A program made the position numbers and the translations under genes. Below the pieces are notes generated by a model, which was not told the origin of the DNA, did not search any database, and saw only the letters and a program-made list of their open reading frames with translations. From contig NZ_JNAR01000004.1 in NCBI RefSeq assembly GCF_000760095.1, positions 1 to 64,000 on the forward strand: 64,000 nt of DNA. The letters are read 5' to 3'. The stretch is from Prochlorococcus marinus str. MIT 9401. GTDB taxonomy: Bacteria > Cyanobacteriota > Cyanobacteriia > PCC-6307 > Cyanobiaceae. Shown piece by piece: positions 1-64,000 of this stretch. Positions within the stretch are counted from its first letter, which is position 1; every line of letters starts with the position of its first letter.

Positions 1-2
1 GT

Positions 3-608
3 GAACAAATTAAGAAGCAAATGGATGAAACAGATTCTTCATATGATAAAGAAAAGCTTCAAGAACGTCTCGCTAAACTAGCTGGAGGTGTTGCAGTGAT
101 TAAGGTTGGGGCTGCTACTGAAACTGAGATGAAGGATAAAAAGCTTCGTCTTGAGGATGCTATTAATGCAACAAAAGCAGCTGTTGAAGAAGGAATTGTA
201 CCTGGAGGAGGAACAACTCTCGCTCATTTATCTCCTATTCTAAAAGAATGGGCTGATAAAAATTTAGAAGGAGAGGAATTAATTGGAGCTAACATTGTTG
301 AAGCTTCACTTACTGCTCCTCTTATGAGAATTGCTGAGAATGCAGGTTCTAATGGAGCTGTGATTGCTGAAAATGTAAAAACTAAACCATTTAATGATGG
401 ATTCAATGCTGCTACTGGAGAATATGTGGATATGTCTTCTGCTGGCATAGTTGACCCTGCAAAAGTTACACGTTCAGGATTGCAAAATGCAGCTTCAATA
501 GCAGGAATGGTTCTAACCACCGAATGCATAGTTGCAGATCTACCTGAGAAAAAAGATTCAGCTGCTCCAGCAGGCGCTCCGGGTATGGGCGGTGACTTTG
601 ATTACTAA
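3..608 (+). CDS. groL: Chaperonin GroEL, C-terminal part (cut by window edge)
   Basis: Last ~201 codons of the 60-kDa chaperonin that folds proteins in an ATP-driven double ring with GroES. The reading frame is open from the first complete codon, so the gene starts outside the window. Visible are the conserved block around [14 protein letters not shown], the [21 protein letters not shown] stretch and [11 protein letters not shown], all typical of the intermediate and equatorial domains. The tail is short and ends GMGGDFDY rather than in a long GGM repeat. Cyanobacteria usually carry two groEL copies; from this fragment I cannot tell which one this is. A strong hairpin terminator follows. Confidence 0.97.
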
Positions 609-634
609 CTAACAATAGTTTTTAGTAAATTTTT

Positions 635-664
635 AAAAGGGATCATTCAAAATGGTCCCTTTTT
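635..664 (+). terminator. Rho-independent terminator after groEL
   Basis: AAAAGGGATCATT pairs with AATGGTCCCTTTT (one G-T pair) around a three-base loop, followed by a short T run. It lies between the groEL stop and the convergent secG stop, and the A-rich left arm means it could also serve secG from the other strand. Confidence 0.8.
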
Positions 665-673
665 ATTGAACTT

Positions 674-901
674 TTACGAAATCCAACCAGCGCTAAGAAT
701 AATTGCTAGAGACAAAAATATCACTAAAAAAGTCCAAGTTATTTTGTTAAGAGAGGCTTCTGCACTACTTGCGCTGTTGAACATAGAGCTTCCACTGGCG
801 GCTATTCCTCCCATTCCATCACCTTTAGGACTATGAAGTAAAACTAAGAGAATGAGAAGAACTCCAGAAAATACCCAAATCCAACTAATAATTTGAATCA
901 T
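674..901 (-). CDS. secG: Preprotein translocase subunit SecG
   Basis: 75-residue SecG, the small accessory subunit of the SecYEG channel in the plasma or thylakoid membrane. Two hydrophobic helices are visible (about residues 3-22 and 52-73). They are joined by the hallmark loop HSPKGDGMGG followed by a Ser/Ala-rich stretch ending FNSASSAEASLNKITW, which matches the conserved SecG loop. Length is normal. It lies 23 bp downstream of gpmI on the same strand, so co-transcription is likely. Convergent with groEL. Confidence 0.92.
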   Translation of the reverse strand: MIQIISWIWVFSGVLLILLVLLHSPKGDGMGGIAASGSSMFNSASSAEASLNKITWTFLVIFLSLAIILSAGWIS

Positions 902-924
902 TGCTTAAAAAACTTTTATTCGCT

Positions 925-2547
925 TTAAACGTGTTGAACCACCTTATTATAACCTTTTAATTCTACCTCTTTAATTAAAGACTTTCCTGTCATTTCTTTT
1001 GGTATTGGAAGATTTAATAATTGCAATAAAGTTGGTGCAATATCTGCTAAGCCAGCATTATCTCTTAAATAAATTTCATTCCCCATATTCGGAATTTTTC
1101 TTTTTTCACCCTCTATAAAAATTAATGGAACTTTATTTGTAGTGTGAGCCGTCCACGGTTCTCCTGATGGCCCTTTCATAACCTCTGCATTGCCATGATC
1201 AGCTGTTATGAGTATGCTTCCACCCATTTCTCCAGTAGAATTAACTATTTGGCCTATACACTTATCTACTGTTTCTATAGCTTTCGTTGTGGCATTCATA
1301 TTCCCTGTATGACCCACCATATCAGGATTAGCAAAATTGATTACAATAAAAGCATATTTTCCACTTTTAATTGCTTTAGAGCAAGAAATAGTTAACTCTT
1401 CCGCAGACATTTCGGGTTCCATATCATAAGTTGCTACTCTTGGAGATGGAATTAAATGTCTATCTTCTCCAGGTAAAGGAATTTCTACTCCTCCATTAAA
1501 AAAATATGTTACGTGAGGATATTTTTCCGTTTCTGCTGTTCTATATTGCTTGAGGCCGTTTTCTGAAACTATTTGACCGACAAAATTATTTAGAGATTCA
1601 GGAGGAAATGCAATCTTAACATTGAAGTTCTCATCGTATTGAGTAAATGTAATTAAATCTAGAATTGGGAAAAATTTTCTTTCAAAATCTAAAAAATTCT
1701 TCTGTGAAAGGGATTTTATTATTTGTCTAGCTCTATCTGGACGGAAGTTAAAGCAAATCAAACTATCTCCATCTTTCATGTAGTTTTCAGAAATTCGTAT
1801 GGGCTCTATAAATTCATCAGTTATGTTTTTGTCATAACTTTTTTTTATGTAATCCTGTGGAGAAATATTTGTTGCTTTTATATTTGGATCAGTTAAATTG
1901 GAATGTGCTTTTTCCGTTCTGTCCCATAAAAGATTTCTATCCATTATCCAATATCTACCACAAATAGAGGCTATTTCACCAGTATTGTATTTTTGAATGC
2001 ATGATTCAATTTGGTCTAAATATTTAAGCGCACTTTTTGCAGGTGTATCTCTTCCATCAGTAATAATATGAATCGCAACTTTTTTTATGCCATTATCAGA
2101 TGCCCATTTAATCAAACCTAATAAATGGTCAATATGACTATGTACTCCTCCATCAGAGCATAATCCCGTTATGTGCAAAGTAGAATTGTTTTTCTTTAAT
2201 GAGGTAGCCATCTCATTTAACTCATCGATCAAACCTAACTTATTATTTTTTACAACATTCGAAATCCTTACAAGTTCTTGTTGAATTATTCTTCCCGAAC
2301 CGATGGTAAGGTGCCCAACCTCTGAATTACCCATTTGGCCATCTGGTAAGCCTACATCAGATCCACTAGCGCTTATTAGGGTATGAGGATACGCATGCCA
2401 TAATGAATCCATGATTGGTGTATTTGCGGTCTTTATAGCGTTATTTGATATTTCTTCTCGATGTCCCCAGCCATCAAGTATCGCAAGAACTACAGGGCTC
2501 TGCGGGGCATTGAAATTATTTATATTTTTGCTACTAATCTTTGGCAT
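925..2547 (-). CDS. gpmI: 2,3-bisphosphoglycerate-independent phosphoglycerate mutase
   Basis: 540 residues, usual length for the metal-dependent enzyme that interconverts 3- and 2-phosphoglycerate in glycolysis. The N-terminal phosphatase-fold metal site is clear (LDGWGHRE, Asp25). The catalytic serine lies in [15 protein letters not shown] (Ser75), which forms the phosphoserine intermediate. The transferase domain shows [13 protein letters not shown] and [11 protein letters not shown], and the C-terminal metal ligands lie in [11 protein letters not shown]. About 20 N-terminal residues precede the conserved core. Likely transcribed with downstream secG. Confidence 0.97.
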
Positions 2548-2685
2548 ATTTAGATCAAATTCGTTTTTAAGTGATCTAACATTAAATTTAGCTTTAAAAG
2601 CTACTCTTTAACAATCTATATTTAACATAGTTAGCTTTTGCTAATTTATAAAAAATATTGAATGAATTTTATTTATTGATAAATA

Positions 2686-3222
2686 ATGTCCAATAAAACA
2701 AAAAGAAAAGTAATACTTAATGAAGTTGAACTTAAAAAAACTCTTTCACGTTTATCTTCAGAAATTATTGAAAAAGTGCAGGCTCTAGAAAACCTTCTTT
2801 TGGTTGGTATTCCCTCTAGGGGAATTGATTTGGCGGAAGTTTTGGGAAAAGAAATATTTCTTAAGACAGGTTTAAAAATAAAAAATGGAATAATTGATCC
2901 AACTTTTTATAGAGATGATCAAAATAAAGTTGGAACTAGATTAATAAAAGCGACTGATATTCCAACTCCTATTGAGAAACAAGAAATAATCTTGATAGAT
3001 GATGTAATTTATACTGGCAGAACAATTAGAGCTGCAATAGATGCCTTATATTCATGGGGAAGACCCAAAAGAGTGATGTTACTGGTAATGGTAGATAGAG
3101 GTCATAGAGAATTGCCTATTCAACCAGATTTTTGCGGTAAAAAAGTTTCAACCAGTAAAAATGAAAGTATTAGTTTAAGACTAAAAAATGTTGATAATGA
3201 GGAAGGAGTATTTCTAGAATAG
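2686..3222 (+). CDS. pyrR: PyrR-type uracil phosphoribosyltransferase / pyrimidine regulator
   Basis: 178 residues, typical of PyrR. The PRPP-binding signature ILIDDVIYTGRT is at residues 102-113, and the N-terminal GIPSRGIDLA loop at 41-50 is the phosphate-binding segment of type I PRTases. PyrR proteins convert uracil plus PRPP to UMP, and in some bacteria bind pyr mRNA leaders. No pyrimidine operon is adjacent, so an enzymatic or salvage role is more likely here; that is inference. Divergent from gpmI; its stop is 7 bp from the convergent Hsp70-like gene. Confidence 0.93.
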   Translation: MSNKTKRKVILNEVELKKTLSRLSSEIIEKVQALENLLLVGIPSRGIDLAEVLGKEIFLKTGLKIKNGIIDPTFYRDDQNKVGTRLIKATDIPTPIEKQEIILIDDVIYTGRTIRAAIDALYSWGRPKRVMLLVMVDRGHRELPIQPDFCGKKVSTSKNESISLRLKNVDNEEGVFLE

Positions 3223-3229
3223 CTATTGT

Positions 3230-4798
3230 TCAGAAAATATTACCTAAATTATATTCTCCTAAAAATTCATCTTTAATATCGAAACACTCAACTAATAAAT
3301 CAGCCTTTTTTGTAATTTTGAAGAAAAGTTTTAAGTTGTCTTCTCCAAGATTAGAATTGTTTTTTAATTCAATTATGAGCGGTATATTATCCCATTTAAC
3401 TATTTCCTCTTCACTTTGTACTTGTGCTAATTTTGGTAATCCATCCTCAAATATTACGTCATATTCTCTTTCTGTTTTTGTTTCTCCAATAATTATTTCA
3501 AATATTTTCTGATTACTTTTACTAGCTTGAAGGATCAACTTAAATGGGTTTTCAGTTGGCCATGTTTGACCTTTGCAAAAAATTGGATGCCAGAAGTGTT
3601 TTTGTGCTCTTTTGTTAAATAATCTTATTGATAAGCCTTTAGCTAATATGTCTTTAATTTTTACCCCTGGGGTCATCGATAAAGCTCCTAAAGCTATTGC
3701 TTCAATAGGAGGGGGTGACTTTATTTCGACTTTTGGAATCTTTTCCCTTATCCATTCTTGAACTAATGGTATTTGAGTTCCACCTCCAACCAAAATAATT
3801 GAACTTAAGTCATCTACTGTGCAAAATTTACCTCTTGCTTCATTTAATAAATCTTTAAATAAGGAGTTAAGGTGATTTAGAAAATTATTCTTAATCATAA
3901 TTTTCTCAAATATTTCTTGGCTTAGATAAAACTCTTTTTCTTGATATCCTTCAATGAATAATTTGGTTGGATATTTATTTTCATATTTAATTGAAGATGA
4001 GCTAAGTTTACATTTTATTTCTTCTGCCTTTAAAAGATTTATTGCATATTGATTATTTGGAATAAAATAATCAACAATCCATTGATCAATATCTTTCCCT
4101 CCAATTTTTGAGCCTGTTTTACTTATTATTTCTGCACACCTTAATTTTTGTTTTGATATTGAGCTAACATCATTTCCTTTGAATTTTAGTAATTCAGCAA
4201 TTGGGCCAGATTTCCCTTCGCCACCTTCTATTTTCACTATATTCATATCAATTGTGCTTCCACCAATATCTAATGTCATTATTTTCGAGCCAAAAGGTAC
4301 CTTAATCCCTAAGCTAGCCGCAGTAGGTTCATCAACTAGGGCTATTTCATCTACAGACATTTGACTACAAAGGTTAATTAACCATGCTCTGTAACCTCGA
4401 TATGTATCAATAGGAGCAGTTAAAACAAGTCTTTTGATCTCATATTTTTGAGGAATGTTTGCCCACAAAAATTTAAAAAATTTTTCGCCACATTCATTAG
4501 GACTTAGGATATTTTTTGGGTTAAATTTTTCAACAGGATTTCCAATTAATCTTTTAAAATTTGAATGAAAGTATAAATCTGAATTAGAGCTGTTTCTCAT
4601 ATGTAAAGCACTTATACCAATTTTCACTATTGAAGAATTTTCCTCGAACCAAATTGCTGTAGGAATAACTCCTGGTGAGGACGTAATATTCGGTATTTCA
4701 ATCAAAACAGGATTTATTTCTTTTTGATCTTGAAAAGCTATTACAGTATTAGTATTCCCTAAATCAATAGCAAGAGTTCCAGATAAATTTTCTTTCAT
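3230..4798 (-). CDS. Divergent Hsp70/DnaK-like protein
   Basis: About 522 residues from the chosen ATG at 4798; an ATG seven codons upstream (4819) is also possible. The actin-like ATPase domain is recognisable by the N-terminal phosphate loop AIDLGNTNTVIAF, DEPTAASLG, the second phosphate loop LDIGGSTIDMNIV and the adenosine motif VGGGTQIPLVQEWI. After residue ~375 similarity to canonical DnaK fades, and the protein is roughly 100 residues shorter than DnaK (about 630), with no EEVD-like or Gly-rich tail. It is therefore an Hsp70-family ATPase with a reduced substrate-binding part. Client unknown. Divergent from rpoZ. Confidence 0.85.
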   Translation of the reverse strand: MKENLSGTLAIDLGNTNTVIAFQDQKEINPVLIEIPNITSSPGVIPTAIWFEENSSIVKIGISALHMRNSSNSDLYFHSNFKRLIGNPVEKFNPKNILSPNECGEKFFKFLWANIPQKYEIKRLVLTAPIDTYRGYRAWLINLCSQMSVDEIALVDEPTAASLGIKVPFGSKIMTLDIGGSTIDMNIVKIEGGEGKSGPIAELLKFKGNDVSSISKQKLRCAEIISKTGSKIGGKDIDQWIVDYFIPNNQYAINLLKAEEIKCKLSSSSIKYENKYPTKLFIEGYQEKEFYLSQEIFEKIMIKNNFLNHLNSLFKDLLNEARGKFCTVDDLSSIILVGGGTQIPLVQEWIREKIPKVEIKSPPPIEAIALGALSMTPGVKIKDILAKGLSIRLFNKRAQKHFWHPIFCKGQTWPTENPFKLILQASKSNQKIFEIIIGETKTEREYDVIFEDGLPKLAQVQSEEEIVKWDNIPLIIELKNNSNLGEDNLKLFFKITKKADLLVECFDIKDEFLGEYNLGNIF

Positions 4799-4898
4799 GT
4801 AGAAATTTTTTTGAATCAATTAAGTGCTTTTTGTAATTTATGTTTTGAATCGGTCCAGTAAACTGTAAAATATATCCTAGTAATAAAAAACTTTTTTA

Positions 4899-5135
4899 AT
4901 GAACATATCAAATAATGCAGGAGTCGACTCTACTGATTTGGCAATAAGAGGTGAAAGCTTAATAAGAAAATCAACAAATAGATATTTAACTACCGTGAGA
5001 ATTGCTTTCAGAGCAAAACAAAGACGTTTTGATGATTTTGATGGATTATTAGAGGAATCAACTATTAAACCTGTTCAAAGGTCAATTATTGAATTGAGCG
5101 ATGAGCAAGACCAACCAGATTTACTTCCTGGTTAA
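4899..5135 (+). CDS. rpoZ: RNA polymerase omega subunit
   Basis: 78-residue omega subunit, which helps assemble and stabilise RNA polymerase by clamping the beta-prime subunit. The conserved helix reads [21 protein letters not shown] (residues 27-47) with the cyanobacterial C-terminal tail [13 protein letters not shown]. The following DUF1818 gene starts two bases after the stop, so the two are almost certainly co-transcribed and translationally coupled. Confidence 0.93.
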
Positions 5136-5137
5136 TT

Positions 5138-5509
5138 TTGGTAAAAGACCAAAAACGATGGAGATTACTTAGAGATTTCAGAAAAGGTAAATTTTGCTTT
5201 TTAATTGGAGTTGATAATTGGTCAATAGAGTTACAAAAAAGTGAATTTCATTCACTTTATCTTCTACTAGTAAGAATTAATAAACAACTATTAGATATTA
5301 AGAATGAACTCTTGGATGAGGAGTTGATTACTTTAAATTTAGAACAACTACCTTGGTACATTGAGTTAGAAGGAAAAAAAAATGAATGGAGTTTGAGGTT
5401 TGTTTTTGAAAGTCAAGATCAAACAAGATCTTTCGAAATGTATTGGCCTATACCAATAGCAAAAAATTTATTTTATGAAATAAAAAAAATGTGGGAATCA
5501 ATGGATTAA
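5138..5509 (+). CDS. DUF1818 family cyanobacterial protein
   Basis: 123 residues with a TTG start that is the only reasonable in-frame start, two bases after rpoZ. The protein begins with an RLLRDFRKGKFCFLIGVDNWSIEL segment, has WYIELEGKKNEWSLRFVF in the middle and ends in FYEIKKMWESMD. This fits the cyanobacteria-specific DUF1818 family by length, order of motifs and rpoZ linkage. Soluble, no membrane segment. Function unknown; the rpoZ pairing hints at transcription or plastid-type gene expression but does not prove it. Confidence 0.8.
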   Translation: MVKDQKRWRLLRDFRKGKFCFLIGVDNWSIELQKSEFHSLYLLLVRINKQLLDIKNELLDEELITLNLEQLPWYIELEGKKNEWSLRFVFESQDQTRSFEMYWPIPIAKNLFYEIKKMWESMD

Positions 5510-5561
5510 AAGATAAATAAAATTGGAAATTTTTTAAAATATTTCCCCGTGGGGGAAAAAA

Positions 5562-5625
5562 AATTCCACAACTTTTCCACAACTATTTTTATAAAAATAT
5601 TTAATTACCTAAAGGATGTGGAAAA
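5562..5625. promoter_or_regulatory. Cluster of DnaA-box-like sites in a 313-bp intergenic gap
   Basis: The gap 5510-5822 holds TTTTCCACA at 5573-5581, the exact reverse complement TGTGGAAAA at 5617-5625, and a near match AATTCCACA at 5562-5570. TTTTCCACA is the DnaA-box consensus reported for cyanobacterial origins. A short palindrome, TTTCCCC-GT-GGGGGAAA, lies just upstream (5542-5559), and AT-rich DNA separates and follows the boxes. This could be a DnaA titration or regulatory site, a promoter controlled by DnaA for the DUF2811-like gene, or an accessory origin element; dnaN/dnaA are not in the window. Confidence 0.5.
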
Positions 5626-5822
5626 CTTATGTTTTTATATAATTATTTATATTTCGAGGAGAATTGATTTTATGAAAATCAATTTTAATGAATACCCACT
5701 TTATGACTTGATTCTCATTATTCTTTAGCTTGAGACTGCCTTTTAATAATACTTGTTGACGATTTAGTAATTTTGAAGAAAACTAGATCTTGTAGATTTG
5801 AATTTCAAAAAAATTTTTCAAT

Positions 5823-6074
5823 ATGCAAGAATTAAATTACGACAAAAATCCATTAGTTTTAAGTCAGAAAAAAGAAGTAATTAGTTTCAAATGTGAACTT
5901 CATGAAAATCTACAAAAGGCAATGAAAGAATTTGTTGAAGAACATCCTAATTGGGATCAATACAGGATACTGCAAGCAGCCATCGCAGGATTTTTGATGC
6001 AAAAAGGATTTCAAAATAGGGACTTAACCAGGCTTTATATTGGAAATATGTTTTCAATGAGTTTTGAGGACTAA
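5823..6074 (+). CDS. DUF2811-like small cyanobacterial protein
   Basis: 83 residues. The core ISFKCELHENLQKAMKEFVEEHPNWDQYRILQAAIAGFLMQKG looks like the small cyanobacterial family DUF2811 (residues 20-62): a short strand followed by helices, without cysteine motifs or membrane segments. The RILQAAIAGFLMQ helix resembles ribbon-helix-helix-like packing, but no DNA-binding claim is justified. It is preceded by the DnaA-box gap and converges with the EVE gene. Family assignment is from memory of the motif pattern. Confidence 0.75.
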   Translation: MQELNYDKNPLVLSQKKEVISFKCELHENLQKAMKEFVEEHPNWDQYRILQAAIAGFLMQKGFQNRDLTRLYIGNMFSMSFED

Positions 6075-6081
6075 AATTTTT

Positions 6082-6540
6082 TTAGATTTTCTCTAATAGT
6101 ATTTTGGCTATATCATTTTGAACAGGTAATATTGATAATCTATTTCCTTTTTTTACAACTAATAATTCTTCCTCACTAAATAAAATCTTTAATTCAGGTA
6201 AACTTAAAATCTTATTTGATTTGGATATGAATTTAACTTTTACACAATCCCATCTAGGATTTTCAGGTTTAGATTTTGGATCAAAATACTTTGAACCTTT
6301 ATCAAATTGAGTAGGGTCAATAATATTTAGATCTATTACCTCCATAAGTCCTACAATTCCTGGAGGTTTGCAGTTTGAGTGATAGAAAAAAACCTTATCA
6401 CCTACATTCATTTTTCTCATGAAATTCCTAGCTTGATAATTTCTTATTCCGTCCCATAAAGTTACACTCTCATTTTTTAAAGTATCTATACTGTATGCGT
6501 CAGGCTCACTTTTCATTAGCCAAAACTTTTCTTCTGTCAT
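6082..6540 (-). CDS. EVE domain protein (PUA-like fold)
   Basis: 152 residues, all one EVE domain, a PUA/YTH-related fold that binds modified bases in RNA or DNA. Diagnostic blocks are FWLMKSEPDAYSIDTL at the N-terminus, LWDGIRNYQARNFMRKMNVGDKVFFYHS (about 29-56) and PRWDCVKVKF. Length and motif order match bacterial stand-alone EVE proteins. It is monocistronic here, so no partner enzyme is indicated. Confidence 0.9.
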   Translation of the reverse strand: MTEEKFWLMKSEPDAYSIDTLKNESVTLWDGIRNYQARNFMRKMNVGDKVFFYHSNCKPPGIVGLMEVIDLNIIDPTQFDKGSKYFDPKSKPENPRWDCVKVKFISKSNKILSLPELKILFSEEELLVVKKGNRLSILPVQNDIAKILLEKI

Positions 6541-6730
6541 GTCAAGGGGTTTGGAGGAATTTATCTGCTAGATTTTGCTAGAATCAGAATTTTATTATTA
6601 TGTTTATTATCCATTAAAGTTCCTATTTAGGAAAGTAATGGGCGGTATTTGGGTAAGTCTATTTTCAAAAATGTATAAATAATATTCACAAACTTCTGCC
6701 AAAATTTAGGAGCTTATTAATTTAATAGAT

Positions 6731-6775
6731 AGGGGTTGGATGCGGGCTTCTTTAGCTGGACGGCAGATCCCTTAG
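6731..6775. other. GC-rich intergenic patch, possible structured RNA
   Basis: Between the EVE gene and the 129-residue gene, a ~45-base patch is clearly richer in G+C than its surroundings. It contains complementary ends (GGGG.TTGGAT against ATCCCTT) and internal GCxGGC/GCCxG-like stretches. No open frame explains it. It may be a small RNA or the relic of one; no promoter or terminator is obvious. Confidence 0.25.
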
Positions 6776-6802
6776 AAATTTATTATCCAGAGAGCTTTTC
6801 AT

Positions 6803-7192
6803 TTAATTCCACCCATAACAATATTTCTTTCTAATTTCTAAATCTGAAGCAATACAAGTTTCAAATGCTCTTTTAACAAAGAACATTTTTTCTTTTTTAC
6901 TTAATTTTCTAAAGCTACATTGTGTACCTGCTGTACTAGGAAAATAAGAATACTTATCATTAGGTTTTTCTGGAAAAAGATAAGTTTCAGGGAATTTATA
7001 TTTTTCATCTCCATCATCTTCAAATTTCATAACTCTGCCAGCTTTAAAAGAAATTAAATGTCTTGGTTCATTATCTGCACAGCGTACTTCTATACCCTCA
7101 TTAAAAAATGGATAAATATATATCCCTGCATTAGCTGAAGGAATTAATCCCAATAAAAAAGGAGCAAGTAGTAAGCTTTTCAATTTATTCAA
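6803..7192 (-). CDS. Exported hypothetical protein
   Basis: 129 residues with a clear signal peptide (KLKSLLLAPFLLGLIPSANA, cleavage after ~residue 22), so periplasmic or lumenal. The mature part has four cysteines (near 38, 92, 112 and 124) that could form two disulfides, and a C-terminal basic helix ending KKYCYGWN. No family recognised. Its start overlaps the end of the upstream 86-residue gene by 8 bp, so the two are translationally coupled. Confidence 0.7.
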   Translation of the reverse strand: MNKLKSLLLAPFLLGLIPSANAGIYIYPFFNEGIEVRCADNEPRHLISFKAGRVMKFEDDGDEKYKFPETYLFPEKPNDKYSYFPSTAGTQCSFRKLSKKEKMFFVKRAFETCIASDLEIRKKYCYGWN

Positions 7193-7445
7193 CTGGAGTT
7201 AGTGAATAACAAATGTCTTTATAACCATTTTCTTTATCCCACTCTTTCATCTCTGTAGTACTTGTAGCAGCAGCAAATCCTTCTAAATCCTTGACTTTAA
7301 GAATTAAGTGACTTTTATGGTCATTTACCTTGATGAGTTCATATTCTTCGACATATTTATGTCCTTCCTTTTCATGGAAATCTTCTACAAATTTTTCGAA
7401 ATCTTCAAAAGAACAATCAAAAGTAGAAACTATTAAGGTATTCAT
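7185..7445 (-). CDS. Small conserved protein, DUF3764-like
   Basis: 86 residues, acidic, no membrane segment. The pattern ..FDCSFEDFEKFVEDF...YVEEYELIKVNDHKSHLILKV.. followed by a short helix is consistent with a ferredoxin-like alpha/beta barrel monomer. It resembles the small cyanobacterial family DUF3764 as I recall it. The ATG lies directly after a hairpin with a T run (7451-7468), so the hairpin may attenuate or end transcription from upstream. Overlaps the exported-protein gene. Confidence 0.7.
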   Translation of the reverse strand: MNTLIVSTFDCSFEDFEKFVEDFHEKEGHKYVEEYELIKVNDHKSHLILKVKDLEGFAAATSTTEMKEWDKENGYKDICYSLTPVE

Positions 7446-7450
7446 AAAAA

Positions 7451-7492
7451 AGAGGGTTTTATCCCTCTATGTTAGATCGACTGTCAATCAAT
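7451..7492 (-). terminator. Terminator hairpin plus repeated 20-base tag (copy 1)
   Basis: On the minus strand the 20-base tag at 7473-7492 (contains GACAGTCGATC) is followed by AGAGGG..CCCTCT (7451-7468) and a T run, a classical intrinsic terminator. The same tag and hairpin recur at 15848-15890. Here it closes the 40-residue membrane peptide gene and sits immediately before the ATG at 7445. Confidence 0.75.
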
Positions 7493-7614
7493 TAGTAATT
7501 AATTAATTTTCTTTTTCCATCTCTAGTTTCTACTTTATTTATTCTTAAACCTATAAAAGCAGCCCAAATAACTGCAAATAAAATTGGTAAAAAAATGATT
7601 GCAAGTTTCATCAT
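7492..7614 (-). CDS. Single-helix membrane peptide, PsbY-like appearance
   Basis: 40 residues starting MMKLAIIFLPILFAVIWAAF, one hydrophobic helix followed by a basic tail (GLRINKVETRDGKRK). The helix-then-basic layout recalls photosystem II PsbY, but the match is too short to assign it. ATG at 7611 is an alternative start. The stop overlaps the repeated terminator tag. Confidence 0.55.
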   Translation of the reverse strand: MMKLAIIFLPILFAVIWAAFIGLRINKVETRDGKRKLINY

Positions 7615-7685
7615 TGTTTTAATCCTGTTATTTGCTCAAAAGAATAACCTTTAAATAAATAGGAAAAAATAGGTACTTTATCTAA

Positions 7686-7902
7686 TTAAGCAGCATCATA
7701 TTCTTTATCATATTCAAGCCCTCTCATAAATCTTTTATCTAATAAGTAATTGTCTATAATCTCTGCTGCCATCTGTATCTCAGCAGCAGGTTCTTGATAT
7801 AACTGTTCTAATCTTTTTTTTCTTCTTCCATTAAATAACCAATAAGCAAATAATTGTTCTAATACTAAAAATTTAGCTTAATCCTCGCGAGTTAATAGTC
7901 AT
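7686..7902 (-). pseudogene. Frameshifted small conserved gene
   Basis: Reading from ATG at 7902 gives MTINSRGLS then a stop. One base out of frame, an open frame continues KFLVLEQLFAYWLFNGRRKK...IQMAAEIIDNYL...YDKEYDAA to a TAA at 7686-7688 but has no start codon of its own. Total length is 3n+1, as expected for a one-base insertion near 7878 (GGATTAAGC versus GGATTAGC would restore a 71-residue protein). A true pseudogene, a programmed frameshift or a sequencing error are all possible. Confidence 0.6.
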
Positions 7903-8149
7903 TCAAATTACTATTTTCTCCTTAAACGTATTGCTACAACTTTGCTATTTTACTAATACATTTTTACGTATAAAAATTTCTTGATAAATAAAAAAAACAT
8001 GAAATAATTTTGTTTTATGAAGTGTTATGGCTCTAATCCCTTTTAAATTTACTAATAAAAAAGGCAAAGCCAATAGTAAAGTATTTTTAGCCTTGCTCTA
8101 ATGATGTTCTCATTGGTAGTTTGGATGTGCTTATTCAGGTAAAAAAACT

Positions 8150-8284
8150 ATGACTAAAAAAGAAGGTAAAGAATTAGCCACTGTGAAGGTTTATCTTAAT
8201 ACTGGAATCATTGCAGGATTAATTGGTGTGGGATTTATCGCTTCAACTTTAGTTTTTGGAGTACTACTTTTAGTTTTAAAATAA
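8150..8284 (+). CDS. Small membrane peptide antisense to neighbouring gene end
   Basis: 44 residues, MTKKEGKELATVKVYLNTG then one long hydrophobic helix (residues 20-43) ending VLLLVLK. Its last 95 bases overlap the 3' end of the minus-strand gene 8191-8619, so either both are real and overlap tail to tail or one is spurious. The charged-then-hydrophobic layout is typical of a membrane microprotein. Confidence 0.5.
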   Translation: MTKKEGKELATVKVYLNTGIIAGLIGVGFIASTLVFGVLLLVLK

Positions 8285-8619
8285 TTTTTTAAAAAAGATT
8301 TAAATTCTTTTTCATTAGATTCCGCAATATCATATGAACAGATTGATTTAATATCAGATTTGAAAGTTTCTAAAAATTTGTCCTCATCTTTTATATAGTT
8401 ATCAGGTATGGATGAAAAGAAATATTCATATTTTAATATTGATTCTTTATCAAGCCCTTTGAAAAGATTTTTTTCTAAAGCATCACAATATTTTTTAGCC
8501 AATTGATTATTGGTTAATTTGTTATTTATATATATCTCTCCTGATATAGGTAGGCTATTTATGAGGTTAATTTTTACGGTACATACAATTAAGAGAAATG
8601 AAACAAGAACAAATTTCAT
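8191..8619 (-). CDS. Exported hypothetical protein
   Basis: 142 residues with an N-terminal signal sequence (MKFVLVSFLLIVCTVKINLI). The mature part is helical and lysine-rich, with two cysteines (KKYCDALEKN and IKSICSYDIA). The last ~25 residues are low-complexity Pro/Thr/Lys and lie antisense to the peptide gene 8150-8284, so they may be a recent extension. Its ATG overlaps the stop of the upstream gene as ATGA, which supports it being translated. No family recognised. Confidence 0.6.
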   Translation of the reverse strand: MKFVLVSFLLIVCTVKINLINSLPISGEIYINNKLTNNQLAKKYCDALEKNLFKGLDKESILKYEYFFSSIPDNYIKDEDKFLETFKSDIKSICSYDIAESNEKEFKSFLKNYFKTKSSTPKTKVEAINPTPINPAMIPVLR

Positions 8620-8771
8620 TGATCTTCTTTTGGATTTAGAAAAGGTCTTATTTTATTCTTCAGTTCAGTTAGTGGCTTTTCAATAAAATCAGGTTTTTTT
8701 AAGACTGCAAGAAAAATCCAGCCTGCGCTTATAGCAAGAATCATCCCTAGGTAGGCAAAACCATAAATCAT
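8616..8771 (-). CDS. Single-helix membrane protein
   Basis: 51 residues: hydrophobic helix FAYLGMILAISAGWIFLAVL (5-24), then KKPDFIEKPLTELKNKIRPF. The stop (TGA) overlaps the next gene's ATG in the arrangement ATGA, a sign of translational coupling. Unknown family. Confidence 0.6.
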   Translation of the reverse strand: MIYGFAYLGMILAISAGWIFLAVLKKPDFIEKPLTELKNKIRPFLNPKEDQ

Positions 8772-8794
8772 AACTAATTTAAATTTTCTTTTTA

Positions 8795-8968
8795 TTATGC
8801 TTGTTTTTTTACTCCTACAGCGGTTTCGATGTTTTCGTCTTCTTTAACCTTTTCCTTTTCGATATCTTTAATGATTAATTTATTTTCGGTTCTTCCAAAA
8901 TCATCTTTACCTGCAATAAAGAAAATAAGTGCACTAATAAAAAAAAGTGCAAAAAGTAAAACTTCCAT
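8795..8968 (-). CDS. Single-helix membrane protein with charged tail
   Basis: 57 residues: MEVLLFALFFISALIFFIAG helix, then a highly charged soluble tail rich in Lys/Glu (KDIEKEKVKEDENIE). It precedes the 51-residue gene by 23 bp on the same strand, so a three-gene minus-strand unit down to 8191 is likely. Unknown function. Confidence 0.6.
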   Translation of the reverse strand: MEVLLFALFFISALIFFIAGKDDFGRTENKLIIKDIEKEKVKEDENIETAVGVKKQA

Positions 8969-9319
8969 TTGCTAACACCATTTAATTAAATCTAAATTAG
9001 TTTAGAGGTCTTAATTTAATCAACATCAAATAATACAAATTAGAGTAAATTTCGTTTAATCAAATTTAAAATATAAAATTCTTTAATATCAATCTATTTA
9101 GATAGATCATAACCTAAAAGTGTTATTTATTTTACTAAGGAAAATATTTTAAAAGCATTATTTTGGTGATTATTAATTTTAATATTCATTATTTAAATTA
9201 CAATCTAAGCATTTAATCTTTATATTTAAGGATGCTTTTTTCCTCTTTATTTTATAAATTTTGCACTTGAACAAATCTTTAAAAATATTTATGGTTGTTT
9301 TGTAATTTATTTATAGATC
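8969..9319. other. Gene-free AT-rich gap
   Basis: 351 bases between divergent microprotein genes. No open frame, convincing hairpin or repeat was found; it presumably holds the two promoters. Confidence 0.5.
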
Positions 9320-9535
9320 ATGCTGGGAACCATCAAAGATCCAACCTTATTTTTTCTTTTGAGTAGTGTTGGAATTTTATTATTTGGCTCAATCGGATAT
9401 GGTATTTATACAACAGTTGGACCATCATCATATAAGTTAAGAGACACAATAAAAGAACATGCAAGGATGCATGAATTAGGTATTGCTCATGGTCACAATC
9501 ATCATAACCATAATGAAGCAGAACATATTCACTGA
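9320..9535 (+). CDS. PsbN-like membrane peptide with histidine-rich tail
   Basis: 71 residues: one membrane helix (LFFLLSSVGILLFGSIGYGIY, ~10-30). The following segment, TTVGPSSYKLRDTIKEHAR, resembles the conserved FGPPSKxLRDPFxxH segment that follows the helix of photosystem II PsbN. The last ~22 residues are a His/Asn-rich tail (GHNHHNHNEAEHIH), which looks like a metal-binding extension. Whether this is a paralogue of PsbN or convergent is unproved. A second membrane peptide follows 9 bp downstream. Confidence 0.7.
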   Translation: MLGTIKDPTLFFLLSSVGILLFGSIGYGIYTTVGPSSYKLRDTIKEHARMHELGIAHGHNHHNHNEAEHIH

Positions 9536-9544
9536 GAAATATAA

Positions 9545-9682
9545 ATGTATTCATATTTTTTTGATTCAGAATTAACAACTGAATTCTTTTTTATTTCAAT
9601 TCTTTCTGGAGCATTATTATCATTCTTTATTTTCCTATTATTTTGGTTGACTAATCAAAATGCAATTTTTAAAAAGCAATAA
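9545..9682 (+). CDS. Single-helix membrane peptide
   Basis: 45 residues, MYSYFFDSELTTEFFFISIL, then SGALLSFFIFLLFWLT as one long helix and a short polar tail ending FKKQ. It begins 9 bp after the His-rich PsbN-like gene and is probably in the same transcript. No family recognised. Confidence 0.55.
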   Translation: MYSYFFDSELTTEFFFISILSGALLSFFIFLLFWLTNQNAIFKKQ

Positions 9683-9842
9683 AGTTACTTTTGAGAATTT
9701 AAATAACGTCGATATTTAGATTTTTAAAACTATGAATTGCGACATTTTTACTACATTTCTGTATAGGATGAATCATTTTATACATCCATCGCTCGATTGA
9801 TCTTTACATTAAGTAATATTTTATTAATAATTACTATTCTTA

Positions 9843-9959
9843 ATGGACTCAAATAAAGATATTCTCAACAGAGCTATTGGAAGACCAGCAATGATGGCTT
9901 TCATGATCTTAGTGGGAACATATTTAACAACCGGTCAACTTATCCCTGGTGTTTTTTAA
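9843..9959 (+). CDS. High-light-inducible protein (hli), pair A first member
   Basis: 38 residues, about the minimum for a one-helix LHC-like protein. The helix NRAIGRPAMMAFMILVGTYL corresponds to the chlorophyll-binding ExxNGRxAMxG helix, but Glu and Asn are replaced (NRAIGRPAM). The tail TTGQLIPGVF is the standard hli ending. Hli proteins bind chlorophyll and carotenoid and protect photosystems under excess light. Its TAA shares the A with the next gene's ATG (TAATG). Confidence 0.85.
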   Translation: MDSNKDILNRAIGRPAMMAFMILVGTYLTTGQLIPGVF

Positions 9960-10102
9960 TGGAAAATAAAATTCAATCAAGAAATATTGATCCTCAAAAA
10001 ATAAGAGCAGAGAATTTAAATGGCAAATTTGCTCTTGTTGGTCTAGTTGCTCTTGTTGGAGCATACATAACAACTGGTCAAATTGTACCCGGAATCATTT
10101 AA
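9959..10102 (+). CDS. High-light-inducible protein (hli), pair A second member
   Basis: 47 residues: polar N-terminus, then RAENLNGKFALVGLVALVGA, the chlorophyll-binding helix with Glu and Asn retained and Lys/Leu in place of Arg/Met, ending TTGQIVPGII. It overlaps the previous hli by one base (TAATG), so the two are made from one message and possibly act as a heterodimer. The same overlapped arrangement recurs at 24918-25165. Confidence 0.9.
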   Translation: MENKIQSRNIDPQKIRAENLNGKFALVGLVALVGAYITTGQIVPGII

Positions 10103-10248
10103 TTTTTGTAGATTACCTCTCCGCCATGCTCTCTTGCTATTACATCTAAACATCTAGGAACCTCTTTATAATTTAAGAGTTCTGTTTCCGTTAAATACCT
10201 AAGAAGAGTTCTTATTTAATCAATAGTGTTTTCTTATAATTCCTTCAT
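10099..10248 (-). pseudogene. Small gene with two in-frame stop codons
   Basis: From ATG at 10248 the frame reads MKEL-stop-ENTID-stop-IRTLLRYLTETELLNY, then KEVPRCLDVIAREHGGEVIYKN and TAA. The region after the second stop has strongly protein-like composition but no start codon, and both stops are TAA, one mutation from Lys, Gln or Glu. Most likely a ~49-residue soluble gene killed by nonsense mutations. Its stop overlaps the convergent hli stop by two bases. Confidence 0.55.
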
Positions 10249-10298
10249 TAAAACTTAATTGCCATTTGCCAATAAGGATAGCAGCTATTAATTTTCTG

Positions 10299-11015
10299 TT
10301 AATTAAATTCTTGCTTCAATAAATTCCAACCAATTAATGATGCATCTTTATTAAAGGATTCTCTTTCCTCGCACATAAAGCCATGATCAGCTCCTTTAAC
10401 ATTAATGTAAATAAATCTCTTTTCTAATGGATCTAATTTCTTAAATCTTTTTTTAATTTCTAATCTATCCTGTAAGGGAATTAATTTATCTGAAGAACCA
10501 CAAATAAAATTTAATTTTCCAGAAACTTCTTCTAGTAAATCTATAGGTGCAAAATTAGTATCGGATCTTGGGGTTGTAACTCCCGCTCCATAAAAACAAA
10601 ATGTACTATCTATTCCTTTTAACGAAGAAGCTATAACTGCTGCATGACCCCCAAAACAAAATCCAATAATTGAGATTTTCTTTTTTGGATATTTTTCTTT
10701 AACCCAATTTAGTGCTGCAGAAATATCTTTAATAATATTTTTTGAAGTGGTTAAATTTTTATGATGCCTGCCTAATTTCAAGTCTTCTTCGCTGTATGCT
10801 AAATCTAATTTTGGAGCTGTTCTACCGTAAAGGGGTATGGCTAATACAGGTACATTTTGTTTGGCTAATTTTTCAGAAAAACTCCTTATCCAGTGATTGA
10901 TCCCAAACACCTCTGGTAAAACTATAGATATATATTCACACTCACTACCTGAATCTACCCACCAAGATCTAAGAGGTAAATCGTCATTATAAATGTTTAT
11001 CCATTGACCTTTCAT
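10299..11015 (-). CDS. Dienelactone hydrolase family protein
   Basis: 238 residues, alpha/beta hydrolase of the DLH family. The nucleophile elbow is IIGFCFGGHAAV with Cys120 in place of the usual Ser, as in classical dienelactone hydrolases. The acid is probably the Asp in CGSSDKLIPLQDR and the catalytic His is in GADHGFMCEERESFN near the C-terminus. Such enzymes hydrolyse cyclic esters or activated lipids; the substrate here is unknown. Monocistronic. Confidence 0.9.
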   Translation of the reverse strand: MKGQWINIYNDDLPLRSWWVDSGSECEYISIVLPEVFGINHWIRSFSEKLAKQNVPVLAIPLYGRTAPKLDLAYSEEDLKLGRHHKNLTTSKNIIKDISAALNWVKEKYPKKKISIIGFCFGGHAAVIASSLKGIDSTFCFYGAGVTTPRSDTNFAPIDLLEEVSGKLNFICGSSDKLIPLQDRLEIKKRFKKLDPLEKRFIYINVKGADHGFMCEERESFNKDASLIGWNLLKQEFN

Positions 11016-11328
11016 TTGTGATTATATAAAAAGTTTGTGTCAGAGAAAAGATGCTTATTTATTCTCTTAGTTTAGATAGATTGTCAATGTAAATTTTCCT
11101 TGTTCGATTTTATAAATTAAATCTTAAATTATACAGAGAAACTTATATGGAACTCATTCTTACATAAGTTATATAAATCGAATTAAGTAGTCTTTTTTAC
11201 CAATTGAATACAACTATTGTTAAATAAATATATTTGACCTTGAAAAGCTCCTAAAAAATACTTTTTCTTGAAATAAAGATTGACAAGACATTCATAAAAA
11301 AAACTTTTATAAAACATTAACTTCTTTT
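11016..11328. other. Gene-free gap with weak relative of the repeated tag
   Basis: 313 bases. At 11079-11094 TAGATAGATTGTCAAT is a degenerate version of the tag found at 7473 and 15871 but without the hairpin. A TTGACA occurs at 11280. No coding potential was found. Confidence 0.4.
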
Positions 11329-11643
11329 ATGAATATGTTTCTAACCAACAAAACTCGTTTAAAAATTAAGGATATTGTAAAGAGGATTTCATTAGATGAA
11401 CCTGTTGCATTGGAAGAAAGAATTTATGTAGAAAAATATGCAAAACATAATTCAACTATATGGACATGGCTTAAGAAAGCTAATAGCTTAAGGAGATATG
11501 GCAAGCAAAAATCAGATGGAATAAATGGGCTCATACAAAATCTTGGCCTTGATGGTTTAGAAACTGAAAATCATTTCGATCCCAAAAATGATGATCTTGC
11601 TGATTGGTTTAGTGGGTCTCCTGATTGGGTCAGGAGGAGCTAA
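11329..11643 (+). CDS. Conserved hypothetical soluble protein
   Basis: 104 residues (ATG at 11335 is an alternative start). Basic helical N-terminal half with LEERIYVEKYAKHNSTIWTWL and KKANSLRRYGKQK, then an acidic C-terminal segment GLDGLETENHFDPKNDDLADWFSG ending SPDWVRRS. The sharp basic-to-acidic change and tryptophans suggest a small regulatory or adaptor protein, but no family is recognised. Stand-alone, plus strand. Confidence 0.7.
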   Translation: MNMFLTNKTRLKIKDIVKRISLDEPVALEERIYVEKYAKHNSTIWTWLKKANSLRRYGKQKSDGINGLIQNLGLDGLETENHFDPKNDDLADWFSGSPDWVRRS

Positions 11644-11670
11644 TTGCCTTTAGTTTAAAATGAATTTAGA

Positions 11671-11841
11671 TTAATAATGAAAAAAGGGAACTTCCTCAAC
11701 TTGTCTTGGAGCATAATCACAAATTCCGAATTGCATACATTCCATTTGAGAATCAGTTAGTTTTCTCTCAATTGATAACGAATCAAACAAAACACCAAAT
11801 ACATGTTGAATTTTATTTTTAATTAGATTTCCGTAAGTCAT
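11671..11841 (-). CDS. Small hypothetical protein with paired cysteines
   Basis: 56 residues: MTYGNLIKNKIQHVFGVLFD, then SIERKLTDSQMECMQFGICD and YAPRQVEEVPFFHY. Cys35 and Cys41 could form a disulfide or bind metal. No membrane helix. Unknown family; upstream AAAGAAGGTAAATT may serve as ribosome-binding site. Confidence 0.5.
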   Translation of the reverse strand: MTYGNLIKNKIQHVFGVLFDSLSIERKLTDSQMECMQFGICDYAPRQVEEVPFFHY

Positions 11842-12029
11842 AATTTACCTTCTTTTTTAGAAGTTATTTAGTATGAGTAATATAAAAGAATCAAGAGTTG
11901 TAATACCTAAAAAATAAATCATGATTTAGGCAGTTTTAAATATTTCACTATATTCATAATCAGTATTTTTGCTCTAGGAAATTTCAATTATCACTCCTAA
12001 GTTGGATCCACTGATTGAGGTATAACTTC

Positions 12030-12137
12030 ATGAACTCGTTAAAAATGAAATACTTTAAAAACACAAAAAAGATCAACAACACTCTTTGGTTGGATAAATT
12101 AATTAATCAACTTGAAAAAAAATCAAAAGGAGTTTGA
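12030..12137 (+). CDS. Microprotein with WLDKLIN motif (family copy 1)
   Basis: 35 residues, Lys/Asn-rich with a helix containing NNTLWLDKLINQLEKKSKG. A second copy of the same motif (NNTEWLDELINKIES) is at 12940-13056, so this is a small local protein family. Its stop lies two bases before the next ATG (12140), implying coupling. Confidence 0.55.
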   Translation: MNSLKMKYFKNTKKINNTLWLDKLINQLEKKSKGV

Positions 12138-12139
12138 TC

Positions 12140-12304
12140 ATGAATACATTTAGAAATAAACAATTCAAAAATGAATTAGATCCCAAGTACGCCTTTTATG
12201 ATTGTCTTCGTAGTTGCGAAATTAAGAGTAATTCTAAAAATTCTCTAGAAGAATGTGTAGAACATTGTGAACCAAGACCATTGCCAAAAAATCTCAATAG
12301 CTAA
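12140..12304 (+). CDS. Microprotein with two CX3C motifs
   Basis: 54 residues, soluble, with CLRSC (21-25) and CVEHC (39-43) separated by 13 residues. That twin CX3C layout could form a disulfide-linked helical hairpin or a metal site. The Pro-rich C-terminus is EPRPLPKNLNS. A related cysteine pattern is in 28229-28387 and 28084-28236. Ribosome-binding site AAAAGGAGTTT in the preceding gene end. Confidence 0.6.
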   Translation: MNTFRNKQFKNELDPKYAFYDCLRSCEIKSNSKNSLEECVEHCEPRPLPKNLNS

Positions 12305-12381
12305 AAATAGGAATTTAAACTCTATTCAATACCTATTTTGACGTTATAAGGTTTTTATATAAATTTAAGGAGGGTAATCTT

Positions 12382-12540
12382 ATGACCAACCTCGCAATTG
12401 AGCTACTTCTTTTAATTCTAGTTTTAGTTAATTTTGGAGCGATTCTTACAGCTAAAATTTATTCACAATCAATAAAAGAAATTCAACGTAAAAGATTATT
12501 TTGTAGTGAATCTATAAGTAACCCATATTGTGTTTTTTGA
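12382..12540 (+). CDS. Single-helix membrane peptide
   Basis: 52 residues preceded by a very strong ribosome-binding site (AAGGAGGGT, 12367-12375), better than most genes here. N-terminal helix NLAIELLLLILVLVNFGAIL, then a basic segment KEIQRKR and two cysteines near the C-terminus. Function unknown. Confidence 0.6.
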   Translation: MTNLAIELLLLILVLVNFGAILTAKIYSQSIKEIQRKRLFCSESISNPYCVF

Positions 12541-12607
12541 TAAATTAATTCCAAACTAATAACACTCAAACTAGAGATCTAATATTAAAAGTTAAGGTTC
12601 ACCAAAA

Positions 12608-12715
12608 CTAAAAATAAGGTGTATAAGGTATTTCTGTTTTTAATGAATCTCCGTAGTAACTTTCTGCTGATTTTAATAGGATCCAATAAATAAAATTTAG
12701 AAATGATTTTTCCAT
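12608..12715 (-). CDS. Possible 35-residue peptide
   Basis: MEKSFLNFIYWILLKSAESY, then YGDSLKTEIPYTPYF. Balanced composition and an amphipathic start, but a weak ribosome-binding site and no family. Kept as tentative. Confidence 0.35.
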   Translation of the reverse strand: MEKSFLNFIYWILLKSAESYYGDSLKTEIPYTPYF

Positions 12716-12939
12716 AGGAACATTTTTACTCTTTTCTAATTCAAATCAGAATATCAAATAAAAACATCGTAAAAAATACTTAATAGAAGAGATTTAGATT
12801 TTCTTAGTTAATTTGTGTTGGTTAGGTTTGTATGAAATGCTACTAAAGCTTGTCTTATCAATTGATTTGGTAATATTGCTTATTGATTCCTGTAATTTCA
12901 AAAGATATATTAAATGGATAATCTTAATATAAGAAATTT

Positions 12940-13056
12940 ATGAGTACTCAAAAAAGTCAAAGCCATAAAAGACAAGAGCAAAATAATACAGAATGGTTAG
13001 ATGAATTAATCAATAAAATTGAAAGCATGAAAAACAAAATATCAAATTCTTATTAA
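12940..13056 (+). CDS. Microprotein with WLDELIN motif (family copy 2)
   Basis: 38 residues, MSTQKSQSHKRQEQ, then NNTEWLDELINKIESMKNK. The central 14-residue helix is shared with the protein at 12030-12137, so the two are paralogues within 1 kb. Soluble, probably a short helix that binds a partner; partner unknown. Confidence 0.55.
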   Translation: MSTQKSQSHKRQEQNNTEWLDELINKIESMKNKISNSY

Positions 13057-13099
13057 TCAATCTTCTTTTACATTTGATGTGAAGACAGCTTGTAGTTTT

Positions 13100-13966
13100 C
13101 TAGGCTGGCATTTTTGATGATTTGATAATTTTCCATGCTTCAGATGCAGTGTCTGCATATTGGAAAAGATTTAAATGTTCATCTTCAATTAATCCAAGAT
13201 CAGCTAAATATTCAAAGTTAATTATCTTATTCCAATACTCGCTGCCAAAAAGGATAATTGGGATTTTAGTTTTCATGCCAGTTTGACAAAGTGTCAATAG
13301 TTCAAATAATTCATCTAGTGTTCCAAAACCTCCAGGAAAAAATACAGCAGCTACTGATCGCATAACAAAATGAATCTTTCTTAATGCAAAATAATTGAAT
13401 TTAAAGCAAAGACCTGGAGTTATAAAAGCATTTGGGATTTGTTCATTAGGGAGACTTATATTTAAACCTATAGAATTACAATTTGCTTCAAATGCACCTC
13501 TATTGGCAGCTTCCATAATTCCTGGCCCCCCACCTGTCACAATCACATGAGAACTGCAGTTTTTATTTTGATTACTAATAGAAGCAAGCTTTGAAAACTC
13601 CCTTGCAGATTGATAGTAGTGGCTCATTAGTAGTAAATTTTCTAATCTATTTAAATTGCGTTTAAGAAGTATAGATTTGGGATTTTTTTTAATTAAATCT
13701 TCTATATCTTCTATTCTCTTTTTTGTATTTGACTCTTCTGTAATACTTGCGCCTCCAAAAATAATTATTGTTGAAAGAATTTTATTTTCTTCAAGAATTA
13801 AATCTGGTTTAGTAATTTCAAGAAGCATTCTTACTCCACGCATTTCATTTCGACTAATTAAGTTAATATCTTCGTGAGCCAATTTATAACTATCTGAATT
13901 AATAATTAAATTCAGATTTTTCAAATTATTAATTTTGGATGAAATATGTTTTTTTGTTTTTTTCAT
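13100..13966 (-). CDS. LOG-family Rossmann-fold protein
   Basis: 288 residues. The C-terminal two thirds is a LOG domain (TIGR00730 family): HVIVTGGGPGIMEAANRGAF with the GG.GxMxA pattern, and PGGFGTLDE at 211-219, the PGGxGTxxE active site of cytokinin-activating phosphoribohydrolases. The N-terminal ~85 residues are a family-specific extension. LOG enzymes split cytokinin or purine riboside monophosphates; older databases call them lysine decarboxylase-like. Two bases separate its ATG from the upstream cupin-like gene's stop, so an operon is likely. Confidence 0.88.
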   Translation of the reverse strand: MKKTKKHISSKINNLKNLNLIINSDSYKLAHEDINLISRNEMRGVRMLLEITKPDLILEENKILSTIIIFGGASITEESNTKKRIEDIEDLIKKNPKSILLKRNLNRLENLLLMSHYYQSAREFSKLASISNQNKNCSSHVIVTGGGPGIMEAANRGAFEANCNSIGLNISLPNEQIPNAFITPGLCFKFNYFALRKIHFVMRSVAAVFFPGGFGTLDELFELLTLCQTGMKTKIPIILFGSEYWNKIINFEYLADLGLIEDEHLNLFQYADTASEAWKIIKSSKMPA

Positions 13967-13967
13967 T

Positions 13968-14486
13968 TCAAAAAAGAGTTTTTACTTTTCTTTCTAGGGG
14001 ATTAAAACAAACTCTTTTGATTTTATTGTTTTCGTAAATCCAATAGACAGGCAGACTTTTTCTTGCCTTAATTAAACTAATTTTGTTTAATTTTTGGGGA
14101 ATAAATTCTTTAGCAGGATCAAAAAATTTATCTCTTTTGGGTTGGTTTAAAACAATACTACCCTCTTTACCTGAGATTGATCTGTGATAAGTTCCTACAG
14201 GAATTTCTAATGCTCCCATACGTCTATTTAAATAAATCACATGATGCGGTTCATCCCAGGAAGGATTTATTAAAACAAATTTCCTTTCTCCGGTGATAAC
14301 TAAATTGTGGTCAATTTGATGATTGTGAACGTAATACTGCTCATCTTTTAAATCATCAGGAGGAGATATAGCTTCCCCAGAATGGATCACAACATCAGAA
14401 CCATTGGAAGTATCTATGCCTGCATCGAAGAATGTTACTTTTGGTGTCTCTCTAAAAACATTTATTGGAAAGAATCTTAATTCCAT
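13968..14486 (-). CDS. Cupin-like (RmlC-type) protein
   Basis: 172 residues from ATG at 14486. A longer frame exists to 14612 but overlaps the microprotein gene 14564-14710, so the shorter start MELRFFPINVF is preferred. Beta-rich, with a cupin-style histidine patch (YYVHNHQIDHNLVITGERKF) and IPVGTYHRSISG, as in dTDP-sugar epimerase-related cupins. Substrate unknown. Followed two bases later by the LOG gene. Confidence 0.75.
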   Translation of the reverse strand: MELRFFPINVFRETPKVTFFDAGIDTSNGSDVVIHSGEAISPPDDLKDEQYYVHNHQIDHNLVITGERKFVLINPSWDEPHHVIYLNRRMGALEIPVGTYHRSISGKEGSIVLNQPKRDKFFDPAKEFIPQKLNKISLIKARKSLPVYWIYENNKIKRVCFNPLERKVKTLF

Positions 14487-14563
14487 AGTGCTAACCCCTT
14501 TTAGAAAATTTATAAATACTAATAAAAATTTATTTACTTTTAAAAAACAGCTATTTTTTATTT

Positions 14564-14710
14564 TTAATCGCAACAAACCAAGCAATCTTCTTGATTTGGA
14601 TAATCTATACATTCTTTATTTAAAGTTTCCTCTAAAAAATCTACCTTATTAACATAATCATGATCTTTTAATTCTTTGTTTGGCACTGTGAATTGAGTTT
14701 GTAGTTTCAT
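14564..14710 (-). CDS. Small cysteine-tailed protein
   Basis: 48 residues, acidic, soluble; the C-terminus holds four cysteines (KECIDYPNQEDCLVCCD), suitable for metal or redox chemistry. Preceded by AGGAGAAT as ribosome-binding site. Lies between the cupin-like gene and a membrane peptide on the same strand. No family recognised. Confidence 0.6.
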   Translation of the reverse strand: MKLQTQFTVPNKELKDHDYVNKVDFLEETLNKECIDYPNQEDCLVCCD

Positions 14711-14725
14711 TTTCTATTCTCCTAA

Positions 14726-14827
14726 TTAATACTGCTTTTTGAATCCATTCCAAGTTTGAGAAAACCTTAATCCCAAATAAGAAATTAAGATTGTCCAAAA
14801 TAAAATCTCTATACCTAAATTAGTCAT
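14726..14827 (-). CDS. Single-helix membrane peptide
   Basis: 33 residues, MTNLGIEILFWTILISYLGL, then RFSQTWNGFKKQY. One helix with a basic aromatic tail. An excellent ribosome-binding site (AAAGGAGG) seven bases upstream strongly supports translation. The layout resembles small photosystem subunits, but no assignment is possible. Confidence 0.6.
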   Translation of the reverse strand: MTNLGIEILFWTILISYLGLRFSQTWNGFKKQY

Positions 14828-14912
14828 TTGCTTGGCCTCCTTTCTATCTGATTATTCTTTAGTATGGTTATGATATAAAAATCAAGCGTAAGAATACCTA
14901 AAAGTTAAAGCT

Positions 14913-15065
14913 TTAATCGTAAAAAATCTTGCAATGTTTGTTACTCAGATGATCTGCACATTTGTAATTCCAATAAGCTTCGATTGCATTGAGGTTATTA
15001 TCATATGAAAGGTCTTTTTTATCCAAATTAATTTCTTGGATAGTAAATGTTTCATTTAGTGCCAT
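14913..15065 (-). CDS. Small soluble hypothetical protein
   Basis: 50 residues from ATG at 15065, chosen because AAGGGGTAAG precedes it; a TTG start at 15170 would add 35 residues. Sequence MALNETFTIQEINLDKKDLS, then NAIEAYWNYKCADHLSNKHC. Two cysteines 10 residues apart. No family. Confidence 0.5.
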   Translation of the reverse strand: MALNETFTIQEINLDKKDLSYDNNLNAIEAYWNYKCADHLSNKHCKIFYD

Positions 15066-15304
15066 AAGACTTACCCCTTGACTACACCTATGTTCTAATT
15101 CATTTGTATAGTTAATTTCAAGTTTTATGTGTGCGGTTAGAGGAACAAAATTGTACGGATTAAGGATCAAAAAAAAATCTCAAATTATAAATAATTGCAA
15201 GGGAAATATCTTCAAAAAATTTATTCCAACTTTAAAAAAAATTTGTATAAATTTTGCTTAGAAATTGTATCTATTTAATATTTTCTCAGGTCTTATAGTA
15301 TCTA

Positions 15305-15430
15305 TTATTCATCTAATCTATCTGCATATTCTCTTAAAATCTCAGCCATATTTTGAGGTGGAATTTTTTGTTGATATTCTCTACATAAATCAAAAAATTT
15401 ATCTAAGAAATCTTTCATTGAAGATGACAT
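15305..15430 (-). CDS. Microprotein, soluble helical
   Basis: 41 residues: MSSSMKDFLDKFFDLCREYQ, then QKIPPQNMAEILREYADRLD. Two amphipathic helices around a Pro-Pro turn. It is the last gene of a run of four same-strand microproteins (15305-15781). Unknown family. Confidence 0.55.
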   Translation of the reverse strand: MSSSMKDFLDKFFDLCREYQQKIPPQNMAEILREYADRLDE

Positions 15431-15435
15431 AAAAA

Positions 15436-15531
15436 TTAGCGTTTCATTTTAAAAGTAAAGTATGCAAACCCACCAAGCAATAAAAGACTCACAACCCCAT
15501 AAGTAATTGCTATGCCGTACATGTACGTCAT
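15436..15531 (-). CDS. Single-helix membrane peptide
   Basis: 31 residues, MTYMYGIAITYGVVSLLLLG, then GFAYFTFKMKR. Its ATG overlaps the stop of the upstream gene (ATGA at 15528-15531), indicating coupled translation. Looks like a tiny membrane subunit. Confidence 0.5.
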   Translation of the reverse strand: MTYMYGIAITYGVVSLLLLGGFAYFTFKMKR

Positions 15532-15668
15532 TTATTTATAAAGACATAAGCAGAATATAAATAAACTAAGAAAACTCCAATAGCAATGGAACTTCCATAA
15601 ATAAGAAAGTTCCAAAATCTATATAATTCAGGTTTTTTATATCCTTTTTCTTCTTCTTTAGTAATCAT
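15528..15668 (-). CDS. Single-helix membrane peptide
   Basis: 46 residues: charged start MITKEEEKGYKKPELYRFWN, then one helix (FLIYGSSIAIGVFLVYLYSA) and VFINK. Stop overlaps the next ATG (ATGA). The charged cytoplasmic end and single helix are typical of small thylakoid subunits. Confidence 0.55.
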   Translation of the reverse strand: MITKEEEKGYKKPELYRFWNFLIYGSSIAIGVFLVYLYSAYVFINK

Positions 15669-15676
15669 TTATTTTC

Positions 15677-15781
15677 TTATTCTTTTCTGGCAGTATTACC
15701 TTTTGCTCTTAATACCAAAGTTATAGTAAGGGCAGCGCTTAATATCACAGTATCAATTAATAGGTGCGGGGAAATATTCAT
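15677..15781 (-). CDS. Single-helix membrane peptide
   Basis: 34 residues, MNISPHLLIDTVILSAALTI, then TLVLRAKGNTARKE. Helix followed by a short basic tail. First gene of the four-gene microprotein run; 8 bp separates it from the next one. Confidence 0.5.
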   Translation of the reverse strand: MNISPHLLIDTVILSAALTITLVLRAKGNTARKE

Positions 15782-15847
15782 CAGCTGAAAATAGAAATAA
15801 GAAGAGTCATTATCTTTTCATAAATAAATATATTTAACATTAAAAAA

Positions 15848-15890
15848 AGAGGGGTTTATCCCTCTAAGTGTAGATCGACTGTCAATCAAT
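15848..15890 (-). terminator. Terminator hairpin plus repeated 20-base tag (copy 2)
   Basis: The tag at 15871-15890 is identical to 7473-7492 and is followed on the minus strand by AGAGGG..CCCTCT (15848-15865) and a run of seven T. Here GTAGA (15892-15896) and TCTAC (15870-15874) flank the tag and could form an additional stem. It probably ends the 51-residue gene 15935-16090. Confidence 0.75.
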
Positions 15891-15934
15891 GTCTACTTTA
15901 GCTTTTAGCTTCTCTTAAAAAAATAGTATTTTAT

Positions 15935-16090
15935 TTAGCCAGAGCAAGAGAAGGCACCTGCAAGTAAATTTTTAAAAATTGGCGCTTGACCCAATGCATA
16001 CAAAAAGAAAGTTGATGATGCGAGAGTAATAGCTATTTTAGAAGTCCTGTTAACTTTCAAATTTGAGACTTTTGCAAATGCAGAGTTCAT
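15935..16090 (-). CDS. Small membrane or exported peptide
   Basis: 51 residues: MNSAFAKVSNLKVNRTSKIA, then ITLASSTFFLYALGQ as a short hydrophobic segment and APIFKNLLAGAFSCSG. The basic start plus hydrophobic core could be a signal anchor. Followed by the repeated terminator. Unknown. Confidence 0.5.
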   Translation of the reverse strand: MNSAFAKVSNLKVNRTSKIAITLASSTFFLYALGQAPIFKNLLAGAFSCSG

Positions 16091-16166
16091 TTTTTTATTA
16101 ATTTTGTAAAATTATATTAGCTGAATAGTTAAAATGTTTAGCATCAATATTTACCAAATAATAATT

Positions 16167-16370
16167 TTATTGCTCTTTTTTCTCAGCTTGCATTTTTACT
16201 AGTTCAAATTCTTTTTTAGAAACTATTCTGATTTTGTAAGCTGGATATCTTGTCTTCCACCATTTATTGATCGAAATAGCTACTTTTTTTAAATTTTGCG
16301 TACAAATATTGACCCATAGAATCTTAGTTTCAACTTCTTTGTAGAATTGCCAACTTGTAGGTGTAGCCAT
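16167..16370 (-). CDS. Small hypothetical protein
   Basis: 67 residues from ATG at 16370 (MATPTSWQFYKEVETKILWV); an ATG three codons upstream is possible. Basic, aromatic-rich, with VAISINKWWKTRYPAYKIRIV in the middle and a charged C-terminal helix. No membrane segment, no recognised family. Confidence 0.6.
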   Translation of the reverse strand: MATPTSWQFYKEVETKILWVNICTQNLKKVAISINKWWKTRYPAYKIRIVSKKEFELVKMQAEKKEQ

Positions 16371-16379
16371 AAAAATCAC

Positions 16380-16712
16380 TAATGAAAAATTTTATAATTG
16401 CTGAAAATATTCTATAAATTTAGGAATATGGTCCATGAGCTAAAACTTTTGTTTTTTAAAAAGATGATTTATTTGAAGATATAGGGTTTTCATTAAGTGC
16501 TAATAAAAAACTTTAAACAAAAGATTTACATGACTTTCGACTTCTAGGAAAGTATTACTTTTATTTTAGAAAGACTTTCATTTTAAAAATATCTCAGAAA
16601 GAAGGGGCCCAAAATTGCCCCCTCTTGTTGAAACTCTTCCAAAGAAACACCATTAAAATCTTACTCTGAAATTTGCAAAGTTAAACAAATTAACGGAATC
16701 GAGGTTAACAAT
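16380..16712. other. Gene-free gap with GC hairpin
   Basis: 333 bases without coding potential. A hairpin AGGGGCCC..AATTGCCCCCT at 16603-16623 stands out from the AT-rich background and may terminate transcription, most plausibly of the minus-strand gene 16713-16922, although it lacks a strong T run. Confidence 0.45.
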
Positions 16713-16922
16713 TTATGCGGCCTTTTTAAAAGGGTTCATATTCCTTAAAAAGTTATTACTTTTGCGGGCACTCATATTTCTATATCTTTGATTTATATCA
16801 AGGATATATTGCCTAGCTTTCTTATCACTTTCAATTTTCTTTTTTCGAAGACGTAAAGCCCTTAAATCTTCTATTGACATGAAGCCATCATCTTCGTTGA
16901 AATTTAAATTATTTAATTGCAT
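16713..16922 (-). CDS. Small basic helical protein
   Basis: 69 residues: acidic start LNFNEDDGFMSIEDLRALRL, then a strongly basic helix (RLRKKKIESDKKARQYILD) and NMNPFKKAA. It could be a nucleic-acid or membrane-surface binder; nothing specific is recognised. The ATG at 16878 (MSIEDLR) is an alternative start. Confidence 0.55.
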   Translation of the reverse strand: MQLNNLNFNEDDGFMSIEDLRALRLRKKKIESDKKARQYILDINQRYRNMSARKSNNFLRNMNPFKKAA

Positions 16923-17857
16923 CAGTTTAAGAAATTAAGTTTCTTCTTTAAGTGCAAGATTAACAACCTTATCTTTAATTGCAATAGAGATAATTAACCA
17001 ACCTAACTCAAATTAGTTATTGAACGTTAAGAAAGCTATGAATTTAAGTATTAAAAACTTTCTAAAATCAAGAAAATCTTTTAATTGAATTAGATGGAAC
17101 TTCTAAAGATACAAATGATTCTCCAAAATGAGATTCGGCTGATCTTATTAGTAACAAGTAAAAGAAATTTACTAAAGCTTTCTCCACGAGGATTTAGTAA
17201 CTAATTTAAATAACCTCATAATTTTTGTAATAGCAATATACAAAATAAATTTATCAATTAATCAATATATTTACTTTATAAAGCATAGTTGCATATTATT
17301 AATTGAGAAATCTGCACTTTCAAGGTTTAGGCAGCAGACTAAATCCTCGTGGAGTGTTGGACTTTAGCCCGCTCTATTTTTTTAACAAAAGAAAATAGCA
17401 CTGCAAGGTAACTAGCTCACCAATTATTATGTTTAATTCTGAATTAGCCATTATTGGTTAATTGATCAAGAGTATCTAAGCAAAGGTTGGTATTGTTTAA
17501 TGTATAACTTTGCTACAAAACTTTTGTTATATCAATGGATTCAGTATTTTTGCTCATTGATATATTAATTCTTGGAATAATATTATTATTTATGCCTAAA
17601 TAAGATTTGATTTTGAAAAAAATAACTAAATTTTTTAAACTTCTGAAGAGAAGAATTGATATTCTTAATGCAGAGGCTGAATTAAAGTTTATATTAGAAA
17701 ATAAATAATTGGATTTCCACATTGCCCTATTTGTGTGGTTTTAGCATTTGTTTCAGTTTTTATGGGAGTTACTCGTAGTTATATGTTCTTTATTCTTTTT
17801 AGAGAATTTGTGAGAACAGAATCTAATTTTAAATTGAAGTTTAGTTTCTATTAATTG
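16923..17857. other. Long stretch without confident genes
   Basis: 935 bases. It contains the 17-bp inverted repeat listed separately. Possible tiny frames on the plus strand are 17535-17603 (22 residues, one hydrophobic helix) and 17613-17708 (TTG start, 31 residues, basic helix KKITKFFKLLKRRIDIL). An open but startless hydrophobic stretch with LAFVSVFMGVTRSYMFFILF lies at about 17730-17853. These look like decayed gene remains rather than functional genes. Confidence 0.4.
17182..17354. repeat. 17-bp perfect inverted repeat 139 bp apart
   Basis: CTCCACGAGGATTTAGT at 17182-17198 is the exact reverse complement of 17338-17354. The ends would form a long hairpin or mark a ~173-bp terminal-inverted-repeat (MITE-like) unit. 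The arms are GC-richer than the interior. No target-site duplication is evident (flanks TTT and TGT). Confidence 0.6.
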
Positions 17858-17886
17858 TTGACATCTAAGTATAAATACTTTATAAA
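17858..17886 (+). promoter_or_regulatory. Consensus sigma-70-type promoter
   Basis: TTGACA at 17858-17863 and TATAAA at 17881-17886, spaced 17 bp, is the best-looking promoter in the window. It would start transcription near 17893, just ahead of the structured leader and the DUF4278-like peptide. Confidence 0.7.
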
Positions 17887-17890
17887 TAGG

Positions 17891-17990
17891 TTGTAGTAGA
17901 TACTACATAATCGTCCGATCTACCATCTGATAGACCGCAGTACGACTCAAGCCATAGGACGGGGACTTGAGCAAGTTCAGGAACTGCACC
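17891..17990 (+). ncRNA. Structured leader, candidate glutamine (Downstream-peptide / glnA-type) riboswitch
   Basis: A ~100-base, GC-richer leader lies between a consensus promoter and a 33-codon gene. Stems seen: TGTAGTA/TACTACA (17892-17907), TCTA/TAGA within 17920-17934, CTCAAG/CTTGAG (17946-17970) and an imperfect GCAAGTTC-AG-GAACTGC next to the start codon. ATCGTCCG...GACCGCAGTACGA resembles the cyanobacterial glutamine-riboswitch core (TCGTTCA...GACGGAAGTAGGA in glnA RNAs). Downstream-peptide RNAs of this class are known upstream of short cyanobacterial genes. The assignment rests on remembered motifs, not a covariance search. Confidence 0.55.
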
Positions 17991-18092
17991 ATGGTAAACA
18001 TGTATTTCAATGGTAAGTCATTCGTATATTGTAGAAAACAAGAAGAAAAGTTGATAAAGCTTACTTATAGAGGATCTATTTACTTGAAATAA
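17991..18092 (+). CDS. DUF4278-like microprotein under the structured leader
   Basis: 33 residues, MVNMYFNGKSFVYCRKQEEK, then LIKLTYRGSIYLK. The LTYRGxxY element is the signature of the short cyanobacterial DUF4278 family (LTYRGVxY), although here it is C-terminal. Transcribed from the promoter at 17858 and probably controlled by the leader, whose last hairpin covers the ribosome-binding region. A role in nitrogen-status signalling is suggested only by the riboswitch assignment. Confidence 0.6.
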   Translation: MVNMYFNGKSFVYCRKQEEKLIKLTYRGSIYLK

Positions 18093-18485
18093 GTTTCTAA
18101 TTTCTTTTTTTAAACTTTAGAGTTTATTTAATTTTTGCGATCAAGTATTAATTAATACGTTATAAGAAAAACTTATTGTGAACATTTTTTTTACCTATTT
18201 AAAAATTCATATATTCGTATATTTAGTAACGGGAAATTAATTTAGAAATATCTAATTTGTAATTAGATTTTTAAAAGGTTATGCAACCTATTTCAGAAGA
18301 ACTTTACAAAAAAATAGTTGAGAGTTCTAAAAAATGAGTAAGTTACTAATTGCTTTATTAGCTTTAGATATAGGCGTTAGTCTGTCTAAAGTTTTTATTT
18401 TTACCTGAAAAATAAATTTCTTAGCAAAGAAGAAGCAACTGTTTTCTAAAAAAGTAATAGTTAATAGGTTTTTTTATTTAATTAT
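18093..18485. other. Gap with two tiny overlapping frames
   Basis: 393 bases. Only an 18-residue frame (18281-18337, after AAAAGGTT) overlapping a 24-residue hydrophobic frame (18334-18408, ATGA junction) are seen. They could be a coupled micro-operon but are too short to assert. Confidence 0.35.
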
Positions 18486-18575
18486 TTATTTTATGAAATA
18501 AATAATTAAACCAATAAAAGAGTTACCTTTAGGTAGTAGTACAATTAAAAGAGCTATTAACTTAGCTAAACCCAT
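18486..18575 (-). CDS. Possible single-helix peptide overlapping upstream gene
   Basis: 29 residues, MGLAKLIALLIVLLPKGNSF, then IGLIIYFIK. The ATG lies inside the last codons of the NTF2-like gene in another frame (10-bp overlap), a common coupling layout here. Hydrophobic; tentative. Confidence 0.35.
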   Translation of the reverse strand: MGLAKLIALLIVLLPKGNSFIGLIIYFIK

Positions 18576-18952
18576 AAAGATAAATCCGAATTTCCTGTAG
18601 ATCTTTGCATCCAGTGAATTTTCCAAACATTATTTACTTTTTTAAAAATTGACGTAACTGTAGGTAAGTCATCATTAGCTGTTCCTTTATAAGTAAATTT
18701 TGAACCTAGTGTAAAAATGCACATTACTATATATTCGCTTAAAAATTCAAATCTGTGAATTTTGGTTATTTCTGCCTTTTCTTGAACTATATCACCAGTA
18801 ATCATTTTTTCGAACCCTTTTGCATCTATAGGATTACCACTCGGTCTGATGAATAAAAAATCTGGAGTTGCATTGCCGACAAAAAATGAGGCCATTTTTT
18901 TTGGATTAGCAAACTCATTTAATAATGAAATTATTGTTTCTTTATCATTCAT
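18566..18952 (-). CDS. NTF2/SnoaL-like small protein
   Basis: 128 residues: N-terminal helix ETIISLLNEFANPKKMASFF, then strands with FLFIRPSGNPIDAKGFEKMITG and a C-terminal pair TVTSIFKKVNNVWKIHWMQRS. That alpha+beta order with a terminal W-K-I-H-W strand is the usual NTF2-like cone fold, which covers both enzymes and non-catalytic binders. No catalytic residue set can be named. Stand-alone. Confidence 0.7.
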   Translation of the reverse strand: MNDKETIISLLNEFANPKKMASFFVGNATPDFLFIRPSGNPIDAKGFEKMITGDIVQEKAEITKIHRFEFLSEYIVMCIFTLGSKFTYKGTANDDLPTVTSIFKKVNNVWKIHWMQRSTGNSDLSLWV

Positions 18953-19076
18953 TTAAAAAAAGGAAAGTGACTTTTCTAGTTTAGGCCTACTCTATTAAAG
19001 TGTACAAATTGAGATGGGATAATTCTAAAAAAAATTAGTTAAGATGTTTGAAATAATTAGATTTTTAATGTAAATC

Positions 19077-19199
19077 ATGATCAATTCATTAAACAAATTA
19101 TTGCCCGTTGGCAAAAAACTCAAAAAATATTTGCCTTTTTTTATTGGATTTAAATTACTTACATTTACTGGCTTTCTTACTTATTTAATGAATCAATAA
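19077..19199 (+). CDS. Single-helix membrane peptide
   Basis: 40 residues: basic start MINSLNKLLPVGKKLKKYLP, then FFIGFKLLTFTGFLTYLMNQ. One helix with positive-inside N-terminus. It precedes the 64-residue gene by 39 bp on the same strand. Confidence 0.5.
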   Translation: MINSLNKLLPVGKKLKKYLPFFIGFKLLTFTGFLTYLMNQ

Positions 19200-19238
19200 T
19201 TGATATAACATTAACAATAAAATTTAACTTAATATCTA

Positions 19239-19433
19239 ATGAATAAAGAAGAACGAATTAAAAGATTTAAGTCTATGTCAAGTATGCAAAGACAAGAATT
19301 GATATTAAAGAAGATGAAAGAGAGAGGAATTGAGGTAGGAAGTGGAATTCCCAACAAAAAATATGATAGCAAAGAGGTTTATGAATTAATTCATATTGCT
19401 AATTGCTTCCCAGAGTTAAGAGAGAAAAAATAA
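19239..19433 (+). CDS. Small basic hypothetical protein
   Basis: 64 residues, soluble, Lys/Arg-rich: KEERIKRFKSMSSMQRQELI, then LKKMKERGIEVGSGIPNKKY and a helix with HIANCFPELREKK. One cysteine. A helix-turn-helix-like spacing cannot be excluded, but no family is recognised. Confidence 0.6.
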   Translation: MNKEERIKRFKSMSSMQRQELILKKMKERGIEVGSGIPNKKYDSKEVYELIHIANCFPELREKK

Positions 19434-19462
19434 AAAATATTTAGTTTTTTTATTTAAGTTAT

Positions 19463-19843
19463 TTATTTTGGTTCCCTTAAGGCAGCATTAATTAATGCTC
19501 CTATCAATACGAGATTCATAAGCACCGCTCTTTGATGGAAAGGGAATACATGAAAAATTATTGTTGTTGGGATAATAAAAAGTAATAAAAAGACTGAACC
19601 TATTTTTTGATTTTCTCCAAATATAAAAAATCCAGAACCCAAGATAAGACATACAATCGCCCCCACTAAGAGAATAGATGCAATTGGATCAGGAATACCT
19701 TTTGAAGAAATATATTCAACTGTTTTTTCAAAACCAATTATTTTGCCTGGTATGGCAGAGATAAATAATGAAGTGATTAATAATCTTGAAAAAAAATCTA
19801 AAAAAGATTTGATACTTTTATTTTTAAAAATAGACTTTTTCAT
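19463..19843 (-). CDS. DoxX-like membrane protein
   Basis: 126 residues with four hydrophobic helices. The first has LLITSLFISAIPGKIIGFEKTVEYISSKG, the Rxxxxxxxx-G-K/F-x-G arrangement typical of DoxX proteins, followed by the IPDPIASILL turn. DoxX relatives are small quinone- or sulfur-redox-associated membrane proteins, often of unknown function. A second, longer DoxX gene is at 44945. Monocistronic, convergent with the 64-residue gene. Confidence 0.82.
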   Translation of the reverse strand: MKKSIFKNKSIKSFLDFFSRLLITSLFISAIPGKIIGFEKTVEYISSKGIPDPIASILLVGAIVCLILGSGFFIFGENQKIGSVFLLLFIIPTTIIFHVFPFHQRAVLMNLVLIGALINAALREPK

Positions 19844-20033
19844 AACTTAATCATAAGAAAAATATTTTTTAGATAAATAATAAATGAGTCAGTAAAACTT
19901 TTAGAATTTTCTTACATTGATTTTCGTCTCAATTCTAGGCATTCTTTTTAATAAACATAAATCTTCAAAAGAAAATTAAGAACCCTTTTTGAATTTTATT
20001 TTGATGTAATAATATATTTAGTGCTTATTAAAA

Positions 20034-20510
20034 ATGTTTAAGAATTTACTTTTAACTTTTTTTTTCATTTTTGGTTCTTTCATAGCTATTTATCCTTCAA
20101 AAAAAGAAAAGACTAATTTATTTGATTATTGTTATCCCTTTGAAAAGATACTTTCTAGAAATACATTAGAAAAAAATAAAAATGTTTCGCAGAAGTATAA
20201 GACTTTTGCAAAAGATTTTGCTTTATTTGGTGCTAACAAAACTAAAGGAGCCTTAGTTAATAAAATAATTAATCAATATAAAAACACCCAGAATACATAT
20301 ATTACAAATTTAGTTCCTAATCAATTTTACTGCTTGGCAGGATATTGGATTGAGAAGGTAAAACCAGGAACATTTGAATCTATTTTCTATGAGAAAAGCA
20401 AACAAAAAATTAATGAATATAAAAATACTAAAAAACAAGTCGATGAATTTATCAAAGATATTAATTCTGAATATAAATCTATAGAAAAAGAAATATACAA
20501 TTTTTTTTAA
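20034..20510 (+). CDS. Exported helical hypothetical protein
   Basis: 158 residues. Signal-type N-terminus FKNLLLTFFFIFGSFIAIYP, then a Lys-rich helical domain with two cysteines (FDYCYPFEKI and NQFYCLAGYW), probably a disulfide. The C-terminal ~40 residues (KQKINEYKNTKKQVDEFIKD) look coiled-coil. No family recognised. Layout resembles the exported protein at 8191-8619 (signal peptide, KYC/YC pair, Lys-rich helices). Confidence 0.65.
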   Translation: MFKNLLLTFFFIFGSFIAIYPSKKEKTNLFDYCYPFEKILSRNTLEKNKNVSQKYKTFAKDFALFGANKTKGALVNKIINQYKNTQNTYITNLVPNQFYCLAGYWIEKVKPGTFESIFYEKSKQKINEYKNTKKQVDEFIKDINSEYKSIEKEIYNFF

Positions 20511-20576
20511 AAAATTAAACTCCTTTTCAAAATCAAATCATTTTTTACTAGTTTTTTAAGTCATTTTGCTAGGAGA

Positions 20577-20732
20577 TTATTCTGACTTTCTCGTTCCTCC
20601 GTAGGAATATTTATGATGTTTTGAAATAATATTCCAACATTCTTTACAACAAAAAATCCAATTCTTATGAATTATGGATTTAACCCTGTAATGAACTTTA
20701 CCTGGCTTATGACATAAATCACATTTTTTCAT
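20577..20732 (-). CDS. Small zinc-ribbon-like protein
   Basis: 51 residues: MKKCDLCHKPGKVHYRVKSI, then IHKNWIFCCKECWNIISKHH and a basic tail GGTRKSE. CxxC at 4-7 and C(C)xxC at 28-32 form a four-cysteine zinc site of treble-clef or HNH-like size. Probably binds nucleic acid or a ribosomal partner; no partner adjacent. Confidence 0.7.
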   Translation of the reverse strand: MKKCDLCHKPGKVHYRVKSIIHKNWIFCCKECWNIISKHHKYSYGGTRKSE

Positions 20733-21082
20733 TTATTTGAACTATTGCTAAAGAAATATTTAATGAAAGGTAAATTTGTTTAAATAAAATTCACGAATAA
20801 TTTTTTATGTTGTCATTATAATTAAGTACTCTAAACTTCTGATGCAAAGCAGTGGTCATCTAGAGTACAAATTCTTTAAATTGATCTTCAATATATTTTT
20901 CATATAAAATATCCAAAAAATTTTAATTTGATTATTCTTTTCCTTAAAAATATTTCTTAAAATAATTTACTAAGCTTCTAAAAGAGTAAACAAATTATCA
21001 TACATGGAAATTTGAACTTTAAAAAGAAACTCACAGTTGTAATTTTATCGAGTTTATTATATGCATATTAATTTTGAATATT
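20733..21082. other. Gap with a stable hairpin at 20826-20868
   Basis: 350 bases without genes. GTACTCTA (20826-20833) pairs with TAGAGTAC (20861-20868), and an inner GATG/CATC continues the stem. The loop is GC-richer than the flanks, so a small RNA or processed leader is plausible. No terminator T run adjoins it. Confidence 0.4.
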
Positions 21083-21226
21083 ATGAACATTTATTTATTC
21101 TGGATACTATTTTTGGGCCTATGGGCAATTGTTCCTTTAATGATTATTAAAGGAAGAACTGATGAAGCACCAAAGGTTGAAACTTTCCCAGATGTTAAAA
21201 CAAAGAAGAAAGGTTGGTTTAATTAA
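21083..21226 (+). CDS. Single-helix membrane peptide
   Basis: 47 residues: helix NIYLFWILFLGLWAIVPLMI, then a soluble KGRTDEAPKVETFPDVKTKK tail ending GWFN. Typical one-helix protein with a cytoplasmic charged tail. Precedes the DUF1543 gene on the same strand by 131 bp. Confidence 0.6.
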   Translation: MNIYLFWILFLGLWAIVPLMIIKGRTDEAPKVETFPDVKTKKKGWFN

Positions 21227-21363
21227 ATACCTTTTTTATTTACTTAATAATTTATTTGCAGGACATATTTAAAATTTAAGTAACTATATAAATTATTTCA
21301 GTAATTTATAAATATCAATCTTTATATTGAAAAGCATCAATACACTATCTATATAAAGTGAAA

Positions 21364-21942
21364 ATGATCGAGAAAAATTATCTTTTTTTGGTTGTTCTTG
21401 GTGGAAGAGCAAATTTGGCTAATGTAGAATTACACGATGTTAGATGGGTTGTAGGCTCCAAAATTGAGGATACTTATGATGAACTAAGAAGAAATTGGTT
21501 TGGAATCTTTGAAGGATTACATATTGATAGCTATAAAAAAATAAAATATGTAGATGGGTATAAGATTAATCTTAAAAATATTCAGAATAAGAAATTAAAA
21601 AATAATAAATTCCTTAAGGAAAACCATAACAATAAAAATTTATGGTTTGTTAATATTGGAGGCTATGATCCAAGTTCTATGCAAGAAAAACATGAATTTG
21701 GTTTAGTTGTTGCTTCAAGTAAATTTGAGGCAAAAAACATAGCAAAATCTAAATGGCTCAAGGGATGTAAAAAAAAGCATAAAGATGATATGGCCTCATT
21801 AAAAAAATTAATTTGTTGTGATGATTCTCAAATTGTCAAGAAAATTGGTAATTGGGAAATAGAATTAACCTTAGAAAATAATTTTATTGAAGAAAACAAT
21901 AATCCTGATTGGTATGGATATCAAAGATTAGATAAGATCTAA
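21364..21942 (+). CDS. DUF1543 domain protein
   Basis: 192 residues from ATG at 21364 (a GTG two codons upstream is possible). Two related segments are visible: LFLVVLGGRANLANVELHDVR with VVGSKIEDTYDELRRNWFG, then LWFVNIGGYDPSSMQEKHEF with LVVASSKFEAKNIAKSKWL. This internal duplication of (V)GG...E.H...V is the DUF1543 pattern. Function unknown; soluble. Confidence 0.8.
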   Translation: MIEKNYLFLVVLGGRANLANVELHDVRWVVGSKIEDTYDELRRNWFGIFEGLHIDSYKKIKYVDGYKINLKNIQNKKLKNNKFLKENHNNKNLWFVNIGGYDPSSMQEKHEFGLVVASSKFEAKNIAKSKWLKGCKKKHKDDMASLKKLICCDDSQIVKKIGNWEIELTLENNFIEENNNPDWYGYQRLDKI

Positions 21943-22025
21943 AACAACATGGAACCTTTTAATTAATTCATTATTATGGAAGTTTTTCTGCCATATAAGA
22001 TATTTTTAAGTGCCTAAATATATTA

Positions 22026-23231
22026 TTAAATAGAACTTGATTTTCTTAAGAAATAAATTCCACCTAATATAGAAATTATTACTGGAAACCAAGCTGCAAT
22101 TACAGGAGGAAGTAATCCTTTAACGCCAAAAGAACTGGAAATAAATGAAATAATATAATAAAACAAAATGAGAATTACACTCAATCCAAATCCCTGACTT
22201 TTTGAAGATCTTAAATTAGATTGAGATCCCAAAATACTACCTATCAATCCAAAAACCAAACATGCGCAAGGTAAAGTAAATTTTTCTTGAATTCGTACTT
22301 GAATCTTTCTAATCTCCTTAAGGTTTCCTATTTTTTTATATATTTGTTCAGCCTCAAAAGCTTCTTTTAGAGACATATCTCTTGCATCTTTTGGGACTTT
22401 TGCAAGATCTAATGGGCCTTCAACAAAAGGGTATATATATTGATTAAATTTAATGTTCGTCGTTTGACCTAATGAGTCAGTTGAAACAATACTTCCATCT
22501 GAAAAGATCCAAGAAGAATTATCTTTATTAAACTTAGCACTATTTGCAGTGAGAATCTGCTTTATATTTTCTCTGGAAAAGTCTAAAACAGTAACTTCTT
22601 TCATCAAATTGTTCTCAAATCGAGAGGCATAGAAAATATGAGTTAAGTATGTATTTACTTTTGTTGGTTTATTTTTGTTAGAAGTTATTCTTGATCCTTT
22701 TCTAGTAAAAATAATGTTATTCTTATTTTTCCCTTTGTTAAATGAACTTCCTATCCCAGACCTTAAAGTTGATTCAGCAAGTTTATTACTAGTAGGAACT
22801 AAATTATCATTGAAATAAAAAGTTAATCCTGTCATGAATATTGAAACTGCAATGGCTGGAGCTATAATTCGAGAATTTGTAATTCCTAAAGATTTTAAAG
22901 CTAACAATTCAGAATTAGCTGATAGTTTTCCATAAGATAATAATGTAGACAATAAAACAGCCATTGGAAATGATAAAACTAAAAAGCTAGGCAGGCTATA
23001 AATTAAGGCTTGTAAAGCTTGTAATATAGGTAATCCATACTCGACAATTTTCCTTATGAGATCAAACATAACCCCAACAGATAATGAAATAACAGTAAAT
23101 GCAGAAATAGCAAATATCATTGGAGGTACAAGCTGTCCTAATAACCATCTATCTATTAAAGGTATTGAATACCAAGGAGCAAATATTTTTTTGATATTTT
23201 TTTTTATTAGTGATCGATTTGAAAGGTTCAA
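22026..23231 (-). CDS. LptF/LptG-family (YjgP/YjgQ) permease
   Basis: 401 residues. Three N-terminal membrane helices (about 35-60, 75-97, 118-138), a ~170-residue extracytoplasmic beta-jellyroll-like domain, and three C-terminal helices follow the LptF/G layout. Motifs include LLGQLVPPMIFAISAF and LSYGKLSANSELLALKSLGI, the coupling helix that contacts LptB. Such permeases extract lipopolysaccharide from the inner membrane; cyanobacteria often have one such gene. No lptB or lptC is adjacent. Confidence 0.9.
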   Translation of the reverse strand: MNLSNRSLIKKNIKKIFAPWYSIPLIDRWLLGQLVPPMIFAISAFTVISLSVGVMFDLIRKIVEYGLPILQALQALIYSLPSFLVLSFPMAVLLSTLLSYGKLSANSELLALKSLGITNSRIIAPAIAVSIFMTGLTFYFNDNLVPTSNKLAESTLRSGIGSSFNKGKNKNNIIFTRKGSRITSNKNKPTKVNTYLTHIFYASRFENNLMKEVTVLDFSRENIKQILTANSAKFNKDNSSWIFSDGSIVSTDSLGQTTNIKFNQYIYPFVEGPLDLAKVPKDARDMSLKEAFEAEQIYKKIGNLKEIRKIQVRIQEKFTLPCACLVFGLIGSILGSQSNLRSSKSQGFGLSVILILFYYIISFISSSFGVKGLLPPVIAAWFPVIISILGGIYFLRKSSSI

Positions 23232-23417
23232 AAGTGTTTTATTTAATTTTTACTATCGTTTCTAGCATTATAAAATATCAATGATTTAGAGACCAATAAA
23301 AAATTATTGGTTATGTAGAAAGATTATTAATATAAATTTGCAAAATTTATCAAAAAAGAATTTATTTATACTTGCAGTTAATTAAAAAATTTGGTTACTT
23401 GAAATAAAGGGGGATTA

Positions 23418-23537
23418 ATGAAAAATAAGCCTTTATTAAAAGAGTGTAAATGTTTACACTGCCAACAAAAATTAGATCAAATTAATAATTCAAGACTATA
23501 TTGGGACAAATTTATTTTAAGTAAAAATTTAACTTAG
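23418..23537 (+). CDS. Small cysteine-rich peptide
   Basis: 39 residues after a good ribosome-binding site (AAAGGGGG): MKNKPLLKECKCLHCQQKLD, then QINNSRLYWDKFILSKNLT. CxCxxC near the N-terminus could bind a metal; too small to classify. Confidence 0.5.
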   Translation: MKNKPLLKECKCLHCQQKLDQINNSRLYWDKFILSKNLT

Positions 23538-24194
23538 TTTTTTCGTAAAACTTTCATTTTTCAAAACTATTTAAATAAACAACCCCCAAAATTATTGACA
23601 TCAAAAGCAATAAATTTATTAAATCTTATTGTTAAATGCTCTTGTAAAAATTTTAATTACTTTGCTTTTTGATTCCTTTTGTAAATTTTATTTTCTCGAT
23701 TTAAAAGAAAAAGGATGGTAAAAATGCAAGTAGGAATGAGAATAAAATCAATCGACATAAATATTAGTTATTCTATTTTCTCTTTAGCAATAAAATGAAT
23801 TTTTGACAGGGTTATATATCTTTTCAAATCCTTTTTTAGTAAAAAATTATTATAGTTTTGTATCTGACTTTAAAAATTAAAAGAGCTTGCAAGTATCCCA
23901 CCGGCAAGCTCATGACAAACGAGTTAGCTTCAGTTTTGATTTTCCTGATGTTAACAAGCTAAGCACTTCCTAAATGCTATAAATACATAATAATAAGTAA
24001 AATTACTTACCGTGAGTATAAATGCTTATTTTGGGGTTTTCTATCAATTCGATTAAAAATTTTTAGCAATCCTTATCTTTTGACAAAATTGTCATGCATT
24101 CAGTTTCAAATATTCGTTGCAGCATATGTTCCCATATTGGGTTTACATAAGTTAATATTTATGTTACTTTAGTTAACAATTATAAAAAAAATTA
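23538..24194. other. Long gap with structured elements before an hli gene
   Basis: 657 bases without a confident gene. GAGCTTGC (23883-23890) pairs with GCAAGCTC (23904-23911) around a GC-rich loop, followed by a second small hairpin near 23965-23982, suggesting a small RNA. TGACAA-AA-TTGTCA (24081-24094) is a palindrome ~100 bp before the hli start and may be an operator or overlap a -35 element (TTTGACA). Confidence 0.4.
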
Positions 24195-24401
24195 ATGTCA
24201 AATTCAGGAGTTACAACAGAATCAGGTGGTAGACAAAATATGTTTCCTTCCGAAACTAGACCTTATATAGATGAGTCGGTTTCTTATGATGGTTACCCTC
24301 AAAATGCTGAAAAAGTAAATGGAAGATGGGCAATGGTTGGTTTTGTTGCACTGCTTGGTGCTTATGTAACAACAGGTCAAATAATCCCTGGAATTTTTTA
24401 A
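24195..24401 (+). CDS. High-light-inducible protein (hli), single
   Basis: 68 residues. A longer polar N-terminal region (SNSGVTTESGGRQNMFPSET) precedes the LHC helix AEKVNGRWAMVGFVALLGAY, which has the full N-G-R-x-A-M chlorophyll-binding core, and ends TTGQIIPGIF. It is the largest hli here and the only one not in an overlapping pair. Confidence 0.93.
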   Translation: MSNSGVTTESGGRQNMFPSETRPYIDESVSYDGYPQNAEKVNGRWAMVGFVALLGAYVTTGQIIPGIF

Positions 24402-24481
24402 GATTGATTTATAGGTTTATATTCATTTCTGTTTTTTATATCTCTATTAATTAATCAAATAGATTACTAAACTTTAATTCC

Positions 24482-24616
24482 CTAACTTGAAATTAACTTG
24501 AAGAACCAAATGAAAGTTACTGCATTAAGGCTAAATATTATGCCAAAAAATAAGTAAGCAAATTTTTTTCCAATAAATGCTGTTTCAGGCTCAAGTTTTA
24601 CTCTCATAACAATCAT
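24482..24616 (-). CDS. Single-helix membrane peptide
   Basis: 44 residues: MIVMRVKLEPETAFIGKKFA, then YLFFGIIFSLNAVTFIWFFK. One C-terminal helix. ATG at 24607 is an alternative start. Convergent with the hli gene; unknown. Confidence 0.5.
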   Translation of the reverse strand: MIVMRVKLEPETAFIGKKFAYLFFGIIFSLNAVTFIWFFKLISS

Positions 24617-24863
24617 GAATTATTTTGACTACGGTAGCATTGTTTAATTAATGTTTTAAGACTTATAGAAGAAAAAAATTAAAATTAATATTATTTCTTT
24701 TACTGTTAATAATTAATCAATCTTAATTTTCCAATACCTTTTTTATTTCCTCTTTAAATATTATTATTTAGAGTTTGTCTTGATTTAAGTTACTCTTATA
24801 CCAATATAAATTAGGAAAATTAGCCGAAAATATTAAGGCCAAATATAAGTTTCGCCATGAAAA

Positions 24864-24896
24864 AAGAACCAAATTAAGTAAATTAATTCGGTTCTT
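24864..24896 (-). terminator. Terminator of the minus-strand hli pair
   Basis: AAGAACC.AATTAA (24864-24877) pairs with TTAATT.GGTTCTT (24883-24896) with one mismatch and a five-base loop, followed on the minus strand by a T run. It lies 22 bp after the stop of the second hli. Confidence 0.8.
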
Positions 24897-24917
24897 AGAT
24901 TAATTTTGTGTGTTTCC

Positions 24918-25058
24918 TTAGATAAAACCTGGAATTATTTGACCCGTTGTTAAGTATGCTCCTACTAAAGCAACAAAACCTAACATGGCGAATCTACCAT
25001 TCAGCTTTTCAGCTATGATTTTTTCTTTTTCAACAATTTTTGGTTCGCTATTATTCAT
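24918..25058 (-). CDS. High-light-inducible protein (hli), pair B second member
   Basis: 46 residues: NNSEPKIVEKEKIIAEKLNG, then RFAMLGFVALVGAYLTTGQI ending IPGFI. Full ExxNGRxAM chlorophyll-binding core. The ATG at 25058 overlaps the stop of the upstream hli (TAATG). The frame is open further upstream, but that part is the other hli read out of frame, so it is not used. Confidence 0.92.
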   Translation of the reverse strand: MNNSEPKIVEKEKIIAEKLNGRFAMLGFVALVGAYLTTGQIIPGFI

Positions 25059-25165
25059 TAAAACCAACCTGGGATGATTTGCCCTGTTGTTACATATGCG
25101 CCGACTGCTGCTACGAAACCTAGCATAGCTGCCCAACCATTAAAACGTTCTGCTTCTGGAGTCAT
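25058..25165 (-). CDS. High-light-inducible protein (hli), pair B first member
   Basis: 35 residues, among the shortest LHC-like proteins: MTPEAERFNGWAAMLGFVAA, then VGAYVTTGQIIPGWF. ExxNGxxAM is kept but Arg is replaced by Trp (FNGWAAM). One-base overlap with the next hli, exactly as in pair A. Confidence 0.92.
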   Translation of the reverse strand: MTPEAERFNGWAAMLGFVAAVGAYVTTGQIIPGWF

Positions 25166-25534
25166 TTTTATTAAAAGTATTTGTAAACAAATATAACATA
25201 TTTATTTATTTATGTAAAGATAAATTGAAAATAAACTATTTACGAACATGAAAAATATCAATCATGTTACAAATATGTATCAAGTTATACCCTATTGATC
25301 TCTTGTTTTGGAGTCAGTATTTACATTTTTAGGGATAAAAAAATATATATCAATAGCTTTTTATTGCTCAGGATAAATCCTCATTTAAAGAATATTTAAA
25401 TTAATATTAAGCTAAGAGTCAGCTAGTAGGGATACAGGCTGACTCTTTTGAATTAAATTGTTTTATCTTGGATAATGAATGTTTTTTACTAGTCAAATAA
25501 TTGCTATTAATAAACAAGATATACAGATATTTAA
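25166..25534. other. Gene-free gap with strong hairpin
   Basis: 369 bases. AAGAGTCAGC (25424-25433) pairs perfectly with GCTGACTCTT (25448-25457), the strongest ten-pair stem in the region. It may terminate transcription or end a small RNA. The remainder presumably holds the promoter of hli pair B. Confidence 0.5.
25424..25457. terminator. Ten-base-pair hairpin, terminator-like
   Basis: Perfect ten-pair stem with a 14-base loop. The left end of the stem gives AA and the right end TT, so either strand gains only a short T run. Direction undetermined. Confidence 0.5.
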
Positions 25535-25699
25535 ATGTCTTTTGAAACCTATTACTTGCATTTGATTTTTGCAAGAATTCCTTCTTTATTTAGTTCTGAT
25601 TTAATACTATATATACTGCCGGCTCTTACAGTAGTAATATTATTCTTTAGCTTAAAGATAATGTTTTTAAACACTCCAAAATTGAGAAAAGTTAAATAG
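25535..25699 (+). CDS. Single-helix membrane peptide
   Basis: 54 residues: MSFETYYLHLIFARIPSLFS, then a helix SSDLILYILPALTVVILFFS and a basic tail FLNTPKLRKVK. Unknown family; no near neighbour on the same strand. Confidence 0.5.
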   Translation: MSFETYYLHLIFARIPSLFSSDLILYILPALTVVILFFSLKIMFLNTPKLRKVK

Positions 25700-25760
25700 C
25701 TTAAATTCCTTATAAATAACTTAAATTATCAATCAATTTCAAAGGGTATTCAATATATCG

Positions 25761-25922
25761 CTAACCTGAGAGCTTTCTGCTCCATTCTTTATGCTTTTCA
25801 TCTAAATCTGAAACTTTTTCGCCTAAACTCAACTGTTTTTCTAATAATTCAACTTTTGTAAGTGTTATTTTTTCTGAATAAAATTTAATAGGCTGCTGAC
25901 CATGCAAATTGTCACCACTCAT
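25761..25922 (-). CDS. Small soluble coiled-coil protein
   Basis: 53 residues: SGDNLHGQQPIKFYSEKITL, then TKVELLEKQLSLGEKVSDLD and KHKEWSRKLSG. Leucines at heptad spacing suggest a coiled coil. Unknown role. Confidence 0.5.
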   Translation of the reverse strand: MSGDNLHGQQPIKFYSEKITLTKVELLEKQLSLGEKVSDLDEKHKEWSRKLSG

Positions 25923-26039
25923 AGAATTGCAATAATTAAAATCATTTCTAAGATGAAAAATTTCATAATGCTCATTCTTTTATATTCTTTTCAGATTTGC
26001 GTAAATTAATGTGGTAAAAAAATTAATATTATTGTCTAT

Positions 26040-27206
26040 TTAATCCACGATTTTGTAAGAAGATTGCCAAATATATTTTCCTCTTTTGAGATCTGACTTA
26101 ACAGCAACGCAATTGCAAGCAATATTCCAGAGAGCTTTGTGTATTGGATCAGGATTGTAAAGATATGCTTTTTTAAAGGCTTTCTTAATTAAGACAGTTG
26201 CCTTCTTTGCATGATAATGAGGGATCGTTGGACATACATGATGAACGACATGGCTAGAACCTATATTATGGTGAAGAAAATTAAGAACTCTACCGTAAGG
26301 CCTGTCAATAGATAGAAATGCGCCTCTCATAAAAGAAAATTCCTTATTTGAAAGATGAGGCACATCAGAATCTGTATGATGAAGCCATGTATAAACTACC
26401 AGCCAACAATTAACCACTAATAAAGGGCCAAAATACAGAGCAATTACTGGAAATAATCCGTACTTTAAAACTAAATAAACAATACCCAATAATGTCAAAC
26501 CGATACCAATATCTGATATCCAAACTTTCTTGGCCCATATTGATGGCCATAATGCTTTCGAAAATGGTTTAATTGGCCAAAAATGATTTGAAGTTCCATA
26601 TTTAATACCTCCTGTACTTCCCGTAAGCAAATAAGCAGGCCAGCCAAATATTAGATGTAAAACAAGTTGAAGAATTCCGTAATTTTTCTGACCTAAGGAA
26701 TTTGAAAAATGTAATTCTTTTTCTCCGCCAACTTTTTCTGTAACTCCATTCCCTTTAATGACTAAAGGGACGTGAGTTTCTCCATTGGTTATGTTATTTG
26801 TGAATCGATGATGAACTGCATGGGAGCGCTGCCAAGAAAAATAAGGCACAAGAAGTAATGAATGTAGTAAATAACCTGTTATGGATTCCAATGTCTTGTT
26901 TTTAGAGAATGCTCCATGCCCACATTCATGGGCAATTACCCAGAATCCCATTGCGGTGGTACCTGATAGTAATGAGTAAATAACCCAAATTGGGATAATT
27001 TTTGGAGTAAAAGGAATAGATAAACCTATCGCAATTACTAATGATTGGATTAACGCTGATTGTAAAAGATACCTCAAAGAAGTTTTGGTATTGCACTTAA
27101 AGTAGTGATCTGGAATAACATCCTGAAATTCTTTTATGCTTGGAATATCTTTATCCTCTATTACAAGCGCTTGGCCTTTAAGACCTGAAAATTTTATATT
27201 ACTCAA
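26040..27206 (-). CDS. desA: Acyl-lipid fatty acid desaturase, DesA (delta-12) type
   Basis: 388 residues, usual size for cyanobacterial membrane desaturases that use ferredoxin to introduce double bonds into membrane lipids. The three histidine boxes for the di-iron site are HECGH (93-97), HAVHH (129-133) and HVVHH (319-323). Two hydrophobic hairpins separate them. The N-terminal IPSIKEFQDVIPDHYFKCNT is as in DesA/FAD2-like delta-12 enzymes. Regiospecificity is inferred from family resemblance. A second desaturase is 1.6 kb away on the same strand. Confidence 0.88.
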   Translation of the reverse strand: MSNIKFSGLKGQALVIEDKDIPSIKEFQDVIPDHYFKCNTKTSLRYLLQSALIQSLVIAIGLSIPFTPKIIPIWVIYSLLSGTTAMGFWVIAHECGHGAFSKNKTLESITGYLLHSLLLVPYFSWQRSHAVHHRFTNNITNGETHVPLVIKGNGVTEKVGGEKELHFSNSLGQKNYGILQLVLHLIFGWPAYLLTGSTGGIKYGTSNHFWPIKPFSKALWPSIWAKKVWISDIGIGLTLLGIVYLVLKYGLFPVIALYFGPLLVVNCWLVVYTWLHHTDSDVPHLSNKEFSFMRGAFLSIDRPYGRVLNFLHHNIGSSHVVHHVCPTIPHYHAKKATVLIKKAFKKAYLYNPDPIHKALWNIACNCVAVKSDLKRGKYIWQSSYKIVD

Positions 27207-27454
27207 ATTTTTTTTTGGTTAAAAATTTTTTAAATAAAAGTGAATTTATATATTCTATTATCCATCACAGGATCTCATAATGAAAAGAATTCATAATGTT
27301 TTTTGGATAAAGTTGTAACGATTTGAACTTGATCTTTAAATAAAATTATTTGCGCCAAACTTTTTTATTTAATTTTTTTATCGCAATCTTTTTATTTGAC
27401 TATTTAATTATTTTTATGCTGATTGTTATTGCTCTTCTTTAAAGCTTAATTAAT

Positions 27455-27586
27455 TTACAGACCGCGTATATACCTCTTAGATAAACCAGATTGTTTACGT
27501 GGCTTTACTAGGATAGGTAAAACAATGACTCCTACAGTAAAAAGACAGATTGGAGCGACTACCATCAATATAGATTCTAGAGACAT
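27455..27586 (-). CDS. Single-helix membrane peptide
   Basis: 43 residues: helix ESILMVVAPICLFTVGVIVL with PILVKPRKQSGLSKRYIRGL as a strongly basic tail. Well-formed small thylakoid-type peptide, not assignable. Lies upstream of desA on the same strand but 248 bp away. Confidence 0.55.
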   Translation of the reverse strand: MSLESILMVVAPICLFTVGVIVLPILVKPRKQSGLSKRYIRGL

Positions 27587-27773
27587 GAATAATTTTGAAT
27601 TTATTAATAAATAGCAGGATTTTTCTTAAAAGTCATGCGTATTTATATCTATTTAGTGAGAATAGATTCAAAATTTTTTAAAATTATTAAGTAAAACAGA
27701 AAAAAAGATTAAAAAACATCAATTTTTTCATAAGTCGTCCTATTAACTTAACCATTATTTGAAAAAAGTACTT

Positions 27774-27914
27774 ATGGACCAAGAAAAAAAGTGGATGCTT
27801 ATGACTTATTATTGTCCAACTCATGGGGATTCAGGTTTAGTAAAACCGATTCAACTAACAAAAAAAGAAATTAGTAAAACATTCTTAAAAAAAGGTGGGA
27901 GTTCTAAAAACTAA
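27774..27914 (+). CDS. Small basic hypothetical protein
   Basis: 46 residues: MDQEKKWMLMTYYCPTHGDS, then GLVKPIQLTKKEISKTFLKK. Soluble, with one cysteine and one histidine in YYCPTHG. No family recognised. Confidence 0.5.
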   Translation: MDQEKKWMLMTYYCPTHGDSGLVKPIQLTKKEISKTFLKKGGSSKN

Positions 27915-28083
27915 TTTTTTAAAAATAAAACCTATAAGATATTCTAAAAATATTGAAAATAAATTTTTAAATTTAGGCTGACTACAGATCATTACAAATT
28001 TAGCTTACTAGAAATAATTTTTTAATACTAGTATCAAATTTTTGCTTAATTAATAATTTAAAAAGATCTAGAAATAATAAATT

Positions 28084-28236
28084 TCAACCTTGATCAGAAT
28101 CGCATGTTAATTCACATTGATTAAGATCATGCGATGATATTTTTTCTAAAATTCTTAACATATCAATTTCGGAAAGCTCTCCATTTGAGTTCCATTTTAA
28201 AGTTGTTTTCCTTTGAGGTGAATTTTTTTTATTCAT
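28084..28236 (-). CDS. Small protein with C-terminal CX3C
   Basis: 50 residues, soluble: MNKKNSPQRKTTLKWNSNGE, then LSEIDMLRILEKISSHDLNQ and CELTCDSDQG. The terminal CELTC is a CX3C motif like those in the neighbouring gene. A very strong ribosome-binding site (AAAAGGAGGCG) supports translation. The ATG lies inside the end of the upstream twin-CX3C gene (8-bp overlap). Confidence 0.6.
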   Translation of the reverse strand: MNKKNSPQRKTTLKWNSNGELSEIDMLRILEKISSHDLNQCELTCDSDQG

Positions 28237-28387
28237 TTTGATCGCCTCCTTTTAAATGAACTTCTAAACAACGAGTAATACATTCTTGATGACCATCAAC
28301 AATACTGCATTCAGTAATACACTCGAAATATGAATTAATAGAATCTATTTCTGTATTCTGGTTTGAAGAAACAAATGAATCATTCAT
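28229..28387 (-). CDS. Twin-CX3C microprotein
   Basis: 52 residues from ATG at 28387 (a TTG 13 codons upstream is less likely). SINSYFECITECSIVDGHQE, then CITRCLEVHLKGGDQNE: CITEC and CITRC separated by eight residues, a twin CX3C arrangement. Overlaps the downstream CX3C gene by 8 bp. Compare 12140-12304 (CLRSC/CVEHC). Probably a disulfide or metal-stabilised helical hairpin; function unknown. Confidence 0.6.
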   Translation of the reverse strand: MNDSFVSSNQNTEIDSINSYFECITECSIVDGHQECITRCLEVHLKGGDQNE

Positions 28388-28675
28388 AGTATTGTTAGAT
28401 TTGTTTGGAATAGAGATATAGCACAAAATTATGTTAATTTATTTAATTTATTAAGTTAATAAGAAAAAATAAGTATTATTTACTAAATTTATTTTGCAAC
28501 TGTTTTACCTTTTAAAAGAAAGTAATATTCTTCTAAAAAAAAACCAAAAAAACAATAATTTTGATTTTTTAATATTAATTTTATGAGGTAATCTTCCAAA
28601 AAAATCAGCATAAAGACTGATTTACTTTTCAGTAATTTAGTTAGAAGATAAAAATGTACACTTTTCAATTTTCAA

Positions 28676-28828
28676 ATGAAATCAGTAATTAATTGGCTTT
28701 CGAAAATGTTAGAGAGTATGGCAAATGCTTTTATGCATCCTTTAAAGAATGACTTGCCCCCATCTATTGGTACTCATTCATATAGCAGTATTCCTCTAAA
28801 AAGAAAATTGAGAAGAAGGTTGAATTAG
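28676..28828 (+). CDS. Small basic hypothetical protein
   Basis: 50 residues: MKSVINWLSKMLESMANAFM, an amphipathic helix, then HPLKNDLPPSIGTHSYSSIP and a very basic end LKRKLRRRLN. The stop lies 3 bp before the convergent desaturase stop. Possibly membrane-surface associated; no family. Confidence 0.5.
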   Translation: MKSVINWLSKMLESMANAFMHPLKNDLPPSIGTHSYSSIPLKRKLRRRLN

Positions 28829-28831
28829 GTA

Positions 28832-29938
28832 TTAACTTAGTGGAATTAATTTTTCATTTTTGTTATCCCAAATAATATATTTTAAGCAGTTTGAAAAATC
28901 GCTTAATTTTAAGAACTTTGATTGTTGGAGCAAATGAATGTTTGCTTTGTGACAAGCTCTTAAGTTGTAATTTGGTATTCTCTCACAAAGATGATGAATG
29001 CTGTGGAAGGATATATCTGCTAAAAACCAATTTAACCAATTAGGGATATCTAAATTGCTACTACCTAAAATAGCCCCATCGATGAGATCCCAATTTTTTG
29101 TATTTTTAGCATATGTATTCTCATAGTTATGTTGCACGAAAAAAACACATATTAAAATTGCTGCTGATAATGTTAAAACAATGGAATAAAATGATATGAA
29201 AAAAACTAAACCCAACCTTTTACACATAAAAATCCACCCTAGTATTACTAATATGTTATTGATTATTAATTCACTTAATTCACTGAAATTATCTCCATAA
29301 TCAGAAAAAGGTGGTTTAACTCTTGAATTAATAGCTAAAAGTTGAGAAATTTCTCTGTTTTTTATTTTGATAAAAGTCTCTTCCAATATATCTTTAATTA
29401 AATTAAAAATAACGATAACAAGTCCTAATCTGGGTTTTAAAACTAAGTAATAAAAACCGCCAGGGAAAAGCATCATCCAGTTTCGACTTACTTTATAAAA
29501 TATTTGCTCTCTTTTTGTAAGGGATTCATAATCTTCAAGACTTAAAACATCTATCGGCCCTTTGTAAATTTCCCAATTTCCATTATTTCTATGATGAAAT
29601 GCATGATCAATCGACCATGACTTCTGGGGAATACCATTAACCAAGCCAAGTAAAAATCCAAAGAAGCGGTTTAATTTGCGTTTTGTAAAAAGAGAATTAT
29701 GACCGCAATCATGCATTAATGAGAATGTTCGAGAAGAGAAAAGAGTCAGAAGAAGTATAAAAGGTATTAATAGTAATCCTTTAATCAATAATGGAAAAGG
29801 TTGATTTATTATGTGGTAGATAATTAACCAAATAGAGAATATTGGAAAGATGGTAGAAATAATTTGATAAGAAGCTTTAATGTTATTTCTTTTTAGAAAT
29901 GGCTTTATTAAAAATTCACCTCTATTAACTTTAGGCAT
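28832..29938 (-). CDS. Membrane fatty acid desaturase (second)
   Basis: 368 residues. Histidine boxes HDCGH (76-80), HAFHH (112-116) and HSIHH (312-316) are present, with the usual hydrophobic hairpins. It differs from the DesA-type protein at 26040 in box spacing and in a longer charged segment (about 120-215). Regiospecificity cannot be read from sequence alone; it may not even act on acyl lipids (related enzymes hydroxylate or desaturate other hydrophobic substrates). Monocistronic. Confidence 0.83.
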   Translation of the reverse strand: MPKVNRGEFLIKPFLKRNNIKASYQIISTIFPIFSIWLIIYHIINQPFPLLIKGLLLIPFILLLTLFSSRTFSLMHDCGHNSLFTKRKLNRFFGFLLGLVNGIPQKSWSIDHAFHHRNNGNWEIYKGPIDVLSLEDYESLTKREQIFYKVSRNWMMLFPGGFYYLVLKPRLGLVIVIFNLIKDILEETFIKIKNREISQLLAINSRVKPPFSDYGDNFSELSELIINNILVILGWIFMCKRLGLVFFISFYSIVLTLSAAILICVFFVQHNYENTYAKNTKNWDLIDGAILGSSNLDIPNWLNWFLADISFHSIHHLCERIPNYNLRACHKANIHLLQQSKFLKLSDFSNCLKYIIWDNKNEKLIPLS

Positions 29939-30019
29939 ATTTCTCTTATTTTTTTGATACTAACAATTTTTAAAAAGTATTGATTATTTAATAAACAAAA
30001 AAATATTTTAAAAATCATA

Positions 30020-30175
30020 CTAAAGAATAAATTCTTTAGACATAGTTCTCAATTGATCTAAATTTAATCTCTCTAAGTAATTTTTAAAGTCACTAAGATT
30101 CTTATTAGAGTCAGAATTTTTACTCTCGTATAGAAGACTATTGGCGATTAATTCAATAAGATGATCTTTATCCAT
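30020..30175 (-). CDS. Small acidic helical protein
   Basis: 51 residues: MDKDHLIELIANSLLYESKN, then SDSNKNLSDFKNYLERLNLD and QLRTMSKEFIL. Two helices, no cysteines. Unknown family. Confidence 0.5.
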   Translation of the reverse strand: MDKDHLIELIANSLLYESKNSDSNKNLSDFKNYLERLNLDQLRTMSKEFIL

Positions 30176-30260
30176 AACCCCTTATAGACCAAAATTCCTG
30201 TTAAAAAAAATCAGGTCTTGAATTCGAGATCATTAATTATTATCTACTAAGAGTAATTTT

Positions 30261-30479
30261 TTATAAATTTTTTAAATCTTGTTCTATTTTTTCTAATCTT
30301 TCATTTAATTCTTTTTGTTCCTTAATTAAGGCTTTTTTCTTTTCTGCAAGCTCTTTGTTCAAAGGAGAATTGAAATATTTTTGGTAAGAGACAAAAAAAA
30401 CTGCTATTGCTACTGTAATACCAAGTGCACCAATTATTAAAATTGGAGATGAAGGAAAGTCATAAAATGGGATTGACAA
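30261..30479 (-). CDS. Membrane-anchored coiled-coil protein
   Basis: 72 residues: hydrophobic helix PILIIGALGITVAIAVFFVS (12-31), then a ~40-residue coiled coil rich in Lys/Glu (ELAEKKKALIKEQKELNERL). The layout is that of small membrane-tethered scaffolds; specific role unknown. Confidence 0.6.
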   Translation of the reverse strand: MSIPFYDFPSSPILIIGALGITVAIAVFFVSYQKYFNSPLNKELAEKKKALIKEQKELNERLEKIEQDLKNL

Positions 30480-30680
30480 TGTACTTAAATAAAATCTAAT
30501 GCTAGCTATCTTATAGAAAAAATAATGAGTAATAAATACTTATTCTTTAGAGAGTTTCATGGTCAATTTTGCTAGTTATTTTGTAATAAATAAGGTTTAT
30601 AATTAAATTTCAAAAATAAGTAATTTTACAGCTGTCAAAGAATCAATAACTAATAATGATTAAACTAGTAAAAATTTTTT

Positions 30681-30998
30681 ATGAAGAAAATCATAAATAA
30701 AAAACACAATAAAAATGAACCATGGTTTAAATGGTTAACGAGAGAACTTAATTCTTATGAAGCTTTTCAGGATTTTGAATCAGGCAAGAATCCACGAGAT
30801 GTTGCAGAGGATTTTATTTCGATAAATAGTATTGCTATATCTGAGATTTTCGAAGATTTTGATGAAGAAGATAAAGATACACTCGATCAGTTTATTAAAT
30901 TAACTGAATGCGAGATGCATGTGTTTAGGATTCTTGAAAAACAAATAGAATTAAGAAATAAGATAAGATTTGTAGATTTTAAAAAAAGAAAAAAATAA
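30681..30998 (+). CDS. Soluble hypothetical protein, family shared with 41329-41595
   Basis: 105 residues. The pattern EPWFKWLTRELNSYEAFQDF...NPRDVAEDFI..NSIAISEIFEDF and EEDKDTLDQFIKLTECEMHV parallels the 88-residue protein at 41329 (PSQIAERFVNEN..., NYDALTEFMKLSESELHI). So two distant members of one small helical family occur in the window. N-terminal extension is very basic. Function unknown. Confidence 0.65.
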   Translation: MKKIINKKHNKNEPWFKWLTRELNSYEAFQDFESGKNPRDVAEDFISINSIAISEIFEDFDEEDKDTLDQFIKLTECEMHVFRILEKQIELRNKIRFVDFKKRKK

Positions 30999-31009
30999 AG
31001 AGTTAATTT

Positions 31010-31345
31010 CTATATAAGTTTATTTTTCCCATTACCTGTCTTCCCAAAGCCTAACCAAATGAACCACAATATCCATCCGAAGATAGGTACTAAATTAATA
31101 AAAATCCATTTCCAATCTTTTCCAAAATCTCTGATTCTTCTTATATCAATAGCTATTTGAGGAATAATACAAACTAATCCATAAGCATTAAAACCAAACG
31201 TTTTAAAAAATATTGGGATAGTTAGAAAAGAAATTATAAGATTCGCTAGTTGAACTAACCACCAGTCAGAACGAGATGTGAATCCTTTGAAGTCTGTAGC
31301 TTTAATCCAAAACTCTTTATATGCTCCGAAAAAGTTATTAAGCAT
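31010..31345 (-). CDS. DUF805 family inner-membrane protein
   Basis: 111 residues with three or four membrane helices. The family hallmarks are visible: Y.EFW.KA.DFKGFTSRSDWWLVQL at the start, DIRRIRDFGKDWKW (R-R-x-R-D-x-G) between helices, and a terminal WFIWLGFGKTGNG. Related to E. coli YhaH; function unknown. Convergent with the 105-residue gene. Confidence 0.87.
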   Translation of the reverse strand: MLNNFFGAYKEFWIKATDFKGFTSRSDWWLVQLANLIISFLTIPIFFKTFGFNAYGLVCIIPQIAIDIRRIRDFGKDWKWIFINLVPIFGWILWFIWLGFGKTGNGKNKLI

Positions 31346-31412
31346 AAATTAAAACTTCAAAAATTGAACATATTCTATTAAATCTTTAATTTATTAAAAT
31401 GTTATTTATTTC

Positions 31413-31577
31413 CTAAACAGGATCAAATAAATTTATATCATTTGAATCTTGTTTTGGGATCTCATCTTTATTTGGTAATGAACAGAATCCGTCTTTGCAA
31501 ATCATCTTTTCTTCTGCAATACTTGTAGTCTCTGAGAATATATTATTGTTATTGTTATTTGTAGATTCTTTCAGCAT
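31413..31577 (-). CDS. Small acidic protein with CX4C
   Basis: 54 residues: Asn-rich start (KESTNNNNNNIF), then TTSIAEEKMICKDGFCSLPN with CKDGFC, and an acidic tail KQDSNDINLFDPV. Preserved cysteine pair suggests metal or redox function; family unknown. Confidence 0.5.
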   Translation of the reverse strand: MLKESTNNNNNNIFSETTSIAEEKMICKDGFCSLPNKDEIPKQDSNDINLFDPV

Positions 31578-31655
31578 TTATATAAAAAAATTAAATCCAA
31601 TATTTTATTAATAACTCAATTAATTTTAATAAGCAATAAATTTAATATTAATTAT

Positions 31656-31751
31656 TTACTTTTTTTGATTTGGCAAGTCTCTCCAAAATAGCGCCATTAC
31701 ATAAATGAATAAAGATATAGAACAAATATAAAGTAAAGAATTTAGATGCAT
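31656..31751 (-). CDS. Single-helix membrane peptide
   Basis: 31 residues, MHLNSLLYICSISLFIYVMA, then LFWRDLPNQKK. Very small; helix with a polar tail. Confidence 0.4.
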   Translation of the reverse strand: MHLNSLLYICSISLFIYVMALFWRDLPNQKK

Positions 31752-31863
31752 TTTTATTTATTAAAGTAATTAGTAAGAGAGCCCCGTCACCAAAAGGAAA
31801 AACTATAAATTTGTAGTTGTTTAACTTAGTAATCCTTCAAATTCTAGTATTTATTTAAGTTTT

Positions 31864-32004
31864 TTACGATTTATCCTTATTTAAATCTGTTAAAGCTTTT
31901 CTACCTTCTTTAAGGGTTCTCAAGATAAGCAAAGAAAGAGAGGAAATGATAAGAATGGTAAGTGTAATTAGGGAAATATGAGTTGTATCAATGTTGTTAA
32001 TCAA
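31864..32004 (-). CDS. Single-helix membrane peptide (TTG start)
   Basis: 46 residues beginning at TTG 32004: INNIDTTHISLITLTILIIS helix, then SLSLLILRTLKEGRKALTDL. No ATG is available in frame. Unknown. Confidence 0.45.
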   Translation of the reverse strand: MINNIDTTHISLITLTILIISSLSLLILRTLKEGRKALTDLNKDKS

Positions 32005-32050
32005 TTTACTAAGATTTTTTCAGAAATTGTAATTTAAAATCTAAAAAATT

Positions 32051-32230
32051 TCAAACGTCAGATCTAGAGTAAGCAGGTATAAGCATTCCGCCATCTTGAT
32101 CATCGTTATCATCATCAAATCCACCACCTAGAAGTAACTCAATGATTACAAGGACAGTTATTGGATAAAGACACCATAATATTGCTGTAAATGGACTTAC
32201 TGCTGAAGAGGCCGAGTAAAAATCTGTCAT
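32051..32230 (-). CDS. Single-helix protein with acidic DQDGG tail
   Basis: 59 residues: TDFYSASSAVSPFTAILWCL, helix LYPITVLVIIELLLGGG, then an acidic tail DDDNDDQDGGMLIPAYSRSD. The tail motif DDQDGG.LI is shared with 33365-33499, 1.1 kb away, although the rest differs. Resembles other cyanobacterial one-helix proteins with Asp/Gly tails ending IPxY; role unknown. Confidence 0.6.
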   Translation of the reverse strand: MTDFYSASSAVSPFTAILWCLYPITVLVIIELLLGGGFDDDNDDQDGGMLIPAYSRSDV

Positions 32231-32510
32231 GGATAGATATTAATCTAAAGAAACAATAATTGTGGATTCTTCGGGAAGTGTTATTCAATATTTCTAATAA
32301 TATTTTTTAAACTTTTCTCTGTCCCATGAATAAATCTTTAGTATTTAGTGATGTTTTTATTCTTCAATAAGAATGTGAAAATAATTTTGTTGAACCTTAT
32401 AAGAAACTTATAATGACATAATGAATCGCGTTATTGTTATTTTTTATACTTAACAATAATTGTACAATTTTGATTCAAAAACTATTATTTACCTTAATTT
32501 TATAAATTCT

Positions 32511-32642
32511 ATGTTTTCTTTCACTTTTGATCCTTTGGCTGCGATATTTGGTATATCAGGAATTGTAGGCTTCTTTTTCTTTGTTTCTGCTGCTAAGGGA
32601 ACTTCCAGTATCAATACAAAACCAAAAAAGGAATTAGATTAG
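32511..32642 (+). CDS. Single-helix membrane peptide
   Basis: 43 residues from ATG at 32511 (a TTG at 32460 would add 17): FTFDPLAAIFGISGIVGFFF, then FVSAAKGTSSINTKPKKELD. One helix and basic tail. Unknown. Confidence 0.5.
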   Translation: MFSFTFDPLAAIFGISGIVGFFFFVSAAKGTSSINTKPKKELD

Positions 32643-32708
32643 GACTGATTCTGTGAGAAAACTAAGTTGAGATTTTAAACCTAGTATTCTTAAAAGGCTT
32701 GTTAATTA

Positions 32709-32879
32709 TTAGTTATTCCATTGTTTAGAAATAAACTCAAGAAAATCTTTTAGGTCCTCTTCAGGACAATTTGTTTGTTTTTGCAAATCAATGCAAATTT
32801 GCTTAATATTTTCATAAGCTTTTTTTACTATTTCGTTTTTTTCAATTACCTCAAAATAGTCTTGATCAGTAAAAGGCAT
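32709..32879 (-). CDS. Small acidic helical protein
   Basis: 56 residues: PFTDQDYFEVIEKNEIVKKA, then YENIKQICIDLQKQTNCPEE and DLKDFLEFISKQWNN. Two cysteines 9 residues apart. No family. Confidence 0.55.
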   Translation of the reverse strand: MPFTDQDYFEVIEKNEIVKKAYENIKQICIDLQKQTNCPEEDLKDFLEFISKQWNN

Positions 32880-32970
32880 AATATTAATTCCCCTTGTGAA
32901 AATTATTTATTAACCATATTTTATCTGCATTGACTTGGCAGTAAAGAAAAAAAACCCTTATTTCTTAAAT

Positions 32971-33246
32971 TTAGCTGCCCAATCGATAATGTTTTTTAAT
33001 ACTTTTGGTTATTTCCCATTCGCAGTAAAGTCCAGCTGGAAACTCAACAAGATCTCCAGCTTTAATAAAATAAATTTCACCGTTCTTAGTACTAATTTTC
33101 GCTTTGCCTTCAATAATTAAGCAAATTTCTTTATCATCGTAATTCCATTGAAATTTACTTGGCTCACATTCCCAAATAGGCCAACTTTTTATTCCATACT
33201 GAATTATTGTGCTTGCACTACAAGGGGAAGTGATTATAACTTTCAC
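32971..33246 (-). CDS. Small cupin (DUF861/Cupin_3 type)
   Basis: 91 residues, one cupin barrel: KSWPIWECEPSKFQWNYDDK, then EICLIIEGKAKISTKNGEIY and IKAGDLVEFPAGLYCEWEI. The E-x-E-G-K and GDLVxFPAG blocks match Cupin_3, a family that includes ureidoglycine aminohydrolase-like proteins and plant-type stress cupins. Metal ligands are not the classical HxH, so enzymatic activity is uncertain. Confidence 0.85.
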   Translation of the reverse strand: MKVIITSPCSASTIIQYGIKSWPIWECEPSKFQWNYDDKEICLIIEGKAKISTKNGEIYFIKAGDLVEFPAGLYCEWEITKSIKKHYRLGS

Positions 33247-33364
33247 GATATAGTTCGAATATTTTTTTTATTCTACAAATAAAGGAAATTATTTTTTTGC
33301 AAGAATGTGTATTTGTTTACTGTCTTTTATTTTTTTTGGTTTATCATAGAAAAAATTAAAAATT

Positions 33365-33499
33365 ATGGACGAGCTTTCTGTATTATCAATTTCATTATCT
33401 ATAGCTTCTCTAGGGATATTTTTTATTTTTTTCGCGTCAAACGATGATGATGATCAAGATGGAGGTAAGTTGATTAAATCATTCCAAAGAATTAATTAA
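33365..33499 (+). CDS. Single-helix protein with acidic DQDGG tail
   Basis: 44 residues: helix ELSVLSISLSIASLGIFFIF, then FASNDDDDQDGGKLIKSFQR. Tail motif DDDDQDGGKLI parallels the protein at 32051-32230. Likely exposes the acidic tail to one face of the membrane. Confidence 0.55.
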   Translation: MDELSVLSISLSIASLGIFFIFFASNDDDDQDGGKLIKSFQRIN

Positions 33500-33501
33500 T
33501 C

Positions 33502-33618
33502 TCAAGTAAATAAAATATTTAATAGAGATTTATAACCTATAAATCCTACATAAATACAGCTTAAAAAAATAAAATAAACCTCCATTGTTCCAAGTCTTTT
33601 TTTCTTTAAAATTTTCAT
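33502..33618 (-). CDS. Single-helix membrane peptide
   Basis: 38 residues: basic MKILKKKRLGT, helix MEVYFIFLSCIYVGFIGY, then KSLLNILFT. Convergent with the acidic-tail gene, 2 bp apart. ATG at 33585 (MEVYF) may be the start instead. Confidence 0.45.
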   Translation of the reverse strand: MKILKKKRLGTMEVYFIFLSCIYVGFIGYKSLLNILFT

Positions 33619-33696
33619 TTTTTCTGAGTTTTTACATGATAATTTTATTAAATCTGATTTCTATTAACATGAGTATTTATTACATTAACTCCTAGA

Positions 33697-34569
33697 TTAA
33701 ATAATTATTAATGTTAAGCCAAAAAATAAAAAACAAGTAAAAAATATTGTTTTTTTGGTAATTTCTCTTTCCTCATTCTTAGCGAAAAGTAAAGAAAGTA
33801 CTGGAGATGTGCTTAATAATGCCCAACCTATTCCTATTGGAAGAGTTTTAAATACGATTTGTTGTAGCAATATTCCTATATTCGTTCCAAGAATTATTGA
33901 AAGCAAAAATCTTTTTTGTTCTTGTTTTTCTATGTTTTTTAAGAAAAAATTGATCTTAAACCCTTTTAAAGTTATTAAAAAAATTATTGCACCTAATAGT
34001 CTTATCTCAGTTGTAATAAAAGGGGATAAATTGCTTTGTAGGAAAACCATCCTTGAAAAAAGACCTCCAAGAACAGCACATGAAACTGATAAAAAAGGAA
34101 AAGCAAAAATCTTAAAATTATTTTTTTCTGAGAAAGGTGAGTTTTCATCTTTAATATCATTCCCTTTTTTTAGAATTATGAACAGCGAAATCGATACTAT
34201 GATTACCCCAATCCATGATTTAATTGTTAAATCTTCATTAATAAAAATTTCTCCTGAAAAAGCAGCCATTAACGGAGAAAGGGTTTCTACAGATAAAGTT
34301 TTTCGTGTGCCGATTGTTTGTAATGACTTTAGGTAGAAAGTATCACCTAAACCAATACCTATTATTCCACTAACTAATAGGATAAAGATGTTTTTTAATT
34401 CAGTTGTAGAACTAATATTGATAAAGGCAGGTGTAAAAACTAAAAAAGCTATTATATTTTTTATTAAATTAATATCTATTGTTTTATATTTCTGAGTTTG
34501 CGAGCGCCAAATAAAGCATGCATAAGTCCATGATGCAGCAGCTCCAAAAGCAGATAGGATTCCAATCAA
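33697..34569 (-). CDS. EamA-type (DMT superfamily) transporter
   Basis: 290 residues with about ten membrane helices in two five-helix repeats of the drug/metabolite transporter fold. Typical blocks: FGAAASWTYACFIWRSQTQK at the start, GIGLGDTFYLKSLQTIGTRK and LSPLMAAFSGEIFINEDLTI near the first repeat's end, and IGIGWALLSTSPVLSLLFAK in the second. Substrate unknown. Monocistronic. Confidence 0.9.
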   Translation of the reverse strand: MIGILSAFGAAASWTYACFIWRSQTQKYKTIDINLIKNIIAFLVFTPAFINISSTTELKNIFILLVSGIIGIGLGDTFYLKSLQTIGTRKTLSVETLSPLMAAFSGEIFINEDLTIKSWIGVIIVSISLFIILKKGNDIKDENSPFSEKNNFKIFAFPFLSVSCAVLGGLFSRMVFLQSNLSPFITTEIRLLGAIIFLITLKGFKINFFLKNIEKQEQKRFLLSIILGTNIGILLQQIVFKTLPIGIGWALLSTSPVLSLLFAKNEEREITKKTIFFTCFLFFGLTLIII

Positions 34570-34591
34570 AACGAGTAATTTTTAGAAATTT

Positions 34592-34690
34592 TTATTTTAT
34601 AAATTGAGTAAATGCTAAAAAGAATACATAAATAAGAATCAAAATCCCTGGTAAGTATTGAATTAGAGATTTCAAATTATTTTTTTTCAT
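34592..34690 (-). CDS. Single-helix membrane peptide
   Basis: 32 residues, MKKNNLKSLIQYLPGILILI, then YVFFLAFTQFIK. It sits between the EamA gene and the 62/78-residue gene on the same strand. Tentative. Confidence 0.45.
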   Translation of the reverse strand: MKKNNLKSLIQYLPGILILIYVFFLAFTQFIK

Positions 34691-34715
34691 ATTTAATTAA
34701 AATAATTAATTAATT

Positions 34716-34904
34716 TTAAACAGTTTTTTTATTACTAGGATATAAACTTTCTAACTTCTTTCTCCTTTGAACTTTCGCGTTAATTCTTTCTTCTTTTTCT
34801 TTTTTCTTTATCTCATCATTTATCTTATTTTGTCTGTAACCAAACCAAAGTAAAACCCAAATAATAGAAGTTATTAAAAGAAGAGCCGTATATTGACCAG
34901 TCAT
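34716..34904 (-). CDS. Single-helix membrane protein with basic tail
   Basis: 62 residues from ATG at 34904 (MTGQYTALLLITSIIWVLLW); a longer start at 34952 adds 16 residues. One helix, then a charged helix rich in Lys/Glu/Arg (NDEIKKKEKEERINAKVQRR) ending SLYPSNKKTV. Upstream of the 32-residue peptide. Unknown. Confidence 0.6.
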   Translation of the reverse strand: MTGQYTALLLITSIIWVLLWFGYRQNKINDEIKKKEKEERINAKVQRRKKLESLYPSNKKTV

Positions 34905-35115
34905 AGGAAAACTGGCCTCAGAATATTTGACGTAAGAAAATATTAGACTCATTTAATTAAGTTAAAGCATAAAAATAACGACTGCGTTGATTTTGTTTGA
35001 TATTTAAAAATTATTGAATTGCAGCTATTTATTATGAAGTTTTTTATTTATTTTTTTGATAGTTTTTGGAATAATTTTTCTTTATAACTCCTTGCTATTA
35101 TCAGATAGAAGCGTA

Positions 35116-36375
35116 TTGAATGATAATTTTTTGGAAAATTTTGATTTAGCAGTTGTGGGAGGCGGTGCAGCTGGTTTTATGACAGCAATAACTGCTGCTG
35201 AAAATGGAGTAAAAAAAATAATAATTCTTGAAGGTACCTCAAAACTTATGGAGAAAGTAAGGATTAGTGGAGGCGGAAGATGTAACGTCACTAATGCGAC
35301 ATGGATTCCGAATGAACTAGTTGAGAACTACCCGAGAGGTGGAATTCAGCTCTTGGAATCATTTAATCGTTTTGCTGCTGGAGATGTATATGATTGGTTT
35401 GAGAAAAAAGGATTAAAATTAAAAATTGAGGAAGATCTAAGAGTTTTTCCAGTATCTAATTCTTCTTCAGATGTTATTGATTGTTTGAGAAAAAGTGCTT
35501 TATCAAAAAACGTAGAGATATTAACAAAATTTTTTGTAAATGAAATTTCAAAAACTCCAGATAATATATTCAATATTTTTAGTCTTAAAAAAGCTAAGGT
35601 AACTGCAAAAAATATTATTCTTTCAACTGGAGGTAATCCAAGCGGATATAAATTAGCTCAAAATCTTGGACATACCATTGTTAAACCTGTACCATCGCTT
35701 TTTACTTTTTCAACAAAAGAACCAAATTTGGATGAATGTAGTGGAGTATCGATAAAGGGCATAGATATAGAAATTAAATTAAACAATAAGAATTTTCAAA
35801 ATAGAGGCGATTTACTAATAACGCATTGGGGGTTTAGTGGGCCAGCAGTATTAAAACTTTCATCAATTGCAGCAAGGGAGCTTTATAGCCAAAAATATAA
35901 ATTTAATCTAATCATTAAATGGTCTTCTTTAAGTTATGAGGAGTTAAAAGAAAAAGTTAATTATTTAAAATTAAATAAAGGGAAGGTGAATCTTATTAAT
36001 ATTAGACCTGTTCCACTATTAACAAAAAGATTATGGATTTTTTTATTAAAGAAAATAGGAATTGATAAAGATAAAAAGTGGGCTGATTTACTGGCGGATG
36101 AAAGAGAGAAAATGATAAATACTCTAATGAGGGATAAATATATAATTTCGGGCAAAGGTCCATTTGGAGAGGAATTTGTTACTTCAGGAGGCGTAAAAAT
36201 TAATGAGGTTAATTTTAAAAGTATGGAGAGCTTAATTTGTCCAGGGTTATTTTTTTCTGGAGAAGTTTTGGATGTTGATGGGATCACTGGTGGATTTAAT
36301 TTTCAACATTGTTGGACAAGTGGATGGATCGCTGGGATGGCAGTCTCAAAGTTAAATCAATCAATAATAAATTAA
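35116..36375 (+). CDS. NAD(P)/FAD-dependent oxidoreductase (HI0933/YhiN family)
   Basis: 419 residues from TTG at 35116, chosen because the Rossmann motif DLAVVGGGAAGFMTAITAAE begins ~10 residues later; a TTG at 35056 is possible. Family markers: SGGGRCNVTNA after the first strand-helix unit, the internal THWGFSGPAVLKLS block, TSGGVKINEV, and the terminal GEVLDVDGITGGFNFQHCW. These flavoproteins are widespread and poorly characterised; some are annotated as aminoacetone oxidases. Monocistronic. Confidence 0.9.
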   Translation: MNDNFLENFDLAVVGGGAAGFMTAITAAENGVKKIIILEGTSKLMEKVRISGGGRCNVTNATWIPNELVENYPRGGIQLLESFNRFAAGDVYDWFEKKGLKLKIEEDLRVFPVSNSSSDVIDCLRKSALSKNVEILTKFFVNEISKTPDNIFNIFSLKKAKVTAKNIILSTGGNPSGYKLAQNLGHTIVKPVPSLFTFSTKEPNLDECSGVSIKGIDIEIKLNNKNFQNRGDLLITHWGFSGPAVLKLSSIAARELYSQKYKFNLIIKWSSLSYEELKEKVNYLKLNKGKVNLINIRPVPLLTKRLWIFLLKKIGIDKDKKWADLLADEREKMINTLMRDKYIISGKGPFGEEFVTSGGVKINEVNFKSMESLICPGLFFSGEVLDVDGITGGFNFQHCWTSGWIAGMAVSKLNQSIIN

Positions 36376-36495
36376 TAAGTAATAAATCAGTAAGTAACAA
36401 TTCAATAAGTTTATCTTTTTTTTATTAAGTATTAAACGGAAAAAGTTTTTTGTAGAAACTTTAATTTTAAAGTTTTAATTAATTGGTGAAGATTA

Positions 36496-37245
36496 ATGCA
36501 GAATCTTGTATCAAAAAAAGAAGAAGAGGAAAGAAGATTAAAAGCTTTAGCAGAATATAGGATTTTGGGAACCAAGCCAGAATCATGTTATGACGATATT
36601 ACAAAAATTGCTGCTACAACCTGTAATGTGCCTATTTCTTTAATGACTTTGGTAGACAAAGATAAACAATGGTTTAAATCCAAAATAGGACTTCAAATAT
36701 CAGAAACTAGAAGAGATTGGTCTTTTTGTACACATGCAATAAAAGAAAATAGTCCATTAATTATTCATGATGCTTTCCAAGATGAAAGATTTATAAATAA
36801 TCCATTGGTAACTGGAGATCCAAAGATTCGTTTTTATGCAGGTTTTCCCCTTAGAAATAGCGATGGTAATAAGCTTGGAACTCTGTGTGTAATAGACAGA
36901 AAGCCAGGAAATCTAACTACACAACAATTTAATATTATGGAATTATTATCCAAGCAAATAGTTTCATTTTTAGAGCTTAGAAAAAAGTCATTAAATTTGC
37001 TAGATGCTTTATCTAATTTGCATAAACAGGAAGGTATTTTATCTGTATGTTCATATTGCAGAGAAGTGAAAAATAAGGAGGGCGATTGGATGCATTTAGA
37101 AAAATATCTTTCGAAAATTAGTGATATTAGATTCAGTCATGGGGTTTGTGATAATTGTATGGAAAAACATTTCCCAGATGTAATCGAAGTGTGGAATAAA
37201 AAGGATTTTTTTGAAGATGGTCAAAAAAGGTTTTTAGAGTCCTAG
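36496..37245 (+). CDS. GAF-domain regulator with C-terminal zinc-like module
   Basis: 249 residues. GAF domain (about 25-165): ALAEYRILGTKPESCYDDIT start, SLMTLVDKDKQWFKSKIGL, DWSFCTHAI and FYAGFPLRNSDGNKLGTLCV. After a short helix, a C-terminal module has CSYCREVKNKEGDWMHLEKY and ...FSHGVCDNCMEKHFPD, a CxxC/CxxC arrangement common at the end of bacterial GAF/PAS signalling proteins. No kinase or cyclase domain follows, so it is probably a sensor or adaptor. Ligand unknown. Confidence 0.88.
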   Translation: MQNLVSKKEEEERRLKALAEYRILGTKPESCYDDITKIAATTCNVPISLMTLVDKDKQWFKSKIGLQISETRRDWSFCTHAIKENSPLIIHDAFQDERFINNPLVTGDPKIRFYAGFPLRNSDGNKLGTLCVIDRKPGNLTTQQFNIMELLSKQIVSFLELRKKSLNLLDALSNLHKQEGILSVCSYCREVKNKEGDWMHLEKYLSKISDIRFSHGVCDNCMEKHFPDVIEVWNKKDFFEDGQKRFLES

Positions 37246-37333
37246 AATTAATTACCTACTTTTTATTGCTTAATCTATTTTCTAAACAAATTCATTATTT
37301 GGTGGTTAGTATTGTATAAATTTTAACTAGTAA

Positions 37334-37819
37334 ATGTTATTAGGAACTTTATTAACAGGTGAAATTGCTAAAAGTGCATTAGTAGCATATATTCATTATT
37401 TAGGAATTATATTGTGTTTCGGTTCCCTTTTATTTGAAAGATTGACTCTCAAAGTAGGTCTTAATAGAAATGAGACGATTTCAATGATAATTGCAGATGT
37501 AGTCTATGGTTTGGCGGGAGTTGCAATATTGGTTACCGGGATTTTGCGTGTTAAGTATTTTGGTCAAGGAGGTGATTTTTATACAGCTAATCCTGTTTTT
37601 TGGATAAAAGTTTCTCTTTATATTCTGGTGGGATTACTTTCTTTATATCCAACAACAACCTATATCTTATGGGCAATTCCATTAAGTAAGAATAAATTAC
37701 CTGAAATATCTGAAAATCTAGTTAAGAGGTTCAGACTAATCATTACTACTGAATTAGTAGGCTTTGCAACAATACCTTTGTTTGCCACTCTCATGGCTAG
37801 AGGAGTAGGTTTAGGTTGA
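37334..37819 (+). CDS. DUF2214 family membrane protein
   Basis: 161 residues, four membrane helices. Markers: SALVAYIHYLGIILCFGSLL with FERLTLKVGL, then DVVYGLAGVAILVTGILRVK and YFGQGGDFYTANPVFWIKVS. The conserved His in YIHY and the Tyr/Gly loop are typical of DUF2214, a cyanobacterial/proteobacterial family related to CopD-type proteins. Ends in a 4-bp overlap with the next gene. Confidence 0.85.
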   Translation: MLLGTLLTGEIAKSALVAYIHYLGIILCFGSLLFERLTLKVGLNRNETISMIIADVVYGLAGVAILVTGILRVKYFGQGGDFYTANPVFWIKVSLYILVGLLSLYPTTTYILWAIPLSKNKLPEISENLVKRFRLIITTELVGFATIPLFATLMARGVGLG

Positions 37820-38352
37820 ATAATCTATTTCTAGAAAGAAATTGTTTAATAAGTGCTAACAAACTATATAGATGGAGTTTAAGTTATAAGATTTCTAAAT
37901 CTAAAAAAGAGATTATCTTTATTGGTTTAAATCCCTCATTATCGGATGAAGTTTTCTTGGACAACACAACAAAAAAGATAATTAAAATTTCTAAAAACAA
38001 TAATTACGGCAAATTAAAATTAATAAATCTATTTGCTCTTATTTCAAGCAAACCAGAAAAACTTTTTAAACATAAAAACCCTGTGGGTTATCTAAACAAT
38101 GATCATATTTATAAAAACTTAAAACACTGGTCTGAAAGTAAAAATTGTGATTTATGGTTAGGTTGGGGTAACAAAGGTAAATTTCTAAATAGAAATAAAA
38201 GAATCTCAAAAAAAATAATGCAATATAACTCAATTAGGAAAAGTAATTTTGATAATCCTCTTGGACCGCTTTTAATTAAGAAAACAATCAAAGATAATCC
38301 AATACACCCTCTATATTGCTCTGATAATTCCATCCTCCAATCTTATTTTTAG
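37816..38352 (+). CDS. DUF1643 family protein
   Basis: 178 residues from TTG at 37816, overlapping the DUF2214 stop (TTGA). Markers: FIGLNPSLSDEVFLDNTTKK, NNYGKLKLINLFALISSKPE and DLWLGWGNKGKF, all matching DUF1643 blocks. Function unknown; often found with mobile or phage genes. Translationally coupled to DUF2214. Confidence 0.85.
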   Translation: MNNLFLERNCLISANKLYRWSLSYKISKSKKEIIFIGLNPSLSDEVFLDNTTKKIIKISKNNNYGKLKLINLFALISSKPEKLFKHKNPVGYLNNDHIYKNLKHWSESKNCDLWLGWGNKGKFLNRNKRISKKIMQYNSIRKSNFDNPLGPLLIKKTIKDNPIHPLYCSDNSILQSYF

Positions 38353-38434
38353 GTAGTAAGGCTCAAATGCAAACCAGTATTTTTAGCTATTCCATTAAAT
38401 ATGTGTTAATTTCTATTTGTTAAGTTAACCTAAT

Positions 38435-38563
38435 ATGAAAATTTCAAAGCAATTAAATAAATTAAAAAACTTGAATGTTGAGGCAGAAAAATGTTCAACA
38501 AGAGAAGAAGCAAAAAAAATAATTAATAAAGCAAATAAAGCACAAAGTAAAATCAACAAATAA
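38435..38563 (+). CDS. Microprotein, Lys/Asn-rich helix
   Basis: 42 residues: MKISKQLNKLKNLNVEAEKC, then STREEAKKIINKANKAQSKI. A single amphipathic helix pair, probably coiled coil. Unknown. Confidence 0.5.
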   Translation: MKISKQLNKLKNLNVEAEKCSTREEAKKIINKANKAQSKINK

Positions 38564-38650
38564 ATAAAAAGTAATTTCAATTATTCATAATTTATAGTTT
38601 TCAAAAATATTTAATTTACACAAATACACCATATTTATTTCTTATTATTT

Positions 38651-39382
38651 ATGTCTTTGAAAATAATTAAAATAAGAAAATCGCACGAAAGATTTAGATC
38701 GACTAGAGAATGGCTCAATTCGATGCATTCATTTTCTTTCGCAGAGCATAGAGATCCAAATTGGGATAATTTTGGGAAAATTAGAGTTATAAACGAAGAT
38801 ATTATTTCTCCTAATGCAGGATTTAATACACATTCTCATGCAAATATGGAAATAATTACTGTCGTAACAAAAGGAGCAATAACTCATAGAGACTCTTTAA
38901 ACAATCTTGGAAAAATTCACAAAGATGAAGTACAAGTTATGTCTGCAGGCACTGGAATCTCTCATAGCGAGCAGAATGAAGAAAATGAGAACTGTAAGTT
39001 GTTCCAGATTTGGATATACCCTCAAAAAGAAAATATCAAACCTCGATATGATCAAATTTCATTAAACGAAAAGTTGTGGGACAACCTTATTTTTAATTAC
39101 AAAGACGGTAAAAATAATAAGCTTTTTCTAAATCAAAGTATCTCTTTATGGCGTTGTAAATATAAGCCAATTAAAGAAAAAAAATTGCCATTAAAAATTG
39201 ATAAATATAATTGGATACAAATAATAGAAGGTAATCTTTTATTAAAAAGTAAAGACTCAAATTTTAATATAATTCTCGAATCTGGAGATGGCTTAGGTTT
39301 TGAAGTTAACTATTATGATGATGTCTTTATAGATACTGAAAAAGACTTAGATTTTCTCTTATTTTCGATGCCTTCTTTATAA
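38651..39382 (+). CDS. Pirin family bicupin
   Basis: 243 residues, two cupin halves. Pirin N-domain signature: FSFAEHRDPNWDNFGKIRVI, GFNTHSHANMEIITVV and GKIHKDEVQVMSAGTGISHS, with metal ligands His (THSH) and Glu/His following. YhhW-type pirins are Fe- or Mn-binding and can act as quercetinases or regulators. The C-terminal cupin is more divergent. Monocistronic. Confidence 0.92.
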   Translation: MSLKIIKIRKSHERFRSTREWLNSMHSFSFAEHRDPNWDNFGKIRVINEDIISPNAGFNTHSHANMEIITVVTKGAITHRDSLNNLGKIHKDEVQVMSAGTGISHSEQNEENENCKLFQIWIYPQKENIKPRYDQISLNEKLWDNLIFNYKDGKNNKLFLNQSISLWRCKYKPIKEKKLPLKIDKYNWIQIIEGNLLLKSKDSNFNIILESGDGLGFEVNYYDDVFIDTEKDLDFLLFSMPSL

Positions 39383-39396
39383 TTTATCTGTTACGT

Positions 39397-39711
39397 TTAC
39401 CCATCAACTCCTTTATTAAATGTATTTAAGGCTTGCAAAGCCATATTAAGGTGAACTTCCATTGCACCAAGTGCAATTAAGGAATTTGGTGATTTATCTT
39501 TTAGTAAATTCTCTTTTCTTTTTGATAACTCATTAACTACCTTCTTAGTTGAAGCTTCCCAATTGTTTATTAACTCTTCAAATTCTCTTTTTTCGGGGCT
39601 TTCTATTTCTGCTAATTCATCAGAAAAATGAGCATCCTTTTGTGCCTTACGCATCAAGTAACTTAATTTTTTATGACTTATTGCTTGAGGTAAATTGTTA
39701 GATTCACTCAT
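39397..39711 (-). CDS. Helical hypothetical protein
   Basis: 104 residues, almost all helix: ISHKKLSYLMRKAQKDAHFS, then EFEELINNWEASTKKVVNEL and IALGAMEVHLNMALQALNTF. No cysteines or membrane helix. No family recognised. Convergent with the pirin gene. Confidence 0.6.
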   Translation of the reverse strand: MSESNNLPQAISHKKLSYLMRKAQKDAHFSDELAEIESPEKREFEELINNWEASTKKVVNELSKRKENLLKDKSPNSLIALGAMEVHLNMALQALNTFNKGVDG

Positions 39712-39797
39712 TGCTGGTTGCTAATTTATAATCAAAATCTAACTAATTAAGTAAATATTTGCTAGAGGGCAAAGGGTTGTGATGACCGACCTGAAAA

Positions 39798-41228
39798 TTA
39801 CGAATTGATACTTGAACAAAAACTGGATTTATTAACCTTTAATTTTTCACTTATTAGTTTCTTGAAATAATCTCCACGCTCTTCATAATTTTTAAATTGA
39901 TCAAAACTAGAGCATGAAGGTGAGAATAATAATGTTCCAACCCTGTTATTTTGTAAATAATGAAAAACAAAATTTAAAAGCTCTTTTAGTTCTGAAAATT
40001 CAAAAATATTTTTTTTAAATCCTTGATTAATAAGCGCCATTTTAAGGACTTTTGAGCTTTCTCCAAAAAGGAAAACACATTTAACTTTTTTCTTTAAAAC
40101 TTTTATCCACTCACTATATTCATTGCCTTTTAATCTCCCCCCAGCAATGATTATTATTTGACCTTCAATTGAACTTATTCCTGCAATAGATGAGTCAAAA
40201 TTTGTAGCTTTACTATCATTAATGATTTCCAGATCATTATTTTTATAAATTGTTTCCATCCTATGGGGTAATTGTTTGTAATTAGATAAAGAATCTTTAA
40301 TCCTCTTGCCAGATAAACCAACTTTTCTTGCTGCTGCAATTACCAATAAAAGATTTTGAAGATTATGCATTCCTTTTAAAGAAAAATGTTCAAGTTTGAA
40401 TAATTTCTTCCCTCTCTCAACAATGTATGCTTGATCATCTATCCAATAATCGCAATGAATAAAATTTGATTTATCGAAACTAGTTGTTATCCAAACCCCA
40501 CTTGATAGCGAACTATAGTAATTTCTTAGGTTTTTATCGTCATAATTATAAATTCTAAAATCAGATTTTTCCAACAAGCTTTTTTTTATGTTGAAATAGT
40601 TTTCAAGTGTTTTATGTCTTTCAAGATGATCTTCTGTGAAGGTTGTCCATATTCCAATATTAGGCTTTACTTCTGGAGATATTTCTATTTGATAACTGCT
40701 TAATTCAGCTACAACCCAATCAATTTTTTCATGTTGTTTGGAGTGAGCATATTTACATAAAGGTGTACCAATATTTCCAGCAAAAGGAGCATATAATCCA
40801 GTATCGCAGAGTATATGGCTTAGTAGATGAGTAACAGTAGTCTTGCCATTAGTGCCAGTTATACCTATCCAATTTGTGTCTTTTAAAATTTCCCATGCAA
40901 CATTAATTTCTCCAATTACTTTGATTCCCTTTTTTTTTAATTCAATAATAGTTATATGGTCATAAGGTATTGATGGACTTACAACAACAGATTCGATCTC
41001 TTTCACAAAAGGTTGAATTTCGTCAAATACAAATTCTTTATTCAGAGAAACTATTATATCAAGCTCTTCTAATGCTGTTTTTCTTTCTAAGAATTCTATC
41101 CCATCTTTACTTTCCCAAACAATTACTCTCTTATTGATGCTTCTCAAATACTTGGCAGCCCAAAATCCAGATTTACCTAATCCAATTACAAGATTAATAT
41201 TTCTTTTACTTGAATGATTATTTATCAT
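39798..41228 (-). CDS. murD: UDP-N-acetylmuramoylalanine--D-glutamate ligase
   Basis: About 476 residues from ATG at 41228 ([20 protein letters not shown]), as the 16 residues before it in the longer frame look unlike MurD. Adds D-Glu to UDP-MurNAc-L-Ala in peptidoglycan synthesis, in the cytoplasm. Rossmann N-domain ([15 protein letters not shown]), ATP-loop [23 protein letters not shown] and [10 protein letters not shown] (central domain), and a C-terminal ligase domain with [14 protein letters not shown] and [18 protein letters not shown] are all present. No other mur genes adjacent. Confidence 0.95.
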
Positions 41229-41328
41229 TAAATTTATAATTGCATTTATATTAATTGTGTTTAAAGGGTAATTCAATCATGAGATTTTTCTTCAGTACTT
41301 ATAGTATTCGCCCAAGAAAAGTTAATTA

Positions 41329-41595
41329 ATGGAAGATAATACTGCAAAATATTGGTTCTCTTGGTTTTATGAAAAGTGGGAGAAAAATGCTCCAGGTGAT
41401 TTAATTGAACAGGGTTTAACTCCGTCTCAGATTGCTGAGCGCTTTGTTAATGAAAACCATGATAGTTTTATTCAATTGTCAAAAAAAATTGATGAAAAAA
41501 ATTATGATGCCTTAACAGAATTTATGAAACTCTCAGAGAGTGAATTACATATCTTGAAGTATTTTCTAAAGTTAGTAAAAATGAAAAATTTATAA
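41329..41595 (+). CDS. Small helical protein, family shared with 30681-30998
   Basis: 88 residues: TAKYWFSWFYEKWEKNAPGD, then TPSQIAERFVNENHDSFIQL and NYDALTEFMKLSESELHILK. Shares the (P)xxIA/VAExF...L/TEFxKLxExEL/MHxxK pattern with 30681-30998. Function unknown. Its stop overlaps the convergent SDR gene by 6 bp. Confidence 0.65.
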   Translation: MEDNTAKYWFSWFYEKWEKNAPGDLIEQGLTPSQIAERFVNENHDSFIQLSKKIDEKNYDALTEFMKLSESELHILKYFLKLVKMKNL

Positions 41596-42519
41596 GAAGT
41601 TATTAAGTATTTCGAAGCTTTTTTCCCATAAATTTTTTCTTTCTTTTTTATTCATGGCGAAAGGTGAAGTAGGGGATAGTTTTGGATGACCTCTGAAATT
41701 AAATCTAGGACCATAATGATCACCGCCTCTTGCGTCTGGTGAAGTAGCTGCAAAAAGCTGAGGTAAAGCACCCATCTCAGCAGTTTGAAAAATAGGACTA
41801 AATAATTCCAATGAGAATGTTTCTAATGGACCAGGGTTAGGTTTTTGAGCAGTAAAGAGATTTGTTTTTGCAATTCCTGGGTGGGCAGCTAAAGAAAGTA
41901 TATTTTTATGCTTTAAGTTCTCATTTAGTTCCAATGCAAACATTACATTCGCCAATTTGCTATTGGAGTAAGATTCCCATTTGTTGTAATAGTTCTCGGC
42001 TTTCAGATTTTTCCAACCAACTTTGCCAAAAAATTGTGCTCCTGAAGTCACCGTCACTATTCTAGATTCTTCTTTTTTTTCAATAATTGGAATTAGCTTT
42101 AGAGTCAAAAGCATGTGAGCTAGATGATTAACTGCAAATTGTATTTCATATCCTTGGGCACTAAGAGTTTTAGGCGGATGCATAATGCCTGCATTATTAA
42201 TTAGTAAATCCAAATTTTCAAAATTATCAAAAATTTTGAACTGAACTTCAACAATATTTTTTAAATCTGACAACTCTAATTCTAAAGGTGTAAATAATCC
42301 TTCAGGATTAAGACTTTTAAGTTTTTTGATAGTTTGATTAGCTTTTTCAAGCGATCTACAAGCTATTACAACATGAGCATTTTTTTCTGCTAAGGCCTTT
42401 GCAGTGTAGTATCCAAGACCACTATTCGCACCAGTAATGAGCGCTGTTTTGCCTGTAAGGTTTGGAATATTAGATGTTTCCCAGTTAGAGATTTTAGGTC
42501 TTGAAATAGTGGCAGTCAT
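41590..42519 (-). CDS. Short-chain dehydrogenase/reductase (retinol/protochlorophyllide-reductase-like)
   Basis: 309 residues, classical SDR: nucleotide motif TGANSGLG (29-36) with ACRS after the second strand (NADP preference), NNAGIM, and the active-site pair in ESYSNSKLANVMFALE (YxxxK). The later PGI/PGPLETFS region matches light-independent relatives of protochlorophyllide reductase (RDH/POR subclass). Substrate unknown; the true por gene is not in the window. Ends overlap the convergent small gene. Confidence 0.9.
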   Translation of the reverse strand: MTATISRPKISNWETSNIPNLTGKTALITGANSGLGYYTAKALAEKNAHVVIACRSLEKANQTIKKLKSLNPEGLFTPLELELSDLKNIVEVQFKIFDNFENLDLLINNAGIMHPPKTLSAQGYEIQFAVNHLAHMLLTLKLIPIIEKKEESRIVTVTSGAQFFGKVGWKNLKAENYYNKWESYSNSKLANVMFALELNENLKHKNILSLAAHPGIAKTNLFTAQKPNPGPLETFSLELFSPIFQTAEMGALPQLFAATSPDARGGDHYGPRFNFRGHPKLSPTSPFAMNKKERKNLWEKSFEILNNFL

Positions 42520-42627
42520 TTAGTAATCCTGCAAATTGCTTTGGAATTTAACCAAAATTTAATTACTTTTCCACTGTAAATACTGGAAGTCAGTATCGTG
42601 AGTTCTTATTGAAGGTACTATTCAATA

Positions 42628-43377
42628 TTATTTTTCAATTGCATATTGCCATTCGTTATTTTGAGATAAACTTTTCTCCCTAAGTAATTGTAATTTCCTA
42701 CTATTTATTTTTATAACTATCCCATTAGTTGGATATTTCGCAAATATTTTTTTCTCTAACCAATTTTTCTTATATATTTGGATTTCGCTTGTATGATTTG
42801 TGAAGTAACTGTCAGGGGTGCTGAAGCCACATTTTTTAAGATAGTTAAGGGTTTCGTATTGATTAAGTCTTCCATTAAGTATTTGGAAACAGCAAAAGCG
42901 GAGACTTTCTCCAATCCCTTTCTTATCATTGAGGTATTTTCTTGTAATTCTTTGGGAAATACCGGCAACTTGGTTTGTAGCGTATAGTTCACCTCTAATT
43001 TGAAAATCTCGTTTGATAGGAATACAATCGGGGACATTTTTAATTTGTTTAATTTTGCTTGAGACATCAAATCCTTTTTTTGTAATAGCTTTATTAAACT
43101 TGCCATCTATGTATCTAATTGCAATAGCACAGCCATCAATTTTGGGTTGAATGCTTAATCTTGTTTTTGTTAATAAACTTTCCAAAAATTCTTCATAGTT
43201 TTCTTTGGCTAATTTTGGCAAAAGTTTATTATTTTTTTGATTAAAGTAGTCAGGCTCTGGATCAACAGGAATAAAGAGCTTTTCAAGTTGCTTAAATGCA
43301 TCATCCGAAATTATGCCTTCACCTATTCTGTATTGTTCATCAAGATACTTAACATCTCTCACTAATAAATTATTCAT
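42628..43377 (-). CDS. Stand-alone NAD-dependent DNA ligase adenylation-domain protein
   Basis: 249 residues that align by motif to LigA's Ia and nucleotidyltransferase domains only. YLDEQYRIGEGIISDDAFKQ corresponds to domain Ia. QPKIDGCAIAIRY carries adenylated Lys79 (motif I KxDG), RGELYAT is motif III (129-133), PTNGIVIKIN is motif IV, and the protein stops right after WQYAIEK (motif V). OB fold, zinc finger, HhH and BRCT domains (about 400 residues) are absent. It may adenylate or cap something else, or act with partners. Full LigA should exist elsewhere in the genome. Confidence 0.8.
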   Translation of the reverse strand: MNNLLVRDVKYLDEQYRIGEGIISDDAFKQLEKLFIPVDPEPDYFNQKNNKLLPKLAKENYEEFLESLLTKTRLSIQPKIDGCAIAIRYIDGKFNKAITKKGFDVSSKIKQIKNVPDCIPIKRDFQIRGELYATNQVAGISQRITRKYLNDKKGIGESLRFCCFQILNGRLNQYETLNYLKKCGFSTPDSYFTNHTSEIQIYKKNWLEKKIFAKYPTNGIVIKINSRKLQLLREKSLSQNNEWQYAIEK

Positions 43378-43654
43378 AATAATTTTGATAAATATTTAAA
43401 AATCTTTTAGAAAAAATCATTTAAATAAAGATTTGAAAATTAAAATTAGATCTAAAAAGTAATTGACCACTAAATATCCTCCTACGCAGAGAGAGATTTA
43501 AGAGTATAAAATGTACAGATAAGGGGTTTAAATTAAATACTTCAATCAAACATATTTACTTAAAAGTGAAATAGAAAATTTTAAGAATTAATTTGAAGGC
43601 AAATTTTTGAAATTTCTATCAATACAAAAAAAAATTTTTTAAAGTTATGAGAAA

Positions 43655-44809
43655 ATGTCATTTTTATTAAAAGCTCAAAATACCTGGGAAAATTTTGCGA
43701 AATACAAAATCAATGATTATGCAAAGTTAAGAAATTTTGATTTTGGGCCAAATAACGAAAGTTCAGTTTCAAAATTATCGCCCTTCATCACTCATAGAAT
43801 ATTATCGGAATATGATCTGATCCATGATATTAAAAGTAAGTACAAAATTAAAAATTCAACTAAATTTGTTGAAGAAATATTTTGGAGAGTTTACTGGAAA
43901 GGGTGGATGGAAAATAGACCTAAAGTTTGGAGAAATTTTATTTCAGAAAACAATCTCGATTTTGATTATGAGCTATATGAAAGTGCAACTAATGGCAATA
44001 CAGAATTAGATTTTTTTAATTCTTGGGTCCATGAATTAAAGCAGTACAACTATTTGCATAATCATACAAGAATGTGGTTTGCGAGTACTTGGATATTTAA
44101 TTTAGGCCTCCCATGGCAATTGGGAGCAAAGTTTTTCTTTAAATATCTTTTTGATGGAGATGCTTCATCAAATCTCCTCAGCTGGAGATGGGTCGGAGGA
44201 TTGCAAACGAAGGGAAAACAATATCTTTTTTCATCATCAAACCTCAGAAAGTTTTCAAATAATAGATTTAATGTAGAAAAAATAAGTAATCAACAAATTT
44301 TTCTTGAAGAATCTAATCAAATACCATTTGAAGATGAGATTTATAAAAATGACATGAATCCTAAATCAGATAATCTGATTATGTTTGAAAATGATCTGCA
44401 CCTTGAAACCCTTAAAAATTTACTTCCAAGCTATAAAAAAGTATTTATTATCCTTTTAAAAAATGAACAAAGACAAATTAAATTGTCTGAATCTGTTTTG
44501 AAATTTAAACAAGATTTGGTCTCTGAATTTGTAGAGCAATTTGGTAATGTTGAACAGATTGATCCTTATTCGTTGGAAAATACTTTCAAAAATACTATCG
44601 AAATAGACATTATTTATCCTGGAGTGGGAGAAAATTATGATTTCATAACTGAGTTTAAAAATTTACACCATAAAAAGATTTTTAACCTTGTTAGAGATGA
44701 AGATTTATTTGCTTGGAAATTCGCCAAAAAAGGGTTTTTCAAATTTAAAGAAAATATTCCGAAAATCAATCAGAGAATATTAGAAAATTATTCAAAAAAT
44801 AATTTTTAA
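43655..44809 (+). CDS. Photolyase/cryptochrome-like FAD protein with C-terminal antenna-like domain
   Basis: 384 residues. Residues ~35-210 match the helical FAD-binding domain of photolyases: SSVSKLSPFITHRILSEY (36-53), EEIFWRVYWKGWMENRP (73-89), LHNHTRMWFASTWIFNLGLP (134-153) and DGDASSNLLSWRWVGGLQTK (167-186). The usual N-terminal Rossmann antenna domain is missing, but the C-terminal ~135 residues begin LIMFENDLHLETLKN (251-265), which resembles the first strand of that domain (LVWFRNDLRLHDN). So the domains look swapped in order. DNA-repair activity is unproved; Trp chain and FAD contacts need modelling. Confidence 0.75.
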   Translation: MSFLLKAQNTWENFAKYKINDYAKLRNFDFGPNNESSVSKLSPFITHRILSEYDLIHDIKSKYKIKNSTKFVEEIFWRVYWKGWMENRPKVWRNFISENNLDFDYELYESATNGNTELDFFNSWVHELKQYNYLHNHTRMWFASTWIFNLGLPWQLGAKFFFKYLFDGDASSNLLSWRWVGGLQTKGKQYLFSSSNLRKFSNNRFNVEKISNQQIFLEESNQIPFEDEIYKNDMNPKSDNLIMFENDLHLETLKNLLPSYKKVFIILLKNEQRQIKLSESVLKFKQDLVSEFVEQFGNVEQIDPYSLENTFKNTIEIDIIYPGVGENYDFITEFKNLHHKKIFNLVRDEDLFAWKFAKKGFFKFKENIPKINQRILENYSKNNF

Positions 44810-44944
44810 TTTTGTTGAATTATTAATCAGAAAGGGATACTTTTGATATTTAGGTATAAATACTTAATTAGAGACGACTTTTGCTCTTTAATCCACGATG
44901 GATACTGTGACTAGTTATTTTTACTTAAGGATAATTTTTTTATA

Positions 44945-45496
44945 GTGCTTTCAACAATTCTTACCAAGTCGTTTAGCAAAGATACTGCTTTATTAATTCT
45001 TAGAGTTATAACTGGAACTGTTCTTATTCATCACGGTTATGAGAAATTAGCAAATATTGAAAATTTTGCTGATGCTTTTGTCAGACCTTTACATCTTCCA
45101 TTCCCAATATTTTTATCATACATAGCGGCATTCTCCGAAATAGGTGGTAGTTGGCTACTAATTATCGGATTAGCTACAAGATTCGGGGCTTTAGCGATTG
45201 TGGGAACAATTTCTGTCGCCATATACCATGCACTTATTACTTCAGGTTTTAATATTTTCTTACTAGAGCTTTTACTTTTGTATTTCGCTTCAGCAACTTC
45301 TATTGCATTAACAGGGCCTGGTAATTTCTCTTTAGATGAAGTTATAATCAGAATTTTGAAATCAGAAGAAGATGAAGAAATCATTCCTTCAACTAATTCA
45401 AAAAATTCTAGGGAAGTCGAAGTTAAAGAAGAATCAAGTAAAGGTGGCTTATTTCAATTTCTGCAAGCAAACATACTCTCAGATACTTCAAGCTAA
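44945..45496 (+). CDS. DoxX family membrane protein
   Basis: 183 residues, GTG start. Four membrane helices in the first 130: LLILRVITGTVLIHHGYEKL, then LPFPIFLSYIAAFSEIGGSW, LLIIGLATRFGALAIVGTIS and LLELLLLYFASATSIALTGP. R-x9-H-G-x-x-K and S-E-I-G-G-x-x-L are DoxX hallmarks. The C-terminal ~45 residues are an acidic tail (KSEEDEEIIPSTNSKNSREV). Distinct from the DoxX-like gene at 19463. Overlaps the convergent next gene by 9 bp. Confidence 0.9.
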   Translation: MLSTILTKSFSKDTALLILRVITGTVLIHHGYEKLANIENFADAFVRPLHLPFPIFLSYIAAFSEIGGSWLLIIGLATRFGALAIVGTISVAIYHALITSGFNIFLLELLLLYFASATSIALTGPGNFSLDEVIIRILKSEEDEEIIPSTNSKNSREVEVKEESSKGGLFQFLQANILSDTSS

Positions 45497-45661
45497 CTTT
45501 TTAGGATAAAGGTTATTGATTAGTTCTAACCTTTTTCTATAACTGTTTCTCTTCTCAAGTTTTATCTTAATTGTTGCTTCAGAAAGACTTATAAATAGAC
45601 CTATAGCAGTCACCCAAGATAAAAAAATAAAGGGGTTTTCTGGAATTTCTGAGAAATTCAT
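45488..45661 (-). CDS. Single-helix membrane protein with basic tail
   Basis: 57 residues: NFSEIPENPFIFLSWVTAIG, helix, then LFISLSEATIKIKLEKRNSY and RKRLELINNLYPKKLA. Convergent overlap with DoxX gene (9 bp). Unknown. Confidence 0.55.
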   Translation of the reverse strand: MNFSEIPENPFIFLSWVTAIGLFISLSEATIKIKLEKRNSYRKRLELINNLYPKKLA

Positions 45662-45735
45662 ATGAATTATACTTCTTTTTTAAAACTGACTGATCACTAT
45701 ATGTTTTTCAACCTAAATATACAATTTAGAAATAT

Positions 45736-46287
45736 TTAAGGATTAATTTCAACTTTTTCCCACTTCTTACTCTTTTCCCAAAGATATCTTTTATGAACAG
45801 GCTGTTCTAATTTAAGAAGATCTACTGAATCGATTTCAAAATTTAGAACTGCAAAATTTTCTGACTTGGGAACATTGGATAATATTTCATAAGTAGATTG
45901 GACTTTTGGGTTTATTTTCTCTCCAGGAGATCCCCAAAACCAAGAAGATTTTGATTTTTCTGATAATAAATCCCAATAATTTTTGTTATCACTTAATTCA
46001 TGTATTTTTCCTTTGAATCTATATTGTGATTTGGTTTTCAAAAAGAACCATAATATTTCTGCATTAGGGTTAGATTTTAAATGCCTAATTTTTTCACTTC
46101 TTCTATCTGTAAAAATAATCATTGAACTATCTTTGTGCCATCCTCTGAAAACAACTGTTCTTATTCTTGGCTCATTTTCTTCGCTGACTGTTGCGAGCTG
46201 TATCCATCTATTAGAGGGTGATTTGCCCTCTTTTTTTCTAGAAGATTTTAAATCTTGCCTCCAACTGGGTAAGTTGTTATCAGGCAT
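45736..46287 (-). CDS. PPOX-class flavoprotein (Alr4036-type)
   Basis: 183 residues, pyridoxamine-phosphate-oxidase-like split barrel. Markers: NRWIQLATVSEENEPRIRTV with VFRGWH, MIIFTDRRSEKIRHLKSNPN and AEILWFFLKTKSQYRFKG, ending in PVHKRYLWE and W.KVEINP. This is the cyanobacterial Alr4036 subgroup, which binds FMN but is not the canonical PdxH. Overlaps the upstream gene by 8 bp (coupled). Confidence 0.9.
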   Translation of the reverse strand: MPDNNLPSWRQDLKSSRKKEGKSPSNRWIQLATVSEENEPRIRTVVFRGWHKDSSMIIFTDRRSEKIRHLKSNPNAEILWFFLKTKSQYRFKGKIHELSDNKNYWDLLSEKSKSSWFWGSPGEKINPKVQSTYEILSNVPKSENFAVLNFEIDSVDLLKLEQPVHKRYLWEKSKKWEKVEINP

Positions 46288-46897
46288 TTAATTTAGGCAA
46301 TATAAGACCACTTTTCTTTTTGTATTCTTCGAATGAATCATATTTTGAGAGTGATTTATCTTTTTTTATCATTCTTGGTAGAAAAACTATAAAGAAAAAT
46401 ATTGCGAGAATTACTAATGGTATGAAACTCATTGAAAGTATGGCGAATGATAGATAAATTAGTATTTCTCCAAGATAATTTGTATTCCTTATATTTCTGA
46501 AAAATCCTTCTTTAATAAGATCTTTTTTTAATTTAAGAGAAAAATATTTTTGGGCATCACTAGCAAAGTGTAGAAACACACCAATTATATTTATAGATAC
46601 AGATGCAGCTATTACGATATTTGGAACAGATTTCTGAGACGAGATAAGAATGTAGGGAGCTACCCAGTAACTTCCAAGGAAAATAAAACCAGTAACTGAA
46701 GTTAAAAAATTGATTTTTTCTTTAAAATAAGGATCTGGGAATATCTTTTCTTTTAGAAGCCAAAGTAGTCCATAAGTACCATGCAGAGCTAGATAAACGT
46801 AAGGAGCGATCGTAAAATTATCAAAAAAAATCATAAGACCCATCACTACAAATGCAGTGAGCCCCTTATGTAGATTAATTATTTGATTAAGTTTCAT
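46280..46897 (-). CDS. Membrane methyltransferase-like protein (isoprenylcysteine/phospholipid methyltransferase superfamily)
   Basis: 205 residues with about five membrane helices. The C-terminal half has LKLKKDLIKEGFFRNIRNTN, then YLGEILIYLSFAILSMSFIP and a final F.EYKKKSGLILP, matching the R-x-P/T-N-Y-x-G-E motif of ICMT/PEMT and DUF1295 proteins. The E in YLGE and the following arginines form the SAM/phosphate pocket in relatives. Substrate unknown. The downstream flavoprotein gene overlaps it by 8 bp. Confidence 0.8.
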   Translation of the reverse strand: MKLNQIINLHKGLTAFVVMGLMIFFDNFTIAPYVYLALHGTYGLLWLLKEKIFPDPYFKEKINFLTSVTGFIFLGSYWVAPYILISSQKSVPNIVIAASVSINIIGVFLHFASDAQKYFSLKLKKDLIKEGFFRNIRNTNYLGEILIYLSFAILSMSFIPLVILAIFFFIVFLPRMIKKDKSLSKYDSFEEYKKKSGLILPKLNA

Positions 46898-46964
46898 CTT
46901 TTTTAATAATCTAAAAAATGAAATTATTTTCTGTGGATATAACCTAGTTCGTCAAAAGTTTTGA

Positions 46965-47036
46965 TGGGCGATACTGGATTCGAACCAGTGGCCACTACCG
47001 TGTCGAGGTAGTGCTCTACCACTGAGCTAATCGCCC
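46965..47036 (-). tRNA. tRNA-Val (GAC)
   Basis: 72-base cloverleaf on the minus strand: acceptor GGGCGAT/ATCGCCC, D arm GCTC-AGTGGTA-GAGC, anticodon stem CTACC/GGTAG with loop TCGACAC (anticodon GAC), TGGCC variable loop and T arm ACTGG-TTCGAAT-CCAGT. Discriminator A, no encoded CCA. Position 33 reads C where U is almost universal. Small intergenic site; no integrase or attachment duplicate nearby. Confidence 0.93.
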
Positions 47037-47084
47037 CAATTGAGGAATTTTAATCCCCCTTATAAGAAAATAGCAGGTTGCGTT

Positions 47085-47876
47085 TCATTTTCTAAGTAAT
47101 TTAACTTTCCATCGTTCTCTTTTGGTTATTTCTAAATTTAGAATTTCGATAAATCCTTTATTTTCAAGTTCTAATTTGTCGCCAATTTTTAGATTAATTG
47201 TTGGCTTATTAACTTTGCTTCCATTTAATCTGAGCATTCCATTTTCTATCCTTTCAATGATTTTGGTTCGTGATACTCTAAAACCAGCTGAAGCTATAGC
47301 ATCTAATCTTGTTGAAGCTTCTACAGTATTGACAAGTTTTTTTGATCTTCCAGAAGGTATTTGTAATTCATCTATACCTACTACATTAACTTTTACTTTT
47401 ACGTCTCTTAAATAAAAAATCTTTTCATCTAGATGCTTAATATTTGAATTATCAATTATCCCTTGTGCTCCCCTATCGCCAATAGTCCATATATCTCCAA
47501 CTTTTATTTGATTAACCCCATTTTCAATTAAGAGGGATCTAAAGTCGTCTTGTGTGGCATTATCAAATAAAAAATTTCCATTAATTTTTATTCCTTGAGC
47601 TGGAAAATTACTTTTTAGCGCATCCTCTTCAGGAATATTATCTCCTCTAAAGCAAGCTATCCTAGATCTTTGAGAAGAGGAGAATCCGCCATAAATAAAA
47701 AATTTGAAATCATTTAAATTTTCAAAATCTTTTAAAATCTCTTCGCAAACATAAGTTGAATTAAACCCAGTCCAATAAGTTTCCCAGTTTTTGTAGGCTA
47801 AGTTAGCAATATTTATTAATTCCCCAGTTTCTTTTTTGTAGTTTGAATTTATTAAGATCTCTTTTAAGTCAATCAT
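47085..47876 (-). CDS. Photosystem II S4-domain protein (YlmH family)
   Basis: 263 residues. The central part (about 60-110) has FFIYGGFSSSQRSRIACFRG, and the C-terminal S4 RNA-binding domain (about 185-250) has STRLDAIASAGFRVSRTKII and MLRLNGSKVNKPTINLKIGD. This pattern is the cyanobacterial/plastid photosystem II S4 protein, related to YlmH, thought to bind RNA in PSII biogenesis. The start abuts the stop of the upstream membrane-protein gene (47877). Confidence 0.9.
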   Translation of the reverse strand: MIDLKEILINSNYKKETGELINIANLAYKNWETYWTGFNSTYVCEEILKDFENLNDFKFFIYGGFSSSQRSRIACFRGDNIPEEDALKSNFPAQGIKINGNFLFDNATQDDFRSLLIENGVNQIKVGDIWTIGDRGAQGIIDNSNIKHLDEKIFYLRDVKVKVNVVGIDELQIPSGRSKKLVNTVEASTRLDAIASAGFRVSRTKIIERIENGMLRLNGSKVNKPTINLKIGDKLELENKGFIEILNLEITKRERWKVKLLRK

Positions 47877-48443
47877 TTAGCCTTCTAGAAAAATTATATC
47901 TTTTGCTTCTGATTGTTTTATCAAAGCCCATGGTAATTCTGCTCCAATTTGATTTTCAAGAAGAACAAGCCATTTACCCTCTTTATTAAAATTAATGATT
48001 GATCTTAACTCTTTATTTCTATTAATGTTGATACTTGCAGAAGAAACAATGCTTCCTAAATATCCTGAACCCATTCCTAAAAGACCTCCAATTAATGATT
48101 CCCCGATGTTATTTAAACCAAGAAAGCTGAAGGTAGATAAATTTGTCATATTAGAAAAAGCTATTCCAGCGATAAAACCAAATGGCATTAGCCATCTACT
48201 CATATCTTGTTGTCTGATCTTCCTATCAAGTTTAGGATTTAAGATTCTTATATCTTCAAAATTTTGAGATTTGAATAAGGTATTTACTTTCGCATTGAGC
48301 AATTCTTTTTCGTCTGATGATATTTTCTCAGTTATTGGTGGGATCAAAATAGCTTCAGAGAGCATTACTGATTTTTCTTTGAAAACATCAAATAGCTGGA
48401 TACATTTATCAATGTCTTCAAATATCACAATACTTTTTGTCAA
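47877..48443 (-). CDS. Conserved cyanobacterial membrane protein
   Basis: 188 residues. N-terminal soluble part SIVIFEDIDKCIQLFDVFKE with KLDRKIRQQDMSRWLMPFGF leading to two glycine-rich membrane segments (LMPFGFIAGIAFSNMTNL and IGGLLGMGSGYLGSIVSS). The C-terminal part ends KEGKWLVLLENQIGAELPWA. No known family name; co-transcribed with the S4-domain gene. Confidence 0.7.
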   Translation of the reverse strand: MTKSIVIFEDIDKCIQLFDVFKEKSVMLSEAILIPPITEKISSDEKELLNAKVNTLFKSQNFEDIRILNPKLDRKIRQQDMSRWLMPFGFIAGIAFSNMTNLSTFSFLGLNNIGESLIGGLLGMGSGYLGSIVSSASININRNKELRSIINFNKEGKWLVLLENQIGAELPWALIKQSEAKDIIFLEG

Positions 48444-48542
48444 ATTTCAATCCTCAAATGTTTGTGTGTTATTCAAATTAATAAAATAAGATACATACAC
48501 TATAGATTAAGTTAAAGTAAAAGATTAAAGAACCAATCTTAA

Positions 48543-50129
48543 ATGACAAAAGTTCTCATTACAGATCCAATTGATCAAACAGGAATCGATATTCTTTCCC
48601 AAGTTGCTCAGGTTGATCAGAAGATAGGAATCTCAGAATCTGAGTTAGCATCCATTATTAAAGATTATGATGCTTTAATGATTCGCTCTGGTACTCAAGT
48701 GACTGAAGAGATCATTAACTCTTCAAGTAAACTGAGAATTATTGGAAGAGCAGGAGTTGGAGTTGATAATGTAGATGTTAAGGCTGCTACGCAAAAAGGG
48801 GTTCTTGTTGTTAATTCTCCTGGGGGCAACACAATAGCTGCTGCTGAACATACTATAGCTATGATGTTGGCTTTATCTAGACATATTCCAATTGCTAATA
48901 CTAGTACTTTGTCAGGTAAATGGGAAAGAAAGAAATTTGTTGGTAATGAGCTTTATAAGAAAAAATTAGGTGTAGTAGGTTTAGGGAAAATTGGTGCTCA
49001 TGTAGCGAAAGTTGCTAATGCATTAGGGATGGAAGTTTACGGATATGATCCCTTTGTATCAACTGAAAGAGCTCAACAAATACAAGTTAAACTATCTGAA
49101 CTAGAGGATTTATTCAAACAATCCGATTATGTAACTTTGCATTTGCCTCGAACTCCAGAGACAGAGAATTTAGTAAATATAGAGGTGCTTAAAAGTATGA
49201 AAAGTAGCGCAAAGTTAATTAATTGTGCTCGCGGAGGTTTAATTGACGAAGAGGCATTAGCAGAAGCTTTAAATAAATCATTGATTGCAGGCGCTGCAAT
49301 AGATGTCTTTTCTAAAGAACCTTTAGAATCTAATTCACCACTTTTGAAGGTTGAAAAGAATCTTATCCTTACCCCACACTTGGGAGCATCTACTCGGGAA
49401 GCACAAGAAAATGTAGCTGTTGATGTTGCAGAACAAATAAGAGATGTCTTGCTTGGCTTATCTGCTAGAACTGCAGTAAATATTCCAGGTTTGAGCCCTG
49501 ATATTATGGATAGTTTAAAACCGCATTTGCAGTTGGCTGAAACAATGGGTCTGCTTATAAGCCAACTTTCAGGTGGACAGATACAGAAACTAGAAGTAAA
49601 GCTTCAAGGGGAATTTGTTCAACATCCTTCTCAGCCATTAATAATAGCTAGTCTAAAAGGCCTTCTGAGTAAAGCTTTGGGAGATAGGATTAATTATGTG
49701 AATGCTTCGCTAGAAGCAGATTCAAGGGGTATTTCAGTAGTCGAAAATAAAGATGAGGCAAGACCTGAATTTGCTAGTGGCTCGCTTCAGTTGACTACTT
49801 ATGGAGATAATGGCGACCACAGCGTAGCGGGAAGCATTTTTGCTGATGGGGAATTAAGAATTATTAGTATTGATCAATACCCAGTTAACGTGTCGCCAAG
49901 CAGATATATGTTGGTTACAAGGCACAGAGATATGCCTGGCATTATTGGCAAGCTGGGGTCTTTATTAGGTAGCAACAATGTAAATATCGCCTCTATGCAA
50001 GTTGGGCGCAAAATAGTTAGAGGGGAAGCTGTTATGGTTCTAAGTATTGATGATCCAATACCTAATAAGTTGCTTGATACCATTATTGAAGTAGAGGGAA
50101 TTACCAGCGCTAATCCAGTGACTTTGTAA
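48543..50129 (+). CDS. serA: D-3-phosphoglycerate dehydrogenase
   Basis: 528 residues, the long SerA form. Oxidises 3-phosphoglycerate to 3-phosphohydroxypyruvate, the first step of serine synthesis. Substrate and NAD domains: IRSGTQVTEEII, LGVVGLGKIGAHVAKVANAL (GxGxxG), the RG motif CARGGLIDEEALAEAL and catalytic HLGASTREAQENVA. An intervening ASB domain is followed by a C-terminal ACT domain (MLVTRHRDMPGIIGKLGSLL, about 455-528). The start is supported by AAAGAACC upstream. prmA follows 18 bp downstream. Confidence 0.97.
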   Translation: MTKVLITDPIDQTGIDILSQVAQVDQKIGISESELASIIKDYDALMIRSGTQVTEEIINSSSKLRIIGRAGVGVDNVDVKAATQKGVLVVNSPGGNTIAAAEHTIAMMLALSRHIPIANTSTLSGKWERKKFVGNELYKKKLGVVGLGKIGAHVAKVANALGMEVYGYDPFVSTERAQQIQVKLSELEDLFKQSDYVTLHLPRTPETENLVNIEVLKSMKSSAKLINCARGGLIDEEALAEALNKSLIAGAAIDVFSKEPLESNSPLLKVEKNLILTPHLGASTREAQENVAVDVAEQIRDVLLGLSARTAVNIPGLSPDIMDSLKPHLQLAETMGLLISQLSGGQIQKLEVKLQGEFVQHPSQPLIIASLKGLLSKALGDRINYVNASLEADSRGISVVENKDEARPEFASGSLQLTTYGDNGDHSVAGSIFADGELRIISIDQYPVNVSPSRYMLVTRHRDMPGIIGKLGSLLGSNNVNIASMQVGRKIVRGEAVMVLSIDDPIPNKLLDTIIEVEGITSANPVTL

Positions 50130-50147
50130 AAGACTGAATTTACAATA

Positions 50148-51059
50148 ATGGCAATTAAAGATTGGTATAAACTAACTTTTGAGATAGAAAGTGATTCAGA
50201 AGAAATTATTATTTGGAAATTAAATGAGCTGGGAATATTTAGTTTTTCATTTGAATATTTAATTAAAAATGAAAATAAAAAAGAGGTAAATATATGGCTT
50301 CCCATTAATGAATGGAGCAAGAGTTCTAGAAGTAGTTTTGAAAAAATAATTAGTGAACTTCTTGATATTAATGAATCTAAGAATCAATTTTTTCACTGGA
50401 GGATAATTAAAGAGGAGGATTGGTTGACAAGCTGGAAGAAATATTGGGCTCCTGAATTAGTAGGAAATTATTTTTTAATATTGCCTTGTTGGATAGATTT
50501 ACATGAAAAATTTAAAGATAAAAAAGTCATAAAAATTGATCCTGGAGCAGCTTTTGGTACAGGAAGTCATCCTTCGACTTATCTATGCTTGGAAAAAATG
50601 GAGAATATTTTATTATCTGATAAAAGCGTATTAGATATTGGGAGTGGTAGCGGGATTTTGAGTGTTGCCGCAAGATTGCTTGGTGCTAATGAGATTTGTG
50701 CAGTGGATAATGATTATCTAGCTATAAATTCAACTAACTCAAATTTTCAATTAAATTTCGGCAATTTGAAAAACTTAAATACATATTTGGGATCTTTTAA
50801 TGAGGTAATTATTAAAAATAAACTTAAACAATTTGATGTTGTTTTATGCAATATTCTTGCTGAAGTAATAAAAGAAATGATTCCAAATATTAATAAGTCC
50901 TTAAGAAACAATGGGGAAGTGATTTTCAGTGGAATTCTTAATTCACAAAAAGATGAAATTATAAAAATATTAAATCACAATAACTTGAAATTATTGGATG
51001 TATCAACTAAAAAAGATTGGGCATGCATTTCTGCTCAAAAAACCAACGATCTAATCTAA
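50148..51059 (+). CDS. prmA: Ribosomal protein L11 methyltransferase
   Basis: 303 residues. Trimethylates L11 using SAM. The N-terminal substrate-recognition domain holds [20 protein letters not shown]. The SAM domain has [49 protein letters not shown] and [17 protein letters not shown] (NILA motif). Length is normal. In an operon with serA. Confidence 0.95.
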
Positions 51060-51193
51060 GTATAAGTTTTTCTTATAGATACTCTTTAATACATTTTATT
51101 GTGTCATTTTTTACTTCAAAAACTCACATATCGACTCAATCGATGTTAAAAATGTATTTGATAGGTATTAATTACCAACAATTTTTTATTTAA

Positions 51194-51493
51194 ATGGCTT
51201 CTTACAAAGTTACACTCATCAGCGAAGGTGAAGGACTCAATTCTACTATTGAAGTACCTGATGACCAGTACATCCTCGATGCGGCTGAAGAACAAGGTAT
51301 TGACCTTCCTTATTCCTGTCGAGCTGGAGCATGTTCAACATGTGCAGGAAAAGTTACTTCAGGTAGTGTTGATCAATCAGATCAGAGCTTCTTGGATGAT
51401 GACCAACTAGAAGCTGGTTTTGTCCTTACATGTGTTGCTTATCCAACATCTGACGTAACAATTACTACTCATGCTGAGGAAGAATTGTATTAA
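51194..51493 (+). CDS. petF: Plant-type [2Fe-2S] ferredoxin
   Basis: 99 residues. The four iron ligands are Cys42, Cys47, Cys50 and Cys80 in [16 protein letters not shown] and [15 protein letters not shown], exactly the photosynthetic ferredoxin spacing. It carries electrons from photosystem I to FNR and other reductases, and to the desaturases. Preceded by a long AT-rich leader and followed by a strong terminator (51539). Confidence 0.97.
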
Positions 51494-51538
51494 TTAGAAA
51501 AAATTAATTTTTTTAAGTTGATTATTCATTGTTTATCT

Positions 51539-51567
51539 GCCACCCTCTATAAAGGTGGCTTTTTTTT
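51539..51567 (+). terminator. Rho-independent terminator of ferredoxin gene
   Basis: GCCACC (51539-51544) pairs with GGTGGC (51554-51559), followed by eight T. It lies 46 bp after the ferredoxin stop, and the next gene starts four bases later. Confidence 0.9.
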
Positions 51568-51570
51568 GGA

Positions 51571-51939
51571 ATGAATAAATTTGAATTTTTCAAAACTGGA
51601 AGTGTTCATTCAAGTTATGGAGGTCAGTACAGTTATAAGGTAATTGGACCATGTTGCAGGCTATACGATAGAGAAGAGTTACCTTGGCCCTGTTCAAGGC
51701 TTGCCTGGAGAAGTAAGGAGCCAAGTTGGAGAAGAATTGGTTCTAGGTTCGTAGCTGATATGGCTTCAAGAAAATGCCCTTCTTACTCAGTACAGATTTT
51801 GGAGCCTGGATCAAAACCTGTTGAGACAGTTGTAACTCTTTTTTCAAAGAAATTTTCTTCTGATTTACAAGAATGGTGGTATAGCAAAAAACCAGGCTCA
51901 AAAGAGCCTGGTAATATCTTTCCCTCTGAAGTTACTTAG
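51571..51939 (+). CDS. Conserved hypothetical protein (cysteine/arginine-rich)
   Basis: 122 residues with four cysteines: GPCCRLYDREELPWPCSRLA, and MASRKCPSYSVQILEPG. RRIGSRFVADMASR and two WRSKEP/SWRR blocks give a basic character. Short strands suggest a small beta-rich fold. Follows the ferredoxin terminator closely; function unknown but apparently conserved in marine picocyanobacteria by its composition. Confidence 0.65.
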   Translation: MNKFEFFKTGSVHSSYGGQYSYKVIGPCCRLYDREELPWPCSRLAWRSKEPSWRRIGSRFVADMASRKCPSYSVQILEPGSKPVETVVTLFSKKFSSDLQEWWYSKKPGSKEPGNIFPSEVT

Positions 51940-51948
51940 ATTTAAATA

Positions 51949-52551
51949 CTATGCTTTTGGTTTTGGAGGCATGTAACCTTTTAAGCCTGTACATTCAAGA
52001 CTATCAATTGTATTAACCCCAGTTTGTGAGTTAGTTCCACTAGCTCTTTCACATAATGATTTTCTTTGAGAAAGATCAAGATTTGCATCAGTAAAGTCTG
52101 CCCCATCAATAATTGCTCCATCAAAAACACTTTTCATTAGCTCACCATTGGTAAGATTTGCATCTGTAAAATCAGCATTGTCAAAGCGTGTTGCATATGC
52201 AATTAGATCCGTCATATTGGCTCCTTTAAAACTAGAGTTTTTTGCAGTTGTTACGCTCATATATGCGCCTTGAAGATTAGCCTCTCCTAAATCTTGATTA
52301 GATAAATCATATTTAACATATTCAGTATTATGAAGGTCGGCACCGTGAAGATCATCTTTTAGTACGTCAACTGATGAAGGATCACTAGGATAGAGTGCGT
52401 TTGCAGAGATTGGATTAATAATTAAACCAATAATTAGTGGAAGAAAAATAAATAGTCTTTTACAAGACTTATGTAGTGATGAAAAAATAGAAACCATTTC
52501 GATCAACATCAATATAGAAAACCTATGACTATTATTCCATGGGTTGGTCAT
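51949..52551 (-). CDS. Pentapeptide repeat protein, exported
   Basis: 200 residues (a later start at 52500 is possible). Signal-like segment LFIFLPLIIGLIINPISANA, then pentapeptide repeats A(D/N)LxN... such as DLHGADLHN, ADFTDANLTN and ADFTDANLDLS (about 70-160), forming a right-handed beta helix. Two cysteines near the C-terminus (SLCER, LECTGL) may form a disulfide in the lumen or periplasm. Family members are structural or shielding proteins; partner unknown. Confidence 0.85.
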   Translation of the reverse strand: MTNPWNNSHRFSILMLIEMVSIFSSLHKSCKRLFIFLPLIIGLIINPISANALYPSDPSSVDVLKDDLHGADLHNTEYVKYDLSNQDLGEANLQGAYMSVTTAKNSSFKGANMTDLIAYATRFDNADFTDANLTNGELMKSVFDGAIIDGADFTDANLDLSQRKSLCERASGTNSQTGVNTIDSLECTGLKGYMPPKPKA

Positions 52552-52583
52552 TTGCGACCCTTCTTCTAACGAACTGTTGCAGT

Positions 52584-53522
52584 TTATTTTATTTCTGTCG
52601 TTAGAAAATCTTTTGCAAGCTGAGTATTTGGGAAAACTTTTTGAGCCTCTTTAAGCAAATCGCTTGGCGTAATTGCATTTTTATTGGTGTACCTTGGGCT
52701 TAAATGAGTAATAATCAATTTTTTTGAGTTAGACATTAATGCTGTTTTGGCAGCCATGATTGTTGTGGAATGTAGTTTTTCGTAGGCCATGCTTTCATCC
52801 TCTTCTGAAAATGTCGATTCATGTACTAGTAAATCGGCATTTTTTGATAATGAAACAGCTGATTCGCTAAAGACTGTATCTGTGCAATAAACAAAACTTT
52901 CACCCTTTCTAGGAGGTCCACAGAACTCTTTCCCATCAAATGTCCTGCCATCCTCTAATATTACTTTTTTACCTTGTTGTAGCTCTGAATAAATTGGTCC
53001 TGGTGATATTTTTAGAGACGCTGCTTTCTTGATATTAAATATACCTGGCTTATCTTTTTCACTAACTCGATAACCATAAGCAGGTATTTTATGTTTAAGG
53101 CAGGCGCAATTTACTTTTATTTTGTTGTTTTCAAATAGGATTTTATTTTCTGATGCAAAATTTTCAACTTCTACAAAATGCAATGGGAAAGATAATTTGC
53201 AAAAACTACTTTTAAGTGCAGAATTTACAAAACTACGTAACTCTGAAGGACCGTAAATTTCAATACCTTTACTATTTCCTGATAAACCTAGGGTAGCCAA
53301 AAGGCCAGGCAAACCATAAATATGATCTCCATGCATATGTGTAATAAATATTTTCTTGATTTGTGAAGATTTAATATTGCTTTTCATTATTTGATGTTGT
53401 GTTCCTTCACCACAATCAAAAAGCCAAACTTCTGAAGACTGTGATAATTTAAGTGCTAGGGAAGAAACATTTCTCGTTAAGGATGGTACTCCTGAGCTTG
53501 TTCCTAAGAAGGTGATATTCAC
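52584..53522 (-). CDS. rnz: Ribonuclease Z
   Basis: 312 residues, metallo-beta-lactamase fold. Processes tRNA 3' ends. Metal motif ITHMHGDHIYGLPG (His62, His64, Asp66, His67), preceded by LFDCGEGTQHQ. The later ligands are VHESTFSEEDES and LIITHLSPRY. The exosite loop region (PGPIYSELQQGKKVIL) is present. Length matches bacterial short RNase Z. Divergent from the SpoIID-like gene. Confidence 0.95.
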   Translation of the reverse strand: MNITFLGTSSGVPSLTRNVSSLALKLSQSSEVWLFDCGEGTQHQIMKSNIKSSQIKKIFITHMHGDHIYGLPGLLATLGLSGNSKGIEIYGPSELRSFVNSALKSSFCKLSFPLHFVEVENFASENKILFENNKIKVNCACLKHKIPAYGYRVSEKDKPGIFNIKKAASLKISPGPIYSELQQGKKVILEDGRTFDGKEFCGPPRKGESFVYCTDTVFSESAVSLSKNADLLVHESTFSEEDESMAYEKLHSTTIMAAKTALMSNSKKLIITHLSPRYTNKNAITPSDLLKEAQKVFPNTQLAKDFLTTEIK

Positions 53523-53611
53523 TTATTTATGATATTTTTATTTTTATATCTGGCTTAAATCTAGACTTTTAGTCAAACTTAGGCAAATTAAGCATTTGTT
53601 TTTTAAACAAA

Positions 53612-54787
53612 GTGATACTTAAATTCAAAAATAATTTTAGTAAGTGTTGCCTGATTACTATTTTGTTGATTTGTGTTTTTCAGAGTGAAAGTGCTTTTGG
53701 ATCTAGAGAGCCAATAATTAGAGTTTTGATATCAAAAAAAAATAATTTAAGGATTAGATCAGATAGATCAATTCCTATCACTATAGAGGGGGGATTTTTT
53801 TCAAATAAGAAAGTAAAAGGTTTAACTTTAAAAAATGAGAAAAATAGAAAAATTTTATATTTTGATAAAAATAAACAAAAAAAATATGACTTAAAAAGTA
53901 ATCAACAATTTCAAGTTAGATCTGCTGATGGAAGAGGTATATGGGTAGGTCAGAAGAGATTTTCTGGTAAGCTTAATCTTTTTATACTTGACTCTGAAAT
54001 ATTGGTAGTAAATGTTTTAGGAATAGAAAAATATCTTAGTAGTGTAGTGGGTTCAGAGATGCCAACCAAATGGCCTATTGAAGCATTAAAAGCACAAGCA
54101 ATTGCCTCTAGAACTTATGCTTTAAAGCAAAAGGGAAATAATTTATTTGATATTGATTCAACCCAGAAAAATCAAGTCTATAATGGCTTGGAGTCAAGAA
54201 CTTATAAAACTATCAGAGCAGTTAAAAGTACAAGATCATTGGTGTTGACTTATAAAAATAAATTAATTAATGCTTTGTTTCATAGCAGCTCAGGTGGAAT
54301 GACAGAAAATAGTCAAGATGTATGGAAGAACAAATATACATATTTATCAAGTGTGAAAGACTTTGATGATAATAATCCAAAATTTAGATGGCAAAAAAAA
54401 TTTTCGAGTGATGAATTAATAAATTTATTCCCCAAGATTGGAGGTTTAAGAAATATAGAGATTCTAGATATTACAAGTACGGGGAGGGTAAAAAATGTAA
54501 AACTTATTGGGGCATATGGTTCTGATCAAATGTCTGGGGTAGTTTTAAGAAAAAGATTAGGCCTCAATAGTAATTTCGTGAGATTTAAATTTTATGAGGA
54601 AGAGTTAAACAACAATTTTCCTATTAAAAAAGGGTTGATAGTTTTTGGACAGGGGTCAGGTCATGGAGTAGGAATGAGTCAATGGGGTGCTAAATATTTG
54701 GCGTCTAGAGGGCAAAAAGCTGAAAGAATACTAAAGTATTTTTATAGGGGAGTGCAGATTAAACCTTTTAGAAAAGATTACCTATAA
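53612..54787 (+). CDS. SpoIID/LytB domain protein (amidase enhancer-like)
   Basis: 391 residues, GTG start, N-terminal signal (CCLITILLICVFQSESAFGS). SpoIID core: VVGSEMPTKWPIEALKAQAI (E-M-x-x-x-W-P-x-x-A-L-x-x-Q), SSGGMTENSQDVWKN and GQGSGHGVGMSQWGAKYLAS. SpoIID proteins are lytic transglycosylase or amidase-activating factors of peptidoglycan remodelling; in cyanobacteria they act in the periplasm. Stop is 3 bp from truB's convergent stop. Confidence 0.92.
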   Translation: MILKFKNNFSKCCLITILLICVFQSESAFGSREPIIRVLISKKNNLRIRSDRSIPITIEGGFFSNKKVKGLTLKNEKNRKILYFDKNKQKKYDLKSNQQFQVRSADGRGIWVGQKRFSGKLNLFILDSEILVVNVLGIEKYLSSVVGSEMPTKWPIEALKAQAIASRTYALKQKGNNLFDIDSTQKNQVYNGLESRTYKTIRAVKSTRSLVLTYKNKLINALFHSSSGGMTENSQDVWKNKYTYLSSVKDFDDNNPKFRWQKKFSSDELINLFPKIGGLRNIEILDITSTGRVKNVKLIGAYGSDQMSGVVLRKRLGLNSNFVRFKFYEEELNNNFPIKKGLIVFGQGSGHGVGMSQWGAKYLASRGQKAERILKYFYRGVQIKPFRKDYL

Positions 54788-54790
54788 AGA

Positions 54791-55708
54791 TTATTTAGCA
54801 TTAAGGACTAATTTTGGATCTATGTATGATTGATTTTTATTTAAGAAGCCAATCCCAAGTAGTGTTTGTTTTTTATCTATTACTTTTATAGGTTTTTTAA
54901 AATCAAAAGACTCTCTTTCCTTAAAGTAATTAAGATCAACTTGAATAGCTCTTCCTGTTTGCCAAAAATTGATTTGTTCTTCATTAATTAAGACAAATGA
55001 TGAAATGTGATTTAGAGCAGAAATTGTTGGAATAATAAAATTTTTTGTGTCCCCACCCCTTTTTTCGATATCAGATATTTTGATCGAGTTTTGTTCATCA
55101 AAGCCACAAGCTGAAATTCTTTTTAACTCTAAAAGGCAACCTTCGGAATTGAGAATTTCTCCTAAATCTCTTGCAATTGCTCTTATATATGTGCCACCTG
55201 AACATTTGATTTTTATTTCTATAATTCCTTTTATTTGGTCCCATTTCATTAAAGTAAGTTCGTCTATTTTTACTTCTCTTGGTGCTAATTCAAAATGTTC
55301 ATTTCTGAAAGATTTTTTATAGGCTCTCTCACCACTAATATGCACACTAGATACTTTAGGCGGAATTTGTTTTATTATTCCTCTAAATTTATTTAAATAT
55401 TGATCCAATTTCTCATCGCTGAGTTTGGGCCAACTTTTTTGATTAATTATTTCGCCGTGAATATCATCAGTGTTAGTTCTTATACCTAATTTAATTTGTC
55501 CTATGTAAGTTTTACCCTGAGGAAGATATTGAATAAATCTTGTTGCACTTCCTATAGCAATTGGTAATGTTCCTATGACTTCTGGATCAAGAGTACCTGT
55601 GTGCCCAACCTTTTTTATGTTTAGTAACTTCCTTATTTGTTTAACACAATCATGGGAGGTACAGCCTTTTTCTTTATTTATTACTAAGAATCCATCTTTA
55701 GTTTCCAT
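54791..55708 (-). CDS. truB: tRNA pseudouridine(55) synthase
   Basis: 305 residues. Makes pseudouridine 55 in the tRNA T loop. Catalytic Asp41 in [20 protein letters not shown]; conserved [25 protein letters not shown] and [11 protein letters not shown] blocks. A C-terminal PUA-like end reads [13 protein letters not shown]. The frame starts [15 protein letters not shown], close to the usual N-terminus. Divergent from the methyltransferase gene. Confidence 0.96.
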
Positions 55709-55751
55709 TTTTAATATTAAGAATACTTTGAGAAAGATTTACAACCATTCT

Positions 55752-56525
55752 ATGATTTTTGTATTAGAAATTTATGCTAAAAAATTGAAAAATAATAGTT
55801 CTATTTTAAAAGAGTTTTTAGACAATGCTTTTAATTTGAAATCACATTTAATGGAATACTTATCCATTAAAGAATGTGATTTAGATGGATTCCTTGCAAA
55901 TGCAAAGATGAATTTGGCAAATTCACATCCTGGGGATGCTTTGAATGATGTGTCAGATTTTTATACTGAGATTGTTGGAGATCGCCATGTAGCAGATTTA
56001 GCGGCTTGGCATATTACAAGTAGGAACTACATAGCTGATACCTTAAAACTTCAACAGAGATTTTCACGAGATTTAGTTTTAGATTTTGGAGGAGGTATTG
56101 GTACACATGCCTTAGCTAACGCTATGTCTTCAAAAGTTAAGCATGTTTTTTTTGTAGATATTAATCAAACAAATAGAAATTTTGTTGAATACAGGGCAAA
56201 GAAATTAGGAGTCGAAAAAAAAATTACTTTTTGCAAGACAATTCAAGATACACAAATATTGAAATTTGATACGGTAGTTTGTCTTGATGTTTTGGAACAT
56301 CTTGCAGATCCAGCTTCTCAAATTAATACTTTCAATGAGATTATGGATAGTAATGCAATTGCTTTATTCAATTGGTACTTTTATAAAGGTGAAAAAAATG
56401 AATATCCTTTCCATATCGATGATGATAAGATTGTTGAAAAGTTTTTTAATACTCTTCAATCGAAGTTTTTAGAAGTTTTCCATCCTATTCTTATCACCAC
56501 TAGAGCTTATAAGAAAATTAGATAA
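55752..56525 (+). CDS. Class I SAM-dependent methyltransferase-like protein
   Basis: 257 residues from ATG at 55752 ([14 protein letters not shown]). The frame is open further upstream, but that part is antisense to truB and is rejected. SAM motif [40 protein letters not shown] and [20 protein letters not shown] (DVLEHL) are classical. Substrate unknown. Its stop overlaps rpmA by 8 bp. Confidence 0.85.
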
Positions 56526-56778
56526 CTACATTAATTCTTTTTCTATTTTTTAAATTTCTTTTAATGCTTTCGAAACTTACAGTTCCTTCTTTAAGTGCGA
56601 AAAGTGTGTCATCCTTACCCTTCCCAACGTTTATTCCAGGCAAAAAGGATGTACCCCTTTGGCGTATGAGAATTGAACCAGCTGATACTTTTTCTCCTCC
56701 ATAAGCTTTTACACCAAGTCTTTTAGAATTTGAATCTCTTCCGTTCCTGGTGGAGCCAGTTCCTTTTTTGTGTGCCAT
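56518..56778 (-). CDS. rpmA: 50S ribosomal protein L27
   Basis: 86 residues: [40 protein letters not shown] and [20 protein letters not shown] are diagnostic of L27, near the peptidyl-transferase centre. Downstream of rplU by 9 bp. Convergent with the methyltransferase gene. Confidence 0.97.
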
Positions 56779-56787
56779 TATAAATGT

Positions 56788-57228
56788 TTAATTTGTTGCT
56801 TTTTCAGATTTTGGTTTAGCTTCTTTTTTGATAGTTTCCTTTTTAGAGGATGACTTAGAAGAACTTTTACCTATCGATATTGATTTTACCATAACTCTTG
56901 TAAGTTCTTGTCTATGACCCATTTTTCTTCTCGTCTTTTTCTTGGGACGCATTTTATATACAAGGATTTTCTTATCTCTCTTGTGGGAAACTACCTCTAA
57001 TTCTATTTTGGCATCTTTAATATAAGGTTTTCCTATAGTTATTGAATCTTTGTTCTTTAAAAGTAAAACTTTTTCAAGTGTAATTTTATCTTTCTCTTTT
57101 GCATTTAGTCTGTCAATGTCATAATATCTGTTAACTTCAAACCAAAATTGTTGTCCTGAAGTTTCTGCTATTGCGTACAATTCATTACTTTTAGATGAAT
57201 TGCTAGAGGAGGTTTTAGAATTAGTCAT
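56788..57228 (-). CDS. rplU: 50S ribosomal protein L21
   Basis: 146 residues from ATG at 57228 (MTNSKTSSSNSSKSNELYAI); a TTG 18 codons upstream would add a non-L21 stretch and is rejected. L21 core: YAIAETSGQQFWFEVNRYYD, VLLLKNKDSITIGKPYIKDA and KKILVYKMRPKKKTRRKMGH. The N-terminal Ser/Asn extension and Lys/Ser-rich tail (SSSKSSSKKETIKKEAKPKS) are lineage features. Divergent from kaiB across 143 bp. Confidence 0.95.
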   Translation of the reverse strand: MTNSKTSSSNSSKSNELYAIAETSGQQFWFEVNRYYDIDRLNAKEKDKITLEKVLLLKNKDSITIGKPYIKDAKIELEVVSHKRDKKILVYKMRPKKKTRRKMGHRQELTRVMVKSISIGKSSSKSSSKKETIKKEAKPKSEKATN

Positions 57229-57371
57229 AAGTTGAGACGCTATTAGGCTCAAATTTATAATTTGATTAAGCCTAGGAAGCAATCATAAATGTTTGTATAT
57301 TTTCTTATTTTGTAGTGTAATAAGTCAAGGGTTTTTCTAAATCTTTTGATATCAATTTGAGGAGCTAAGGA

Positions 57372-57680
57372 ATGGCAGCAAGAAAAACATATATTTTAAA
57401 ACTCTATGTTGCTGGAAATACTCCTAATTCAATGAGAGCTTTAAATACTTTAAGAGAAATCTTAGAAAATGAATTTAAAGGAGTATATGCCTTAAAGGTC
57501 ATTGATGTGCTTAAGCAACCACAACTTGCCGAGGAAGATAAGATATTGGCTACACCAACTTTAGCTAAGATACTCCCCCCACCTGTAAGAAAAATTATTG
57601 GCGATCTTTCTGATAGAGAGAAAGTTTTAATTGGTTTAGATCTTCTTTTTGATGAATTATCGGAAAGTGAATATAGTTGA
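57372..57680 (+). CDS. kaiB: Circadian clock protein KaiB
   Basis: 102 residues, normal length. Thioredoxin-like and fold-switching: [40 protein letters not shown] and [20 protein letters not shown] with [14 protein letters not shown]. KaiB binds the CI ring of KaiC and drives dephosphorylation. kaiC follows 86 bp downstream. No kaiA and no kaiA-like remnant lies in the 143 bp to rplU. Confidence 0.97.
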
Positions 57681-57765
57681 TATGAGTAACATAAAGAAAA
57701 ACTTTTATAATTTATTTAAAGGTTGCTTAAACGTTTGTTTTTAATTAATTATTCTTAGCTGAACT

Positions 57766-59295
57766 ATGAAAGATAAGAAATTAACTAAGTCTAATAAAAT
57801 GCAGGTACAAAAACTGCCTACTGGAATAGAGGGGTTTGATGATGTTTGTAGGGGTGGCTTACCTGTCTCTCGAAGTACACTCGTAAGCGGTACATCAGGG
57901 ACTGGAAAAACTGTTTTTTCTCTGCAATATTTACACCATGGGATTTGTAATTTTGACGAGCCTGGTATCTTTGTCACATTTGAGGAGTCACCTTTAGATA
58001 TCATTAGAAATGCCGCAAGTTTTGGTTGGGATTTACAAGAATTAATTGATCAAAATAAGTTATTTATTTTAGATGCCTCTCCTGATCCTGATGGACAGGA
58101 TGTTGCAGGTAATTTTGACTTATCTGGATTGATTGAGAGAATTAGTTATGCGATAAGAAAATATAAAGCAAAAAGAGTTGCTATAGATTCAATAACTGCG
58201 GTCTTCCAACAGTATGACGCTATTTATGTTGTTAGAAGAGAAATTTTCAGACTCATAGCAAGATTAAAGGAAATTGGCGTTACAACGGTTATGACAACAG
58301 AAAGGGTTGATGATTACGGACCAATTGCTAGATATGGCGTGGAAGAATTTGTATCTGATAATGTTGTCTTATTAAGAAATGTGCTTGAGTCGGAGAAGAG
58401 AAGAAGAACATTAGAAGTTTTAAAGTTAAGAGGTACTGTACATATGAAAGGTGAATATCCATTCACCATGGGTTTGGATGGCATAAGTGTCTTTGCTCTT
58501 GGAGCAATGAGATTAACACAGAGATCCTCAAATATTAGGATTAGTTCTGGAGTTAAAGATCTTGATGATATGTGTGGTGGAGGATATTTTCAAGATTCAA
58601 TAATCCTCGCTACCGGAGCTACTGGTACCGGCAAGACAATGCTTGTATCAAAATTTGTTGAAGATGCATATAACAATAATGAGAGAGCAATACTCTTCGC
58701 ATATGAAGAATCTAGGGCTCAATTGCTTAGAAATGCCACTAGTTGGGGAATAGATTTTGAAAAGATGGAAAGTGATGGTTTATTAAAAATTATTTGTGCA
58801 TATCCTGAATCAACTGGTTTGGAAGATCACTTACAAATAATAAAAACACAAATTAACCAATTTAAACCAAAAAGAATGGCAATAGATTCTCTCTCAGCAT
58901 TGGCTCGAGGTGTAAGTTTAAATGCATTTAGACAGTTTGTAATTGCAGTTACTGGTTATACAAAACAAGAGGAAATAGCAGGGTTTTTTACAAATACTGC
59001 AGAAGAATTTATGGGAAGTCATTCCATTACTGATTCTCATATCTCAACAATTACTGACACTATACTTTTGCTGCAATATGTTGAAATAAAGGGAGAAATG
59101 GCTAGAGCCTTAAATGTTTTTAAAATGCGGGGTTCATGGCATGATAAACGAATCAGAGAATTCGTTATCACAAATAAAGGCCCTGAAATAAAAGATTCTT
59201 TTTCTAACTTTGAACAGATATTCAGTGGTGCCCCTCATAGAGTTGTTCCTGATTCAAATATACCGAATGTTTTTAAAGGCTTAGATATTGATTAG
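57766..59295 (+). CDS. kaiC: Circadian clock ATPase/kinase KaiC
   Basis: 509 residues, two RecA-like domains. Walker A loops GTSGTGKT (42-49) and GATGTGKT (284-291). Catalytic Glu pairs in VTFEESPLDI and FAYEESRAQLL. The autophosphorylation site is intact as THIST-equivalent TDSHISTITD (Thr422, Ser427, Thr428, matching S. elongatus 426/431/432). The C-terminal tail ends PNVFKGLDID, shorter than S. elongatus KaiC. Without KaiA the clock is expected to behave as an hourglass, known for Prochlorococcus. Convergent 4-bp overlap with nblS. Confidence 0.98.
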   Translation: MKDKKLTKSNKMQVQKLPTGIEGFDDVCRGGLPVSRSTLVSGTSGTGKTVFSLQYLHHGICNFDEPGIFVTFEESPLDIIRNAASFGWDLQELIDQNKLFILDASPDPDGQDVAGNFDLSGLIERISYAIRKYKAKRVAIDSITAVFQQYDAIYVVRREIFRLIARLKEIGVTTVMTTERVDDYGPIARYGVEEFVSDNVVLLRNVLESEKRRRTLEVLKLRGTVHMKGEYPFTMGLDGISVFALGAMRLTQRSSNIRISSGVKDLDDMCGGGYFQDSIILATGATGTGKTMLVSKFVEDAYNNNERAILFAYEESRAQLLRNATSWGIDFEKMESDGLLKIICAYPESTGLEDHLQIIKTQINQFKPKRMAIDSLSALARGVSLNAFRQFVIAVTGYTKQEEIAGFFTNTAEEFMGSHSITDSHISTITDTILLLQYVEIKGEMARALNVFKMRGSWHDKRIREFVITNKGPEIKDSFSNFEQIFSGAPHRVVPDSNIPNVFKGLDID

Positions 59296-61361
59296 ATAAT
59301 TTCACTGATCTCAGAGTCTGAAAATGTACCTGTATTATTGATAGTTTGAGTCAATAATTCGTCTTTGTCAGATTGTGCTAGAGCTAAATCAAACCAAAAG
59401 GTTGTTCCAATTTCTAATTCACTAGCCATACGGATTTCCCCGCCGTGTTTTTCAATTATCCCTCGAACTATAGATAAACCTAAACCTGTTCCTTGCTCAG
59501 TATGAACGGAATTCTCTACCCTATAAAAACGGTCAAATATCTTTTCCTGATCCGCTTGTGATATTCCTGATCCTGTATCAGCAATCTCAATTCTTACTCT
59601 TGGTAGCGGTGAAACCAACTCACATTGAGGAGCTTTATCATTACTATTATTAATTGGGGGAAAAGCAGGACAGGAATCTGGCCAAGTATAAGCTCTTATC
59701 ATTAAATTGCTGTTTTTGGGACTAAATTTCAATCCATTACCAAGCAAATTATCAAATACTTGTAAAAGCAAATCAAAATTTCCTAGAATTGAAGGGATAT
59801 TTTCTTCTATTTCGTATGATAATGAAACATTTTTTTCTGAAGCATTAAGTCTGTAATTTCTCAGGGTTTGCTCTATTGCAGGTTTTATATCCATTTCTTC
59901 TAGTTGAATTATTTTACCTGACTCTAATCTTGATAAATCTAATACATCATTTACAAGTCTTGTTAATCTATCGGTCTCAGAATTTGCTATACCCAAAAAT
60001 TCAAGTTGTTCTTCATTAGAGAGCTGATCTTTTAAATCATGCAATGTCTCTACGTAACTTTTAATGTTAAAAAGTGGTGTTCTTAATTCATGCGAAACAT
60101 TACTAATAAATCTATTTTGTGCCGCATTGAGTTCAACTTCTCTTGTTAAATCTTGGATTGTGACAGCAATACCTTTTAATTCAACTTTGTTTGTATCTAA
60201 AACTGATTGTAATACAATTCTTAAAGTTCTAGCTGGCTCCCCCAAACTAAACCTTAAATCGTCTTTCTCCTTCTCTCTGTTCAAAATTGATTCAACATTT
60301 GTGTGTAAATCATTAGATAAAATTTCGGGAATCTCATTTAAAAAATATTTACCTTCCAATAATCTTCCTTCCCAACGAAATAATCTCTTTGCTGTTGGAT
60401 TAGTAAGTACAATTTTCCCTCTGGAATCCAATAATATTGCACCATCAGCCATAGTTGCTATTAATGATTGCTGCTTTATTTGAGCAGCTTTAAGTTCTTC
60501 AATATTTGCCTCTTCATAATTTTCTAACTGATTTGCCATTCGATTAAAACCATTTAAAAGTTCTCCTAAATCACCCGTCATCGGTAAAGAAATTCTGGAT
60601 TTAAAGTTCCCTTTAGAAATTTCTCGAACACCTCTTACTAATTCCCTTACAGGTCTTGTTATTGTAAGTGCATTGAATACAGCTCCCAGTATTACTAAAA
60701 CCCAAATGGAGATAAAAACAGCTATTGTAACCTCTCTTGTTAGTGCAGCACTGGCTAGGGCTTTTTTATTAGGTGTAACCCCCAAGGCTAAAGTTCCAAG
60801 ATATTTCCCTTTCCAAAGCATTGGAACAAACACATCAGTTACTTGTCCCTGAGGTGTAAGATGCTGCCTAACAAGCGGGAATTGAGGCCTTTTCTTTAAT
60901 TCTGAGGGCAGTTTTAATCTTCTCGTGAGCTGAAACTGACTATCTGAACTTGTTGGGGTGGCACTTATTGGTATCCCAAGTTGAACGATGTCTTCAGCGT
61001 CGGTAAAAAAAATATAACGTAGATTACGACTTGATCGCCAAAACTTTTCAGCAACATTTGAAATTTCTTTTTTTTGATTATTGGCTACTAATTCTGTAAC
61101 ATTTCCAGATAGCAATAATCCTAGATCTCGAGCATATCTAGTATCATTCATTCCTGCATCTCTTTGAATACTATTTAGTGCAAAAAATGTTATGCCTGTC
61201 ATTAAAAGACTAACTACCAGCGTGGCAATTGCCAGTAATTTTGTTCTTAAACTAAACCCACTCCACCAAGAAAGTAGTCTATTCATCCAATAGTTATCGT
61301 TATTGTCTTCATTATCAGCGAAGTTAAATTCTCTACTTTCTCTGTCATTACTATCTATCAT
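59292..61361 (-). CDS. nblS: Sensor histidine kinase NblS (Hik33/DspA)
   Basis: 689 residues. Two membrane helices (about 40-65 and 210-235) flank a ~140-residue extracytoplasmic domain. Then HAMP (TRPVRELVRGVREISKGNFK), PAS (ATMADGAILLDSRGKIVLTN), HisKA with phospho-His in FISNVSHELRTPLFNIKSYV, and the ATPase domain (NGLKFS, DTGSGISQADQEKIFDRFYR, GTGLGLSIVRGI). This is the essential cyanobacterial kinase for high-light, nutrient and cold responses, including hli and desaturase genes. purD lies 4 bp upstream, so co-transcription is likely. Confidence 0.95.
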   Translation of the reverse strand: MIDSNDRESREFNFADNEDNNDNYWMNRLLSWWSGFSLRTKLLAIATLVVSLLMTGITFFALNSIQRDAGMNDTRYARDLGLLLSGNVTELVANNQKKEISNVAEKFWRSSRNLRYIFFTDAEDIVQLGIPISATPTSSDSQFQLTRRLKLPSELKKRPQFPLVRQHLTPQGQVTDVFVPMLWKGKYLGTLALGVTPNKKALASAALTREVTIAVFISIWVLVILGAVFNALTITRPVRELVRGVREISKGNFKSRISLPMTGDLGELLNGFNRMANQLENYEEANIEELKAAQIKQQSLIATMADGAILLDSRGKIVLTNPTAKRLFRWEGRLLEGKYFLNEIPEILSNDLHTNVESILNREKEKDDLRFSLGEPARTLRIVLQSVLDTNKVELKGIAVTIQDLTREVELNAAQNRFISNVSHELRTPLFNIKSYVETLHDLKDQLSNEEQLEFLGIANSETDRLTRLVNDVLDLSRLESGKIIQLEEMDIKPAIEQTLRNYRLNASEKNVSLSYEIEENIPSILGNFDLLLQVFDNLLGNGLKFSPKNSNLMIRAYTWPDSCPAFPPINNSNDKAPQCELVSPLPRVRIEIADTGSGISQADQEKIFDRFYRVENSVHTEQGTGLGLSIVRGIIEKHGGEIRMASELEIGTTFWFDLALAQSDKDELLTQTINNTGTFSDSEISEII

Positions 61362-61365
61362 GATT

Positions 61366-62697
61366 TTAATTCCCTTTAGATAATTTTTTTCTCACTTGAT
61401 GACCAATGTCATTTCTGAAGTAAATACCATCGAAATTAATTTCTTTTAAATTTTTGTATGCTTTTTCAAAAACTAAATCGAAATCTTTATCTTGACAGAC
61501 AATACTTAATACTCTTCCCCCATCAGTTATTAATTCGCCATTTTTACTTAAGGAAGTACCTGAGTCGAAAATTTGACAATTACTTGAGTCAACTTTACCT
61601 ATTTTTATTGGAAAACCGGTTTTATATTCGTTAGGGTAACCTTTTGAAGTTGCTATTACACAGCCACTAACCTTATCAGAAGTATTAATTTTTTCGTCAC
61701 CAGTTAAATTTCCCATCGAGCATTTTTCTAAAAGCAATACAAAACTTTGATCCATCAGAGGCATTATAGTTTGGCATTCTGGATCACCAAATCTACAATT
61801 ATATTCTATAACTTTGGGCCCAGATTTTGTGATCATTAATCCAAAATAAATTACCCCTTTATATTCAATATTTTTTTTATTTAGTTGGTTTATTGTAGGT
61901 TCAATTATCTCTTTGATAATTATGTCAAGGTTATCTTTTGTTAATAGCGGAGCAGGAGAATAGGCTCCCATTCCTCCTGTGTTTGGACCTTTATCTTTCT
62001 CATTTAGACGTTTGTGATCTTGCGCTGTTGGGAGTAATACATATCTCTTCCCGTCACAAAGAGCAAAAACTGAAACTTCTGGACCCTGAATTTTTTCTTC
62101 TAGAACCACCACATTTCCAGAGTCACCAAACTTGCCATTAAAGATTGATTCTGCTGCTCTTAAACAGTCATTTTTTGAATCAGGGATATAAACACCTTTT
62201 CCTGAAGCTAGCCCGTCTGCTTTCACTACTAAGGGAACCGGTGCTGAATTGATAATTTTTTGGGCTTCTTCTAGAGAATTAACTTTCCAAAAGTTTGCAG
62301 TTGGAATTTTCGCTTCTTGCATAAATTCCTTAGCCCAAGATTTGCTATATTCTAATTTTGCTCCATCTTTACCCGGACCAAATACTTTAAAGTCTTTTCC
62401 TCGAAGAAAATCTGCCAATCCATTTGCCAAAGGTATTTCTGGACCTATTACGATTAAATCTATTTTTAATAAATTAAGTTTTTCGATTAATTTTTTTTGA
62501 TTATTAATATCAAATTTTATTCTTTCACATTTATTTATTCTTTCTGATCCTGCGTTGCCAGGGATTAAATAAACTTTTTTTACTAATTCATTTTTTTGGA
62601 TAACCCAGGCTAAGGAATTTTCTCTCCCACCATTCCCAATTATTAAGATATTTTCTAATCTATTGAAGCTTTTGGAACTTGTTGAATTTATATGCAT
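61366..62697 (-). CDS. purD: Phosphoribosylamine--glycine ligase
   Basis: 443 residues. ATP-grasp enzyme joining glycine to phosphoribosylamine in purine synthesis. Motifs: ILIIGNGGRENSLAWVIQKN, GPEIPLANGLADFL, VVKADGLASGKGVYIPDS (ATP loop) and NTGGMGAYSPAP, then IEYNCRFGDPECQTIMPLMD. The first ~14 residues (MHINSTSSKSFNRL) are an extra N-terminus; a start nearer LENILIIG is possible. Divergent from purC, 136 bp apart; transcribed into nblS. Confidence 0.97.
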   Translation of the reverse strand: MHINSTSSKSFNRLENILIIGNGGRENSLAWVIQKNELVKKVYLIPGNAGSERINKCERIKFDINNQKKLIEKLNLLKIDLIVIGPEIPLANGLADFLRGKDFKVFGPGKDGAKLEYSKSWAKEFMQEAKIPTANFWKVNSLEEAQKIINSAPVPLVVKADGLASGKGVYIPDSKNDCLRAAESIFNGKFGDSGNVVVLEEKIQGPEVSVFALCDGKRYVLLPTAQDHKRLNEKDKGPNTGGMGAYSPAPLLTKDNLDIIIKEIIEPTINQLNKKNIEYKGVIYFGLMITKSGPKVIEYNCRFGDPECQTIMPLMDQSFVLLLEKCSMGNLTGDEKINTSDKVSGCVIATSKGYPNEYKTGFPIKIGKVDSSNCQIFDSGTSLSKNGELITDGGRVLSIVCQDKDFDLVFEKAYKNLKEINFDGIYFRNDIGHQVRKKLSKGN

Positions 62698-62833
62698 AAA
62701 TTTGTATTTTGAAGGTTATTAGGTTTCGATAAAAAATTAGTTAACATTGAAAAACTAATTTGAAAAGTTGATATCCTAATAAATATGTTAATTACAAATC
62801 ATACTTTTAGTAATCAATCGAGGTCCTAAATTA

Positions 62834-63562
62834 ATGAATAATAAATATGAACTGATTTATGAAGGTAAAGCAAAAAAAGTATTTTCTCATGATGATCTAG
62901 ATAAAGTAATAATTGAATTTAAAGATGATGCTACAGCTTTTAATTCTTTGAAAAAATCTAAATTTGAAGGGAAGGGCAAACTTAATTGCATGATAAGTGC
63001 AAGAATATTTGAATTTCTCATAAAGCATAATATTCCAACTCACTTTATTGAACTTAAAAATGAAAATACAATGATTGCCAAGAAAATAAAAGTAATTCCA
63101 TTAGAAATTGTTTTGAGAAATATTGCTTATGGCTCTTTGTGTAAACAAACTACTATTAAACCCAGGACAATTTTGGTAAAGCCATTAATTGATATTTATC
63201 TTAAAAATGATCAACTAAATGATCCGTTAATTACAAAAGACAGGATTGAATTAATGAAAATAATAAGCCCTATAGATTTAAATTTAATAATAGATCTAAC
63301 TTTAAAAATTAATGAAATCCTGAGAAGTTTTTTTAAAAACATTCAGCTTGAACTTGTAGATTTCAAATTGGAGTTTGGTTATGATTCTTCAAAAAATATT
63401 CTTCTCGGAGACGAGATAAGTCCTGATAATTGCAGATTGTGGGATCTCAATCAGAAAAATGATACAATTGTAAGCCTAGACAAAGACAGATTTAGAAATG
63501 ATTTAGGTGGTTTAATTGAAGCTTATAGTGAAATCAATCGTAGAATTAATGATTTCACTTAA
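62834..63562 (+). CDS. purC: SAICAR synthetase
   Basis: 242 residues. Phosphoribosylaminoimidazole-succinocarboxamide synthase of purine synthesis. Motifs: LIYEGKAKKVFSHDDLDKVI, EFKDDATAFNSLKKSKFEGK, KVIPLEIVLRNIAYGSLCKQ and LVDFKLEFGYDSSKNILLGD with ISPDNCRLWDLN. Normal length. bamA-like gene follows 46 bp downstream. Confidence 0.97.
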   Translation: MNNKYELIYEGKAKKVFSHDDLDKVIIEFKDDATAFNSLKKSKFEGKGKLNCMISARIFEFLIKHNIPTHFIELKNENTMIAKKIKVIPLEIVLRNIAYGSLCKQTTIKPRTILVKPLIDIYLKNDQLNDPLITKDRIELMKIISPIDLNLIIDLTLKINEILRSFFKNIQLELVDFKLEFGYDSSKNILLGDEISPDNCRLWDLNQKNDTIVSLDKDRFRNDLGGLIEAYSEINRRINDFT

Positions 63563-63608
63563 CACTCTTAAATTAATAAAGATTAATTGATCTTAAATCA
63601 AAAATATT

Positions 63609-64000
63609 ATGCAAAAAAAATTTTTAAAATTTAGAAAGGTTTTCACAAATATTGCTTGCTCTCCTTTGATTTTGATATCAAATAATTCAGAATTGGCAGC
63701 TAAGTACTTACCTGAAAATCTTGAGCAATCAATCAACATTTTTGAAAATAAAGATATTAGTAATAATTTTTTTGAGGATTTCGATAATAAACAAGCAAAG
63801 AATTTCTTAATTGCAGAAAACAAAGAAAACCTTAATCAAGAAAGTGTTCTTATCTCAGAAATAATTATTGAAGGTTGGGAAAATCATCCTGAGGGCAGAA
63901 AACTTGAATTAGCAGCATATGATTCTATGAGTATAAAGCCAGGAAGTATTGTTGATAACGAAATATTAAATAGAAATCTTAATGCGATTTATGCTAGTGG
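63609..64000 (+). CDS. bamA: Omp85/BamA-family outer membrane protein, N-terminus (cut by window edge)
   Basis: First ~130 codons. Signal-like start (KFLKFRKVFTNIACSPLILI), a lineage-specific linker, then VLISEIIIEGWENHPEGRKL with MSIKPGSIVDNEILNRNLNA, which is the first POTRA domain pattern (strand-helix-helix, ...G..IxxGxxVxxxxLxxDLxxIYxxG). The beta-barrel lies beyond the window. Omp85 proteins insert outer-membrane barrels; the purC-Omp85 order recurs in cyanobacteria. Confidence 0.85.
   Translation, partial: MQKKFLKFRKVFTNIACSPLILISNNSELAAKYLPENLEQSINIFENKDISNNFFEDFDNKQAKNFLIAENKENLNQESVLISEIIIEGWENHPEGRKLELAAYDSMSIKPGSIVDNEILNRNLNAIYAS

Follow-up and report, generated by a model that had tools for sequence, protein, structure and literature searches.

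What does a cluster of DnaA boxes do in the gap between a DUF1818 gene and a DUF2811 gene of Prochlorococcus, away from dnaN: does it act on replication, on DnaA, or on the gene that follows it? The stretch analysed here, called the window, is 64,000 nucleotides long, and the genome that contains it is denoted G000. The original prediction had placed two exact boxes in opposite orientation and one near match in this 313-bp gap, and all three are present, the near match being AATTCCACA (Table 1). The exact boxes have the sequence TTTTCCACA, a 9-mer already described as the cyanobacterial DnaA box; gel shifts and footprints have been published for domain IV of Cyanothece DnaA (PMC4674748). From comparisons across the genus, the family and the phylum we propose that the cluster very probably serves DUF2811 as a control region to which DnaA binds.

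The box cluster and its conservation in the genus

Table 1. Features of the DUF1818–DUF2811 gap and its flanking genes (positions in the window)
Feature	Position	Strand	Remarks
DUF1818 gene	5138..5509	+	upstream neighbour, outside the unit; PF08848, E 2.3e-26
Gap between DUF1818 and DUF2811	5510-5822		313 bp; holds the boxes
Box 0, weak DnaA-box-like, ATTTCCCCG	5541..5549	+	TTTCCCC core at 5542-5548; precedes box 1 by 21 bp and box 2 by 32 bp
Box 1, degenerate DnaA box, AATTCCACA	5562..5570	+	reads TTTTTCACA in the genus consensus; precedes box 2 by 11 bp
Box 2, exact TTTTCCACA	5573..5581	+	mean majority-base fraction 0.994 in 71 copies
Box 3, exact TTTTCCACA, inverted	5617..5625	-	44 bp from box 2; 0.991 in 71 copies
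Conserved TTGAC, tentatively a candidate -35 element for DUF2811 in the window's clade	5756..5760	+	130 bp after box 3; all five columns at least 97% in the 71-sequence alignment
DUF2811 gene, 83 aa, proposed owner of the boxes	5823..6074	+	PF10929, E 4.8e-24, 84.9 bits against a cut-off of 26.6

Boxes 2 and 3 are the only exact copies of TTTTCCACA in the window. Their number is ordinary, because 54 of 100 shuffles of the window contained at least two copies (mean 1.65 per 64 kb); the argument that about one exact site per 64 kb is expected by chance must be taken with care, and it is the arrangement that is not a matter of chance. A general enrichment of the motif was tried as an explanation and rejected, G000 having 22 copies of TTTTCCACA versus 30 of the reversed motif, and among these 22 sites boxes 2 and 3 form the sole close pair. 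The GC palindrome that had been noted beside the boxes survives by half: in the alignment of 71 copies its TTTCCCC half, inside box 0, is conserved and its GTGGGGG half is not, so that the palindrome as such seems to be a local coincidence.

Across the genus, close pairs of this kind turned out not to be frequent when boxes were counted genome-wide. The inverted pair TTTTCCACA-N20..50-TGTGGAAAA is found in 205 of 266 genus genomes, once in each, with no match to a reversed-pattern control; in its exact form it is absent from the other 61, and among good-quality genomes it is found in 76 of 87. When loci were fetched by the position of DUF1818, which covered 70 of the 80 other genus genomes that have this gene, the pair was present in 70 of 70, with a total length of 53 bp in 62 of them, 54 bp in 6 and 52 bp in 2. 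Fetching by DUF2811 instead gave 80 loci with titles naming Prochlorococcus or uncultured Synechococcaceae, two of which (L148 and L178) are too short upstream; 77 of the 78 loci with sufficient upstream DNA have the pair. One DUF2811 locus, L214 from Prochlorococcus AG-459-E08, has no TTTTCCACA within 500 bp before the domain.

The elements of the gap are themselves conserved, as a check on the original prediction confirmed in the 71 aligned copies. While boxes 2 and 3 are nearly invariant, the bases between them have a majority-base fraction of 0.767. The box 0 region (5541-5548) has a mean of 0.958 over the 71 copies, and the region of box 1 (5563-5571) has 0.934 in the genus. A second, fairly conserved block lies between the boxes and DUF2811, at 5700-5800 of the window, and reads ATTCTCATTATTC...CTGAGAC...TTGTTGACGA...GAAAACT (mean majority fraction 0.835 over 5701-5800).

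Some further sites were seen elsewhere. Several genus genomes share two TTTTCCACA sites separated by about 3.3 kb. In L364 the Rfam-annotated small RNA Yfr17 (4800-5061) contains a TTTTCCACA site at 4905 on the minus strand, followed by box-like stretches, and it is possible that this is a second DnaA-linked locus. Rfam matches in the window itself are a Glutamine-II riboswitch (17909-17971, plus strand) and the small RNA Yfr20 (23884-23979, minus strand).

Boxes and promoter elements upstream of DUF2811 in other cyanobacteria

The exact inverted pair was found in 106 of 300 genomes of the family, including 23 of the 24 genus genomes among the 300; one genome matched the reversed control. The bases between the boxes differ among these pairs, and their spacing is mostly 44-45 bp among the matches listed. 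When 30 family loci were fetched by means of the pair, 26 had DUF1818, DUF2811 or both next to it. Four of the loci (L111 and L130-L132) have only DUF2811 near the pair, with no DUF1818 match nearby, and linkage to DUF1818 was therefore rejected as the cause of the association. At L123, L128 and L129 neither gene was detected close to the pair; in L133 the sequence stops some 0.2 kb beyond it. Positions 1501-1546 of L123 form a 46-bp near-perfect palindrome with the box motif at both ends, with no DUF2811 found nearby.

The weaker boxes have counterparts in the family as well. TTTCCCC or TTTCCAC stands upstream of box 1 in many family loci, and a site ending in CACA is found at the box 1 spacing in 22 of 25. 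These 25 loci are those outside L112, which meets a contig end, and outside the four named above in which no DUF2811 was found or the sequence ends (L123, L128, L129 and L133).

Prochlorococcus carries a second DUF2811 gene at another locus (G000:C16:322208), and this paralog has boxes of its own, TTTTCCACA followed 21 bp on by TTTTCCACG in direct orientation; they are present in nine of the nine genus genomes read. Among the 52 DUF2811 genes that the family yielded we counted 40, from 23 genomes, leaving aside the first-paralog genes of nine genus genomes, both genes of G384 and the third of G274. An exact box lies upstream of 32 of the 40, a direct pair at 20-23 bp upstream of 22 and an inverted pair at 42-46 bp upstream of 12, and three genes have none of these.

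Of 244 genomes 104 matched DUF2811, 24 from this family and 79 from other families of the class; the remaining match was weak and came from outside the class. The upstream survey outside the family covered 78 of the 79; G755 was excluded, as were G647 (the weak match outside the class) and the genomes of the family itself. In the 75 surveyed genomes not known to lack dnaA (56 tested for the gene, 19 not), an exact TTTTCCACA lies upstream of DUF2811 in 69, or in 71 when TTATCCACA is counted, and 70 have a direct pair at 20-23 bp if single changes are tolerated. In the remainder of the same 3-kb loci, away from the upstream regions, 71,222 positions held 3 exact sites. The distances between direct copies cluster at 11, 21/22, 33 and 43/44 bp, near whole turns of the helix, and in five other-family loci there is an inverted box 44 or 45 bp away, like the window. 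In G626 and G760 all three main boxes are TTATCCACA, the E. coli box, and the 21-bp and inverted-44 layout is kept. The four genomes with neither TTTTCCACA nor TTATCCACA all belong to genus g64 (G555, G617, G621 and G634) and have only sites of the TTTTCCCCA type or other degenerate ones; dnaA is present in both of those tested. G755 has exact boxes at -308 and -287.

The association is also visible from the side of the boxes. A genome-wide search for direct box pairs in 40 genomes gave 86 matches versus 5 for the reversed control. By manual count 35 of the 86 precede a DUF2811 gene; they cover 26 of the 30 genomes with DUF2811 and without a known lack of dnaA. The remaining 51 are at dnaA, at dnaN, beside guaA and in other places. 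In three other cyanobacterial families three tandem TTTTCCACA copies at 20-21 bp stand just downstream of a gene named guaA by eye from its translation (L312:1528-1577, L313:1492-1541 and L316:1532-1581).

In many relatives the boxes also keep a fixed distance to a promoter element. Of the 25 family loci, 20 have a TTGAC 20-24 bp past the inverted box 3, against a background of 9.4% of 60-bp windows of the same loci, and two have none within 60 bp of box 3. In L130-L132 the boxes are 57-58 bp apart instead of 44 and TTGAC follows box 3 by 11-12 bp; the distance from box 2 to TTGAC thus stays nearly constant, since box 3 has moved about one turn further along and TTGAC is correspondingly nearer. 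The distance from the last box to TTGAC was also compared in a hand-chosen set of 22 other-family loci and 17 direct-pair genes of the family. In 17 of the 22 other-family loci, for which no background was run, TTGAC lies 173-175 bp after the last box; 13 of the 17 come from family f7 and the rest from four other families. The nearest TTGAC-like sequence in the remaining loci is at 143 bp in three, 152 bp in one and 178 bp in one. In the window's clade no promoter was recognised at the distance seen in the relatives: the 71-sequence alignment has no TTGAC at the expected position about 23 bp after box 3, and a promoter scan of the plus strand of the gap (5510-5822) gave no sigma-70-like site.

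Co-occurrence of DUF2811 and its boxes with dnaA

Loss of dnaA has occurred repeatedly in cyanobacteria (PMC7198777). We searched for the gene in 70 genomes of the class, comprising the 11 listed without DUF2811 and 59 of the 79 from other families that have it. A further 120 genomes without DUF2811 belong, to judge by the order of the list, to other classes, and outside the class dnaA may occur without DUF2811. Within the 70, a dnaA match above the cut-off was found in 56, each of which also matches DUF2811 (only partially in G646). The other 14 fall, by their labels, into six groups (g73, part of g72, f13, f22, part of g98 and part of g74). They include all 11 genomes listed without DUF2811; of the three others, G683 has a copy with two stops, and G713 and G595 keep DUF2811 intact. 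Fisher's test of this co-loss gives p = 1.7e-10, with the broken copy counted as present and kinship among the genomes ignored.

The two dnaA-less genomes with an intact DUF2811 gene have lost or degraded its boxes. G595 has none, compared with three exact boxes in G660 of the same genus, and G713 has one exact box and degraded copies, compared with two exact boxes and a near one in its congener G679. Such loss and decay are expected if DnaA binds the boxes, and a dependence of the boxes on dnaA fits these two genome comparisons, the only two of their kind. At the broken DUF2811 locus of G683 one exact box remains nearby.

In two genomes of genus g73, G592 and G753, both 99%-complete and with no dnaA above the cut-off, the dnaN family TIGR00663 likewise found no match. 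It would be surprising for the beta clamp to be absent, and the gene may be interrupted or may have been missed.

Deletions of dnaA have been published for three cyanobacterial species, Synechocystis PCC 6803, Nostoc PCC 7120 and Synechococcus PCC 7002; growth under optimal conditions was unimpaired, and in Synechocystis DnaA was below detection (PMC7198777). Control of DUF2811 by DnaA would therefore be dispensable in those species. In Prochlorococcus MED4, dnaA transcripts peak in S phase (PMC2663038); no statement on DUF2811 was found in the accessible portion of that source. DUF2811 was not mentioned in any paper of the literature searched, and the listings for DnaA boxes with Prochlorococcus or with promoters, and for datA/DARS with cyanobacteria, contained nothing on this element.

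Explanations of the cluster and known DnaA-box systems

DnaA boxes in an AT-rich gap could belong to a replication origin, and the original prediction had offered an accessory one while placing the cluster outside the dnaN neighbourhood. The placement is borne out: dnaN is on another contig, and in four single-contig relatives the element precedes it by 16.7, 17.5, 17.5 and 17.3% of the chromosome. The origin itself found no support. The origins of 12 Prochlorococcus strains, set by GC skew, were published as lying between threonine synthase and the gene for the beta subunit of DNA polymerase III (PMC2836286), and the same gene pair stands at dnaN in G000, threonine synthase being named by eye. 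Local skew turns there as well: in a local profile over 80 kb of contig C17 the cumulative minimum is at 16-20 kb and dnaN at 23.8 kb, and the local profile of the window has no cumulative minimum at 5.5 kb, its lowest value being at 14-16 kb. In other genomes, moreover, the distance between DUF2811 and dnaN varies widely. Published origins, local skew and the position of dnaN thus led us to reject an accessory origin; the box site is probably not an origin, and we regard an accessory or a former one as very improbable. A cluster that acts on DnaA and not on a gene deserves somewhat more weight, although we consider it unlikely. In E. coli, datA and DARS are DnaA-box clusters away from oriC that titrate DnaA or change its nucleotide state. 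A titration or reactivation site of this kind, standing beside DUF2811 by history, would suit boxes that hardly vary and that, in the four single-contig genomes, occupy a similar place on the chromosome, some 17% away from dnaN. It would also suit their fit to the consensus: in five genus genomes most of the boxes before dnaN match it less well, the majority being degenerate and a single one, in G015, exact. Such a site, however, need neither follow DUF2811 to paralogs at different loci and through many families nor stand at a constant distance from a promoter element, as the boxes do in many relatives.

Two further explanations set DnaA itself aside. TTTTCCACA might be the operator of another regulator, possibly of DUF2811 acting on its own promoter, and the presence of boxes upstream of both paralogs would agree with this, as would the conserved start and two helices of the protein, which by eye recall ribbon-helix-helix proteins. 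Searches by family, PDB and fold nevertheless gave no support for a DNA-binding fold. The Pfam matches shown for DUF2811 include no ribbon-helix-helix family, and a PDB sequence search found no relative (best E 0.91). A first structure model (pLDDT 64.6) had one PDB match at E 7.4; a second, from AlphaFold (pLDDT 77.6), consists of helices only and has weak PDB matches (best Foldseek E 3.6, best Z 4.5), with no ribbon-helix-helix entry recognised in its fold-search lists. The motif, for its part, is the known DnaA box, its shifts stay within the known range of such boxes (TTATCCACA), and the boxes are gone or degraded in the two dnaA-less genomes that keep DUF2811, so that we judge another regulator distinctly improbable. 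The perfect complementarity of boxes 2 and 3 would allow them to pair in an RNA hairpin or small RNA, yet most loci of other families have direct repeats in place of the inverted pair, and the Rfam search of the window gave no match at the box site. No compensating changes are visible either, because both arms are nearly invariant. We give an RNA element practically no weight.

A DnaA-controlled DUF2811 promoter is the simplest account of these observations, and such a promoter would be old, being common to most cyanobacteria. Control of the downstream gene, the third role that had been suggested for the cluster, is well supported: the boxes follow DUF2811 through its paralogs and through families, their distance to a promoter element is fixed in many relatives, and they are lost or decaying in the two genomes that lack dnaA and keep the gene intact. 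According to this account DnaA would bind the boxes, with box 2 and the inverted box 3 as the strong ones, and the boxes would stand upstream of the promoter in steps of about one helical turn. Transcription of DUF2811 would then be coupled to the level or the state of DnaA and hence to replication; the sequence cannot tell activation from repression. The protein may act within the DnaA circuit, either feeding back on initiation or reporting the status of replication, and a role in that circuit is the most likely one because DUF2811 tends to be lost with dnaA.

More tentatively, and with rather more doubt than confidence, we suggest that DUF2811 could be a dedicated, cyanobacteria-specific partner of DnaA. 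DnaA would control its promoter and the protein would feed back on DnaA activity or on initiation, in a phylum-wide loop that is discarded when dnaA is lost. If so, the loop between DnaA and DUF2811 would be what DnaA is still kept for where replication runs without it. The role of DnaA in such species has been left open, with transcription control raised as a possibility (PMC7198777). The region upstream of DUF2811 offers one specific, deeply conserved candidate target of DnaA, and dnaA deletion mutants of three species have been published. DUF2811, a protein whose presence tracks dnaA, would accordingly point to a specific job in the cyanobacterial cell cycle.

DnaA boxes of the cyanobacterial consensus (PMC4674748) lie upstream of DUF2811, as is looked for at a DnaA-regulated promoter. 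The work of DnaA as a transcription factor has been reviewed, with cyanobacteria unmentioned in the accessible part of the review (PMC8203912). The cyanobacterial oriC beside dnaN has the same 9-mer as the box site (PMC4674748; PMC2836286), whereas the box site has neither dnaN nor a local skew minimum. The E. coli nrdAB and dnaA promoters, at which DnaA acts as activator or repressor (PMC8203912), likewise have several DnaA boxes in the promoter region, but they serve genes of known function and have another layout. We know of no comparable co-loss with dnaA there. Like datA and DARS, the cluster described here lies away from oriC; unlike them, it is linked to a single gene family and that family's promoter. 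A parallel by description is with Sda, a small protein. The sda promoter of Bacillus subtilis is bound directly by DnaA (PMC8203912). Both cases join a small protein to a promoter region bound by DnaA, presumptively so for DUF2811, and would link replication to another process; the DUF2811 arrangement differs in that it recurs across a phylum and in that the gene tends to vanish together with dnaA.
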